Below are positions 1-64,000 of a stretch of DNA of 64,000 nt, in pieces. The position numbers were made by a program, and so were the translations under genes. The stretch is from contig JAKCPI010015836.1 in the NCBI GenBank assembly GCA_023213315.1, positions 1 to 64,000 on the forward strand. Direction: 5' to 3'. Source of the stretch: Euborellia annulipes (taxonomy: Eukaryota > Arthropoda > Insecta > Dermaptera > Anisolabididae). The first letter of the stretch is position 1. Each line of letters starts with the position of its first letter. The notes beneath the pieces are model-generated. The model saw only the letters and a list, made by a program, of their open reading frames with translations. It was not told the origin of the DNA and searched no databases.

Positions 1-185
1 CATATTTATTTATTTTTTATCATTGGAGAAGAATATGACTCCATGATAATATTCAATTGAAATACTTTTCTCTTATATTTATTAAAATTACAAATAAATA
101 AGTAAAATTTAATTATGATCGGTCGAAATGAATAGGATGGGCTCATATTTAGGATTTTTCTATTTTTTGTGATTATTCATTTATC
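1..185 (+). repeat. Arm of a distant inverted repeat (partner 8030-8203)
   Basis: This AT-rich segment reappears in reverse complement at 8030-8203. Shared landmarks are a block around 120-155 containing GAATAGGATGGGC, matching GCCCATCCTATTC near 8083, and a block around 45-100 matching 8105-8160. The copies have diverged by small indels. The window edge may cut off more of the arm. No coding potential is seen. Confidence 0.65.
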
Positions 186-388
186 GTAGTCTGGGGAGGG
201 CACTTTGCTTTGCTTCAAATGGAAAATGATATAATTAAATTAAATTTTTACCTCTATTCATTCAGATAATGATTTATTATATTAAAAAATAATTTTTTTT
301 TTTTTTTAGCTTCTTAATTTATTTGTTTCAATGACTTTAAGATATAATAATTCCTTTATGGTTTGTTTCTTTTTTTGATGGTTCCCAG

Positions 389-485
389 CGACTCCAGACC
401 TGTGTGTGGCCTTTATTAAAGCGAGATATTACCCAGAGCCACCACATCCTCGTTCGTCGTCTTAAATCGAAAAACTTTTTATCTG
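389..485 (+). other. Possible exon of an unrecognised plus-strand gene
   Basis: The stretch is less AT-rich than its surroundings and is bounded by a pyrimidine-rich acceptor ending TTCCCAG and a good donor GTGAGT. One frame reads TPDLCVAFIKARYY and soon reaches a stop codon, as a terminal coding exon might; another frame is open throughout. A second candidate mini-exon (3197-3223, CAG...GTAACA) does not give an open join in any frame. I do not recognise the peptide. It may be chance. Confidence 0.2.
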
Positions 486-1464
486 GTGAGTCTTTATTGA
501 AATTTTTAAAATTCTAATTCTTTTTAAATTATTTATATTGGAACGAAATTAATTCAAATCACATTTAAAAGAGCTTAATTTTTTAGAATTATTTTTATTT
601 ATTTGAATATATAATTGCTACTCATGTCTCTTAGCTCTGGAGGTTTATTTTTATTTATGCCTTAGCCACAGTCTATAAGAAAAATTGTATTTCATTTGTC
701 AATAGACATGATTTTAACATAAATAGACCGCTCGTTTTAACTGACTTTCGAAAATTTAATTATTTCTAATAAGAGTTTTGAAATCTTGGTTGTAATGCAT
801 TTTTCAATTATTTATCTTTTTTGATTTTTTTTTTATAATTTAAAACTAAAAACTAGTATTCCATGTAATTTTATCAGATCGTTTTGGTGATTTTAAATGT
901 AGGCTGACCCGAAATGACTTGTTGGTCAAGGTCTTTATTTATGGAGGCTGAAGCAATTTAAAAAAAAAAAAAAAAATTTACCCTATTACCGAACTTTATC
1001 GAAAGGGCATAAATAAAAATAAAACGTGCCTCCATGGCTAGCCTCGCTTCTGGGTCTGTCTCCATTCCCATCTAAAGGTTTCCTTCCCTAGAATACATTT
1101 ACTTTTACCTTCATTTGTATAAACAGTTCAATTTTTATCATATTAATAAGAAATTATTATTAATTTTTATTATTTTTATCTCCTACAAGGGCATTGCAAA
1201 ATCGGTTTAATTTGGGGGTTTTTTCTTTTTTTTTTTTTGATTTAGAAAAATCTTTATTTTTGGAAATAGGAATCCTGAAACATTTAATTTTTAACATTTC
1301 AATTTTATTTTCTAGTAATATATTAACTAACTTGATTTCGAAGTTTTTCTCGGGAAGGCATAAAGGGCTTGGGGTGCTTAAAGAGGTAGGAGCTCCTATT
1401 CTTAATAGACTAACTCTCTTTAGAGGTATGGGAATGGAATTACTTTTATTTATTCTCATTTTTA

Positions 1465-1572
1465 CTTTCTCGTATAGAGAAAGTTATGTAATCGTAAAAA
1501 AATTCGACTTCGAGATTTTGATGTTTCTCCACGTTTTAGACCTCCCTGAGTCCAAAAAACCATTTTTGGCAT

Positions 1573-1613
<41 letters not shown>
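1465..1613 (+). repeat. Fragment of the 0.6-kb dispersed element plus a TG microsatellite
   Basis: Positions 1465-1573 match the start of the dispersed element seen elsewhere in the window: AGAGAAAGT, then TTCGACTTCGAGATTTTGATG, then the 'gagtccaaaaaa' block. From 1574 to 1613 the sequence is an uninterrupted TG dinucleotide run, in the place where other copies carry a short TCTG-rich stretch. The run probably expanded from that stretch. Confidence 0.6.
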
Positions 1614-1615
<2 letters not shown>

Positions 1616-2316
1616 CACGATTGCTTAAAAACCAAAGCAGCTAGATCGATGAAATTTGATATATGTTCCTTACACTAAAATTGTAGATTTCTATCAACTT
1701 TTGGAGTAAATACGTCACTTGGAAGTAGTACTTTCTTAAAAGTTTTTCAAAAATTTTGAAATTTTCAATTTTTTTGTTATATTATGATAAAATACTCTAT
1801 TTTAAAAGTTTTTATTCTTTGATATTTTTCGAAAACTGAATAGTTTTTGAAAATAATCAAAAAAAGAAGAAATAGAAAATTTTCGTTAATTTTGATAAAA
1901 TCAAAACAAAATCATACAGGTGTCATTAAAAAAAGGGCAAATATAAACAAATGAATTTGTGAAACAAATGAATTTGTTTATATTTACCCTTTTTTTAATG
2001 ACACCTGTATGATTTTGTTTTGATTTTTTATCAAAATTAACGAAAATTTTCTATTTCTTCTTTTGATTATTTCAAAAACTATTCAGTTTTCGAAAAAAAG
2101 TCAAAGAATAAAAAACTTTTTAAAATAGAGTATTTTATCATAATATAACAAAAAAATTGAAAATTTCAAAATTTTTGAAAAAACTTTTTAAGTAAAGTAC
2201 TACTTCCAAGTGACGTATTTACTCCAAAAGTTGATAGAAATCTACAATTTTAGTGTAAGGAGCATATGCCAAATTTCATCGATCTAGCTGCTTTGGTTTT
2301 TAAGCAATCGTGTTTA
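1614..2316. repeat. Foldback element, about 345-bp arms
   Basis: An almost perfect palindrome. The left arm starts AACACGATTGCTTAAAAACC and the right arm ends with its reverse complement near 2312. The arms meet at about 1968 with a very short spacer around AATTTGTTTCA. It could form a hairpin of about 340 bp. No ORF is preserved. It lies inside sequence of the dispersed-element family, since element-like TG/CA repeats flank both sides. Confidence 0.8.
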
Positions 2317-2319
2317 CAC

Positions 2320-3540
2320 ACACATCCAGACGTAATTCCAAAAGAACATACGAGAAAGTCTCGGGGAAGTCAATCCCCATATTTTATTAGAATATTGAAA
2401 CTTTTTTTTAACTATCTCTATTAGAATAGTATTCAGTTTATTCGTTAATAATGAATCCCTTCTTCCCATCCCTCCTTTTGTTTTTCATTCTTATAAAAAA
2501 AATAATCATTTTCCACAAATCCCCATCCCATTAATTTAAATAATTTTCTTATTTGCTTTGTTAATTAAAGGAATTACTGGGTAAATAAAACAATTATTTA
2601 AAATATAAACTTTAATTTTAAATATTTACATTACATTATGATAGAAGAAAATAAATATTTTTTGTTTCAGGCTTTGTTAGAATGCCTTGGAATTATTTCG
2701 TTCGTTATCAGGGCAATATAAATACATATTCAAAATTAATAATTATATAAACAATTTTTTTACAAAGTATAAATTTAAAAAATAGATGATTGTATGTTAG
2801 ATTTATTTTATATTAATTAATAATAAAATAATTGAATGGCCCTGAGAAGATCTCATGTGGAAAGAAAATAGCATAAACTCTGTTTTCTATATTTTTTCTA
2901 CATCTTAAAAAATAATTAATAAGGTTTGTTTGAATAAAACAAATCTTTTTTTTTTTATTCCAATTTTTTTAATTTAGATAAATTCTTTAATATAATTTAT
3001 TCTGTAAATTAATATGATTGTAAAGAAAAATAATATTCCCTTTTGTCCTAAAGTCTGCTTTTGTATTATATATTATATTTGTACGATTTTTATAAATTGC
3101 CTGTACTTTTAAAATTGTAAGTGAAACTTTTTGTATGTTATATTACTACGAAAAAATAATAAAATAATATTTTTCTTTTTTAAGGTCTTCCCTCAGGCTG
3201 ACAACGGAGAAGAAAATCAACAGGTAACATTAAAGTATTATTAGTAGACTATTTTATTGATCTCAAAGTTAGTTTTCTTTTAATTTCAATATTTATTCAT
3301 AATATAATAGGATATATAATTATTCAATATTAGATAGAAATTTTTATTTCAATTCTATTAATCTTTAATAAAATAGTCTACTAATAATATACAATACTAC
3401 TCTTATTATCAAAATAATAGTAAATATTTAAATTAGGTTTAATTAATATTCTTATATAAAAATAATAGATATTAAAATTCTTTAATATAACAGTAATAAA
3501 TATATACTAGGATAGGAAATGGAAAATAAATAAAATCAAT
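2320..3540. other. AT-rich stretch without a recognised gene
   Basis: Mostly A/T runs. The only structure seen is a small inverted repeat: 3230-3262 pairs with 3356-3392, containing AGTAGACTATTTTAT and its complement. It also holds the very weak mini-exon candidate at 3197-3223. Nothing else can be supported. Confidence 0.5.
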
Positions 3541-3557
3541 CAATATATATTTATAGT

Positions 3558-3960
3558 CTATTTAAGGAACAAGTCAAGGTGGGAGAGAGACGATGTGATC
3601 AGTTTGCTGTCCACCACCAACCCCGACCTCCAACCCATGCGCGCAATGACTTTTATAGCCTCTAGTCCCCACTCCTTGGCCCCTGGCGCATGCGCAGAGA
3701 GCTGACGTCGACATGAGGCGACGGCGGCGGCCGCCCGCTTGCCCCCTGCATGTAGGCATCCATGCAGCAAGGCAAGGAAGGCGGACCACCGGCTCTCCGC
3801 GCGCCAGGGGCGCTAAAGAGAATATATTTAATTATAAAATTATAAATAAATATATTTGTCTTTAGCATTTATTCTGGTTTAGGATGTCTTGGATGAACCA
3901 AGACATTGAGACTTGGATGTTCTTAGTCGGTCAAGCCCCCCACCACGACAAGGTGACATC
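3558..3960. promoter_or_regulatory. GC/CpG-rich island, possible promoter
   Basis: An abrupt GC-rich island in AT-rich DNA. It holds a palindromic GCGCATGCGC (3686-3695), which fits the NRF1 core, a TGACGTCG CRE-like site (3703-3710) and a CGG-rich run. Further right is a perfect 8-bp hairpin, TGTCTTGG/CCAAGACA, near 3886-3906. Short ORFs in several frames look like by-products of GC content. Promoter function is inferred from composition only; a GC-rich transposon fragment is the alternative. Confidence 0.35.
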
Positions 3961-4928
3961 CTCGGGGGGAATTATTAATTAATAAATAATAAATAAATTA
4001 CAATTCATTTTATGAATAATAATTTTTTATTTCATGTCAATTATACTTACGAATTTCGATTCTTTTTCGGAAATAAAAATGTTTATTAAAAAATTTTTTA
4101 ATAAAAAGAAATTTAAAAAATACTTACATGTTTTATTTTTCCCTCAAGCCAGAGATTGAGATTCTCATACACAGTTACCTCTTCAACCCTCAAAATAATT
4201 AACTCTTTCCTGGTATAAATGTGATGTCCTGCGTCTTCGGTCTTGCCTGAAACAAAAAAATCAAATTTTAATGTTTTATAGGGTTAAGAGTTATTGAATT
4301 TAACTTTATATATATATACTAATAAAAATGTATTTATACTAATTTTAATAACCTTATAGAAAATCTATAAGGGTTAAAATAAACCAATAATTTTTAATTC
4401 TCCTATTTTAATTGAAAGCAATTTAATTATTTTCCAAAAGAATATGAAAAGTAGATGTAAATTTTTTGAATCTAATATTTTTTGAGATAAAAAAAAATTA
4501 TTATACTTTGGACATTATAAAGGCATGGGAGACAAAAAAAATAAATTGGATTAACATTTTACTAAAGTAATTAGTATTCAATAAAATTCCATAGCACAGG
4601 CGGATGGACTCAGGAAGCGATTATTTAAAATTAAAAAATTATCAACAAATTTTGTTATACCATCAATTTTACAAATTCCTAAAGGACAGTGATTAGAAAA
4701 AGAAATAACCCTTAGCAAGAAGAATAGGAAGTAAAGAATAATTTTTTTTTTTTCTTTTATAAATTTTTGGCCGTTTTAAAAAAATTTACGATCAAGTTAA
4801 AAAGGAATCCCTTGACAGCCCCTAATCAAAAAGGACAGACTTCATAATGAAGGGGAGGTTTCTATAGCAAAGATTTAAAAAGAAAGATAATTACTTTGCC
4901 AAAGATTAATATTTATGATTTCAATATT
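3961..4928. other. AT-rich stretch, nothing recognised
   Basis: No splice-bounded open frame, RNA gene or repeat with clear ends was found. Composition is typical of introns or intergenic DNA here. Confidence 0.5.
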
Positions 4929-4929
4929 A

Positions 4930-5103
4930 AATTGCCCGTGACCCGTGGCTCAGAGAGAAGGCATTAGCTTGAGAAGTCCCTGGTTCGCTTCCCGTCCCAA
5001 ACGAGAAAAATTTATTTCATTTGAAGTGACTACCAATTATTTGAAATAAATAGGGATGGGGTCTAAATGGCCTTAGATGCCAAAAAAGACATAAAAAAAA
5101 AAA
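4930..5103 (+). mobile_element. tRNA-headed SINE
   Basis: Pol III box A-like GTGGCTCAGAGAGAAGG (about 4946) and box B-like GGTTCGCTTCC (about 4982) sit at tRNA spacing. A body containing AGGGATGGGGTCTAAATGGCC and an A-rich 3' end (5090-5103) follow. The TAAATGGCC tail is shared with SINEs at 13.4, 18.9, 30.1 and 59.5 kb. The tRNA cloverleaf is degenerate, so this is a retroposon, not a tRNA gene. Confidence 0.7.
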
Positions 5104-5138
5104 TTCTAAATTGAAAAAAATTGATTATCTGGGTCTAC

Positions 5139-5587
5139 CTGGTGCAGAGAGAGAAGAGACAGCCTCGAATTTCGCTGAGATGTTGTTGATGCTCATGCGA
5201 CAAGATCGATGATGAAGGGAGAAGGCGACCACTTGCAAAACCCGCCCCTGGTACAGATAAAAGGCATAAAAATTATTATTTGTTCTTATTAAATATGATG
5301 AGTGTGTGTATGAGAGAAAGAGACAATTTACCAGAAACGAGAAATTATACAAATAATAAAATTGATTAACAATTTTCTGGTTTGATCATTAAAAAAAAAA
5401 AAATGATAAACCAATAATTTTAATAAAGACAATATAAACTAAATTGAAATTTCCAAATAATAAATACCTTTAAATTTGCGAGAGATGAGGTGTGTGCGAT
5501 GTTTTATTCCAAATTATATCAAAGCAGTGGAACCAAGAAGCACTTTCCAAGAGAGCCGAGCTCAATCGACTGGTCCCTGTCACTCTT
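5139..5587 (-). pseudogene. Copy 1 of a tandem minus-strand spliced unit, unknown product
   Basis: Two exon-like blocks with splice signals on the minus strand. Block b (5468-5587) runs from TTTGTTTCAG to AAAG/GTATTT, and block a (5139-5247) from TGTACCAG to CCAG/GTAGAC. Block a translates to a peptide containing HHRSCRMSI, closely matching the copy at 7.4 kb. Block b contains NKTSHTPHLSQI followed by a TAA, where the copies at 7.7 and 8.9 kb read QIER. The order b then a would follow transcription. I do not recognise the protein. Conserved splice sites with drifting frames suggest either degenerate gene copies or a non-coding transcript. Confidence 0.45.
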
Positions 5588-6218
5588 CTGAAACAAAGAA
5601 ATATTTATTTATTATTTCTCTTCCTATTCTAAAGATGTTTTTTAAATATTCCATAAATTTATTTTATTTAATAATTGTTTTATTTATCCCATAATCCCTT
5701 CACAAATATCCATTTTAAATATATTAGATTATTCATATTAGAATTTAATAATTTGACTAATCTTATGAAAGTGTTTTTTGGACGAGTGTCATTATAAGTT
5801 AAATAAAAAATAAAAATTCAATTTTTATAAGTGATACCATAAGATGGATTGTTAAGTTTTTCCAAACATAGAATAGAATTTCAGATTTTGTTTCATCTTA
5901 TAAAAAACAGTGAAATAATCACATGAAAATGCATGGATGTCTACTTAATAGTGATGTTCCTGACCAGAATCATATCGTACTCATGAAATCTTAATGATTA
6001 TTAATAATAAATGAATTTTTAATAATCATCATACTCAGAGAATAACTTAATAGGAAATCAACGTCATTATTTAATCAGTACAACAAATGCACATTTATCT
6101 TGAATGTATTTTAATTAAAGAATTTTTAAAATTTTTTCCATGAGCCAGATATGATTTTGGACATTTATTCTCTTTATTCTTCTCAATTCAATTAAATGTG
6201 AAATTTAATTAAACTCAC

Positions 6219-6425
6219 CAAATAACTGCAAGGCAAAGAAAGAAAGGTCGCTGGATGAATATACATATTAAATAGAGGTAAAAGTAAGAAAGAGCTAACC
6301 GAGGTGAATGCAACTTAAAAATTTGTCTTGTTTGTTGTTTGTCTATCAGCCCACAATTAATAAAAAAGGCGAATAGATTGATTCTTTGCTATGATAATGA
6401 GCTCATGGGAGTTTTTTCCTAAGAT
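6219..6425 (-). pseudogene. Copy 2 (partial) of the tandem unit
   Basis: Shares with the 7.7-kb copy a 5' part containing GAGGTGAATGCAACT (plus strand), then TTGT-rich text, then a CTGAAACAAA acceptor region at 6425. The donor on the minus strand is TTG/GTGAGT at 6219. The block homologous to HTPHLSQIER is not present, so the copy is truncated or rearranged. Confidence 0.4.
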
Positions 6426-6899
6426 CTGAAACAAAAAAATATTTATTATTTCTTATCCTATTCTATAGATATTTTTTAAATATTCAATAGAAATTATTTT
6501 ATTAAATAATTGTTTTTATTCATCCCATAATCCCTTCACAAGTATATTCGATTATTCATAAGAAATTACATTCCAAGTCCACATGAAAAGGTACCAAATC
6601 TTCACTGGGCTAGATTTTAAGGAGAGCCGATTTACTAAAAAAGTTCAAAAAATTTGATTTTTTTTTATTACTTCATCCTATATGATGAAATATATTCGAT
6701 TTATCAAAATCTATGTATTTTTTTATATAAAAAAATTGAAAAAACAAGACAAAGGTGGGGCATTTTTCTCAAATCTAGATTTTTCATAATCAAAATTTTA
6801 AAAATCATATCTTCCAAACAAAAAATGATAAAAATTCTAAAAATACCGGAACTCAATTTTGACCCAGGTGAAGATTTGGTACTTTTTCATGTAGACGGT

Positions 6900-6932
6900 C
6901 ATATATTCTATATATATATATATATATATAGA
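6900..6932. repeat. TA microsatellite
   Basis: A TA dinucleotide run at about 6907-6930. Similar runs occur at 10817-10836, 11519-11542, 13270-13300, 13700-13726 and 48108-48149. The region between 6440 and 7330 is otherwise AT-rich with no supported gene. Confidence 0.7.
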
Positions 6933-7356
6933 AGATAGTGGGCGATAAAGGTTCGGTTACCAATCGTTAAAGAAATGAGCGGACACTTGGAAGAACGTCA
7001 TCGGGACACTTTGATAACCATACTAGAGTAATGATAATCTCAACGAGTTCTAAACAAATTTATATTAATTATAAAAATTTTATATTTATATATATATAAG
7101 CCTATGAATTCTTAATCAAAATGGGAACGAAAAGATTTTCGCATTAATTTATTAATATTTGACGATAATTATTAAAACAAGCCTAAAAGAAATTTCATAG
7201 ATTATTTAATAAATAAAGTTATTATTGTTGATATTAAAAATAGATGTAATCAAAAACTAATAACAATTTCATAAAGAATGACTTTCCCAAGGTAAAATAT
7301 TATAATATTTATGATATGAAATAATAAATTTAAAATATTTGATCATCTGGGCATAC

Positions 7357-7928
7357 CTTGTGCACAGGGAGAGAAAGCAGAGAATTGCGCTGAGATTTTG
7401 ATGCTCATGCGACAAGGTCGATGATGAAAGAAGAAGGCGACCCAAGCAATGCTCAATCCTGTAACAGATAAAAATTATTATTTTTTCTTATTAAATATGA
7501 TTAGTGAGTCTAGGGAAAAAAAAGGATTTGCCAGAAACGAAAAATTTTACAAAAAATAAAATAATAATATTGATAAACGATTTGCAGGTTTGATCATTTT
7601 AAAAAAATGATAAATTTATAACAATATTTTAAGAAATAAAATATAAATTAAATTGAAATGTGCAAATAATAAATACCTTTCAATTTGCGAGAGATGAGGT
7701 GTGTGCAACGTTTTATTCTCGCTAATATCAACCCAATTGTAGAAGGGCACTTTGCAGGGAGAGGCGAGCTCAATCGACTGGCTCCTGGCACGAGGTGAAT
7801 GCAACTAAAGGACTTGCTGTTCGATGCTTGCTTTTCTCTATCGGCTCACAATTATTAAAAAATTTTATTTTTTCCAACTGCCTACGAGTTAATCCTTTGC
7901 TAATAATGATGACGAACATGAATGTATT
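7357..7928 (-). pseudogene. Copy 3 of the tandem unit, best preserved
   Basis: Exon-like block b (7677-7928) runs from TTTGTTTCAG to GAAAG/GTATTT. It contains an open stretch with HSPRARSQSIELASP and HTPHLSQIER. Block a (7357-7458) runs from TGTTACAG to ACAAG/GTATGC and encodes a peptide containing HHRPCRMSIKISAQF. This matches block a of copy 1 at most positions, including codon-level indels. The unit therefore has protein-like conservation between copies. No start codon or known domain is recognised. Transcription would be right to left, like BAZ2, but it lies 8 kb beyond that gene's end. Confidence 0.45.
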
Positions 7929-8029
7929 CTGAAACAAAGAAATATTTATTTATTATTTCTTATCCTATTCTATAGATATTTTTTAAATATTCAATAAAAA
8001 TTATTTTATAATCCCTCCCCACAATACGA

Positions 8030-8203
8030 TAAATGAATAATCACATAAAATAGAAAAAATAGAAAAAAAAATGAGCCCATCCTATTCATTTCGTTAAATT
8101 TACTTATTTATTTGTAAATTCTAATAAATCTGAGAGAAAAAGTATTTCAATTGAATATTAACATGGAGCCATATCTCCAATAATAATAAATAAATATGAA
8201 AAG
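8030..8203 (-). repeat. Partner arm of the inverted repeat at 1-185
   Basis: Reverse-complement match to the first 185 bases of the window, through GAGCCCATCCTATTC and TTTACTTATTTATTTGT. Together the arms enclose about 7.8 kb, including the foldback, the GC island and three copies of the tandem unit. Confidence 0.65.
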
Positions 8204-8839
8204 GTCCTATAAAGAGGATGGGTCTTTGTTCTCGGTGCTGACGCGCAAATTGTAAAGAAATATAACCCACCACATATTACCCACCGAGTGCAGTGCTACA
8301 AGAGATGAAGGTTTTTTTTTTTTTTTTTTTTTCTTATTCACACTCACATTCGCGGATAAGCAGCAGTCCAATCTGAAAACAAAATAATAAATTAATTTTG
8401 AAATAAAAAAAAAATTTGGACAAATATTTGAAATAAAAAGTTTCAAATGAATGGAAAAATTAATTCTTTCATTCAAACATTTAGCTAGAAATTTACGCTC
8501 CACGAGGATGATTGAGCTTTTTTTTTCTGATAGGGTGAGAACAAAAAAAAAATAAATATTCATAGATTAATAATTAAGGTTGAAATAATCATTTGCATGT
8601 CGAATCAATCATTTGCATGACATTCAACTAAAATGAATAAATCGATCATTAACATCTCACAACCGAAATGTATATAAGTTATATATATTTAATTAAAATT
8701 GAAAGAATAAAAGAATTTTAAATAAGGCTCAAGCAATTAAAATACTATTAAATGGATCCTCAAGCATTTTCTCATGTTATTATTTCAAAGTTTTTGTTTT
8801 TAATATTTTTAAATTTTCAAACTTTATTAGATCTAAATA

Positions 8840-9205
8840 GAATTTCAGTAAAGGTTTCCATCTTATTTTATGAAAACAGTGATATAATCACATGAGAAAA
8901 TGCATGCATGTCTACTTAATAGGGATAATTTGAAATATGCAAATAAATACCTTTCAATTTGAGAGAGATGAGCTGTCTGCGACATTTTATTCTTGCTGAT
9001 ATAGTAGAAAAGCACTTTCCAAGGAGAAGCAAGCTTAATCGACTGCTCACTCCTGGCACGAGGTGAATGCATCTAAAGGACTTGCTGTTCGTTGCTTGCT
9101 TTCTTCTATCAACTCACAATTTTATAAAAAAGTTTTTTTCCATCTGCATATGAGTTTGTTCTTTGTTGATGACGCACAAGAATGTTATTTTCTAAGAACT
9201 TTCTT
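8840..9205 (-). pseudogene. Copy 4 of the tandem unit
   Basis: Exon-like block b (8951-9205) is bounded by TTCTTTCAG-like acceptor text (TTTGTTTCAG at 9206-9215) and GAAAG/GTATTT. It has an ATG and an ORF beginning HSPRARSEQSIKLASP and containing AHLSQIER. The 3' flank (8840-8935) directly duplicates 5873-5955, including ATGTCTACTTAATAG. This shows that the duplicated unit is larger than the exon and that copies are in direct orientation. Confidence 0.45.
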
Positions 9206-9733
9206 CTGAAACAAAGAAATATTTAAGTATTATTTGGACCAGAGGTATTATTAGTTAAAGAAAAAATATAAAATTCAATTTTTAAGTTTTTTCAAAATCT
9301 ATATATATAATTCGTTAATGTCCGTCTGTCACGATCTATTTAGGCAACTTGCCGTTGGAATTTTGAAATGAAATTTTATATGCTTAAAGAGGACCTTCTA
9401 GTGATTACAGGAAAATTATTTTCATTCCGAAATTCCTATAACTTTTTGAGTTATTAATACTCACAATAGACAGAAGTGGGTTATATTTTTAATAAAGCTA
9501 CGAGGACGGTCAAATATATTTAAAATAGTATAAATATTATCCCTTACTAAAGGTATATTCGGGGAGTCAAATCAAAAGGGGGAGAGAGAGAGAGTATGAC
9601 ACCTTCTAGCAGCGTTTTCCAAACTGTGACGTGCGCCTTCCTATGAAGGCGCGGACTAGTCTAAGGGAAGGCGCGAATATTAGCCACAGCGAGCAATTTT
9701 CTAAATTAGTATAATGATATTTTATGGCTGGTG

Positions 9734-9906
9734 GAAATTGTATCAGGAATGAATGTTTGAAGAAAACGCAGCCAGATTTTTTTTTAAATATATTTTTAAC
9801 AGCTGAATTTCGGCTTTGGTTAAAGCCATCTTCGGTTAAAAATATATTTTTTTAAAGAAAAAATTCTAGCTGCGTTTCTTTCAAACTTTCATTCCTGATA
9901 CAATTT
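9734..9906. repeat. Foldback carrying a GAAGA...GAAA stem motif
   Basis: Arms 9734-9808 and 9834-9906 are inverted copies; the outer ends read AAATTGTATCAGGAATGAA and its complement. The loop (9803-9835, minus strand) reads CCGAAGA-T-GGCTTT-AACC-AAAGCC-GAAAT: a perfect 6-bp stem set between GAAGA and GAAA. The same layout recurs in other foldbacks of the window. A G-run lies nearby at 9971-9983. Confidence 0.65.
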
Positions 9907-10083
9907 TCTAGATGATTGCTAAAGTCTTGTAATAATCAAAAAACATAATAGTTTGTATTATTTTATACAAGGGGGGGGGGGGGAGAGGCGTTATACAATT
10001 AAATATTTTTAAGTGAGGCGTGGTAGCATGAAGTTGTTCTAAGGAATTTCATTGAAAAAGAAGTGAATATTAATTAGGCCAAC

Positions 10084-10792
10084 CTGTTAATTAAGAAGGA
10101 GTTTGATGTTTGCTGAGATGGTGCTCCAGCGACAAGCTCGATGATGGTGTAGAAGGCGAAGTGTAGAGACTTTGTTTCTATATGCCCACTCCTTTTCATA
10201 TTAATTTGTTTTAGCCCTCTTTGTTTGACTTGGTGACAGGTGACAGATGAAGTTGCTGAAAAAAAAATAAAGGTAATTAATCTCATATTCATATTATCCA
10301 TAATCACAATCTTCCACTAACCCCTTCATATATAATCTAATAATTTTGATTATAAAGAAAGTAAATCTAATAAAATTTTCAAAAATTGATTTCGCTAGAA
10401 ATTTTTAATGATTATTTGATTTTTTCTATTTAATAATTAATTTATTTGAGAAAGCCCCATGCACAAAGAAAAGGAGAAAATAAATAAAACAAGTGAGGAT
10501 TCAAGGATTGGTGAGAGCGATCAAGGTACAAGGAACCTAAGAAATAATTGAATTCTAATAAAAGTAATAAATTCCTGAACTCCTAGACCCACCCTGAATT
10601 AAGTCAACATTTATACGATCAGAGTTTTTCGATTAAAAATTAAGAACTTACAAACTCAGATGTTTTCATAAAATGAAGTGCTTTCTCCCTTTTTCATGAG
10701 ATGATCTTGCAACTCCTTAAGATGCCTTTAGCAAATGATCCTCTATTCAACTTCATTTCCGGCCAGTGAGTTAGTTATTATGACCTTTGAGC
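10084..10792 (-). pseudogene. Copy 5 (diverged) of the tandem unit, with a further exon-like block
   Basis: Block 10084-10255 (minus: TTTTTTTCAG to TTAACAG/GTTGGC) aligns with block a of the other copies at nucleotide level around CATCATCGA-CTTGTCGC and ATCTCAGC. Its frame is interrupted by a TAA. A further block, 10652-10792 (CTTTTTCAG to GAGTTT/GTAAGT), also has minus-strand splice signals but no long frame. The conserved splice signals favour a spliced, perhaps non-coding, transcript. Confidence 0.35.
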
Positions 10793-10929
10793 CTGAAAAA
10801 GTAGAAAAAAGAAATATATATATATATATATATATCTTTCTGTTTATTTTGTTAAATATCACTAACTCTTTTATTTGCCACACACACCCCTAAGTCAGAC
10901 GGTCCACACCCTGAATATACGACACGAAA

Positions 10930-12110
10930 AGGTGAGCTTATTATTTTGTTAAATATTATTAAAATTTGATTAAATTTGAATGTTAATAGATTCAATTTTC
11001 CACTCAAACATAATATGATATAAAGTAATGCAAGATTAAAATTTATGTAAAAAACACATAATTATTAAAACTAATTTGAAATAAACGAAATTGAAATAAG
11101 AGAAACTAAATAATCCTGAACATATTTAAAAGTATTACTGACCTTAAATATTTACTTCTGTTTAGTAGAATCGTTTCATAAGCACATGAATATCAGGAAC
11201 ACCATGTCATGATATAAAAGCATTGTAATTAAATGGAAATTATAAAATATATATTAGTCTAATCGATGGATGTTTTTGATTATCTTTTTAAGAGAAATTG
11301 AGAGTTTCAAGCAGAACATTTGATGTCAAAACTTTTGACCAAATCAGCCTAAAATAAAGAATAATTCAGAATTTAATTTAGATTTTACACTTAAATAAAT
11401 ATAAAATGGTCAAAATTAAAATTCAATGTTAGAATATATATTAACGCTCACCTTATTTTATTAATCTGTATTTTTTCAAACACTCGGGTTTTTAAAACAC
11501 AATTCGAATGGAATTATTTTATATATATATATATATATATATGATCGATGGATGTTGTGTTCTTGGAGCCCCATCAATGCCTGTCACATCTAAAATAAAA
11601 AATAAATCATTTAATAAAGATTTTCCATTTGAATATATATTAAATAATGAGTGATTAAAAAACAAATAATTATTTAAACCAATTAGAAATAAAAGAAAAT
11701 GAAAAAATTGTGTCAAAGTTGAAGCAAAGAGAGATTGAATTAATAAAAGGAATAATGAAAATTAAATTTATATAATTTGCATATCGAAATTAAAATTAAA
11801 ATTTGTGTTTCTTTTTCTTTAGAATAAATAAATGCTTACCTTATTTAATCAATCTGAATTTTGTTGTGTTCTTGGAGCCCCATGCATGTCACTTCTGAAA
11901 TTAAAAAGAAATAATTTAATAAAGATTTTCCACTCAAACATAACATGATTTAAAGTAAAACAGGATTAAAATTTATTTAAAAAACACACAATTATTTAAA
12001 CTAATTTGAAATAAAAGAAAATTGAAATAAGAGAAAGTAAAAATTATTTGTCAAAGTTGAAGCAATGAGTGACTGAATTAATAATACGAATTACCTATTA
12101 AATTTAATAA
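10930..12110. repeat. Three diverged tandem repeats, each about 200-300 bp
   Basis: Three direct copies, at about 10935-11115, 11545-11755 and 11860-12110. They share GATTTTCCACTCAAACATAA-type text, then TAAAATTTATTTAAAAAAC, then TTTGAAATAAAAGAAAATTG. The second and third copies also share GTTGTGTTCTTGGAGCCCCAT and GTCAAAGTTGAAGCAA. No ORF is conserved. They may be the decayed 5' end of the tandem-unit cluster. Confidence 0.6.
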
Positions 12111-12119
12111 ATTTACAAA

Positions 12120-13267
12120 TAAAAATTAAATTGAAAATATACATCAAACGATTAATAGCGAGGAAATATTAAAAAAATGAGATAAAATTGTCAACCCGGG
12201 AAAGGTTATAAGTTAGCCCATTGAATCACGAGTTTAGAAAATCTCTATTATTTTATTTAATGAAATTATTTAGATAATAATCCTCAAGCAATTAGATAAA
12301 TATTTCGATGCATTACTGACCTTAAAAAATGAATAAAGATGATAAATAATATAATTAATTCGATGAGAGGACATGACATGTGGAAAAAAAATCGATAAAG
12401 TCATAGATGAGATAGAGAGACGTGGCATTCGCTTTCTTTTTCAATGGAGTCAAAGACAAAGCAATCGAGTTACTCCATTCTATTATTCCTGTTGAAAAAA
12501 ATTCAATAAAAATTACAATTAAAATAAAAATAATTTACTATAATTGTTTTTTTTTTTTTTTTTAATTTAAAAATTATATTCTCAATATTTAATAAATAAT
12601 AAAACAAAATAAATAAGAGTAAACATTTTTTTAAATGCCTCACCCTCCAAATAAAATTTTCTAAACTGATATTAATTCTTGAAAATTGTAATTAACTTAA
12701 CAATTAAGAGATTCTAAATAAATATTTTCAAGATTTAATCAATTTAAAAAATATAAATTTTAAGTAAAATGTCAGATTCTGATAGCCCGCTATATTTCAA
12801 AATGTCCCTTTTAATCAGAACTCTGTCATTCATATAAAATAAAATCATTGATAAAATACAGTATTTTATCTAAAAAAAAAAACCTATAAGATACTTTAAT
12901 TTTTGTCTGCAAAACAACACCGACATTCCAGTCCTGCTTTTAATAATCATATTTGATAATCCCTCAAAATCTAGAAGACTTAACTAATTCTTTATACCAT
13001 CAAAATCTGCAGATATTATTCCCATGCCAAACGCAAGTACACATTAGGTCAATATTAATGATAGAACAAAAAAGTCCTTCGCAAATAAGGATTCGAATTG
13101 TCAATTATTTGAAAAATGATATTTTGATTTAGGCGTTTCCTTGCTGTCACGGAGTGTAAGTTTATCTGGAACCTCTCAGCTTGATAATAATCCAGTGTTG
13201 GTGGGTATTTTTAATTCAATTTTATCATAGAATTAATAAATCAGAGAAAAAAAGTCCCATAGCGATA

Positions 13268-13298
<31 letters not shown>

Positions 13299-13430
13299 AA
13301 TGAGATTCTAATTAGGAAATGGTTATCATAGATCAATATAAAATACTCATAAAAAAATTGTTAGATATAAAATATTTTTTACAATTACTAACAACTGCGT
13401 TTAACCTGCTTATTTATTATAAAAATATGA
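12120..13430. other. AT-rich stretch without a recognised gene
   Basis: No convincing exon, RNA or bounded repeat was found. It contains a TA run at 13270-13300 and homopolymer tracts. Confidence 0.5.
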
Positions 13431-13439
13431 TTAAACTCA

Positions 13440-13640
13440 CCCTTATGCCTGGCAACGGAGAAGTATATAAGTCACCACAATCGTTGCAGTTAAGCGATGC
13501 ACGGCGAAAACTCAGGATTTGGCGACCCCGAGCAATCAGCATGAAAAATGTCCCCTGGTAGTCACTGGTATAATAGGATTTATCTAACAAAGTCATATCC
13601 CTAAATGGCCTCAGTAGACGAAAAGGTTTAAAAAAAAAGA
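13440..13640 (+). mobile_element. 5S-rRNA-headed SINE
   Basis: The head resembles 5S rRNA. GCAGTTAAGCGATG (about 13486) corresponds to the A box, and AGGATTTGGCGACC (about 13514) to the C box, with similar spacing to the internal promoter of 5S genes. The conserved rRNA fold is too diverged for a functional 5S gene. The tail CTAAATGGCCTCAGTAGACG (about 13601) is the one found on the tRNA-headed SINEs here. The identification rests on recalled 5S boxes. Confidence 0.5.
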
Positions 13641-13696
13641 AGTCTGAACTGGAAGTAGATAACACTAATATACTAAAGAGGTAAAAATATTTTTTC

Positions 13697-13727
<31 letters not shown>

Positions 13728-14900
13728 CTTTTTTTTTTGAAATTCACTACACAATTATTTTCACAACACCAACACTTGCAGCCATAGAAACACTTTGTTC
13801 GAAGTGATCACTTTATGATCGACAAACAAGAATGATGGAATTAATTCTAAGGGAATTTCATCAATAAATAAAATTAATTAATTAAGTAAATATATTATTA
13901 AATCTTTTACAAGAAACAAAATTGTACACTTATTCTACAACTCCAAAATCTCTTAGATTTTTTTGTTATTCATTTTTGTCTATCCATTTGAGAGAAAGAG
14001 AATAACTAACTAATTTTATAGTCTCTAATACAGATATTTACATTTTAAAACACCCAAAATAAATATTTACATCTAGCATCTTAGCATAAATGCCCATTTA
14101 TTATAATTATTATATATTTCACTTTATATATAAAAGACTTGTATTTTTTTTTTTTTTTTTTTTTGGAATTTTGAATATGTTCAAACTTGAAAATGAGGCA
14201 CAATTTTCTCTTCTCTCTTATAGGATTTTATTAGATTAAGAGAGAAAAGAATAAGTTTTTTGTTTTATTTAAGGAATTCATTGAGCAAAATGTCTCAAAA
14301 ATATTCGAGGACTCTCTCTTCATGTTTATAAAAAAATGACTAGAAAATTAATTTATATCATAATCTGAGCTGCTTATAGAAAAATAAAGTCCATAATATC
14401 AACGCCCAGTGAGATGCGCCTAAACAAAACGAAGTTCAATTATATGTAAAGAAGACATATATATAAAGATAGGCCTATATATTGAGATGAATCGGAGGAA
14501 TGCGAAGTGAAGTATTTGTTTGATATTCACCTTATGAGATATTTAAGTTAAGAAACTATTTTTTAATAAAATTTCACCATTTTTAAACAAAGAATCAAAG
14601 TGTGAGAAATATCCAGTGAAGGTGATATGTCATTTATGTTATATTTTGATATATCTTCTGTCTTCACTAAAAATATAAAAATTTGCATAAAGTAGTCACT
14701 AAATAAATTTCGTCGTTTAAGCTCACTCAGACGGAGAGAAATAGAATTTTTTTTTTTTTTTTTGTTTCATTTCGGTGCATATCACTGGGCGGGTTTAAAT
14801 TTATTTTTAATACTGTTTCCAAATAATACTCCTAAAAATTAAAAAAAGAACAACAATTAGTTTAACAATAAAGATCTACTATACAAAATACCCATTTTAT
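13641..14900. other. AT-rich stretch, nothing recognised
   Basis: Contains a TA run (13700-13726) and T tracts (14140-14165, 14748-14763). No gene or bounded repeat is supported. Confidence 0.5.
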
Positions 14901-14913
14901 AAAAAAGGGGTTT

Positions 14914-15515
14914 TCAGGTCTATTCCCTAAGCAAAAACGTTAACTTTTAACATCTGAAATCAGCGTTAATTCATTTTGACACCTCCTTGTCTCAAATTGC
15001 TATTTATTTATTTACAAAAGTGTTGGCTTCAAACCACAAGCCATTTTTGCCATCGATACAAATTGCTATTCTGTAAGCAAAAACTTTAACGCGAAAGCGC
15101 TAACATTTAGTCAAAAGTGTTAAAATGTCATGTCTTTAATATTTTAACGCCATATTTAATGAATAAAAATGGCGCCTTAAACCAAAAAGTAGGGTCATGA
15201 TTTTGACAGCTTTGAGATAAAAGCAACATGTTAACGTCGCTGTTTGGTTTAAAGAATGGAATTTTTTAACGCTGGTGTGTCAGATAGGCATGTGCTAGAG
15301 GTTATTGAGAGGTGTAAAAACACGAACAAACAGAACACAGTTTTCTTCTGATGGATCATAAACACCTGGTGCTTAAAAGTAAAATGTTAACGTCGCTGTT
15401 AAAACTTGTTTTAGAGAAAAGCATTTTTAACGCTGATGTTATTACTTTACTTTTTAACACCCAATTTGTGATGCTAAATTTTAACGTCTGTTTAGAGAGA
15501 ATAGACCTGTCGGAG
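14914..15515. repeat. MITE-like element with inverted ends and internal repeats
   Basis: The left end TTTCAGGTCTATTCCCTAAGC is matched in inverted orientation by GAGAGAATAGACCTG near 15497-15513. Inside, two direct copies of TTAACGTCGCTGTT (about 15231 and 15387) are each followed by TTTTTAACGCTG. Many AACG/CGTT motifs make the interior self-complementary. The short ORF at 15351-15563 lies within the element and has no recognisable domain. Confidence 0.5.
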
Positions 15516-15549
15516 TTGTTAAGAGATTATAATTTAATATTTCTTAATC

Positions 15550-16290
15550 TTGAGAAATATTAAAAAATAAGCAGCCAGATCTTTTATTATCAAGACAGAA
15601 CACAAAAACGCCTGAAAGCACAAAAAAAAAATATATATATTATAAATTTATAGAGTTCAAAATAGGACAAGGATTTTTTTTAAATATACCCACTTGATTT
15701 TTTTAAATAAATTAGAATACATTTATTAATATTCAGTTTTTAAGGAAATTGTTATTTTTTTTCAACAAAATAAAAACTATAATACATTTGTTTTTATATT
15801 TTAAGTTCAAACATTTATTAATTTTACAAAAAACATTCGTTTTTTTTTAAGTTGTTTAAATGTACATTTTATTTTTTTTTTTCTACTCTTTTTTTTTATT
15901 TTTTTAATTATATATATGTACAAATATATTATTATAAAAAATCATTATTCAAAGAGAATGAGTTTTTTTTTTTTAATCTAATAAATAAATTAAATAGAGT
16001 AGAGAATATTTATTTTTTATTTTTTTTTATTTATTTTTTTTTGTAAATTTATGCGTTGTTTATTCTAATTAAGTAAACAGCCCTTTTTTTTTGTTCAATA
16101 GAGGGGAGGAAAATTTCCGCCGCCAAAAAACATTTTTGTTTTAAATACTATAAAAGAATGTTGAGCCCAATTCGGGTTTTTCATAAAAAATCAATAAAAA
16201 AAAAAAAGTATTAAAAAATATCCTAATAAATACAGAAGAAGAAGACGAGTGCACGTTTGTTTGTTTTTTTCTGGAGCAAAAGGAACATAG
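15550..16290. other. T-rich 3' flank of the BAZ2 gene
   Basis: Long T/A runs and no recognised feature. If the polyadenylation signal at 16299-16304 is used, this lies downstream of the transcript end. Confidence 0.5.
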
Positions 16291-16298
16291 ATTACAAG

Positions 16299-16304
16299 TT
16301 TATT
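16299..16304 (-). terminator. Candidate polyadenylation signal of the BAZ2 gene
   Basis: AATAAA on the minus strand, 74 nt past the BAZ2 stop codon. It is the first canonical hexamer after the stop. AT-rich DNA makes chance hits common, so the true transcript end could lie further left. Confidence 0.4.
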
Positions 16305-16377
16305 TTTTTGTCATTTGAATATATAGATTAGAGAGAATGGAGGAAGGGCGACTAGTTGCTAGTTTACAGTTGACGAT

Positions 16378-16546
16378 TCACGTGGCGGTGGGCGGATGTG
16401 TGCCGAACAACTCGAACCAGCGATTCTCGAAGAATGAGCGCATGTTGTGTCCAGCCTTTCCCACTGGCGAGTCGTCTTCGTTGAACGTCTCGCAGTTGAT
16501 GAAGATCTGTCGTACATCCACAAAGAAGTCCTCGCGACTCTTGTAT
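16378..16546 (-). CDS. BAZ2B: BAZ2 exon 36: bromodomain second half and stop
   Basis: Acceptor TTTTTAG at 16547. It encodes [15 protein letters not shown], then the asparagine-containing acetyl-lysine pocket motif NCETFNEDD, and ends FGTHPPTAT with TGA at 16378-16380. The conserved pocket Asn is present, so histone acetyl-lysine reading is plausible. Confidence 0.93.
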
Positions 16547-19500
16547 CTAAAAATATGATCCAAGGTTTTACTTTCTCTTGTATATATATTTATAATATAT
16601 ATAGAGAGAGAGAAAGTATCGCGATCATGACAAAAATTCGATGTCGATTTTGATGGATATACACGTTTTGAGTTCCCCTGCGTCCAAAAAAAGTGAGTCC
16701 CGCAAATTGGTATGTCTGTCTGTGTGGACATTTTTTAGCATGAAGGAAATGAGCTACGAGGTTGAAATTTTATAGTATAATTTTATATATTTTATATAGT
16801 ATAATTTTATATGTATAGTTTAAGTTCGGCATCCCCCCCCCCCCTGAGACGTGAACAAAACCGGCCAAAAAGTATTAGTACTTTACTGATGTACTTTTTT
16901 TTAGTTTTTTTCGACTTTCCCAAAAATCGCTCCAACAATTTAGATTAAAATTCAAAATTCAATTATTTTTTAGATGCTTTTTAAAATGTATATTCTCATT
17001 TTGTCCTTAAAATCTTATGAAGACCACTTTACTCTTGTGCTTCATAGGAAAAATGAGGAGAAATGGTTGCCATGGTACCGGAATATAAATGTTTCCCGAT
17101 TTTGATTAAAATTCATAAATCAGCTATTCTTTAGATGGTCTTTAAAAAGTATATCAATAAATTTTTTCGTGAAAATTGTTTGAAATCCACTTTACTGGTG
17201 GGAGTATTTCAGATTTTTCAAATTCATTTTCCGGCTCTTACTTCCATAGAGCCAATGTTACATCCCTATGGGGATTTGCACGTTAATTCAAAAGAATTAT
17301 TCCCTTTTGGAACTTTTTACACATTAAAATTTTTTTTTTTTTCCAATTCTTATGAAAGTTGTGTGCTGGGTGACAGTCGCACTAGATTTTTTTTTTTATA
17401 AATTGAAAGATTAAGAAATATACTAACTGGCCGTCGAGAAGTCGTTTACGGATCGTGCTCAGGTCCATCGGGCTTCGGATGATCTTCTTGTAGGTGGGGA
17501 ACTGCTTGGTGTTGACTGGTACGAGGAAAGGCCAGGCCTCGTCGTGTCCTTCGAGCTCGTCGAGGATGGTCCTACAGCCTGCCAACTCGCGTTGTTGCTT
17601 CTTACTGAGGGCCTGCCAACCCGGTGAGTTGATTGGTGCCGAGGTTGCCAAGCTGGCTGCTGACACCCTCTCTTTTCTGGTTGGCGGCGTAGGAGGCGTT
17701 AGCTGGGAGCAGCTGGGTCCATTCGAAGCGTCGTCCGGGCCGGCCGGAGTCCCCGGGGGGCTGGGCACAACGAACTCCTTCAAGTCACTTATCGAGGAAT
17801 GTCCCTCACCCGTGAGAAGTTGAAGGGCTCTAGTCCGGACACCTCCGAACAAGATCCTGAAGCTTACCTGGAGGTGACGTGGTCGCTACTCTCACTTTCC
17901 TTGAGCTTGGAGCTACTATGGTTGGCAGCTCGCCGAGTGCTCCCTCTCTTCTTCGGCGCTTTCGAATGGCAGTTGGGGCAGTACCATTTCCCTCGAGGAA
18001 CCTGGACAGCATCATAACAGTAACGAAACGGATGGATTTAGAATATAAAATTATTTACCTTATTCAGAGGAGGTTGGATGCAGTCTGTGTGGTAGGCCTT
18101 GGGACACCCTTCGCAGAGGAGGAGGTTCTTTCCGAGCCTTTTTCCGCACACAATACAATTCCGTTCACCTGTCGCTTTGTTCATACACTCAAAACAATAC
18201 CTGAATAAAAGAAGAGCTGTGAGTATTAAGTAAATTCATATAATAAGCATGCAACTGACCAATCGCCGTCAGGAATGTTATCCATCTTGGGCCGAAAGCA
18301 GTATGTGTGGTAACCCTTATCGCAGCCATCGCAGAGCAGCAGTTTGTCTTCGTTGTCGCCGCTGTGGCAGAACTGGCAATTCTGCGAGAGCAGCAAAACA
18401 CTTAATAGGAATCCTTGTATTTTTATAAAATTTCTTCTAGTGAAAGAACCAGAAATTTTGAAAATACAAAGTCTGATATAGTTTTCGTTCTTCAAAGAAA
18501 TAAATAAATAAAGACAACAACTAGTATTAAACTAGAGTATGCTCACTTTTGATTAAATAAAATCTCTAAATATTATAATAAATACAAACACATAAGAATC
18601 GTTCCAAATCATAACAATGAAACTTAATAAAAGGAAATAATCAATTTGATACATTTTATTTCTTATTTATTAATTTTCAAAAATGACCATAATGGCTCCC
18701 AATAGAAATGTGTATGCAAAACAAAAAAAAATTTTTCTTCACTTACATGTAACAAAATGGCTAAATAATTGATTTAATTATTATACTACAATTCAAAAAT
18801 TTGTATTATTTTTTTTTACATCAGTTAAACACTAGGAATAGTGGCAAAGTGTGTATTTTTACTCTTTGATATAGCTTAAAACAAACAAATAACTTGATTT
18901 TTAGTAAAAAATAATTTTTTGTTTTTATTTCATTTTAGGTATTTTTCGCCAGCGAAGGCCATTTAGACCCCGTCTATCTATTTTGCCAATCCAATTGAAA
19001 TAAATTGTCGCGAGAGGCGGGATGCGAACCCGCGACCCTTGTATAAAAGGCCAGCACGCTACCCACTACACCATGGCCCGAGGCCATTTTGCTTATTTTA
19101 AAACCTCGTACTGGTCCGCGGTCAAAAAAGTTTGGGAAACGCTGCTCTAGGTCATTTTTAAAAATTAATAAATTAATTGAAATTTAAAAATAAAATTGAA
19201 AATTCCCATTATATCAATCACAATATAATAAAATAAACACCTCTCTAAAACATAGAAAATTTTCGTATATAATATTAAAAGAAGTATTTTAATAGCTATT
19301 AATTCAAGCAATGAAAATATGAAAAGCCGAAATGTAAAACAAATAACGCAGCAAAATGAAACATGCGAAACAATCGGCCGCGGATTCCAAGTCAGCCAGG
19401 CACTTCGAATTTTGTATGACATGCGAATCGCTCTGAGCTGTCTACAAAAAAATAGATCCGTTTCAAACCGAACGGATTTTAATTAATTGCTAGCTATTCA

Positions 19501-22500
19501 GTGAGAGATAGTTAATAAGAAAAACGCCTACCAGACTAGAATTAAATTATTTTTAAAAGAGACTTCCACCAAAAATTAACATTAATTGCTTCAGTTTGTG
19601 CATGTTAAAATGTTAGGCCTTTTTGGTCGCCGCCTTTCTTCTGCGGATTAAATTAATATAAAAGAGAAAAGAAGAGAATATAATTTGGGAATCAAGAGAA
19701 TGGATCATTTGAAAACAATCAAGGAATTGAATAAAATATTCATACCAGAAGTTTCAAAAATATTTGAAAAATTTTGCAAAAATTATTGTAATTGTAACAA
19801 ATCTCCAAATTAGAAGATAAAATTTTTATGGTCGAAAGGTTATTTATGAAAGAAAAATATTTGTTGCTAGTGTTGCAATTATATTAAAATAATAATAAAA
19901 ACGCTTTTATTTTAAGAGTATTTAGTTGGAATAATAATAGTCAAATTCTAATATTATGATGTCAGATAATTAAGATGTGAGGGTAATGCTACCTCCACCC
20001 ATGTGACTTGAAGTTCGTCTGGAAATTACAGTAATCTTGACCCGCCTGGTAGGGGGACCGATACCCTGGCTGGATACCTATTCGGCCGGTTAATCCCAGG
20101 TTTCGGTGAGAAATTGATTTTCATTTAATTTCATCTCACGTTTTTCTAATTCGCTCATTTTTGTTTAAGAGATCTCAAGCCTATGTAGTAAAAAAAATAG
20201 ACTGGGAAGCATACGAGTAAACAAACTCGGTAACTCCTTCCCCTCCCTCTTCACCATCTGAACGAACAGATTGCAAAATAAATAAGAAATTATACATAAT
20301 ATTTAAGATTATTATATATATCGCGTATGTGGGGAAATGAGCATTTGGCCGACCAGGCTTCAACCCCAGCTGATTTATCCTCAATTCTTATTGGTGGATA
20401 AAAAATTTGATCATATTTTGAATAATCACAAAATAGAACCAATAATAATTATGATTAGTTATGAAGTAACGCCAGGTGAATGGAACGGACCTCACTGAAA
20501 TATATATATACTAGGTATATATATATTCGTATTGATCAACTGAAGAGAATTTTAGAGAAAGGATTGATCTATTCGGTAAACGTTTATTCATAGGAAATAT
20601 GTATGTTCTGGCCGTGATGCAAAATCATTCCCAGCTAGTATAAGAATACATGGCAGGCGAATTTCGCAATGCAATGTGATCCCATTCAACATGTGCTGAA
20701 TTCTATTATAAGACCCTTATTAAAAAACCCTCTGTAAAATTTGAATTCACAAAATGATAAATCCTAAAACTGGTGGAGAATTGTATGTCAATTAAATTAT
20801 ATAGAGAATATTTTAAAATAAAAGCGTTTTAGTTTTATATATATATTTTACGCCGAATTGACGAAAATGCCGTGTTCACGAATTAGGCCTCATTATGACT
20901 ATTTTAATTGGATAAGTAAAAAAGGAAGTCGGCAGAAGAAAAAGGGGCGCCTCAGGGGTGGCTTGGATACCCACGCTAGTGAGGCAGGCAGCGGCAGCGG
21001 ATGCAACAAGCGTGGAGGAGCGGGCGCGGGTCCATGCCCGACGACTCACTGCTTTCATGATGCTCTTATCCCAGGCGATGCTGGCTTCCAGCATGTAGAG
21101 AGCCATCGCGAGCTGTGCCGATGTGGCTGCCCTGGATACTGCGTCTCGCCACACCACCAAGCCTTTTGGAATTGAATCCTCCAAGCTTAAAGAGGAACTT
21201 GTTGAGCCGTTCGTGCCCGATGATGTACCGTTGCTCGTTGAACTGCTACCCGAGTTGCCTGATCCTGATCCATTTCCGGTATTGTTGGCCATCGCCGCCG
21301 ATTCATTCGCTGCGGCTGCTGCCATTCCTTGCAGACTAAGATCACCGGTGCTGCAAGACCAAATCGGTTTGAAGTGAAATCATGGGTAACTCTGAATTTT
21401 TTGATTTTTAATAGTTCATCCCATTTGTTTCTTAACCAAGAGGCGTCTTCCCCCAAGTATAGGGGGAGAATGCCACAGACGCTTATTTCCTTATTGCTAC
21501 AGGATGATGGCCGCTTCAACTTGCATCATATGTCTAACATAATGCATAACTCACTTATATTCCTAATATCTTATTTAAAATAACAAGTTCGTTTATAAAC
21601 CTTCCTTGGGAACGGAATATTATAAAGTTGAACTCGTCTCTGTAAATTCTCACGAGATTAAAAAAAAACGTCGAATAAAGATGATTAATTCGGATAAATT
21701 CACAAGCCCCACCGAAAGTCAGACCAGACCTCTTCAAACAAATGGCTCAGTATTTCCATATATCGACGCATAAAAGTACTATCGACAAACTTGCGTCTTC
21801 CCCCGCGTTACCTTATATATATATATATTATTATTATTATTAGTTTGTTGGATTAGGAGTTGAATAAAAATAAACATTTATTCAACTTCTATACTAGGGT
21901 ATATAGTGTATCTATAGACCGTCTATATAAAGATATAAATGAATGAATGATCAAATGAATTTTATTTCGAATATTTCGGTTGCATTGCTGGATTCTCCTT
22001 AAAATGTACTATTTAATTCATATTTCCCTCTTGCTTTTAGTCGTTAAAAATGATTGTATAAGATTTACAAGTCCTATTACATATAAGAGTAAGATAGAGT
22101 AAGGAAAGATTGAAGTTGGGGGGAAAATACTGGATCAAAATTATTCCAGTCACGGAAAGTAGTATTATATTCAAAAGACACTTAAAAAAAGTTCCTTTTT
22201 CTAGAAATAACAAATAAGTTATTATTACCTGATTCCTAGAGGGGGCTTGAGATACCGTCGTTCGATGGCAGCCTCAAGTGAGAGCAATCGATCTTTGGCA
22301 ATTTCCACAGGATTAAGACAATGGTCGCGTTCTGCTCGATGATCGCAAGCTGCTCGAAATCCAGGATTATCATCGCTACTAGCTCGAGGAGGCACCTTCC
22401 AACCCTGTAAATATATATGCTTATTAATATTTCAATTAGATTTTTATAGAATACGAAGAAAATATGGTGCATACCTTGACTTGCATACTTGCATTGGCCA

Positions 22501-25500
22501 CTTTATCCTCAAGAGCCTCAACTTGTTCGAGCAAGAGCATGTCAACTCGCAAGGCAACATCAGGTAGCCAATAATCACAGACGTCGATGGGGGGAGCGGG
22601 AGGATCAGCGGCGCAAGCATCCTCTGCTGATTTAATAGAGGGATCGGGTTCAGGGACTTCGCTTGCAGGTGCCATTTCCGTAGCAGCAGCCTTATCGCCC
22701 GTCGAAATGCATGATTGCTACAAATAGATGTTTATTTATATTAGGTAAAATTTAACTTTCTGAAAAAAAATCTGGTGTGATTGGCTCAGAGCAGTGCTTG
22801 TCACACCAGATTTTTTGTGTCGAGATATATCTAGTTTCCCATAGCACCTTAGTTAACTTGACCACCTGTAATTTATAAGTAAAAAAGTCAATTGATTCAA
22901 AATTCCCATGGGGGTCAAACCCCCCCCCCCCCCCCGATGAGACCCAAGCCATGACTAGATATTTAATACAAATTATATTTCATATAGGGTAAGAAAAAGT
23001 AAAATATAATAATTTACTCTAACTAAAAAAAAAAAACCAAAATGATTTATAAATACCCTAAAATAATCTTAAATTTTTGAAAAAAATTTCTTGATCCCCC
23101 TACCATCAAAAATTTCTGGCTACGCCAATGTTATACACAATAGAGAATCCTAAATAAATACAAAATTTCATAAGACTTGGAAAGAATTTTTTAAAAATGT
23201 GTAAAAAGTTGGAAAGGGGGCCACCCCTTTGGAATCGAAATCTACATTTTTCACGTAAAATTTTACTATCTAAAAAACAATTGATTTATATGAATTTTAA
23301 TTGAAAAAGATATATATTCAGTAACTAAGTACAAGAGTAAGTAAAGTGTGCTTCAAAAGAAACAAAATCATTGGAGCGAATTTTGAGAAAATCACAAACA
23401 ACTGAAAAAGTACATCAGTAAAGTACTAGTACTTTTTGGCCGAGCTTATTTTCACGACTTCGAAAGGGGGGCTAACTTAAATATAAAATTTCAACCTCGT
23501 AGCTCATTTTCTCATGCTTAAAAATGTCCACACAGACACACATACGGACAGACAGACAAATTTGCGGGACCTACTTTTTTGGATTCATGGGGACCTCAAA
23601 ACATATATCATCATAAATCTCGACATCGAATTTTTGACATAATCACAATACTTTCTCTCTCTATATATTTAATATACAGGATAAAAGTTTTATCCATAAC
23701 TTACTTTTCCACATGATTCAAGGGCGTGGTCCAGGTACTTGGTGAGTATGCGTTTGAATTCGCGTTCTCGGGCTCCTCGTGAATGAAGAGCTTCAAGCGT
23801 TAATTCTAGTTGCTCTTGTTTAGTAATTCGCCACCATCCCTTTCGTAATTCCACCGGAATGGGTTTGGCAACAGCGGGTGGTGGAGGACCAGTTCGCTGT
23901 TTCATTATCTCTAATTGAGCCATTTCTTCGGCAGTCATGACAAGAGGGGCTGGCGATTCACACTGACTTCCAGCAGGTGAAGGTGAGGATAACCTTGACG
24001 GTGGGGGAAATACTGGAATTCTTAATTCAGAACCTAAACACTCTCCAGACCTAAAAAAAAAGAGATAAGAGAGATTAATGAAAGTTGATATCAAAACGAA
24101 AAAATCTAGTGTGACTGGTCGCACCATATTTTTTATGTTGAGATATATTTAGTTTCCGACAGTAAGGTACATTGGAATTCAAGATGCAAAATTTATAAAC
24201 AGAAAAATATTTATATTTTGTTATGGAGTACAAGAGTAAAGTGGTCTTCAGAAGATTTCATTGGAAGAATGGGAATATACATTTTAAAGAGCATCTAAAA
24301 AATAATTGATTTTTTAATTTTAATCAAAATTGTTGGAGCGAATTTTGAGAAAATCGAAAAAAAAAACTGAAAAACTACATCAGTAAAGGTCTAGTACCTT
24401 TTGGCCGATTTTGATCAAAAGCTTATTTTCACGCCACACGCCTAAATTAATAATAATAGAATTTCAACCTCCTAGCTCAATTCCTTAATGCATACAATTG
24501 AACCCTGACAGACACATAAACATACAGACAGACCATGTCGCGAAAACCACTTTTTGGACTCAGGGAACATCAAAACGTATATATCCATTAAAATCTCGAC
24601 ATCTAATTTTTGATATGAATCCAATACTTTCTCACTATAACTGTTAATTATATATATTAACATATATATAGATAAGAGGAAGTAATATAAACATCTAAAT
24701 ATATTTTTGCCTTTTTACACTCAAATACATAGGGCTGATTTGACCTATTCTTAAAACATTATTTACCACAATCCTGGTGAGTTTCCAATTAAATACTTGA
24801 ATTAAATTAATGAAAAATATCAAAGCTTACCTTATGGATCCATTTGTCAAGGAAGTAGAGTCACAGGGCTCTCGAGGAACTATGCTAAACCAATTTTTCT
24901 CACTAAGTCCTGCAGCTGCCATCACTGCTGAAACCCCAGACATTGAGCCAAGAGGAAATCCGCCATTCAGCTCCTTTCCGTTATTAAATACGGAGGCATA
25001 TCCAAGAAGAGCAGCTAATTTAGGATCGTTTTTCCCTGTATCATCAGATTCCGAATTTAGAAGTGTTGATCCCGAAGAAGTTTTTAGTCCAGTTACAAAG
25101 AGATCACTCTTAATTTCAACTTTAACAGCGGAAAGATCATTTATATCTTTAGAGAGAGGTTCTTCTTTAGGAATCTTTTCCATTTTTTCTGGAGGAATTT
25201 GACTTATTGTTAAAGAGTTTTCAAATTTTATTGGTGTCTCTATTAAATCAGTTTTTTCTTTCTAAAAAAATTAAAAAGTGTGTTAATAAATCTAACTTTT
25301 ATTTTGTTTTAAATAAATAAATAAAAATTTTCTTAAGAATTCATTTTACCTTAATGATATCTTCCTTATCGACTTCCATCTTGATTTCCGCAGCTTCTGT
25401 AGGTACCTCGGCTTTGCTAGGCGCAGGAGGTGCCGTGGCTTCTGCAGCAGGGGCAGGACTCGATCTTCCATTAATTTGACCAGGAAGCGGACTATTTGGT

Positions 25501-28500
25501 GCTTCTTGTGTGCAGTTAGCTACCTTTTCTTTATCTGTCTTCTCCTCTTTAATTTCTGTCTTATTTTCACTTTCTTTATTATTGTTTTTGTTTTCATCAA
25601 CGTCCATTGGTGTTGGTTCTAAAATAAATAAAATTTATTAATGCGCTTCAAGAGGCAAGCTGTTCGCATGATTTTGCCGATATGATGGCGTTAGGGGTCT
25701 TAAAAATTTAGTCAAAAAACTCAACTATTACGAAAATTTGCCAACAAATGGCAGGATGGTAGGATTATATTCAATCTCATGTATTTGTTTGATTGTCGTT
25801 GATCTTTTAATAATGAATAGTTTATAAATGTTATTATATATTATATATCATTTATGACAGCATAAAAATATATAATTACAGGCTTATAAGTGATCTGATA
25901 TGCGGCTGTTAGATTAGCCTGCCATCTTTTACAAGAGTGCTTGACTATTTGGCCGTTAATTTTTAATTAATTAATGAAATTTATTTTTGTCTTGGTCACC
26001 ACTTTATTTAATTATTATGGTTTGGATATTAATGATTTTTACAATTAAAAAAAAAATTACAATTTTCATAATAGAGTTTTTTTTTTGTATTTTCTATAAA
26101 TATAAAAAAAATATTTTTTAATTAATAGTAATTCAAAAAAACGCATTATATTATGTAAAATGCTCACGAATTTAAATCATTTTAAAAGAAACCGCATAAA
26201 AAAATACTTTAAAATGTCTCAGGGGTTTCGGACTAAAGATTCAATGAGAGAACGAAGAGAAAATAAATATTAATAAATTACCTTCAGACTTGATGACAGG
26301 AGGATCGGGTGTATCTGCCGGTAGTTGGTCCCCCTTTCGAAATAGATCTGGGTCCGCGGATTCGATAGCCTCGACAAGGACAGCCCCAGCTCGCGGTAAT
26401 GTCCAATAACGCCGAAGAAACCTATCCTGACCGAGGCAGGTGGCTCGTAATTGGTGGGATGAGTGAGAAAGAGAGAGCATTGTATTTTCTGCTTGTCTTG
26501 ACAAACGTTCCAATTTTCGTGAAATTTCTTCGGCTGAGAGATTTTTATCTTCCTCCTGAAAGAAATTAATAACATTTATAAATAATTTGCGAAAGAAATT
26601 TTGCATTTATATTGTATTTTAAAAAAGAAAAGTATTTTCTTGTATTTTTTCCCTAGTATTACTAATTTTAACAGTAGATTATCAAATAGGTAGATTGAAT
26701 GAGTAGGCAGCTAGTTATATTTCAATTTATTAATAATATAACTAGCTGCCTGATCATTCATTCTAACTATTTGATTATCAACACTCAGCTATATACCTCC
26801 TCCAAATAAACAGTAGATTAGTTGACTATTACTAATCATGAATCATAATCATGTTATAATATATTTTCTGTAGTAATTTTTTTAAAAATATATACAATAC
26901 TTTGGTAATTGCTTTACTTCATTAGACTTCTTAAACTATCTTCTTATACTGCCTCATTATTAGGAGGGGGTAAATCCTGTCTTGAACCACGTGACTTTTT
27001 TTACGATTATATGGTCATTTGACACATCGATTCACATCTATTTTTCATTTCAAATCGAAAGAAATATGTCTCATAACGATCAGACACCAAATAAAATGTT
27101 TATTTACTATTAAAATGTTTAATGTGAAGAAAATCCACAGTGAGAGCGCCCCTTTGAATTTACTACTCTAAATTCTTTCCATGGGCGTAACTAGGGGGTG
27201 CCGGGGGGCCCAGCCCCTCGGAGGATAGCTGTCCCCCCCCCCCCCCCCCCTTCTAGCTAAATTCTCTAGTTACGCCCATGATTCTTTCCTACTTTTTATT
27301 TTATTTTCTTTGAAATAGTTAAAAAAATTCAAATAAATGCTTTGTTATTTTTACCTCCTCAGGCTGAGTGCCTTCACTCTCATTGCCACTCTCCTCGACT
27401 TCAGGTTCGGGTTCAGGCTCTTCGTCGGCATCCTCATCTGCTACTTCTTCGTCTTTTGGTTTGGAATTCGTTGTAGGTGCTGGTTGTGTGGTTGCATTTG
27501 TTGTAATAGGGACCGTCGTTGTCGGCGGAGTGGACGCAGTCCCTGGAATTGCTGTTATGGAAAGAGAAGAAGCAGGGGACTCTTCTCCTGGAGCATGAGG
27601 ACATTTAACTGGCGTCGACGAGGCAGTGCTTGGCTGACGGGCTTTACGCGAGTGCAGCATCTTCAATCTAAAAAAAAAAAAAAAAATATATATATATTTA
27701 AATTTAAAATTTTTATAGTGATGAAAAATAAGTTATGGAATAAATAATTTACTCACTTCCTAATTTTAGTGTCGAGGAGCCAGCGGTCCTTGCGAAGTTG
27801 AGCGCAATTCTCAAGGGAAGCATCCATCTGTCGTAAGACGGCTTTATTCTGGAGGAGCTCGTTGCAGAGGAAGGCGAGCATGGAGGCTTTATGCGTGGGG
27901 TTTAGAGCGAGGAATGGTTTCTCTGCTAGTAATTCGGATAATTGGAAAGTGGAATTTTCCCGAAGATGTTCGAAAAATGCCGCATTTCTTGAACTTTGTT
28001 CAGGTTTTTTATCCCGATCGCGCTCGAAATGGATACCTATAAATTAACAATAAAAGTTGTATTGCAATTAATATATATATTTTGTTGTATATTCAGAGTT
28101 GGGCAAGATACTAAAAAAAAGTATATATCTAAATGCAAGATACATTTTGTATATCTATTATAAATACAAGATACAGTAAATTTTTGGCTATCTCGACTCA
28201 CAAAAGGTACTTTTTTAGATATTTTTCGGAAAATATTTGTTTTTTGTTTTGACATACAAAACCTAAAATCTTTTCAAAAATGTTATAAGTTAAAAACAGT
28301 TTTATAGGCCAAAGTCAAAATAAATAAAGCAGGGAGATGGATACCTCTCAAGGAATTGATTCAGAAACGGAAAAAAAAGCAAACGTAAAACACAAAATAA
28401 TAGAGTCTAATAGATAGACGCCAAATTCAAATATGATAAAATGAAAGTATCTTTTTTGAAGCCGAAGATACTCAATTTTTAAGTATCTAAATACAAAAAA

Positions 28501-31500
28501 CTAAATACCTTTTTAAAACCAATTATCTAAATACAAGATACTTGGATCTTGTGTATCTTAGATGCAAAAGTATCTTAAATACGTACTTTAGATACTTGTA
28601 TCTGGATACTGCCCAACTCTGTGTAAATTATATGTGATTTTAATATAAAGTTCAATCAGCTCACCTGTTAGAGTCTTAATTTCTCCTGTGGCGTTCGCGT
28701 ATAGATAGATCCTGAGAATCTCTGAGAGATTTGTATGTGTAATGTCCGCCTGTTTGAGACTCTGCCCAAGGATAGTAGTATGTCTCGCCGGATTAGGAAT
28801 ACCAGGATCCTCAATGGCGCACACTAAAAGGTGGGTCATCACGGAAAGAAGTTCCTCTTCTGCTTCCTCATCGCAGAGTAGAGCTGACTGCAGACTTGCC
28901 ATACTGGGCAAGCTTTCCATATCTAAAACCAAACAAAAATTAAGTGTTAGATGAATAATAAAGACAAATTTATATGCTTTTTTTATTAAATATCTTTAAC
29001 AAATTGCACCTATAAAATCCTAAACTTCATTTGCACAATTGTAAACAAAACCAATGGCAATGACTTTTTTTCTTATTTTATTCAAAAAAGTGCACAGAGT
29101 AATAATGTTATGATTTAAATAAAGTGGCAGGTCTTTTTTTCCCTACAAGATGGAGGTCTTATCTCAATTTCGATAATAATGCCGCTTGGTTCTTTTATGC
29201 ATAACATCGACCAAATAATTGAGGTCGAGATAAAAAAAAAAAAAAAAACTCCAAGACTTTTAGCAGCCAAACGTATTTAATTATAGCCATACCAGACTGA
29301 CGTATTGATCCCGTGTAGGCCATCTTCAGAGTAAAGGGTATTTCGTTCATTTCATTTGTACAAAATAATAATTATAAATTTTCATTATAATAATTCAATA
29401 ATTACCTCAAAAAAAAATTTTAATTTAGCATGAAGATCCTAACACTTGGGGACAAATAAGAATTTTATTAGCAAAAACATAACATAAACCAATAAATATA
29501 AAAGTTCACTCTATTTTGAAAAAATGGTTAGTTTTTAGTTTTTTATATGGAAGAAAGTAAACTTACCAAAACCAAGAGTTTCGCCAAAGTTATGTAAAAA
29601 CTCAAAAACCATAAGCGTATCTGCAAATGCTTGTCCTGAGAGCCGAAGTCCAGGTACTCGATGAATGGCAGGGAGCGGTTTGTGATCTAAAAAAATACAA
29701 TATTATTAATAGTAAGAAAAAAGAGCATATATTGAATTCTTTTAAAAAAATCGAGACCCAGGATCGGCTCGGATATGTTCAATACAACACGCTATTGACA
29801 ATTTTCAGGTGGGTGATTTTTTAAATGTTAAAAGACAGTTAAAAGTTTCTGATAGATGCGTAGCTTATAAAATAATTAAGTGTAGTAAAATAATTGGGGG
29901 AAGGGGAAATACAGTAAGATTTAAAGTTAATTCTCCCACGATTATTTCATTATTTTTATAAAAAGTGTTGGTAAATTTGCGAGGGTTGGATAAAGAAATT
30001 TCAATTAAATATTTTTGTATTAAAAAAAACAAAAACAAAACAATGAAATAATCGAGTCTTTTCGGCAACTTAGGCCATTTAAGACTTTAAACGATACCCT
30101 TATTTGTAAATATATCAATTGATGTTCCAGGCATTCTTATTTAAGCCATTTGGTATCCAAATAAAATCCGAACCCTCGACCCTTAGTATAGAAGGCAGGC
30201 GAGCTACCCAAGGGCACGAGTGTGTTTACTAAAGCTTTTGTGTTTTGTATATTATTATTATGGGAGTTTAATTTTGTAATGATTATTTATTAAAAAATAT
30301 ATATAAATACTGTTTCGACTACTTATTGTGCAGTCGTTTTCAAATACTGTGCACTGGTAGTTCTAACTAACCTCCTGGGTTAGTTCATTTGAGTGCTAGT
30401 GCACAGTACTTAAAACACGAAATCAGGTCTATAATTTAAAACTCCCATAATAATGAAATAATCGAATATAGAAAACGTATGGGTGGGACAACTTGGGCGT
30501 TAAGGGACAGTGAGCTCCACAATTTTATTTATTTATTTTATTTTACAAATAGGAATGTTCTGGGATTTTATATTTTAGGGGACAAACTATTTACCTTGTA
30601 ATTCCATGTCCTCAACGGGACGGCGAAGTTCCCTAAGCAATTCAAGTTCAATTCTACGCTGTTCCAAGCGTCTTTCTTTGCTAGCCATTTTTTCAGCTCT
30701 GGCTTCTTGACGTTTTCGTTCGCGCTCTTCGAGTCGCTTTCGCGCCTCTAATGCCTTTACTAGCACCATATGTTGACGACGTCTTTCTCGTTCCTGAGAA
30801 AAAACTCAAGATCAGCAGTCATTGTCAGAACATTTAAACAGAAACTAAGCTCAATAACTACAAGACTAGCAAATTACTTTTTCTGAATTTTAAAGATCTC
30901 TGAAGAAATTACTAAATAAATCTCATGCAGTATTAGATAAAAAATAAAAAAATTTCTCAAGCAAATTTATTAACAGGTATTATAATTCAGCTAGAATATT
31001 ATTTATTACTTCAAATAAAATTAAAAATTTGCGTGCAGCTAAAAACAAAATAAAAATAAAGGCATGCTAATAAAACGCAAAGTTATAATTAATATGAAAT
31101 GAGAAGATTTAGGAGTCCCGAGTGAGAAAATGGTCAGGGCATGCCATGACATACCAGTTCGACAGTGTAGAGCATTTCTCGTTGCTTGGTCAGTTCTTGC
31201 ATGTATATCTGTGAGGGGACAGGAGCTGTGTAAGTGTCTGAGTGTCCAGGTCGAGTTAGAAGTGTGGTCAGGAATGGGTGTGTGCGAGTGTGTGTTTAAT
31301 TTTTTTTATTAGCTAGAGCTTGAAGCACACACGCGCACACACCACACTCACACACAGACAGAGAAGAAGTTCACCAAGAGCCAAAGGGGCTGTGGCTCTA
31401 GATGAGTAGACAATTAAATCCCAGAGTCAAGTAGTACCTTGACAGGGTACAAAATAAGCATTTAAACTTGACTCAGGGGATGTGATTCAATTTCTAAAAG

Positions 31501-34500
31501 AATCAAAAGTTCAGCAATCATGCAAATATTAATCAAAATTGAGTAATTTTTCTTTCATTTTGATAAAATACACAAAAAGAAATAGAAGAATTTTCTAAAT
31601 AATTTGCATGATTTACTTTTATAACACTAAAACATTTGAAAAATTTTCGAATTATTAATTTTTATTAAAATATATTTTTTTTTTTAGAATAATATCAAAA
31701 ATCTACTATATTAATTTAAATAAAAAACATGTACTTTAGTAGTAATAGATCAAATAAATCAAAAAAATCACATAAAAATTACAAGAGTTTCTAACAAGAG
31801 TAAGTAATTGATTAATGGTACACGAATTTAGGGTCTTTTTGGAGGACAGGGGGACATACCTGTTCCTTGAGTAGAACAGCCTGTTGTCGTTTGATCTCCC
31901 TCTCCTGCAACCAGAAAGAAAAAAGGTTAATATTACGCGGAGTAATCTTCAAATTGGAAAAAAATTAATCAAATAAAAATAAATATAAAGAGAGAAAAAA
32001 AAGGATGAAAATAAAAAAATAAAATTATTGTCAAGGGAAATTCAAAAATGAAACATAAAAAAAAGAAAAAAAAATTGAATAAGATAGCCTACCTCCGAAT
32101 TTCCCGTTGACAAAATGTGAATATGAATGTGCATATACATATATACATATATGTGTTGTTATTTACATATTTATATATATATATGTACATATATATGAGA
32201 GTGAGGAGATATATATATTAGAAGAGAGAGAGAGAGAGAAAGAGATAGAAAGAGAAAGAGATAGAGAGACGTACCTGTTGCCGTTTGAGTTGATCCTCCT
32301 GGCGTTGTTTCTCGAGTTCCTCGTGACGCCGTCGTCGGGCCTGACGAAGACCAGGCATCGAACCAGGAATCGGCACCACGGACCACACCGACAACACAAC
32401 CAGGACAAACGGGCGTTTCATGCAGTGCAAAACAGCGACCAGATCCAACTAGAGAGGGGGGTTCAGGGGGGAGGTTGGGGGGTTTCGGGGGGGGGGAGAA
32501 GAAGGGGCTGGGCGATGTTCCTAACAAAATCATCATCCTCCTGGTCTGGACCGTTTTTAGTCAGTGATCCGTCTCTTAGTGTGTTTTGTAAAATATGCAT
32601 GCAAGAAAAGCAAGCAAAGACAGGCAACATACCAGTAGACTAAGTGATATGGATTTGGTTGACCCTCCATTGCGAAGCTTAGCTAGTTAGTGCAAAAGGA
32701 AAAAAAAGAGAGAGAGAAAGAGAGTGCACAAAATAATATTAATTGAAGATAGAAATGGTTATAGCATCGAAAGGTGGTTAAAATAATCAACGCCATTATT
32801 TGATTCTATGCTTTCGAAAAAACTACAGCGTACCCCATTATAATTTAATAATAATATTGATGCTTTCTACCATTTCTAAAAAATGTGTCGTCAAATGCTT
32901 TGGGGTATTTGCTTCTTCACTGAATGCAAGCAAAATTAAGCAGGACAACACGTGCTGTCTATTTCAGGATAGGATTAGTCTGGTTTTACTATCGAGATTA
33001 CAACGAGTGGTAAGATAATCCCGTCTGTGCGCGTGATTCCTACATCAACGTTTTAGTCAGTACAGTATTCTAATTTTTAAGGGATTGGCTAGGATGATGA
33101 CAGCAGTTGTATTTATCATTTCCTAATAATCGAGGAAAAAAGGAATTTTAAAATGTAAGCTTATTCTAATAATAATAAAGAAGAGAGCGAGAGAAAGAGA
33201 ACTAAAAGTCTGTGGTCGGATTTCTCCTCGGGTTTTGGAGTATCGGGAGGATACAGGTGAGAGAGTGATGTATTTTATCACAAGGAATAAAGGAATGGGG
33301 ATGGTTCTTACCGTGTCCGTCTCGGCGGCGGTTCCATCCGCATGCGTCTCGTACGCATTCAAAACGCCCGAGCGATTTTTCCATATTGTTGCCACTGTCG
33401 AGCTGGCCAGTCCTAACGCACGACTCACGTCCGACTTGCTTTTGCCAGCCTCGATCTCGCGAATGATGTGCAATTTTTGCTCTAGCGTGAACGCGAGGCG
33501 TTTGCGACCCTGAATCATCAATAGGGACGGACGAGGGGCGACGTTTGTTATTTATTCGATATTGACTTTCCCAGGGACAGGACAAGACACTTGGGAACCC
33601 GCAGGGCTGAGGACGGGGACTCTTCTCTTTTTACGAAACCCTTAATCTGGGTCGCCTTGAGGGTTCCAAGATGCAGGGTGGTTCCAGCTCCAGTCGTGCG
33701 AAAATTATTTCAAAAAATTTGAAATAATTTTATTTTTACACGACACATCAATTACCCTTGATTCAAATAATCATTAAAGTAAATAACATTATGGTCATGC
33801 AAAATATTGTTTGTTTTTTTTATTTTCCCATTTAAGCAACAAAAGCATCAGAGGGTCTCTAATTGGATCTCTTGATTTTCTGGGAGAGCCTAAATTGTTG
33901 CACATGCTCTGATGAGATGATGCCTTGAAGCGCTTATCGCTGGTTAATAAGCGTTTCTTTGGCTGGACCCTATATCTCTTTCTGGCGTTTTTTTTCTCTC
34001 CTCACTGAGGCGTTGATATCAGACATTCGATGCGTCTTAATCAGTTAGCGAATGAGTTAATTAATTAATTTAAAAAAAAGCAATAGAAAGGCATAAAAAA
34101 AGCAGAGAATTTTTTAAGTGGGAGAGAGACCCTGATGGGAAATTAAATGCGTTGCATTAACACCATTTCCATCAACCAATCAATCAAAAACCATAAGAGA
34201 TTAAAATATTAAAAAATATTAATAGAAAAAAAATTATTTATTAAGAAGTGTAATAGTGTGAATTGAAAAAATGAAACTAGAGAAAAAAGAAATATAAAAA
34301 ATATTTATAAATATATATATAAATATAGATATATACAAATATATATATATTTATTTAAAAAAAGCAAGGCATTCAAAAAGCGAAGCATTGTGGAATAAGT
34401 AAGGTACTCTACCTTGGGACTGTGTAGGAGCCTTACTATTTAGGGCAGAAACAACCAAGCAGCCCGGAGTATTTTAAATGATAAATAAAAATTTTAAAAT

Positions 34501-37500
34501 TTGTTTTAAATTGAATTTCAACCAGATTGCTTGGTTATGGCAATTAACCCCAAAAAGATCGCTCGCACGTCAGATAAAGAATAGAATAATAGAAAAACTT
34601 TAAAGAAAGAAAAGGTGACCAAGAGAGTGAGATTGGTGTGAGAAAATAAAATAGAAAAAAGAGATAGAAAAAAAGATAGAGAAAGAGATGGATGGCAAGT
34701 AGCCGGTACCTCCATCAACTGTAGATTTCGTTGTTCTCGCTCTCGCCTGATGGCTTCCTGTCTTTCGCAGCGTTCTTGTTCTTTCATCAATCTGGGGAAA
34801 AAAATAGAAATTTTTTATAAATTTTAGTTTTTGAATTATTAAAATTCGGATTTTTTATTAGTTTAAAATTGTAGAGTAGAATTACGGTATGCTGAAAATT
34901 ATAAAGAAAAGAGCGATTGCAGCAACGTTTATTTCGATTATTAGTCACTTCAACCCGTCGTTTCGGTCAGATATACGACCATCCTCAGGGCTGAAGCGTG
35001 TCAACAAAATTCCTCAAAAAGTCGAATGGCGCAATTGTGTAAATTATTTCTTGCCATTTAATAAGGATCAAAGACCATGGAGCAAGGTTAGATAATACCT
35101 AGACAGCTTGGAATATTGGAGCAATTGCACAATAATGACAATATTGCAGCAACATTGCTGCAATATTGCAGAGCAATATCCCAAGCTCTCTGGGTATTAA
35201 ACCTTACAGGGAATACTGCAGCAACATTGCCGCAATAATCCTGCACGTTACAAAGAGGCGGACATAGGAATATTGCAGCAATATTCCAAGCTGTCTGGGT
35301 AATAAGGTTTGTTCTAATTAAAAATCTGTCTGTGTGTCGGGGTTCAATTTAAAGCATGAGGGAATTGAGCTAGAAGGTTGAAATTTTATATTGAAATTAG
35401 ACACCCACCTAGGGCGTGAAAATATGCTTTTAATCAAAATCGGCTAAAAAGTACTAGTACTTTACTGATGTAGTTTTTCAGTTTTTTTCGATTTTCTCAA
35501 AATTCGCCACCAAGGATTTTGATTAAAATTCAAAAATCAATTTTTTTAGACTGCCCTTTAAAATGTACATTCTCATTTTGCCATTAAAATCTTCTAAAGA
35601 CCACTTTACTCTTGTACTTCATAGAAAATATGGAAGAAATGGTAACAGAATGTAAATATTTTCCCATATTTATAAATTTTATTTTTTGAATTCTAATATA
35701 TCGGCGGAAACTAAATATATGTCGACACAAAAAATCTGGTGCGACAGTCACACCAGATTTTTATTTTAATACTTGTAAATCATGGTTAGTTGTATCATTA
35801 GCATTAGCCGACAAAAAAAAATCTCATACATACACATTTTTAACTTCTCTTTCTTCCTCTTTTATCACTAATTAAAATATCAATTTTTATTTATAAATTT
35901 AACAACAAATTTGATATTTGCATTTTACATTCAAATTAAATAATCATAAATACACATATTTTTCGGTTCATTTGAAAGAATAAAAAAAAAAAAAAGAAGA
36001 ATATTCTAATAAATTTATTAGAATTAGTAGAAGTGGAGGCGTTACCTGAATTGTTCCTTTTGCCGGGCAGCGTCCTCCTTAGCAATTCTCCTGGCCTCTT
36101 GAGCTGCCATCGCCGCTTTGCTTTTCTCAAACTGCTGTTGCAACTTGAGCTCATGCGCCATCCTTTTTTTGGGGGGTGAAAGGTTGTATTTTATTTATAT
36201 TAATTACTATTAAACCGAAAAAATGTGTATTTAATTGTGTTAAAAATTCTCTAAGCTTAAATTCTAAAATTGACCCGATTTTCATAAACAGGACCATGTT
36301 CAAACTCACAAACATTTTTCAGAGATATAATAATTATTCTTACTTTGAACATATTGATAGAAAAACAATTTAGAAATCTAATTCGTTTTGATACGTTGAG
36401 CTTGAAGATGATCTCTAACGAGTTTTGTATTTATAAATATATACAAATATTATCTTTTATTTAGCAGTCAAGTCTGTCATTTAAATTTTTTAAATAATAG
36501 AAATATTTGTATAAAATAATTGCTATTTATAGTCGTTTTTAAAAGGAAGAGGTCATGTACAAGTGATGTCTTTTTTCCATTTTTTAGGTATTACTTATTA
36601 GTAAATTGGTTTTAATGATTTTTTTTTAATGTTTTTGTTTAGTATCAATAATAATATTATTTATTCTATTTAAGAATTAGTTAAGAGAAAGAAAGAATTG
36701 TTTACCATTTTTTGCTTTTCTAATCTAATTATTTATTGGAATTTTAAAGAGATAATAGTAGTATAATCACCTGACTTGCTCCTTTTGTCTAGCAGCTTCC
36801 TCCTTGGCAATCCTCCTGGCTTCTTTAGCTGCCATTGCCGCTTTGCCTTTCTCAAGCTGTTGTTGTATCTTGAGCTCATGCGCCAATCTTGCAGCTTCCA
36901 GCCTGAAAAAATTTAAATCGTTAATGAAAATAATAATTTTTTTTTATTGTTCTAACAGGAAAATTATGATGCTGTTAAATTCATCAATTAAAATTTACTC
37001 CTTATTTTGCTAATTTTTTTTTTTAATTTGTAGCAAATTTGTATAAATGCAAAATTTTAATTGATAAAAATAGGGTGAACATGAGTCAACCTTAATATCA
37101 TTTAAAGCGGTTACAGAGACCATTATAAATGAAATTATATGAAACCTGATTGTTGTTATGAACTTTTGAATATCTAAACATGTCTGAAATTGACTGGCAA
37201 AGCATATCCAATTATAACAATATAGAGTCAACTACTTCAGTTCAATTAGGAAATGAAAAATTAATAAGATTCGTATGCTATGTGGGAAGTCCCTCTATTC
37301 TAATCCAATTTGAAAACGTGTCCAGTTATTCAAGAGTTCTTAGCCTGAGGAATGTAACTATTTATTTAAGAAATAAAAAGAACTTTTGAGAAATGTATTT
37401 ATTATCAATATGAGCAACTTGAAACTGTTAGAGAGTATAGGTAGGTATATGAAATTACTAATAATTTCTAGAGGTACTGTTTAAGCAAACATACCTTGTG

Positions 37501-40500
37501 GCTGGAGTTGGGGGTGGACCTCGCGCGTTCCTCAGGGCTTTGGTCAGACGTAAATCCTCCAAATGTTTTGAAACTTGATCAGCTGAGAGTCGTAAATAAT
37601 CATCACCCATAGATGTCGGCTGAAGGAATTCACCGAGAAGTGTTTTACTACTGAAGCTAAAGTTGTCTCGTGTCAAATCCTTAATTCCATTCTTTTCCAG
37701 ATACTAAAATTTAGAAAACAAAAATGTTACGATTTTTATAAATAACACAGGTCAACAAATTTTTTTTTTTTTTTGTTTCTGTTCTAATGCTGGAATTCTG
37801 ATTCTAGACACCGTAAAACAATTAAATTTCCATTTTTTGTTTTTAAAGTTTGCTTTTGTTTAATTCAAAACAGCCCATACAAACATAAAATAAATACAAA
37901 AAATATTCATTTTACAACTTGATTTCTTGTTATTGTTTATCGCAAATCTTAAATTAAAAACTCCGAATTTCCGCAAAAACTATCCTAATCGTAATCTCTA
38001 TATAATTTAAAATAAAGTTGTATATATAACAATTTTCCCAAAAATTCGAAAAATTACTCTAGTTTCACAAAAGCAAACTTTGATAAAAAATTATTTTTCC
38101 CTTTATTTTTAACGAAGGAGAAACGAAAATTTCATATGCAGAAGCCAGACCCAAAAATCGTGATGACCGGTGTAATTTTTAAGATAAAATAATAATGAAA
38201 ATGGACCTTAAGAACATCAGGGTATTGTTTGAAACGACGACCATCCGGGGAAAAGTAAGCCACTTCGCCACGAACGCCTCCAGTTCTGCTGACTCCAGTG
38301 ACAAGAGTTTCTCTTCGCCATCCTCTTTCGAGAGGAACGCGTAGGAGTACGTCATCACTTGGCTCCATTCTCCGTCGTTTCACAGCTGGACCTATAAATG
38401 ATATATATTTAGAATAAACTTAATATTGTTTTAAATTAAAGGACATACCCTGACCATCGATATCACGACGACCTTCTCCATCCACTCCTTCCCCATGTAG
38501 TGCAGAGGCGTCATCATCTGAGTCGCTAGGAGAACCACACGGGTCTTCAGAACCGCCGCTAACGCTATCGCTGCTTACATCGGGAGGTGAGCTGTCTTCG
38601 CTTAGGAGGTGACCATCGAAGGTCTTAGCGAGGCCTGACAGCATCGAGCCTGGCATTGCAGCTGCTGCCGCCAATACCATGGCCCTCGTATGCGCCTTTT
38701 CGTCGGCGCGAGACACGGACTGAAAATAGAGTTTATATATAAAATTCTATAAATTTTGAATTTTCAATTGAGAGCTTACCAAATGTCGTTTTCGATTATC
38801 GATCTCGTTGTTCAAAATATAAGATTTGTCCATCATCATCATTTCTTCACCTTCACGGTGTGTAATCTCGTCATATTCACCGTGTTCTGTAATCACAAAA
38901 AAAAAAAAATATTATCGTAGAAGAGAAAGATGTCCAAATTGATGTTAAATTACCTTTGGAGAGAGAAGCGTGTTGTAGATGTTGTTGTAGCTGGGCGGCC
39001 TGGATGTTGGCCTTGAGCAGTGATACTTGGTGATTGGCAGCTGAGATCTCGAGACCGGGCGATGGCTTAATACCGAGTGCTCGACTTTGTGCCAGAAGAG
39101 AGGCTACCGTATTCTTTTTCGGCTTAGATACCCCTCGTCCAAGATTCCGAGGACGTCCGTCCTGCACATGATCCAAAAACATACTCTTATAAGTATTAGG
39201 AAGATAAGATTTAAGACGTTTGTCTTGGGGAGGGCACCTTGTGGGGAAGCACCTGAGTGGATTCGCTCTCTTCACTGCCCGATGACGGCCTAGGTGAATC
39301 GGCAGCGGCGAAAAGTTGTGCCAGAGAAGGGCTGGGACTGGCTGGGATAGAGGCAAGCACGCCGGCGCCAGTACCGGTGCTTGAACCGCCCACACGACGT
39401 GGCTTTGGCCCGGGCTTACGACGCGCCGCCGCCGCAGCTGCCGCTGCTGCCGCCGCCGATAACGCCGCTTTGTAACATATAAAAGCAACACGTTAATTCA
39501 ACATCAACCATCTCTTTTCCCCTCTCACTCCTTTTATATGTTCCCTAATTATAAAGCTTGCTCCTTTCTCTCTTAAATCAATACTAATTTGTATACGTAT
39601 TATATACTGAGTGAATATAAAAATTTAATGACATGTTTTTTGTAAACCTTAAAAATAAAAGTGTGTAAAAGTTCCCAAAAAAAGAAAGAAACTCAAAGTA
39701 CTATAAGTTGAGAAAATATAGTCTATATCTTTCGTCGTCTGGAGAATTTGGAAATATTCACAATAATAAGGAAAGGAAGACGAATTCTTGATTTATTATT
39801 GTGAAACTTATTGACAAATGGAAATTAAAAAGTGATAGAAAAGAGACTTTGTGTCTATCTAGTCACTTTTGTTTTTGTAAAGTTCAAGAAAGAGATTATA
39901 TTTACAATTTCTTGAGCCTTTATGAATAGATGACTGTTCGCATATCGAAGAAATAATTTTTGGTCGTCCTGTACTTGTTTTATTTCAAGTTGTTCGGATA
40001 TTAAATCACTAGGAGGTAAATATATATCATATGAAAATTTTCGCCTTTTACCAATTTTAATAAAAAAATAGTTGCAATTTGTCTTGTTTTTTTATATAAA
40101 GATATTTTTTACAAATTACTTGGATAAAATTATTTTAGAAAAACAAAAATAAAATTATTTATATGAAATATTAATTAAAACTCTTATTTCTTTGGCTTTC
40201 TTTTTTTTCTTAATCAAAACTATTATTTGAATAAATTAAAATTAATAATAATTTATAAATAAATTGTATCCAAGGTATATTGTATCTAGTAGAAATTAAT
40301 TTATTCATTTGAGAAATATTTTTTTTTTAATTTAATAATTAAAAGATAATTTTTGTTGTGATAAAAAAAGAAAATTAAAAAAAAAATTAAATTTAATAAT
40401 TTTTCCATATTGTATTAAATTTTTTTAAATTAATTTATTTTTCAACTTTGGACCCCATCCCTATTTATTTTATTTGATTGATTGCCTAAATTTCTGCCGC

Positions 40501-43500
40501 ATGAGACGGACTGTCAACTCCTGACACCTAGCACAAGGGGAAAGAATTCTACCTCTGTGCTACGGCAGTGAATATTGTTTTTATTTAATAATATTCTGTT
40601 GCCTTAGTAACTATATATTTTTAACATAACAAAAGGAATAGAGTTGATTTATGTTAGCAACCGACATGTTGTTTATCAAATTGTAAGTATTATTAATTTA
40701 TATTTTGTGTATGATATTTGATGCCTTAAATGAGGATTTGTTCTCTAAGCATGTTGAGCAAATAAATTTCTCAAAATTCTCTAATTTTCTTTATTATTAG
40801 GATATTTATTTATAAAATTTTACTCACAATGCGAGGTCCTGTCCTGTAAGGAGGCGCCAAGAGAGGCTGACAACGAGGTAAGACTGCTGAGTGCTGAGAG
40901 ACTGAGTGAAGCATCAGGAGCCGTAATTGAAAGTGAGGATAGAGGTTGAGATGAAGCCGACGTGACCAATGAAGAGGCTGAGGTGGAGGTCGTCGGTGGG
41001 TAGGCCGGCGGCGGTTGTGTCTGCGTTTGTGTTTGCGATTGCGGTTGCGATGACTGTGATGATGATGACTGTGTTTGGCTTGACTTGAGAGAAAGGTTTA
41101 GAGGAGCCTCCGATTCGGAGTCGCCAGAACCAAAGGTAGGGATGTTGAGTGGGACGGCGCCGTTCGCACCTGACAGTTTAATCACCTCTACACGATCGGG
41201 ATTACTTCCGCCACTGTCTCGGAAGTCTAGACCGCCAGGATCCTGCCAAGCAAGATAATAATTCAGTTATGATCTTTGAAGTTAAAAAACTTCAAATTGA
41301 AAGAATAAAAAAAAAGCTAAAAGAAATAAAGGGGCAGTTAGCATGCATGAAAGAAGAAGAAAAGAATACTTAGTGAGCGACGCTTTAACAACATCTGGGG
41401 CCTGCGAGACTTAAGGAGAAATGCAAGGATACCGACCAGCGTCCTGGCCCGACGGTGTCCTCGGGATCCTGCGCCGGTCCTTTCGATCAGCAATCCTGTG
41501 GAGGAATGCGTGGGCAAGACACTGACCGAAGGCGGATCCAAGGAGATGGTCTTCTTCCGTCCTCGGTTGGTTGTTCCCGGCACTTTGGGTCCGACGATTG
41601 AGCTCGTATACTTGATGATCTCGGTGTCGGGTGGTAAACGGACGCCTCCCAGCAACGCCGCAGGATCACTGCACAGCCATACAGGTGAGCCTGGTGATGA
41701 TACCCACAGCCTCCCGTCCCCGTCAAGTCCCGCATCCCCATCTACAAGTATCCGTCCATCTTCGTCCATGAGTAACCCTCCATGCCACACCCACGACATC
41801 CTAAATCTTCCTAATCCTAAAAAACACGTAACGTTTTCAAATAAAGAACACGTTTTGTTTGTTTGTTTATTCTCATGAAAATAAAATTTTCCAATTACAC
41901 GTCTCTTGGGCTACTTGATTGTTGATTTTTCTAATAATAATAATCGGACTATTAATTTTCAAGAATGACTCATTGTAATTAACAAAGATCAGGTTACAAG
42001 TTATCCCAATTAGATTTCAGTAATTCTACTTTTTTTTAAATTTAATTATTCCTTTAATTTTCAAAAACTAACGAATTAATTTGTTTTAAAAATTAAATTA
42101 ATTTTGGTTATGTTCTTCGCAAATTTCAAATATAAAAACTTATACCCCAAAAACGGTTAATTTGATATTTGTGAAATATTTTATATTTATATCTATTTAC
42201 TGATTTTTATTTAAATAAACATGCATAAAAAAAAGTTTTAATTTTAATAAAGAAATGAATGGAAAAGAAGGACGGGAGAAAAAGAAAAAATTTTAATGTC
42301 TCAAAATAAACTTGGATTTAAAAAATAATTTTCGAAATTAAAATAATAATGTAAATCATTTTTTAAGAGAAGCAATTGAAAAAAAATTTATATCACCATA
42401 TGGGGATACGAACCAATAAAAAATTTCCAACTCTATTATACAGTATATATTGTATATTAAAAAGTATAGAAATTAGATTTATTATTATTGCGTGCGCAGA
42501 ATTTTAGGGTTGCCTTGACAGAGGTTAATTAGTCAAAAATGCAACCTCCCCCTCCACCAACATTACACTATTAATTTTTTTATTCAAATAGCATCTCTCT
42601 AGCTGGTTGGCTGGGGTATTGTAAGAAAAAATTTTACAAAATGAAATTGTACTATTAGCCTAATTAAAAATTGGTCCCCAATTACAAAACTTTTTGTTTC
42701 AACTCAATTTCCCTGGCCGCAAAAAATTATCTCTCCCGGTCGCAGAAGCCTTCCAAAATGTATATATATATATTATAAAGAAATGACAAGATGGAGAGGG
42801 AGAGGGTGAAAATATCCAAATGACATATAAAAGCAAAAAAAATTATTTTTCATTGCTCCTCTTAATTTATGTAAATTAAAAATAATTGAACGGAAAAAAT
42901 ATTAAAACGAAAAAATACTTAATTTTGAATATTAATAAATTGAAAAGAAGAAATGATTGAACACTCACCCGCCTTCAATTCCAGGACTAGAACTGGCAAA
43001 ACGGGGCAAAAAGATGTCAATAAATAGGCAAAATATTTATAAAAATTTTAGTAGAAAATAATTAATTAATTCATTTCAAATAGTTAAATATAAAAGAACA
43101 AATTTATATATGTATACAATTTTAAGGGCAGAGTGAAATAAACAATTATTTTCTCCCCCGAATCCAGACACAAAATTCAAAGGAAAAAGTTGTTTGTAGA
43201 TGGCCGTAAGGAAAATCAATTTAATTCTAAGGACCGTCGGCCAAAAATAAATACTTTTGCGTATTATCCGTTTATTTGTAGATATTTCGATCTCAATGAT
43301 ATAGAATCATCCTCAGTTGATTGTACTGAGGATGATTCTATATCATTGGGATCGAAATATCTACTAATAAACGGAAAATAGGCAAAAGTATTTGTTTTTG
43401 GCCTAGGGTCCTTAGAATTAAATCAAAAGTTAGTAAAAGAATTAGATTTTCGGTTTAGCTGTGGTTTATTTGTAAAAATTACAACATTTCGACTAATCAT

Positions 43501-46500
43501 TCTGTGGCCTTCTTCAGGTACAATTCAGCTTACAAAGGTCAACAATCTCGATTGGGCACTACAGATGTAACAACCTTTGTAATCTTAGCTGAATTGTACC
43601 TGAAGAAGGCCACAGAATGAGTGGCCGAAACGTTGTAATTTTTACAAATAAACCACAGCTAAACTAAAAATCTAATTCTTTTACTAATGATAACAACTGT
43701 GAAAGCCCTAAAGCCTAAACTCCAAAGCAAAGTGTTTATTTAAATTATTATAAATAAAAACCCTAGTTTGTTACCATCCCATTGACCAAAAATAGCCAAT
43801 AAGGATTTTTAGATAAATAATGGAAACTGTCTCTGTTGCCCTCTTCGCCTTGTTACACCTAGATCCAAAAATTTTTTATACTTATACCTACTAATTTAAT
43901 AGTATGAGTAAATTTACTTGTATTTGAAATGAATTTTCTTTTTTTTTCCTTTTTTCGACAAATAATTTAAGTAGGTTTATGTTATAATAAATAAGAAGCA
44001 TGCAAGGGCCAAGGTTAAATAAGTGCTTACCTAACTATTCCGGGAGGTGTAAGGTGTGCAGGCGATTCTTGTTCTTTCTCCCTTTCTCTCTCTCGTTCAC
44101 GTTCCCTTTCCCGTTCTCTTTCACGTTCCCTCTCACGTTCACGTTCGCGTTCCTTCTCCCGTTCACGTTCACGCTCCCGTTCTCGCTCTCTTTCTCTCTC
44201 ACGTTCACGCTCTTTCTCACGCTCGCGTTCTCGTTCTCGTTCTCTTTCGCGTTCACGTTCTCTCTCGCGTTCACGGTGATGCGAGGCCGCTACCGCAGCA
44301 GCAGAGCTGGCGCTTGTAATGGCCAACCCGGAGGACGTAGGCGTTGACTTGGAGCTCGTCTTCGCCTTGCTGCATGAAGAACTGCCCACTGCAATGATAA
44401 GCCATATTTTTAATTTGCCGTCAGATATGATCTAAATCATTGGTTTAAAAAAATATAAATTTATATTAAGCCAGAGTAAAAAAAAAAAATTAGATACGTA
44501 GGGCTTGTAGCTGGTAGTTCAATCAGGATAGGTGAGAAGAAGAAGAAAATTTGCAGCTAGTTGTCCTGATTTATCTTGCGACGTGACCATCGTCTATCTT
44601 GATCACTTAATTTTCAATTGTATTCTAACTAATATAATTTATTTATATTCATATTTGTATCTCTTCAAGTTCTATGAATGATATATGATTGAATTATATA
44701 ATTTACATATATTTAACAGCCATTTGTTCTGAGAATGATCCCAACCGGGATCGAAATGTCAACATAATGGGAATAAAAATAATGAAATATAACTAGCTAC
44801 GAATTTTCTTCTTCTTCTCACCTATCCTCAAAAAAAATTCCAAGACATATGGACCCAAAATTATTTCTTTTATTGTGTTCCAGGCTGACGTTTCGGCCAC
44901 TGGTCTAGCCCATCATAAGAACCGGGGGTGAAAATAAATGAAATTTTAATTTGAAATGAAAATAAAATTTTTTTTTCTGAATAAAAATAAAATTTTAATT
45001 TTGAATGAAATTTAAAATTTCATTTATTCTCTCCTCCCGCTCTGAAGATGGTCTAGACCAGTGACCGAAAAGTCAGTCTGGAACGGCACAATAAAAGAAA
45101 TAATTTTTGGTGCATATATATGTCTTGAAATTTTTTTTTTGACTCGGTCTTAAAAATACTTCCACCCACAAAGTTTTATCTCATTCATATAAAAAAATAT
45201 TTTTTTATTTATTCCTATTTATAAAATTGATCGCTAATATTAACGCCTCCCCTTAGACTAGTCCGCGCCTCCCAGTTTGGAAAACGTTGATCTAAATAAT
45301 GTCAATTTTTAAGAACACTATTTTATCCCGGTATGAGGATTAATAATAATTTCTAAATAAGTTAGCACATTAACTTACCGTGGGGTGCGAGTGAGGGAAG
45401 CCCTGGATAGCCGGATAGGAGGCTCTCGGTAGGAGCAGGAAGTCCCGCAAATGGGAGTCCGCTGGCTGCGGCTGAAGCCTGTAATCGTGCCAGGTAGTCT
45501 TGCGTGGCGGCAACGTGTGATGCCATAGCCCACCACGCAGCACTTGCAGGATTGATACCGAGACTTGCCGCTTGACTTGCAGCTACACTTAAAGTACCAA
45601 GTCCTCCATAGGCACCTGCAGCAGCGGCTGCTGCAGCGGCGGCGGCTGCCGCTGACGTAGGTGAATGATGTGAGGGGCCGGCGGCAGCGCCACCCCCTGA
45701 TCCACCGCCTGCAGCACCTGCACCGGCCATCATCGCAAAAGCTGCAGCGCTTGGCCCCAGATGATGTGCAGCTCCACCGCCAAACCCTGCCGGCATCCCA
45801 CCGAAGAGGGAATGTGCGCCTGCAAAAAAAAAAATAAAATAAAATAAAAATAATAAAATACCATCATTTAGAAATAATCTATCAAGAGAATAATTAAATT
45901 TAAAGATTTCTGGGACAAGATCTTTGCTTTCTTTAACTACAAACAAATAGCAGTCGGAACAAATTTTCTCATCTATCACATATTGATACCTTTGAATCCC
46001 TTCTCATTTGTTTAAATTAATCCCAAAATAAATTCAAATTTTATTACTATAAAAATATTAAATAAGTTTCGCTTTTTTTTTTCTTTCTAATCACTTTTTA
46101 ACTAAGATATATTGAATAAATGATAGCTTGGGAATAAAATGTCTGTTTGTTCAGCAAATAGCATGAATATTAAACGCTCCTGAATATTTGAGGCGCGCCC
46201 CCGGCTTTTGTCACGGCTGCTATTCAAGTCAGCATCACGTAAAATATCAAGAAAGGCACAAATCACCTTGGAAAAGCATCAATTATTAAAATATAAAGAA
46301 AAAAAAAGCACTGGAGCTTATAATAGAATTGCTAAATAACGAAGAAGAATCCCATTTCTTTTGTTAAAATCATCGTTAGGCGGGGAAAAGAAAAACTTCA
46401 ATTTCTATGCGAAGTAAATATTAATCAATTGAATAATGATCAAAGAGAAGCAATGAAATCATCTCGCTAATTAAATTTTAACTAAACTCGATACAATAAC

Positions 46501-48106
46501 GTGAATAATAATTTCAAATATTCATATATATAGTCCAAATTGAAAGTTGAGTCCTGTGCTTGTCACACCAGGTTTTTTGTGTCGGGATTTATTTTTTTTA
46601 ATTAATTTTTTGGACGGTTTTAACCACTTTTGACGGGTACCCTGGTCAAAATCTAAAAATGTGGTTTTTTTAACCACCCTAGAATTAAGTAGTCTTTGAC
46701 CGATTTTGTTCAAAAGCTTCTACGTCTCAGGGGGATGCCTAACTTTAATGTAAAATTTCAACCTCCAAGCTCTTTTCGTTTGTGAGATATTTTGTTCACA
46801 GACAGACAGACCATGTTGCAAAGACCACTTTTTTGGACTCAAGGGACCTCAAAACGTCTATACCCATCAAAATCTCGCATCGAATTTTTGACATGAATCC
46901 TATACTTTCCCTCTATATTATATATATGATTATAAAATGATAAATGTAAAATCATAAACAATAATTTATATAAACAGTATTATATATATATTAGTATATT
47001 CATGAATATGGTGCATAAGTCACTACATCAAAGTGCTCCCGTCTTACTTATGTATTATGTGACAACTCATTTACGATTCAACGCTTCTACTCATGTATAT
47101 TTTGTTGTCTCATTAATTTAGTTAAAAGAAATAGAAAGAAGTAAAAATTGTAAAAATTTCATTTCATTTCATTAAAAAAAAACCAAATATATTTGAGGAC
47201 CCACCGGGATATCCCCGGCATACAATTTTTTTCTTAATTCCGTTAATTTAAAGGTGAATTCTGTACTTGTTTACCAGAATATATATACAAATCAAATTTT
47301 AAAAATTTTTACATTCAAAATAAAATTTTATTCAAAAAAAAAAAAATTTTTCTCAAATCTCGGGTGGAGATGATTAAATACCCCCTTTACCCCACACCCC
47401 GTGTATCCGCACATGAGACCAGAACTAGATGTCAATACATAGACAGATTACAATTTTTTTTTTTTTTTAAATCACATGTATAATACCTTGTGGAGCATCT
47501 GGCCATTAAATTAGTTTATCATTTTTTTTTTAAATAAATATATGGTCAAAAAATACGTTTTAAATATCTGATGAAAAAACTTACTGGAGGAGGTTGGAGT
47601 GACACTAGTTTCCCCGCGAGGCCAATAAGCTGAAACAAAACAAAACAATTCGTATATTATTATCTCATACTGTATGTATTTAAATATAAAATAAAAACAT
47701 GTAATGTTCAATGTTAAGCCTTTAGGCAGTGAAAAATGTTTTAATAAAAAAAATGTTCATGTAATTGTACTATGATATACAAGACCTTTATTTCTAGTAG
47801 TGTATTTAATAGAGATGAATTAATTCTTAATCTACGAATCTGATCCCCTTTATTTTTAGACATTTGAGCCCATTCTTATTTATTCAAATTAGTAGCCAAT
47901 TGAATAAATTTTCGAATAAACTTTATCTCAAACGTTTTAAATATTAATATAATAAAGTACTCTCACAACAATATCACAAATTAAATCACTCTATGCTTTT
48001 AAAAACATCAAATATGCAAAGGATCAATGTCAAACTTTTTTTTTTTAATTCATTTTAAAAAATTAGAAAGAGAAAAAAACATGAAAATATTATAAGTATG
48101 TGAGTG

Positions 48107-48153
<47 letters not shown>

Positions 48154-51100
48154 CAACAGGTGGTTGAGGTAGGTAGGATATTATATCGTTTCATGGTTAT
48201 ATAATATTTATTTAAATATTTAATATAAATATATATGGATGGGAGTGTGAGAAAAAATTGGCTAATCTTTACTAAAAGACTCCAAGGCACCCAAAATCTT
48301 TTTTAAACAACTTGCAGGGGTCCCGGCCTAAATGTTTCGATTCTTTGGTATGCAGTTCGGTTTTCTTCGATTAAAAAAATTAAAAACTAGGGAATGTAGA
48401 GCTAATATCAAAAGAGTGAACTAGTGAAGTGTAAGCCAGTTCCAAGCTTGGCTCTTATAGTAGAGATTAACCGAAAAATGTAATGGTTTAATTATGTGAA
48501 TTACTTGGTTTTAAATTACCTTGGGAAAAAATTCCTGTTCGTTTTCATACAAAATATAAACACAAAATTTAATGATTTTGAGGTTACTTGCATCTTCCAT
48601 CCTTTATAAATTTGAATGAAAATACCTGAGAGACGTGAAATATGTCCTCAGATTGAGAATTTAATATTTCACAATCAAAATTTTATTTTCTATATCGATT
48701 TTAATACTTTGGAGAAATATCAAGAATTAAAATAAAAAAGTCAGAAGCAGGGAATAGTGACAAGTTTCATTAAAAAGTCAAAGTGCGAACTACGCGAGTC
48801 AAATCAACGTCCATTGACCCGAGTGTCATCAGGACACTCAAAATTTAAAACCCCTAAATGGCCTCTGAGAGGATAATTCAAAAAATAGCGCAATGACATG
48901 ATAGGCCTATAAAACATTATCAAATAAATATGAATAAGAAATTATATATATTTATATCACTTATTGGCCCGTGAGGAAAATTCATAAAATTAATATTTAC
49001 TAAATCAAATAGCCGAAAAAGATAGGCGTGCCGCCGGGAGTCGAACTACCGATCTGCCAATTTGTACTCAGCATGCCCTACCACTAGTCCACAGCACCGC
49101 ATTCGGCTATTTGAATTCAAACAGGCTGGTATTTTAGTCATCGAATGCTGTGGTCCAGTGGTAGGGCATGCTGAGTAAAAATCGGCATATCCGTGGTTCG
49201 ACCCCCTATCTTTTTTGGCTGTTTGAATTAGTAAATATTAATTATATAAAAAAAATATGTTCAAAACGTTTGGCTTAGTAACGACACTAAAAAAATATGT
49301 TTTAAATGAAAATTTTTTAAGCTATTATCAATTTTTAATAGATCATCATTCTAGATGGAGTTGGTTGGAGGAGTTTCAAAATAGTAATTTTATTTTTAAC
49401 CAATTACAATAGTAGGCCTATCCGATCAGTGGCGTAGGAGGGGGGAGCAAGGGGGTCATGATGCCCCGGGCGCTAGCCAAATGGTCCGCAAAACAAAAAA
49501 TTGCTGGATAATTTTTATTTTTATTAAAATTAATTTCTGGAAAATATATTTTAAATTTAGAGCCAGTGTAATATAATAATTTTGTATATTTTACATATAA
49601 TATTATATGGTTTTCGAATGTGGGGGGGGCGCTAAAAGTATGGCCCGGGGGGTTAAGCTCGCTATGCCGCTGTATCCGATAAATGAAAACGATAAATGAA
49701 AATTCAAAACTAGCATATTTTTGCATGATTTATACAGTAGCACAACCTGATTTTGTTCTTGGAGAAAGGAAGGGGGGAGGGTAATTAATTTTTCAAACAT
49801 GATATAAGTAAGTATTGTTTGCCAGCAGGATCCCTCGGGGATTAAATGGCTTTATGGTTTAATATTATTTAAAAATAAATGCATACATTTTTTTAAATAA
49901 AAAGACCATAAAGCCATGATCTACTATCCTTGAGGGGGAGGGGGAGGGAGGGGGGGATAAACCTCCAAAATCTTAGTTGCGCTATTGATTAATAAGAAGA
50001 GATTGGAAATGGCGTCTTTAGACTTTTTCATGAAACAAAAGAACAATTTTTGAAAACTTTCCCAATTTGGTCTAAAGTATTTTTTATTTTTTTCACGAAT
50101 TTTTGTTTCACTTTTATTTGAAAATCTAGAGCTCGCCGAAAGCCCCAGTTAGTGAAGTTATTCTCAATCCCCAAGCTTCACCACTTGCGCTTAAGGTAGG
50201 GCTTTAAACAAGCGCTGGTTCTACACTGTGCATATATTGTACAAAGTTAGTGATGAATTGTTCAAGAAAGAACAAAAGAAAATGTAGAATGATTAGAACC
50301 CATTAAGAGAAGAGAGAGCCTAGGGAGGGAGAGTTCCTAAGTTCGCAGATGATAAATAAGGATGGGTGTCTTTTATATATATAAAAAAAAAAAAAAATAA
50401 GAGAGAAGATCATTAGTATAAAAAGCCTAGAGATGGAGGGTGATTTTTATTTTTGCAGGAGTCGCCGGAAAGGCCTTGGGCATCTCGAGAGAAGTAGCAA
50501 AGGGAAGAAAAGGGTTGAAGGGTTGTGAGGGCAGTAGTTGGAGTTGGCACCCGCTCCATGCCATGGCGTATTGATTCGCACAGGACCCGAAAACCCCGAA
50601 GGGCGAGAGTAAAGGCGGAGGAGGACCAAAAGGCCGGACAGATTCTCTCTCTTTCTCTCCTTAGGTCTTCTCGTCTTCGAATACACTCACCTCATTACCC
50701 TCCTCAAAAAAAAAAAAAAAAAATTAGCTCACTATTCTTGGAACTTTTTCACTTTTCTCTGCTTATTAAAAAAGAAGATAATTCCTATAATTTTTCTAAG
50801 TATCTCCTAAGTGATGTGGTAGGCTCACTAATTTATTTTTAATTGTGACATTCATAGAACAGATCCTTTATGAATACAAATGGCGGTCGCAGAGGGTTTT
50901 GATCAGGCCATAAAAGGGTCAGGTATTTCAGGAACGCGGGTGCATTCATTAATGATCAGCTCGACAGAGGCTTAAAACAGATCCTAACTGAACAAGGCTC
51001 GAATAGTGAAATAAGTTGGTTATATTTAATTTACCAAATTACATTACCAACTTCTCACTAAAATTAGAATTGTCGGGCATAAAATAAATTTATATTTGCT

Positions 51101-53521
51101 TAGATAAATAATTAACATGACGTTTTCTATCAAGTATCTTGAAAATTTTAATTAAATAGAAGTTAATGCTCTTTAAAAACCAAGCATCTAATAATAAATG
51201 TCTTTGTGTAGTGTTATAAAAGCCCAATAATAGTCGTTCTGATCCGTCCTTTTTGGGATTCCTTTTAAAGATAGATTTTTGTAATACGCTCCGATCAATA
51301 GTATTTTTCTCAATCTTTTTGAACGGATAAATTAACCCTAAGAATAGAATCAAAACGTTTGGCTTCACGTCTAAAGGTCAACAGTTCGCTTCCCATTTTG
51401 AGCGATAAAATTTATTAAAACTAATTGGCTATCAATTAATTAATTAAATATGAATGGAAAGTGATTAGCGTAATATTTATAAACATAATTTATCATACAT
51501 GGTTATATGGAGAGTTAGTCATTCATGACTTTCGACTCCATTTAGATTAAAAAGTAATGAAAGATTATAGGCAAAAACGACAATTGCCTGAAAATATTTT
51601 GTACGCAGACGCATCAATCAAAAGATATTAATTGGAAAGTATTAATGATAATATATACAATAAATAATCGGGAATTGATTGCTTATTGTAAGATGAGCCA
51701 CATCATTTTATTTTTAAATATTTCGACCGGCATATATTAAATTGTACCATCTGTCAAAGTTCCTCAGCATAAATTCGATTCTGTTCATATTTCTTTTTCC
51801 TTTCATAATTATTTGTCAATCATATTTTTCAGTTCGATTATATAAAATTATATTTAACAATTGTGTGAGAAGTTTAGTGTTTAGTTAAAACCGAAGTGAG
51901 GTATTCATTGAATAATATTTCGAAAATTATTTAAATAAAATTATATAGAAGGTGTCTGAGTGATCAAAAGAAATTGTACAACAGTGCTTCAAGAATTTAA
52001 CGCACTATTAGGGTAAAATATATTAATTTACTGATTAATAGAGCCCGGATGTTCGTGAACAATCAAACCTTAAAATATTCATGCATTAATAACCAAATAT
52101 TCACAATAAAATGTATAGTTGATTGTAATAAAATAATTATAATATTTTCATATCGCTGTTTTTCATGTTTTTATAAAATGTTTTACGGGATGGAGGGAAG
52201 TGGTAATCGGTTTTGGATTCAGCAGACTAAAAAACATATATTTCATAAAAAAATTTTTCAATCAGCTGAATTCAGAAAAATTAAGTTACATTCATTAAAA
52301 AAAAATTTCCGCAAGGAGAAAAAATTTAGTTCCGTAAAAAAAAAATTTTCGCAGGAAAATTTTTTGAGTTCGGGCCCCCCCTCTCTATTTCTATATACTT
52401 AAGAGGTTACTTGAAATAAATGAGGCCCCAATTTCAATTTTATCTGGGGCAATAAACTTTACATTGAAAAGATTTAGAAGAGATGAGAATTTTTCTCCAG
52501 GCGAAAAAATCATTAGCCCACTATCTAATGCAAAAATCGTATTCCGTACGGTATTAACTAAAATCGATAGATAATATGTTTATATTGATCAGTGTCTGTA
52601 TTATTACAATGATATAATTAAGGGATGTGTGTATAATAGTTAAGGGTGGAAAGAAGACAGAGTGTATTTACATTTTTTTGAGCCTGATAACAAGCATTAT
52701 CAATTAAATTTTGCATCAGGATCGAAATGTGAATGAATAAATAAATGACCAACCCGGAATTTAATCTCAATGCTAATAATATTTGTATAATTGCATCTGT
52801 ATTACGTTGGATCCATGGTGGGGGTCATAAATCACGAACGCGCTCTCTCGGCGAAAGGCGAAAATCGTAGTTTGTTTTTCGGCTTGAGGCGATATCGACG
52901 CCGTCCCCCGGTCCCCTCCCCCTCCCACCCCCCTAGAGCAGATCAAATTTGAAATAATATATAGACAGAGAGAGAGAGGGTGGTTATGTATCACTCGGAT
53001 TGCTGCTAGGCTAACTTAATCTACATTTAAATGAGCTAAAATCGGATTCATTTATATTAAAATTTACCCTTAATTTGATTTTGTCAGATGGGGCTGAATT
53101 ACAGCCTACACCTTAAAAGAGCAATAAATAATTCAAGAGAGGAAAAAGCGAATGAAATATTTAGACGAAATTCAAATATTTTCCTCAAATACCTAGTACT
53201 TCAATTAATTAAAATAACTTGAATTTTTACTTTCTCTTACCTCTATATATGTTAATATGTATAGAGAGAAAGTATTGGATTCATTTCAAAAATTCGATGT
53301 CGAGGTTTTGATGGATATACACGTTTTGAGGTTCCACTTAAACCAAAAAAAGTGCTTTTTCGCAAAATGGTCTGACTGTATGTGTGTCTGTGGGTATTCA
53401 ATTTTAAGCATGAAGGAATTGAGCTAGGAGGTTGAAATTTTCTATTTACGTTAGGAACCTCCCTAGGGCGTGAAAATAAGCTTTTAATCAAAAGTCAAAA
53501 AGTACTAATAGTTTACTGACG

Positions 53522-53555
<34 letters not shown>

Positions 53556-56500
53556 ACTTTTTAAGTTTTTTTTTTTTTTTCCCCCCCCTTTTTTTTTTCG
53601 ATTTTCTCAAAATTCGCTCCAAAGATTTTGATTAAAATTCATAAATCAATTATTTTTTAGATGCTTTTTAAAATGTATTTTCTCATTTTGCCATTGAAAT
53701 CTTCTGAAGGCCACTTTACTCTTGTACTTTATAGGAAAGATAGGAGAAATTGTTGCTATGGTAAGAAAATATAAATATTTTCCCATACTTATAAATTTTA
53801 CATCTTGAATTGAAGAATGCCTGGACCTCAATATAGATAAATTCAGTCTCTCTGCTTTCGCAACCCTTCCTTGATACAATATATATAAAATTTCATATAA
53901 AACTTTCCTAGCCTTAATAGTTACGTATCAGAAGGAACAATTGGGTAAAGTTCGGCTGGGTGATGCCCATAGTAATGTGTAGGCTATAAAAAATATATAC
54001 CACTGCCCAGTGGCGTAGCGAGGGGGGGGCGAAGGGGGTCATCATGCCCCGGGCGCTACTCACAAAGGGGCGCCAAATAGTCCGCAAAACAAAAATAATT
54101 TTAATGTCCGGGAAAAAAATTTTCCGCGTGACGGGAAAATTTGGTTCCGCAAAAAAAATAACATTTTTCAGAAGGAAGGGGAAAAAATTTCGCAAAATTT
54201 AGCCTCCCTAAAAAAAAGGTAAAATGATTTTAACAGCAGGCAGGAAAATTTTTGAGTTCGGGCCCTCCCCCCCCCTCCCGAAAAAATTTCTATATACGCC
54301 CCTGTATAATGTTATATGGTTTTCGAATGGGGGGGGGGGCGCTAAAAACGTATTGTGCCCCGGGCGCGAGTTAAGCTGACTTGACTACGCCACTGCCACT
54401 GCCTACAAAATAGGTATCGAATAGATATTATTCATAATATTTCAATGTTTTTGCTATTTGACAATTTTAAGTTTTGAGACGAAAATCTATTTTAAAATAG
54501 GAATAAGGGTCAGCGACAATACCGTGTAAAAGCCTCATACGGCTAGGCTACCTAAATTAATTGATGCAAATTGAATATCTAAACGATACTTGTAAGTAAA
54601 GGCCAGCTTTTTGGTATAGAACCCTGATAAAACCCGTCAAAGCAAACATTTAATTAAAATACACATTTTTTTTTTTTTAAGTAAGAAATAATTTGTCCAG
54701 CGAATCGTTATGAAATGATTTTCTCACCTAAGAATCAATGGGAAGTTAGAGAAAAAAAGTTATAAATGTTTTTTTTTAACATAAAAGAAAAATAAAATTC
54801 ATTTTTACGAGATTATAAATGTTATTAGATAGAAATTTAATAAATAAATCGCGAGCCCACCCTTTAAAACCCTCCAAGGGTTTCTTTTATGAGGCATTTT
54901 TGCCGTTTTATAAATAAACGCCATCGTCATTAAATTTGATTCGATTTTTTTTCCCCTCTTCTTAATGTTTGGTGATCAAAAGAAAATAAAATTATGTTTA
55001 ATGTTATGATAATTGTTTATTTAAAAATAAAGGCACGATTATGTGTTTCGGTGAATAATAAATGAAAAACATTGACGTTATTTTTTATTATGGCGTTTCT
55101 CTCTCTAGTCCATCGAATGGAATAGAAAAGAGGATCAATTTTTAAAAGGTAATTAACCTAATCGCCCAGAAAAACAGTGAAATATTTAAATAACATCGAA
55201 AAGAGAATTCAATTTTTTTTTTTGAGAGAGAGAGAGAAAAAATTCTATTAATCAGAGGTGAAAGCACTTAATTAGTATCCGCTTCTCTAAATTAAAAAAA
55301 TTTCCTTAAATTGTTTAGAGGAAAAAAATAGCTGAAAATATATAAATATTTATATAAATTTCTCTCGTAGAATTCGTGAACAGGCTACTAAAAGTAACTA
55401 ACTAACAACAATAAAACTAGCAGCAATAGAATGGCGTATCAATTTGAAAACTTTAAAGGCAAAAATGACAATTGCCTGAAAATATTTTGTACGCCGACGC
55501 ATCAATCAATAGATATTAAAGATAGATTTTTAATAACACTATCTTTCTCAATTTTAATTATGCTTAAAGCATTTGAATGTATGTCAAAAAGTTCATTCAA
55601 ACTATCTTTAAATTATTGCTAGTCCTTGGGCCATTGTAGTGAGTATCCGCCTCTTGTGCTAGGGGTCTTAAAAATATTCCGTGGGCTAATTAGGATAGAA
55701 TATAAAGACATGCGTCTTGAAATCTGATTCTAAAGAGAGATTGATTAAATTGTACCATCTGTCAAAGTTCCTCAGCATAAATCTGTTCATATTTCTTTTT
55801 ATTTCATAATTATTTGTCAATCATATTTTTCATTATATGAAATTCGTTTATATAAAATTATATTTAACAAATGTGTGAGTATGTTTAGTCTATAGTAATA
55901 TGTAGGCTGCCTTTCAAATAGATATTATTCATATTTTAATTTTCAATGTTTTTGCTATTTGACAATTTTAAGTTTTGAGACGAAAATCTATTTTAAAAAA
56001 ATTAAGGTCGGGAATCCGAAGAAATTAGATTCATTTGTCAGTTCATATTTACATTATATTAGCCGCCAATATGCAAATAAATATTTCTCTTTTTCGATGG
56101 GAAACGAACCTCTGATTTCTAGAAAAAGAAGCGAAAATAACCTCTGTACAATTTTTTTTTTTTATATTTAAGTAATTCAGAGCGGAAAGAAACGATTCCA
56201 CATCTATTTTACAAAATTTTGAAGATTCTATCAAAAATTGGCCCTATGACCCTTTCATTCTTCATTCCTACGAAATTATACGTGTAAATAAACTATTTAG
56301 TAAACTGGAAGTTGCAAAAAGTCTTCCGAAATAAGGGGATAATGAAGCTACCAAACATACACTAGCGTGAAACTGGCTCTCTATATTCAAGGGGTTTGAG
56401 AAATGTTTAGGAACCCATTTTCAGGAGAGTGGAGGGAGGGGTAATCTAATGTGATGTGACTGGTCGCACAGTGCACAAATTTCTCTTACTTTCGGTAATT

Positions 56501-57021
56501 TAAAGTCGCTTTCTGTACTTGTTTACTAGATTTTTTTTGTTTCGAAATAAATTTGAACACACACCCCGAAAGACAATTTTGAGACCCATATTTTTTTTTT
56601 AATCAGGGACTCTCAAAACAAGTATTTCCATCAACATCCTCGACCTCGAATTTTTGACACCATCGCAATATCAAATTTTTAAATTTTTATATTAAAAATT
56701 TAATTTAATTTCTAAGAAAAATATTTTCCTCACGATTGTTATTATTGGAAATAAACGACATTTTGGCATTAATCGTGGTTTATTTTAATTTAATAATGTA
56801 TAATACAAAACTTATTAAGTACGACAAAATCATATTTAGTTTTATATTATTAATAAATTAAAACCATGATTAATGACAAAATGTCCTTTATTTCCAATAA
56901 ATGTTTATATTATTATGGAAAACTTTGTTGTAAACTCACCCCCAAAGAGTGAGGCTGCGTCGAGCAGCCCTGCGTCTGGAGGCCCTGCGCCCTTCTCGCC
57001 TTCTGCATTGTCCTTGTCCAT
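16378..57021 (-). CDS. BAZ2B: BAZ2A/BAZ2B/toutatis-like bromodomain adjacent to zinc finger protein
   Basis: Spliced gene of 36 coding exons (listed separately). All junction phases agree and the joined frame has no internal stop, giving about 2,510-2,530 codons. In BAZ2-family proteins this subunit pairs with an ISWI ATPase in a NoRC-like nucleosome-remodelling complex in the nucleus. Domain order seen: Ala/Ser/Gly-rich N-terminus, Arg-Glu repeat (about residue 220-300), AT-hook-like RGRKK and [15 protein letters not shown] (about 850-945), charged coiled coil (about 975-1200), DDT (about 1215-1330), WHIM motif with [10 protein letters not shown] (about 1575), a WHIM/WSD segment ending [11 protein letters not shown] (about 2100), PHD1 and PHD2 (about 2211-2310) and a bromodomain ending in [16 protein letters not shown]. 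The paired PHDs match my memory of fly toutatis more than vertebrate BAZ2B. The start is the first ATG after an acceptor at 57038. The symbol names the family, not a proven one-to-one orthologue. Confidence 0.93.
16571..17110 (+). repeat. Copy of the 0.6-kb dispersed element in the last BAZ2 intron
   Basis: Begins with the terminal hairpin CTTTCTCT...AGAGAGAAAGT, then the shared blocks AAAAATTCGATGTCGA, GGATATACACGTTTTGAG, GTCTGTCTGTGTG, AGTACTTTACTGATGTACTT and GGTTGCCATGG. It takes up most of the intron 16547-17427. There is no ORF. Confidence 0.75.
17428..17760 (-). CDS. BAZ2B: BAZ2 exon 35: linker and bromodomain first half
   Basis: Encodes a Pro/Ser-rich linker, then the bromodomain start [20 protein letters not shown] and [15 protein letters not shown]. 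The donor is CA/GTTAGT at 17427; this choice restores DGQYKS across the junction, as in the family. The 5' end is ambiguous. With the acceptor TTGTGCCCAG the upstream intron is 107 nt. With CGGACTAG the exon starts at 17829 and the intron is only 38 nt. Both keep the frame and differ by 23 codons. Confidence 0.85.
17868..18001 (-). CDS. BAZ2B: BAZ2 exon 34: end of PHD2 and basic tail
   Basis: Reads [14 protein letters not shown], supplying the last cysteine pair of the second PHD finger, followed by a Lys/Arg/Ser-rich tail ([14 protein letters not shown]). The donor is CCAG/GTAAGC. The intron on its 5' side is only 57 nt (18002-18058). Confidence 0.92.
18059..18200 (-). CDS. BAZ2B: BAZ2 exon 33: PHD1 end and PHD2 core
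   Basis: Starts by completing GDW-YCFEC of PHD1 and continues CIVCGKRL, then [15 protein letters not shown], the zinc ligands of PHD2. Acceptor TTATTCAG, donor AAG/GTAAAT. The upstream intron is 59 nt (18201-18259). Confidence 0.93.
18260..18381 (-). CDS. BAZ2B: BAZ2 exon 32: PHD1 core
   Basis: Encodes [20 protein letters not shown], then [13 protein letters not shown] and IPDGDW, a standard C4HC3 PHD. Acceptor CTCTCGCAG, donor TG/GTCAGT. PHD fingers of this family lie just before the bromodomain. Confidence 0.94.
18940..19095 (-). mobile_element. tRNA-headed SINE in a BAZ2 intron
   Basis: On the minus strand it starts GGCCATGGTGTAGTGGGTAG (box A region), has a perfect T-arm GCGGG-TTCGCAT-CCCGC (box B), then a body ending TCTAAATGGCCTTCGCTGGC. 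The acceptor stem does not pair, so it is a retroposon and not a tRNA gene. It shares the tail of the SINEs at 4.9, 30.1 and 59.5 kb. Confidence 0.7.
19110..21049. other. Large BAZ2 intron remainder (between exons 31 and 32)
   Basis: AT-rich intron sequence. Two short GC-richer patches look like worn SINE pieces: 20030-20110, with GGTTAATCCC, and 20335-20385, with GGGTTGAAGCC on the minus strand. No exon is expected, because exons 31 and 32 join in phase and reproduce the family sequence. Confidence 0.5.
21050..21350 (-). CDS. BAZ2B: BAZ2 exon 31: linker before PHD1
   Basis: Begins STGDLSLQG, passes through Ala-, Ser- and Gly-rich text, and ends with the family-conserved [14 protein letters not shown] and [14 protein letters not shown]. 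The donor is GCA/GTGAGT. The conserved end aligns with the region just before the PHD of vertebrate BAZ2B. Poly-Ala/Ser expansion is typical of arthropod orthologues. Confidence 0.93.
22229..22404 (-). CDS. BAZ2B: BAZ2 exon 30: WHIM/WSD segment
   Basis: Encodes [12 protein letters not shown], then [20 protein letters not shown] and YLKPPLGI. These helices correspond to the IERRYLK part of the WHIM3/WSD motif. Acceptor ATTTACAG, donor CAG/GTAATA. Confidence 0.94.
22475..22717 (-). CDS. BAZ2B: BAZ2 exon 29
   Basis: Encodes an acidic Pro-rich piece and then [20 protein letters not shown], the conserved helix before the GW junction in BAZ2 proteins. Acceptor TTTGTAG, donor AAG/GTATGC, phase 0 on both sides. 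Confidence 0.92.
22768..23690 (-). repeat. Broken copy of the dispersed element, interrupted by another repeat
   Basis: The hairpin end (22768-22850, TCTGGTGTGA...TCACACCAGATTTTTTG) and the body (23290-23690, ending CTTTCTCTCTCTATATA) are separated. In between is a C-rich tract at 22919-22934 and a right end TTTCTGGCTACGCCAATG (about 23109), which resembles the hAT-like MITE termini. All of it lies in the intron between exons 28 and 29. Confidence 0.6.
23705..24050 (-). CDS. BAZ2B: BAZ2 exon 28
   Basis: A Pro/Ser-rich start, then [20 protein letters not shown] and [13 protein letters not shown], then [15 protein letters not shown]. This is the WHIM2-region block that in vertebrate BAZ2B reads GWWRI...LHLRGIRE. 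Acceptor TTTTTTTTAG, donor AAA/GTAAGT. Confidence 0.94.
24098..24672 (-). repeat. Copy of the dispersed element in the exon 27-28 intron
   Basis: Starts with TCTAGTGTGACTGGTCGCAC, continues through GTTGGAGCGAATTTTGAG and AAACTACATCAGTAAAG, and ends near the hairpin CTTTCTCACTATA. Same orientation as the copy at 23.3 kb. No ORF. Confidence 0.7.
24831..25261 (-). CDS. BAZ2B: BAZ2 exon 27
   Basis: A Lys/Glu-rich segment with repeated KxEE/VKxE (possible SUMO-type) motifs, then [14 protein letters not shown] and [20 protein letters not shown]. The last block matches the conserved NRQWFSLLPRTPCDDTSLT of vertebrate BAZ2B. Acceptor TTTTTTTAG, donor AAG/GTAAGC. Confidence 0.93.
25350..25618 (-). CDS. 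BAZ2B: BAZ2 exon 26: charged linker
   Basis: Starts [20 protein letters not shown] and is rich in Glu/Lys and then Pro/Ala; it ends [11 protein letters not shown]. Low complexity, with little similarity expected outside close relatives. Position and phase (1 to 0) fit. Acceptor TTATTTTAG, donor AAG/GTAAAA. Confidence 0.88.
26282..26555 (-). CDS. BAZ2B: BAZ2 exon 25: WHIM core
   Basis: [20 protein letters not shown], then [20 protein letters not shown] and [24 protein letters not shown] is the hallmark WHIM sequence, thought to contact linker DNA or ISWI. Acceptor TTTCTTTCAG, donor AAG/GTAATT. Confidence 0.95.
26672..26795. repeat. Small foldback in the exon 24-25 intron
   Basis: The arms read GATTATCAAATAGGTAGATT...GGCAGCTAGTTATAT, and the complement, ATATAACTAGCTGCC...AACTATTTGATTATC. 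The spacer is about 15 nt. Confidence 0.75.
27180..27280. mobile_element. hAT-like MITE, 101 bp, 8-bp TSD
   Basis: Terminal inverted repeats CATGGGCGTAACTAG and CTAGTTACGCCCATG are flanked by identical 8-bp direct repeats ATTCTTTC (27172-27179 and 27281-27288). The interior is G- and C-rich homopolymers. An 8-bp duplication with this type of end fits the hAT superfamily. It lies in the BAZ2 intron 26556-27354. Confidence 0.8.
27355..27667 (-). CDS. BAZ2B: BAZ2 exon 24: acidic linker
   Basis: Continues [14 protein letters not shown] (the basic end of the DDT-adjacent helix), then Thr/Pro-rich text, then an acidic run ending [21 protein letters not shown]. Vertebrate BAZ2B has a comparable Asp/Glu-rich stretch here. 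Acceptor TTTTTTTAG, donor GAG/GTAAAA. Confidence 0.92.
27757..28036 (-). CDS. BAZ2B: BAZ2 exon 23: DDT C-terminal helices
   Basis: [20 protein letters not shown], then [20 protein letters not shown] and [14 protein letters not shown]. Corresponds to the TPAQKASVLAFLINEL part of vertebrate BAZ2B and its LRRDKWVVEGKLRKL. Acceptor ATTTATAG, donor AA/GTGAGT. Confidence 0.95.
28094..28621. mobile_element. hAT-like MITE, 528 bp, filling most of a BAZ2 intron
   Basis: Terminal inverted repeats CAGAGTTGGGCA(A/G) and its complement TGCCCAACTCTG are flanked by near-identical 8-bp repeats TGTATATT and TGTAAATT (one mismatch). The interior is built of repeats of 'aagatac/gtatctt', which are self-complementary. 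The host intron is 28037-28664; without the element and one duplication it would be about 92 nt, like other short introns of the gene. Confidence 0.8.
28665..28922 (-). CDS. BAZ2B: BAZ2 exon 22: DDT domain
   Basis: [20 protein letters not shown], then [20 protein letters not shown] and [15 protein letters not shown]. The DDT helices align with LSVLQEGLL...VSEILQIFMEA of vertebrate BAZ2B. Acceptor TTTTAG, donor ACAG/GTGAGC. Confidence 0.95.
29567..29686 (-). CDS. BAZ2B: BAZ2 exon 21: DDT start
   Basis: Encodes [20 protein letters not shown], then [20 protein letters not shown]. This is the highly conserved DDT entry (PLPELPRIPGL...FLRNFGKVLGF in vertebrates). Acceptor TTTTTTAG, donor TTG/GTAAGT. 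The adjoining intron carries a worn foldback relic near 29230-29340. Confidence 0.96.
30057..30225 (-). mobile_element. tRNA-headed SINE, same family as 59489-59756
   Basis: Minus strand: a head with the worn box A region GTAGCTCGCCTGCC and the box B region GGGTTCGGATTTT, a body with GGATACCAAATGGCTTAAAT, and the tail AAGTCTTAAATGGCCTAAG and TTGCCGAAAAGACT. The body and tail match the intact SINE at 59.5 kb. It lies in the exon 20-21 intron. Confidence 0.75.
30247..30456. repeat. Foldback element
   Basis: Outer arms TTATTATTATGGGAGTTTAA and its complement near 30440; inner arms around CAGTACTGTGCACTAG. It contains GTTTCGACT on one side and ACACGAAATCAGG on the other, weak versions of the GAAA-end of the shared stem motif. 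Confidence 0.65.
30595..30793 (-). CDS. BAZ2B: BAZ2 exon 20: coiled coil, end
   Basis: [20 protein letters not shown], then a Glu/Arg/Lys-rich heptad-like run, then [17 protein letters not shown]. Matches [20 protein letters not shown]...KKPNEDMCL of vertebrate BAZ2B very closely. Acceptor TTTCTCAG, donor CAAG/GTAAAT. Confidence 0.96.
31155..31208 (-). CDS. BAZ2B: BAZ2 exon 19: 54-nt micro-exon
   Basis: Encodes [18 protein letters not shown], phase 0 on both sides. Acceptor CCCTCACAG, donor CTG/GTATGT. The phases permit skipping. The human sequence as I recall it goes from QQAVLLKHQ directly to ERERRRQHM, so this exon is extra relative to human and may be alternatively used. Confidence 0.85.
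31860..31904 (-). CDS. BAZ2B: BAZ2 exon 18: 45-nt micro-exon
   Basis: Encodes [15 protein letters not shown], which aligns with [15 protein letters not shown] of vertebrate BAZ2B. Acceptor GGTTGCAG, donor CAG/GTATGT, phase 0-0. Confidence 0.93.
32160..32275. repeat. TA and GA low-complexity tracts
   Basis: A TA-rich run (32166-32220) followed by a GA-rich run (32221-32270) directly beside the exon 17 donor, on the intron side. ORFs through this region are composition artefacts. Confidence 0.7.
32275..32340 (-). CDS. BAZ2B: BAZ2 exon 17: 66-nt coiled-coil exon
   Basis: Encodes [20 protein letters not shown], then QQ, phase 0-0. After exon 16 it gives [17 protein letters not shown], which reads as continuous coiled coil. 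Acceptor GGTCTTCGTCAG, donor CAG/GTACGT. Confidence 0.9.
33312..33509 (-). CDS. CENP-B/pipsqueak-type HTH exon inside a BAZ2 intron
   Basis: Open 66-codon segment: [56 protein letters not shown], then an Ala/Thr/Asp tail. This is the N-terminal helix-turn-helix typical of CENP-B, jerky and pogo/Tigger transposases; the K-x-x-I-I-R-E-I-E-x-G-K-S and S-T-V-x-T-I-W-K-N-R signatures are clear. An in-frame ATG lies at 33516-33518 (MIQGRKR). Upstream, CCCTATTGATGATTCAG could be an acceptor at 33510. Downstream, ACG/GTAAGA is a strong donor. Read as an exon it is phase 0-0 and fits between BAZ2 exons 16 and 17 on the same strand. There is no catalytic transposase domain nearby. It could be a cassette exon, an alternative first exon, or the first exon of a nested gene or transposon relic. 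Confidence 0.7.
33520..33690 (-). promoter_or_regulatory. GC-richer flank upstream of the HTH segment
   Basis: In contrast to the surrounding intron this stretch is GC-rich (CCGTCCTCAGCCCTGCGGG, AGCTGGAACCACCCTGC on the minus strand) and has no conserved frame. It could be a 5' untranslated region or promoter for a transcript starting at the HTH ATG, or an upstream exon piece. Support is compositional only. Confidence 0.3.
34710..34791 (-). CDS. BAZ2B: BAZ2 exon 16: coiled coil
   Basis: Encodes [19 protein letters not shown] and QRNLQLME. Acceptor TTTTCCCCAG, donor GAG/GTACCG. It ends in phase 0, so exon 17 or the HTH segment can follow in frame. Matches IMKQQEKIKRIQQIRMEKEL of vertebrates in position and style. 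Confidence 0.92.
34905..35090 (-). repeat. Fragment with a CTGAGGA...GACCGAAAC stem motif
   Basis: Minus strand 34946-34988: CTGAGGA-T-GGTC-loop-GACC-GAAACGAC. Flanking TTCAGCCC and GGGTTGAA can pair to close the motif from outside. This is the clearest single copy of the motif shared by several foldbacks of the window. The plus ORF crossing it (34889-35095) looks like a by-product. Confidence 0.6.
35096..35301. mobile_element. MITE with 23-bp inverted ends, about 206 bp
   Basis: Starts TACCTAGACAGCTTGGAATA and ends with the complement TATTCCAAGCTGTCTGGGTA (one mismatch). The interior repeats TTGCAGCAACATTGCTGCAA and similar words, making further hairpins. Flanks suggest a short AT target duplication that I cannot define. 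It sits between BAZ2 exons 15 and 16. Confidence 0.75.
35318..35762 (+). repeat. Copy of the dispersed element, 5' truncated
   Basis: Starts at the TCTGTCTGTGTG block, runs through AAGTACTAGTACTTTACTG, and ends ATGTCGACACAAAAAATCTG and CACACCAGA. The leading terminal hairpin is missing. It directly follows the MITE at 35096-35301, which may have inserted beside it. Confidence 0.75.
36046..36162 (-). CDS. BAZ2B: BAZ2 exon 15: duplicated coiled-coil exon, copy B
   Basis: Encodes [20 protein letters not shown], then [18 protein letters not shown]. 31 of 38 residues match exon 14. Phase 2-2, donor CAG/GTAACG. The acceptor is odd: CACCCCCC followed by AAAAAAAG, a purine run just before the AG. 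It lacks the first four codons present in copy A, so inclusion may be inefficient or alternative. Confidence 0.82.
36771..36902 (-). CDS. BAZ2B: BAZ2 exon 14: duplicated coiled-coil exon, copy A
   Basis: Encodes [19 protein letters not shown], then [20 protein letters not shown] and KEQV. Phase 2-2, good acceptor TTTTTTCAG, donor CAG/GTGATT. Corresponds to the vertebrate KLLRKLQ...KRKQKEQIK region. Because A and B have the same phase, either or both can be spliced in frame. Confidence 0.92.
37495..37703 (-). CDS. BAZ2B: BAZ2 exon 13: MBD/TAM C-terminal part
   Basis: [20 protein letters not shown], then LGEFLQPTS and [20 protein letters not shown] and GPPPTPATR. YLxxNGIxDxxRxNFSFS is the conserved second half of the BAZ2 TAM domain. 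Acceptor AATTTTAG, donor AAG/GTATGT. Confidence 0.95.
38207..38391 (-). CDS. BAZ2B: BAZ2 exon 12: MBD/TAM N-terminal part
   Basis: [20 protein letters not shown], then [20 protein letters not shown] and [19 protein letters not shown]. Methyl-CpG-binding-domain-like fold. In BAZ2 proteins this TAM domain binds DNA or RNA without strict need for methylation. Acceptor CATTTATAG, donor AAG/GTCCAT. Confidence 0.95.
38449..38719 (-). CDS. BAZ2B: BAZ2 exon 11: acidic Ser-rich segment
   Basis: [20 protein letters not shown], then [20 protein letters not shown] and [15 protein letters not shown]. Asp/Glu/Ser-rich like the stretch before the TAM domain of vertebrate BAZ2B. Acceptor ATTTTCAG, donor CAGG/GTATGT. 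Confidence 0.9.
38780..38886 (-). CDS. BAZ2B: BAZ2 exon 10
   Basis: [20 protein letters not shown], then [16 protein letters not shown]. Phase 1 to 0. Acceptor GTGATTACAG, donor TTG/GTAAGC. No domain recognised, but both junctions restore the frame. Confidence 0.86.
38954..39161 (-). CDS. BAZ2B: BAZ2 exon 9
   Basis: [20 protein letters not shown], then [20 protein letters not shown] and [20 protein letters not shown]. The start GRPRNLGRG resembles an AT-hook. Acceptor TCATGTGCAG, donor AAAG/GTAATT. Confidence 0.9.
39253..39467 (-). CDS. BAZ2B: BAZ2 exon 8: poly-Ala and AT-hook-like segment
   Basis: A run of ten alanines follows SALS, then [13 protein letters not shown] (AT-hook-like) and Ser/Pro text ending [10 protein letters not shown]. 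Acceptor TGTTACAAAG. Donor ambiguous: CAG/GTGCTT at 39253 or, 15 nt further, AAG/GTGCCC at 39238. Both are weak but in frame, differing by VLPHK. Could be tandem alternative donors. Confidence 0.82.
39480..40827. other. BAZ2 intron 7, AT-rich with a SINE piece
   Basis: Intron of 1.36 kb. At 40437-40565 (minus) is a worn tRNA-headed SINE: box B-like GGAGTTGACAGTCC and body AAATAGGGATGGGGTCC, as in the SINE at 4.9 kb, but without the usual tail. The rest is AT-rich and unremarkable. Confidence 0.55.
40828..41242 (-). CDS. BAZ2B: BAZ2 exon 7: Ser/Gln/Thr-rich
   Basis: [20 protein letters not shown], then [31 protein letters not shown], Gln/Ser/Thr repeats, and Leu/Ser-rich text ending [16 protein letters not shown] resembles a PxDLS-type CtBP-binding motif only loosely. 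Acceptor CTTGGCAG, donor CATT/GTGAGT. Confidence 0.88.
41437..41800 (-). CDS. BAZ2B: BAZ2 exon 6
   Basis: [20 protein letters not shown], then [40 protein letters not shown] and [25 protein letters not shown] is AT-hook-like. The donor used is CTG/GTCGGT (41437), the only one that keeps phase 0; a nearby GTATCC at 41432 breaks the frame. Acceptor GAAGATTTAG is modest. Confidence 0.85.
42969..42992 (-). CDS. BAZ2B: BAZ2 exon 5: 24-nt micro-exon
   Basis: Acceptor TTTTGCCAG and donor CGG/GTGAGT enclose 24 nt. With its neighbours it reads [12 protein letters not shown] and joins exon 4 (ends phase 2) to exon 6 (starts phase 2). Because 24 is divisible by three it can be skipped in frame. The support is the exact phase fit plus strong splice sites. 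Confidence 0.72.
43225..43425. repeat. Foldback with CTGAGGA...GATCGAAA motif in both arms
   Basis: Arms 43225-43312 and 43325-43425 are inverted, centred near 43318. Each arm holds CTGAGGATGATTCTATATCA, then TTG(G/A)GATCGAAATATCTAC. The ORF at 43190-43381 runs through the palindrome and is not a gene. Confidence 0.75.
43434..43697. repeat. Foldback with CTGAAGA...GGCCGAAAC motif in both arms
   Basis: Outer arms AAAAGAATTAGATTTTCGG and complement; inner arms contain CCTGAAGAAGGCCACAGAAT, then GAGTGGCCGAAACGTTGTAA. The stem GGCCAC/GTGGCC is perfect. Directly beside the previous foldback, in the exon 4-5 intron. Confidence 0.8.
44031..44388 (-). CDS. BAZ2B: BAZ2 exon 4: Arg-Glu dipeptide repeat
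   Basis: [20 protein letters not shown], Ala/Ser text, then SHH followed by a long uninterrupted run of Arg-Glu pairs (about 70 residues, with a few Lys), ending [14 protein letters not shown]. Synonymous codons (CGT/CGC/CGG/AGA, GAA/GAG) vary along the run, which argues for selected protein sequence and not a fresh microsatellite. Acceptor ATCATTGCAG, donor TTAG/GTAAGC. Confidence 0.9.
44515..44832. repeat. Foldback in the exon 3-4 intron
   Basis: Outer arms AGGATAGGTGAGAAGAAGAA and its complement near 44803-44825. Includes TTCTGAGAATGATCCC-AACC-GGGATCGAAATG at about 44731-44760, another version of the motif with a perfect 6-bp GATCCC/GGGATC stem. Confidence 0.75.
44845..45135. repeat. Foldback with CTGAAGATGGTC...GACCGAAA motif
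   Basis: Outer arms CAAGACATATGGACCCAAAA and its counterpart near 45105-45130. Left arm on the minus strand: TATGATGGGC...GGCCGAAACGTCAG. Right arm on the plus strand: CTGAAGATGGTCTAGACCAG, then TGACCGAAAAGTCAG. The spacer is AT-rich with AAATTTTAAT-type repeats. Confidence 0.75.
45379..45819 (-). CDS. BAZ2B: BAZ2 exon 3: Gly/Ala-rich N-terminal region
   Basis: [20 protein letters not shown], Gly/Ala runs including a 13-residue poly-Ala, then [40 protein letters not shown] and [20 protein letters not shown]. The WW...DYLARLQ block is what I recall as conserved in insect toutatis. Acceptor TTTTTTTGCAG, donor CACG/GTAAGT. Confidence 0.9.
46190..46260. other. GC-rich patch in the exon 2-3 intron
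   Basis: A short island, GGCGCGCCCCCGGCTTTTGT and following, in otherwise AT-rich intron. No exon signals. Possible regulatory element; unknown. Confidence 0.25.
46536..46925 (-). repeat. Copy of the dispersed element, internally deleted
   Basis: Begins TGCTTGTCACACCAGGTTTT and ends at the terminal hairpin side TACTTTCCCTCTATATTATA. The middle part (around the AGTACTTTACTG block) is replaced by a shorter sequence with TTTTAACCAC repeats. Confidence 0.7.
47585..47629 (-). CDS. BAZ2B: BAZ2 exon 2: 45-nt micro-exon
   Basis: With neighbours reads [20 protein letters not shown]. Phase 1-1. Acceptor TTTTGTTTCAG, donor CCA/GTAAGT. Skipping would keep the frame. Confidence 0.85.
49025..49215. repeat. 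Head-to-head pair of tRNA-like sequences
   Basis: A minus-strand tRNA-like block (49029-49098) faces a plus-strand one (49142-49212). Both contain a box A region GTGGTCCAGTGGTAGGGCAT (minus copy GTGGACTAGTGGTAGGGCAT) and a box B region GGTTCGACCCCC or similar. Both are flanked by GGCTATTTGAATT-type text, so the whole is an inverted repeat of a tRNA-derived element. Stems are too imperfect to call functional tRNAs. Confidence 0.55.
49427..49672. mobile_element. hAT-like MITE, 246 bp, perfect 8-bp TSD
   Basis: Ends CAGTGGCGTAG and CTATGCCGCTG (inverted with two mismatches), flanked by the exact 8-bp direct repeat TATCCGAT (49419-49426 and 49673-49680). The interior has ATGCCCCGGGCGCTAG and GGGGGGGCGCTAAAAG. 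Non-coding; would need a hAT transposase in trans. Confidence 0.85.
50455..50700. other. GC-rich patch of unknown role in the first coding intron
   Basis: A 240-bp GC-rich block with CATGCCATGG and CGAAAACCCCGAAGG, followed by a CT run. Plus-strand TTTTTGCAG precedes it and a minus-strand donor-like GTGAGT is at its right end. ORFs in both strands lack known domains. Possible alternative promoter or untranslated exon. Confidence 0.25.
52800..52960. other. GC-rich patch with a C-rich tract
   Basis: Contains GAACGCGCTCTCTCGGCG, then GATATCGACGCCGTCCCCCG and a poly-pyrimidine C-rich run, then an AGAG run. Open minus-strand frame without recognisable domain. Possible intronic regulatory element. 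Confidence 0.25.
53229..53820 (+). repeat. Copy of the dispersed element with a long G tract
   Basis: Starts with the terminal hairpin CTTTCTCTTACCTCTATATA/TATAGAGAGAAAGT, then all shared blocks through TTCCCATACTTATAAATTTT. At 53524-53554 it carries an uninterrupted G run of about 31, then a T run and a C run (53580-53588), in the place where other copies have TGTACTTTTTCAG. Confidence 0.75.
54009..54395. mobile_element. hAT-like MITE, 387 bp, perfect 8-bp TSD
   Basis: Ends CAGTGGCGTAG and CTACGCCACTG are perfect inverted repeats, flanked by the exact 8-bp repeat CCACTGCC (54001-54008 and 54396-54403). The interior is related to the 246-bp element at 49.4 kb (ATGCCCCGGGCGCTA, GCGCTAAAA) and has several AAAATTTTTC variants. 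Confidence 0.87.
56450..56695 (-). repeat. Degenerate fragment of the dispersed element
   Basis: Retains GATGTGACTGGTCGCACAGT, TTCGGTAATTTAAAGT and the far end CATCCTCGACCTCGAATTTTTG, but the centre is lost. Confidence 0.55.
56743..56902. repeat. Foldback just downstream of BAZ2 exon 1
   Basis: Arms TTATTGGAAATAAACGACAT (56743 on) and ATGTCCTTTATTTCCAATAA (ending 56902), continuing inward through AATCGTGGTTTA and TAAAACCATGATT. It ends 38 nt from the exon 1 donor, inside intron 1. Confidence 0.8.
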
Positions 57022-57037
57022 GGCTGAAGCCAGCCAC
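56940..57037 (-). CDS. BAZ2B: BAZ2 exon 1: first coding exon with short 5' UTR part
   Basis: The ATG is at 57019-57021 in context GCCATGG, a good Kozak match. Reads [20 protein letters not shown], then DAASLFG. The donor is GGGG/GTGAGT. Acceptor TTTGTTGCAG at 57038 implies at least one untranslated upstream exon; 57022-57037 is 5' UTR. Confidence 0.85.
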
Positions 57038-57775
57038 CTGCAACAAAGCAAACAATTTTACAATCTGCTTTCATTATCAGAAAAATTTACGAAATAAGAA
57101 AAAAAATAATATTTTAATCAATTTGATCTTGTTTTTAAGATTTATTTCAATCTGATTATTTTTATTATTATTAATAAAATATTATATATTCATATCGATC
57201 GACTTTTGACAGCCACCTGTTGTTGGGTTCATATTTAAAAAAAAAATAAAAATCCATTATATTTTAGTTTAATATTAAGTAGAATTTAATAAATGAAAAT
57301 GTATTCTAATAAATATACGCTTCTTCTCTTTCATCCATCAATGTGTGCGTGTTTATTATGCGTGTGCGTAAATGTGAATTTGTGTTAGTGTGTGTGTGTG
57401 TATAATAAAAGTGAGCAAGCTCAATGGAGGCTAGTGTGACCTAGGTCAGGTCATTTTAATTTTATCTAAAATTAAATATATCTACATAAGTTGAGAGAAA
57501 GAGGGGAAGAAGAGTTTGAACCAAACTCTACAAAGTTATTATGGAGAACAAAAGTAAATAGCACTACTAATTTATACCAACATAATTTTTAATAATTAAT
57601 TCTTTTAATTCCGTAATTCGTTGTCGGTAGAAAAAATTTTAGATTTATGTTCGCGAATATGTGTAAAACAAAAAAATGTCAGTTAACAAATTTGGATGAA
57701 AAAAAATTATATATAGATCTATATAGGTAAGAAAAAGTAAAAATATTATGAATTCAGGAGATGAAAGAAACAGTA

Positions 57776-57972
57776 TCACAGTAGTTTCAGGAAGTTTTTC
57801 TTTTCGCAGGTTGTTAAGCAAAAGGTAATAAAGCAAGACTTTATTTTCATTGGAAAATTTTAATGGAATAGACAACCAGTGTGCGCATTGTCCTGGTTTC
57901 GGCCACAAGGACCATCGTCAGGCCTTTTGCTTAACAACCTGCGAAAAGAAAAAAACTTCCTGAAACTACTGT
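57776..57972. repeat. Foldback with CTGACGA...GGCCGAAAC motif
   Basis: Arms CAGTAGTTTCAGGAAGTTTT and complement (57951-57972). On the minus strand near 57889-57922 it reads CCTGACGA-T-GGTC-CTTGT-GGCC-GAAACC. It lies upstream of exon 1, probably in the first, non-coding intron. Confidence 0.75.
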
Positions 57973-58019
57973 AAAAATATTATATCAATGATTTCTAGCG
58001 TGTGTAAAACAACAAATTT

Positions 58020-58145
58020 TCCCTCTCGGCTACTGAGGCATGGAGACGTTCCATTCGTGATTCCTAGGGACCACCCACTCGAGGTTTCTACGAGCTTGGC
58101 ATTGCTTGGCAACAACGATCTTGGGCAGCTCTTGTATTTATTCCA
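58020..58145. other. GC-richer patch with TTGCTTGGCAAC
   Basis: Positions around 58096-58114 read GGCATTGCTTGGCAACAACG. GTTGCCAAGCAA is close to an RFX/NFI-type palindrome. It may be regulatory or a fragment of an unknown repeat. No coding evidence. Confidence 0.25.
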
Positions 58146-58559
58146 AAATTCAAAAACAATATTAGAATCTCTTTGGCAGCCTATTTTTTAAATCAATTTA
58201 TATTTTGAGTTCTTCAGGTTTGATCTATGTATTATTCTCCTATGGTAGGTTTTATGTAAATATATCTTCTCATCTACCCTGTCGATGGTACATATTTTAA
58301 ATATTACTACGCCAAGTTCAAGTAGATGAGAGAGTATTTTTATAGAAAAGTATTTCACGCTTCTTTTGTTTTTACGCCTGGTTTAAACAGATATTGTTAA
58401 TTGGAGTGTTCTTCGCTCTTTAATAGTGCTTTTAGTCTTTCCAAAACTATTATTTTGAGTCATGACTGTTTGTTTATATGAAGTGACTTTTTCTAAAGGC
58501 AGATGATCAATAAAGCCGAATATGCTATGTCTGAATGGCTGGTTTGTGCCCCAGGTAAC

Positions 58560-58850
58560 TGCCTGGGTGTATTTGGTTGCTTGCTTTAGGCGTTAGTTAA
58601 TTCATTAGAGTGGAGAGGACAGTAGAGGAGAAGGTGGTTGGATGGGTGGGTGGCCAGGAGGGCATCGATTGGAGACGACAGCGACAGCGACAGAGAGGAC
58701 GAGGAGTGACCCGGGCCGTCGTCGCCGTCGCCCTCGTAACCATAGCAACGGCCCTTCCCCCCATTAGCAAATACACACACCGATTTCTTAACCCCCACCA
58801 ACCTTGCCACCCTCTCAAATCTCATTCATCTAATAATATGAATGTATTTC
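58560..58850 (-). promoter_or_regulatory. Candidate promoter or 5' UTR exon of BAZ2
   Basis: The strongest GC-rich island near the 5' end of the gene, about 1.5 kb upstream of the first coding exon. It has CpG-rich GGGCCGTCGTCGCCGTCGCC and an X-box at 58736-58749. ORFs on both strands are compositional. Position and composition fit a housekeeping-type promoter with an untranslated first exon. No TATA or initiator can be assigned. Confidence 0.45.
58736..58749. promoter_or_regulatory. RFX X-box
   Basis: GTAACCATAGCAAC matches the X-box consensus GTNRCC-N(0-3)-RGYAAC at every defined position. RFX factors bind such imperfect palindromes in promoters. The site lies in the candidate BAZ2 promoter island. 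Confidence 0.5.
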
Positions 58851-59269
58851 CAGGTTCAAAATTAACTGGTGGTGTAACTTATATATCTAAAGGATGCTTG
58901 GATATGTTAATTCGGGAAGGAAGTATTTCTATTTAACGAAATATTCTACAGTCGCTGTCTTTATAATATCCTTTTTAGCATAGATTAAATCTAGCCAAGT
59001 TAATTTTATTTAATCTTGTTTTTTTTTTACTTTTTTTTTAGAAATAGAAATTTCTTCTCTTCCTCTTGGGTCTCTTAATTTTAGAGAGAACTTAGCGACA
59101 CTCTGTTTTCCGCTAACTTAGTAAAATTAAAACTTGTTTATTTTTTTTTTTTTTGCGTCGTAAATGATAAATAGGCAAATGAATTTGAAGATATATGATT
59201 TTACTTACAATAATTTGTAGACATTGTTTAATATTATTATAAAGAAAAAAAATAATAATCTATAATATA

Positions 59270-60192
59270 AAAATCTGGTGTGACTGTCGCGCAGCACACA
59301 ACTTCCTCTTACCTTCGGTAATTGAAAGTTGTGTTCAGTGCTTGTCACACCAGATTTTTCGTGTCGATATATATATTTAGTTTCTGACAGTACGGTACAT
59401 TCGAATTTATAGTATGGGAAAATATTTATATTTTGTTACCATGGCAACCATTTCTCCTATCTTTTCTATGGAGTACAAGAGTAAAGTGAAATAAAGTATA
59501 GCCCAAGGGGCTTGGAGTAGTTGGTAGCGTGCCTACCTTCTATACCGAACCGGGTCTCGGGTTCGGACCCCAGGCAGTCCGATAATTTTATTTAAGGCAT
59601 TTGGATACCAAATGACTTAAATAAAAATGCCTGGACCCCCCAATTGATATATTAAACATAATGATTATCGTAAAAAGTCTTAAATGGCCTCAGTTGCCGA
59701 AAAGACTGTGTGAATGTGAGTGTGAATGAGAAAAAAGTGTGAATGTTAAAAAAAAAAAGAGTAAAGTGGTCTTCAGAAGATTTCAATGTTAAAAAAAGAA
59801 TATATATTTTAAAGAGAATCTAAAAAATAATTGATTTTTGAATTTAAAAAAAATCGTTACAGCGAATTTTGAGAAAATCGAAAAAAACTGAAAAAGTACA
59901 TCAGTAAAGTACTAGAACTTTTTGGCCGATTTTGTTTAAAAGCGTATTAACACGAGTTCGGAAGGTGCCTAACTTAAAGATAAAATTTCAACCTCCTAGC
60001 TCTTTTCGTTCTTGAGATATTTTGTTTACAGACACACAGACAGACAGACCATGTCGCTAAAACCAGTTTTTTGGATTCAGGGAACCTCAAAACGTGTATA
60101 TCCATCAAAATCTCGACATCGAATTTTTGACATGAATCCAATACTTTCTCTCTCTATATATTAACATATATATAGAGGTAAGAGAAAGTAAA
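59270..60192 (-). repeat. Near-complete dispersed element, split by a SINE
   Basis: Begins with the hairpin AATCTGGTGTGACTGTCGCG...TCACACCAGATT (59270-59355), runs through CGACATATATATTTAG..., is interrupted at 59489-59756, and continues to the terminal hairpin TCTCTCTATATATTAACATA (to 60192). Without the SINE it is about 640 bp, which gives the best estimate of the full element. Confidence 0.8.
59489..59756 (+). mobile_element. Intact tRNA-headed SINE with 12-bp TSD
   Basis: Flanked by the direct repeat AAGAGTAAAGTG (59477-59488 and 59757-59768). Internal promoter: box A region TTGGAGTAGTTGGTAGCG, box B GGTTCGGACCCC. Body GGATACCAAATGACTTAAAT, tail TCTTAAATGGCCTCAGTTGC and CGAAAAG, then GTGTGAATG repeats and an A run. 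The clean duplication and near intact boxes suggest a fairly recent insertion into the older dispersed element. Confidence 0.88.
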
Positions 60193-60225
60193 AATAATTG
60201 GTACCTAAGAAACGCCAACACAAAT

Positions 60226-60390
60226 AGGTAAAATTCATCATAATTACTAGGTGATATTTTTCAATATATTTATTGGTATAAGTATCTACTTGATACGTAT
60301 TTCGATACTTAATATTTGTACTACACTGAGTGTAGAAATATGTATCAAGTATTTTGATCATCACCTAGTGTTTTTGATTAATTTTACCTA
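60226..60390. repeat. Foldback
   Basis: Outer arms TAGGTAAAATTCATCATAAT and TTGATTAATTTTACCTA; inner arms TACTTGATACGTATTTCGAT and AGAAATATGTATCAAGTA around CACTGAGTGTAG. Confidence 0.7.
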
Positions 60391-60399
60391 CTTATAATA

Positions 60400-61780
60400 A
60401 ATGTTTCACTTGAAAAATTATTTTAATTTAAAATTTCTAACTAGTCAAAAGATATTTAGCCTATTTCTAATCACTTTCGTTGGCAAAAAGACTAATTAAA
60501 AGTAAAAAAATTTGTCTATGGCGTAGCTATTATTTCAAATGATGATGAGTGCACTCATGTGCTGAGCGATTAAATAAATAGGATTACTAAATTAAATATG
60601 GGCGGATAAATAAACATATTTTCTTGCATATGACCGCCAAGACAAGCAAAAGAGAAGGAAATTTGTAATAAAGTAATTTAATGACAAAATTGTTCACTAA
60701 TTAATTAATCAACATGACAAAATTTCTAGAATTAAAAATAAACACTTTTCGTTCTCTTGATTTTTAAATATATACAAACACCAACACAACTCCCTTTTTT
60801 TTTTATTCGTATTTTTCACACATATATACAGAGAAGATATTATAAAAACATAACTCTCGAGTTTAAATGTATGAAAAATTCAAACAAATCACACCGAGAG
60901 GGGTTTTATAATTTATTGCTTGGATTAATTCAATGGCTTTTCCAAGGGAAATTCGGCATTTAATGCAATCATTTTTTTTATTTTTGTGTTGAGAGAGAGA
61001 GAGAGGGGGTATAAATATAAGGGCAGGTCAAAGTGGGGCGGAGGGAGTATTTGAATGGTCGATAAGAAGAAAAAGAGGAGTTTACGTAGTTGGTCCATGC
61101 ATGTTGATAACCCACAACATATATAAAATAAATCATTCAATACCGCGGCTCAAGATATAAACGCGGTTTTTATTTATAATTCAAGCAAGGCTACGTTAAT
61201 TTAATAATAAAAATCAAATAAATCCATTCGTTATTCTGTTTTATTCGGGCATTCATAGAATTTTATTAATGAATTTAACAGTTTAACGTTAATAGGATTT
61301 TTACCCTCAATCATTTAATTTATTAATATTATGATAGTCATCATCGTTCGTCAATCGGTATCATCAATAAAAACAGGAATATTTAAATGCATTAATACAA
61401 TTACAAGCAATTTTATAACCGAACCTAAAAGTTTCATAATCTCAATTTTTAACATAAACGAATCGGTTTAATAAAATTTAAAGCATAAACACGTTTAGGC
61501 TTCATTATAAATTGGGTCAAACAAGAGAGAAACTAACTAAAAATTTGATATATCAAAACAAAACAATACTAATTTAAGATAATTATTAAAATTTTTAAAA
61601 CCTCCCGGGACGACACTAGCAAAAATAAATTGTTAAATGAAAATAAAATTTATGATAGCTACGAGTCTTTTGATCGATTTAATATTATTATTATCTGATT
61701 CGAATAATCTGTTTTGTTTGAGAGATACATTGAGGCAATAAAAAATTTCATTTACACCTCGGCCTAGTAAAATAAAATAA
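60400..61780. other. AT-rich flank, nothing recognised
   Basis: No gene, RNA or bounded repeat found. A short GA run is at 60992-61006. ORFs here are AT-rich and without domains. Confidence 0.5.
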
Positions 61781-61792
61781 AAAACATTCAAA

Positions 61793-62036
61793 GGGGCGTA
61801 GCCAGGGGGAGGCAGGGGGGCCATTGCTGGCTTGTCCTAAAAATTAAAAAAAAAAAAAAAAAACAAATAAATATATATTTTTCCCATTGAAAATTTTTTT
61901 AACGCCCCAATCCACTACATTAATTTAATTTTTTTTTATTTAAATAAATAATAATCTATGTATATATTAATTGCAAACCCCTCCTCTCCCCCTAACGAGG
62001 GGTTGCCCCCCCCCTAACAAGATGTCTGGCTACGCC
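61793..62036. mobile_element. hAT-like MITE, about 244 bp, near-perfect 8-bp TSD
   Basis: Ends GGGGCGTAGCCAG and CTGGCTACGCC, inverted. Flanks CATTCAAA (61785-61792) and CATGCAAA (62037-62044) differ at one base. The interior has G-rich and C-rich runs as in the 27.2-kb element. Confidence 0.65.
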
Positions 62037-62597
62037 CATGCAAAGGGGTCATTCAAGTTTTAGAGAAGCAAATTTTTGGCTGTTTTAGGACACTTTCCGC
62101 TTCCTAACCCTAGAAAACAACAACAAATTATTTAAGATAGGCAACAAAAGACCAACCATCCCAAACAGGTTGCCTATCTCCCAGTAAGCAAACACGAGAA
62201 AGTTTATTCAACCCATAAAAAAATGACTTAAACCCAACATTTATGGCTTGGCCCAAAGATCTTTTTGCAATAAATAATAAATTCACTAGCAAAATAATTT
62301 ATTTAATATGAATTTTCCTTTTTTGCAATAATATAATAAAATACTCAAATAAATTTATTCCCTTATTTACGGAGTCTGTTCTTTGAGAATCATCTGGAGC
62401 TCTGCCCGAAAGTTTTTGGCCCTATGCCCTAGACTAAATTAAACTGATGTGGCCAGCACACTCAAACACCAATATGAATATACAACAAAAATAAAATCTT
62501 GAAGAAAAATTAAATTTCTTTCAATTTGGGATTATTATTTGTTATGATATTCTGCAAAATATTTCTTTTTACTGTATTAACGTTTGGTTAATGTCTT

Positions 62598-63230
62598 TTT
62601 ACTTTCTCTTGCCTCTATATATGTTAATATATAGAGAGAGAAAGTATTGGATTTATGCCATTGGGGGGGGGGGGGAAAATTCGATGTCGAGATTTTGATG
62701 GATATACACGTTTTGAGGTCCCCTGAATCCAAAAAAGTGGTTTTCGCAACATGGTCAGTCTGTCTGTCTGTGAACAAAATATCTCAATAACGAAAAGAGC
62801 TAGGAGGTTGAAATTTTATATTTAAGTTAGGTACCCGCTTGGGACGTGACATGAAGCTTTTGAACAAAATTAGCCATAGAGTACTAGTACTTTACTGATG
62901 TAATTTTTCGGTTTTTTTTTTTTTCGATTTTCTCAAAATTCGCTCCAACGATTTCGATTAAAATTCATAAATTGATCATTGAAATCTTTTGAAGACCATT
63001 TTATTCTTGTACTCCATAGGAAAGATGTTTGCCATGGTAACAAAATATAAATAATATTTTCCCATACTTATAAATTTTACATCTTGAATTCAAATGTATC
63101 GTACTGTCGGAATCTAAATATATGTCGACATAAAAAATCTGGTGTGACAAGCACAGTACACAACTTTCTCTTGCCGAGGGGTAAGAGAAAGTTGTGTGCT
63201 GTGCGACCAGTCACACCAGGTTTTTCAGCA
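62598..63230 (+). repeat. Near-complete copy of the dispersed element
   Basis: Starts at the terminal hairpin CTTTCTCTTGCCTCTATATA/TATAGAGAGAGAAAGT and ends with the second hairpin, AATCTGGTGTGACAAGCACA...GTGCGACCAGTCACACCAGG (63138-63224), whose stem is about 35 bp. A small internal deletion is seen near 62970, and a G run at 62665-62675. Confidence 0.8.
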
Positions 63231-63239
63231 TCTGAACCC

Positions 63240-64000
63240 ATTCCCTACTTTCTAAATTCATTCGTATGATTTAGAAAAATTGTTAGTATAGTCGGTGGAC
63301 AACCTGGAGATAGAAATACAAAATTTATTTTTATAATTATAAGATTTATAATTTTATATGCGGCCCGCGGAGTTATGATGCATTTCCAAAGTGACTCGCA
63401 AGATCATTTGGGTTGGCCACTCCTGGTATAAACAAACAGCCTCTGACTTCAATATTTATATATTTAATAGGGGGAGGATTCCCCTTCCCTCCCTTCTATC
63501 GATCATTCAATTAAAAACCTACACCCGATCAGAACGAAAGATTAGTAAAAGATATTAAAAGCCCGTATAAAATTTTAAATAATATAACACGCTCTCAATT
63601 AGTAAGTTAATATTAATCTCAAATTCAAAGTTTTGATACTTCTAGATTGAGTTGGTTTTATATCCCGACGACACTAATTAGATTGTTGACTCCCTGATTT
63701 GAATCCAAGTTTAGTTTAGTTTGGGTTGAACTTTGAATAAGGATTTCGTCAGATTTCAACCCTTCGACTCTTTACCAAAGAAACGAAAAAAAAATTTAAA
63801 AAAAAAAAAAAAAAAATGGAAGTAAAAATAAAATTTTAGTCTGATTTTAGAAGTTGTCCAATTTTAAATTATTAGAACTTTAATTTGTAAAACTAAAATG
63901 ATAAATAAAATTAAAAAAAAAAAAAAAAACTTTCGATTTAGTAAAAATTCTTAACCCATGATAAATTCTCTCCCTTTTTATTTTTTTTCTCTTTCCCTCA
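63240..64000. other. Right-hand flank, nothing recognised
   Basis: AT-rich with two A runs (63796-63817 and 63911-63929). No supported gene up to the window edge. Confidence 0.5.

Follow-up and report, generated by a model that had tools for sequence, protein, structure and literature searches.

BAZ2 proteins help decide where an ISWI remodeller acts, and their targeting in vertebrates is attributed to contacts made through RNA, the TAM domain, AT-hooks, PHD and bromodomain. We know of no HTH between the TAM and DDT domains of the human BAZ2 proteins. The vertebrate transcription factors that arose by transposase capture are host-transposase fusion proteins, and the first HTH of CENP-B-type proteins may on its own bind DNA weakly. 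In human Baz2B, nucleic acid binding has been attributed to the TAM domain and adjacent AT-hooks, according to one study (PMC10783490). Another report describes alternative splicing of the ISWI partner NURF301 as altering what the complex reads (PMC2705796), a precedent for exon choice in an ISWI partner changing chromatin reading; histone binding changes there, whereas DNA reading would change in the case described below.

Here we analyze a window of 64,000 nucleotides from Euborellia annulipes, in which a CENP-B-type HTH is encoded by a predicted exon of a BAZ2 gene. The HTH resembles the CENP-B/pogo-Tigger DNA-binding domain (CENP-B_N; structures 1bw6 and 1hlv) in that it corresponds to the first HTH there, has a basic N-terminal arm and aligns over its full length. 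It differs in context, as the insect BAZ2 proteins P0032 and P0084 contain neither the second HTH (HTH_Tnp_Tc5) nor a DDE domain in a domain scan, and the HTH is an exon inside a remodeller subunit. As in host-transposase fusions, a transposase-type DNA-binding domain is, in gene models, spliced to a host regulatory protein, but the host is an ISWI-partner subunit and the domain is internal. The gene is the same as vertebrate BAZ2A/BAZ2B (TIP5), with TAM, DDT, WHIM/WSD, PHD and bromodomain, but the insect protein has an HTH between TAM and DDT.

Results

We concatenated translations of exons from the window, with approximate boundaries and some exons omitted, into a sequence of 894 residues. 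Because it scores in Pfam for MBD/TAM, DDT, WHIM1, WSD, two PHD stretches and a bromodomain, we identify the host gene as BAZ2/toutatis. The TAM domain (residues 17-82 of the concatenation) is followed by CENP-B_N (195-242) and DDT (401-460). The features of the locus are given below; exon numbers are those of the earlier note on this DNA, and only part of the exon ends are fixed.

38135..38419, minus strand: TAM/MBD exon within an open frame, exon ends approximate (sequence, domain scan)
34710..34791, minus strand: BAZ2 exon 16, coil LMKEQERCERQEAIRREREQRNLQLME (sequence and alignment to relatives)
33516..33518, minus strand: ATG put forward earlier as a start (intron end by comparison with relatives)
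33510..33511, minus strand: AG of the predicted splice acceptor (sequence; Q in 17 of 18 read-through frames of relatives)
33312..33509, minus strand: HTH exon, 66 codons, phase 0 at both ends (Pfam, relatives with both junctions, splice context)
33310..33311, minus strand: GT of the predicted splice donor, ACG/GTAAGA (sequence)
32275..32340, minus strand: BAZ2 exon 17, coil ARRRRHEELEKQRQEDQLKRQQ (sequence and relatives)
31860..31904, minus strand: BAZ2 exon 18, coil EREIKRQQAVLLKEQ (sequence and relatives)
31155..31208, minus strand: small in-frame BAZ2 exon IYMQELTKQREMLYTVEL (sequence; present or absent depending on the model)
30595..30793, minus strand: BAZ2 coil exon ERERRRQHMVLVKALEARKRL...VEDMELQ (sequence and relatives)
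29567..29686, minus strand: exon carrying the N-terminal part of the DDT domain (sequence, domain scan)

The HTH is contained in a minus-strand frame of the window that runs for 142 codons without a stop (33551-33123). Translated, bases 33518-33312 match Pfam CENP-B_N with an E value of 6.3e-12 and 45.4 bits, above the curated cut-off of 21.2, and cover positions 1-49 of the 53 in the profile. The structures of the human CENP-B DNA-binding domain, 1bw6 (E 0.0007) and 1hlv (E 0.0013), match the same HTH. The exon is composed of a 50-residue CENP-B_N core (GRKRLAF...KNRSGVL) and a 16-residue linker; by Pfam, it holds neither a second HTH (HTH_Tnp_Tc5) nor a DDE domain. Its acceptor side reads ...CTATTGATGATTCAG/GGTCGC (gatgattcag/GGTCGC), with the closing CAG translating as Q before GRKRL, and its donor side reads GACACG/GTAAGA, in phase 0. 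The flanking sites are likewise in phase 0, both the donor of exon 16 at 34710 (ATG GAG/gtaccg), which is a weak consensus, and the acceptor of exon 17 at 32340 (ttcgtcag/GCCCGA). The exon is 198 bases long and, since both its ends and its neighbours are in phase 0, frame-neutral in the manner of a cassette exon. The earlier note had described a 66-codon CENP-B-type HTH on the BAZ2 strand, with phase 0 at both ends, the donor ACG/GTAAGA and a usable acceptor, all of which we find in the window. Its range of 33312..33518 holds for 33509-33312 as an exon; the first nine bases, 33518-33510 (ATG ATT CAG), are the end of the intron, judging by the relatives.

Rfam gave no match over 32000-36000. 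Opposite exon 17, a partly low-complexity plus-strand frame stays open for 186 codons (32083-32643); its sole Pfam match falls below the cut-off, and it is probably open by chance. Within the intron, repeated palindrome-like motifs (ggaatattgctgcaatattcc) were spotted by eye at 34900-35380.

A first protein search with a 69-residue query returned eight proteins that are 67-88% identical across the matched part. In a second search the query had 230 residues but scoring was confined to the HTH, and 22 of 26 candidates had E ≤0.01. Among these 30 relatives, 18 read-through frames reach upstream of GRKRL, and the preceding residue is Q in 17 of them and K in one. Many genomic relatives run beyond the linker into VR or VC, presumably by reading through an unspliced gtaaga or gtatgt donor. 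In P0025, a Timema podura gene model, HTH and linker are followed by ARRRRQEELDKQRQEEQLRKQQ, which is BAZ2 exon 17. Five of the genomic frames (P0018, P0019, P0021, P0023 and P0024) share a YWASL...TQ stretch upstream of the HTH, which may mark a conserved element where the intron ends.

A third search used a 1864-residue BAZ2 query that included the HTH and was again scored on the HTH alone; it returned 57 of 111 candidates at E ≤0.01. All 57 are BAZ2 proteins by Pfam labels and names, and CENP-B_N is labelled in 56 of them. They represent 49 species by printed names, five of these with several rows, and are database gene models, mostly automated; as 42 of the 57 are hymenopteran, the rows are not independent. 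We assign them to Phasmatodea (2), Orthoptera (1), Hemiptera (2), Neuroptera (1), Coleoptera (9) and Hymenoptera (42). The exon is thus annotated in BAZ2 proteins of stick insects, a cricket, bugs, a lacewing, beetles (Tribolium among them), bees, wasps and ants. Flies, moths and non-insects are absent from these 57, the list of a single search. In P0032, the order is TAM (656-727), HTH (840-886) and DDT (1045-1104).

In 55 of the 57 models GRKRLAF comes immediately after exon 16, exon 17 follows the linker in 55 (50 by pattern; P0057, P0058, P0066, P0072 and P0078 by eye), and both junctions are present in 53. The exceptions are P0040 from Gryllus, which has no clear exon 17, P0050, from which exon 17 is missing, P0075, with 20 extra residues ahead of the HTH, and P0087, which lacks the 5' half of the HTH. 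A search at the same place in relatives, proposed earlier, thus locates the HTH between the same BAZ2 exons in annotated insect proteins, and the gene models bear out both the predicted in-frame splicing from exon 16 through the HTH to exon 17 and the layout of a host-transposase fusion joined in frame to a host protein.

The same comparison bears on the suggestion that an alternative promoter gives rise to an isoform whose first exon is the HTH; this isoform would start at the ATG at 33518 and be a BAZ2 protein with an N-terminal HTH and no TAM domain. An in-frame ATG does lie two codons ahead of GRKRL, as it does in P0001, and the G+C content is 0.51 in 33519-33710 against 0.30 farther upstream. 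However, the relatives run from exon 16 straight into GRKRL, a methionine occupies the place of the ATG in only one of the 18 read-through frames (that of P0001), and P0031, with just 43 residues ahead of the HTH, still includes exon 16. Since the exon of the relatives begins at GRKRL and the preceding Q is what a CAG closing the intron would give, the start at this ATG finds no support, and we consider such an isoform very unlikely.

We compared the HTH with other segments of the protein in 13 representatives. Identity of the 50-residue core to the window is 76-88% (mean 0.80), and conservation is equal or higher in PHD1 (0.89), exon 18 (0.82) and DDT (0.81). The remaining segments reach 0.75 (bromodomain), 0.72 (exon 20), 0.71 (exon 16), 0.57 (exon 17) and 0.48 (TAM), where means are lowered if some models are without that segment. 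Of these representatives, Gryllus and Timema have the TAM and exon 16 most similar to those of the window, which suggests that its species is probably a polyneopteran insect. Mean pairwise identity over nine sequences is 0.82 in the core and 0.27 in the linker. The same 50 core residues recur in 33 of 42 hymenopteran rows, and 29 of 50 positions are invariant over 16 distinct cores, clustering in GRKRLAF and STVATIWK. From GRKRL to exon 17, the length varies between 57 and 216 residues in the 49 rows measured. With a frozen core and a linker variable in sequence and length, the HTH appears to be held fixed while its tether drifts. Core identity of 76-88%, the identical core of 33 of 42 hymenopteran rows and an unconserved linker together indicate old, strongly constrained coding sequence, in keeping with the earlier view that the retained frame argues against simple decay. 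Judged from these comparisons, the HTH exon is evidently an old insect feature and no local event.

It is quite possible, at somewhat less than even odds, that the HTH is a constitutive BAZ2 exon, always included and with no splice switch. It is whole in 56 of the 57 returned models and partial in the other, and constraint on its core is close to that on DDT. But a search scored on the HTH could return just models that have it, some models bear names such as isoform X3 or X4, and the donor of exon 16 (gtaccg) is weak. Neighbouring small in-frame coil exons also vary between models: IYMQELTKQREMLYTVEL is present or absent, and in Temnothorax longispinosus exon 17 is missing from P0050 and present in P0058.

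We examined where the HTH may have come from. A 601-base DNA query over the exon, run against the 903-Mb assembly, found itself, one 31-base match within the window and no other copy; the exon DNA is single copy in the Euborellia annulipes genome. A CENP-B_N family search of the genome gave at least 89 matches at E ≤0.01 including the HTH exon, with 150 of 241 candidates scored. The best-scoring other HTH is 38% identical, and the highest identity among weaker ones is 42%. No relatives were found by tblastn in viral contigs (44 pattern matches) or prokaryotic contigs (77). A tree was built from 13 BAZ2 HTHs, human CENP-B and 21 other HTHs of the genome, these 21 being kept, with two of fewer than 45 residues dropped, out of 88 other family matches and 25 from an identity search. 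The BAZ2 HTHs form one clade with support of 98/98 (54 columns, bootstrap unsettled). The simplest account is a single capture before the sampled orders split. Family membership suggests transposon descent, but no close transposase turned up: the best-scoring other HTH of the genome is 38% identical, and the three protein searches covered lengths outside about 403-1024 residues, the excluded range being that of typical transposases. The second HTH and DDE domain that together mark a Pogo/Tigger (CENP-B-type) transposase were found in none of P0032, P0084, the window exon and ten neighbouring open frames. The HTH was probably captured from a transposase. Elsewhere in the genome, a 529-residue open frame (L003; G000 contig C5817) holds three CENP-B_N stretches and a Tc5-type HTH; the HTHs, at about 37958-39127, form a tandem array with no DDE domain within the frame.

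These data also address whether the HTH lies outside BAZ2 altogether, as a nested transposase, a separate intron gene or the remnant of a decaying transposon. Domains of this type are characteristic of transposases, and at least 88 other family matches at E ≤0.01 occur in the genome. Against this stand the single-copy DNA, the frozen core, the 57 models in which the HTH is fused with exons of BAZ2 and the lack of any Pfam transposase domain in the ten open frames nearby, where the earlier note had likewise seen no catalytic domain. We regard an element separate from BAZ2 as highly improbable, and reject a separate nested gene in the intron because P0025 and 57 long proteins join the HTH to BAZ2 exons.

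Discussion

Our analysis favors, with a probability of roughly 0.8, an internal phase-0 BAZ2 exon that is predicted to be spliced between exons 16 and 17 and likely gives the remodeller subunit an extra DNA-reading head in its coiled coil. BAZ2 would have acquired an HTH of the pogo/Tigger/CENP-B type, without the second HTH and without the DDE domain, ahead of the divergence of the sampled neopteran orders. Inclusion of the exon would place a DNA-binding head between TAM and DDT, where contacts with DNA may be made by the basic arm GRKRL and by STVATIWK, a segment that is invariant. The remodeller could then be steered to, or held at, particular sequences, besides its TAM, PHD and bromodomain contacts. 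As the flanking phases are all 0, the exon could be skipped without loss of frame, and skipping by splicing would switch DNA reading off. We infer a DNA target, a function and exon skipping from the sequences.

Alternatively, the HTH fold may have been kept as a protein-protein or helix-spacing module and not as a DNA reader. Of the two HTHs that make up the bipartite CENP-B-type domain, only the first occurs here, as one might expect of such a module, but the invariant residues cluster in the basic arm and in the stretch aligned with CENP-B PPSTLSTILKNK, which we take to be the CENP-B recognition helix; we consider a module of this kind unlikely. Within the DNA-reading interpretation, a more far-reaching proposal, which we put forward tentatively and with some doubt, is that capture of the HTH from a mobile element before the neopteran orders split produced a splice-switchable, sequence-guided BAZ2, in which one exon would decide the reading of a fixed motif by a NoRC-like complex, possibly at repeats as for CENP-B.

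An HTH in BAZ2 was not described in the titles and abstract starts of the open-licence literature searched, and BAZ2 is not mentioned in main-text passages of a survey of transposon-derived transcription factors across animals (PMC10027918). Databases tag CENP-B_N in BAZ2 proteins automatically through Pfam labels; the feature is therefore recorded but, within the literature searched, not described. The HTH in this remodeller subunit is ancient and has been overlooked. On our assignment, at least six insect orders have the HTH-BAZ2 fusion in common. With a frozen transposase-type HTH, insect BAZ2 would gain direct sequence reading. This would be an old capture of single origin, and one made by a remodeller subunit, not by a classical transcription factor. 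If flies and moths are without the HTH, as their absence from one list hints, work on Drosophila toutatis would, if this is true, have missed a targeting layer.
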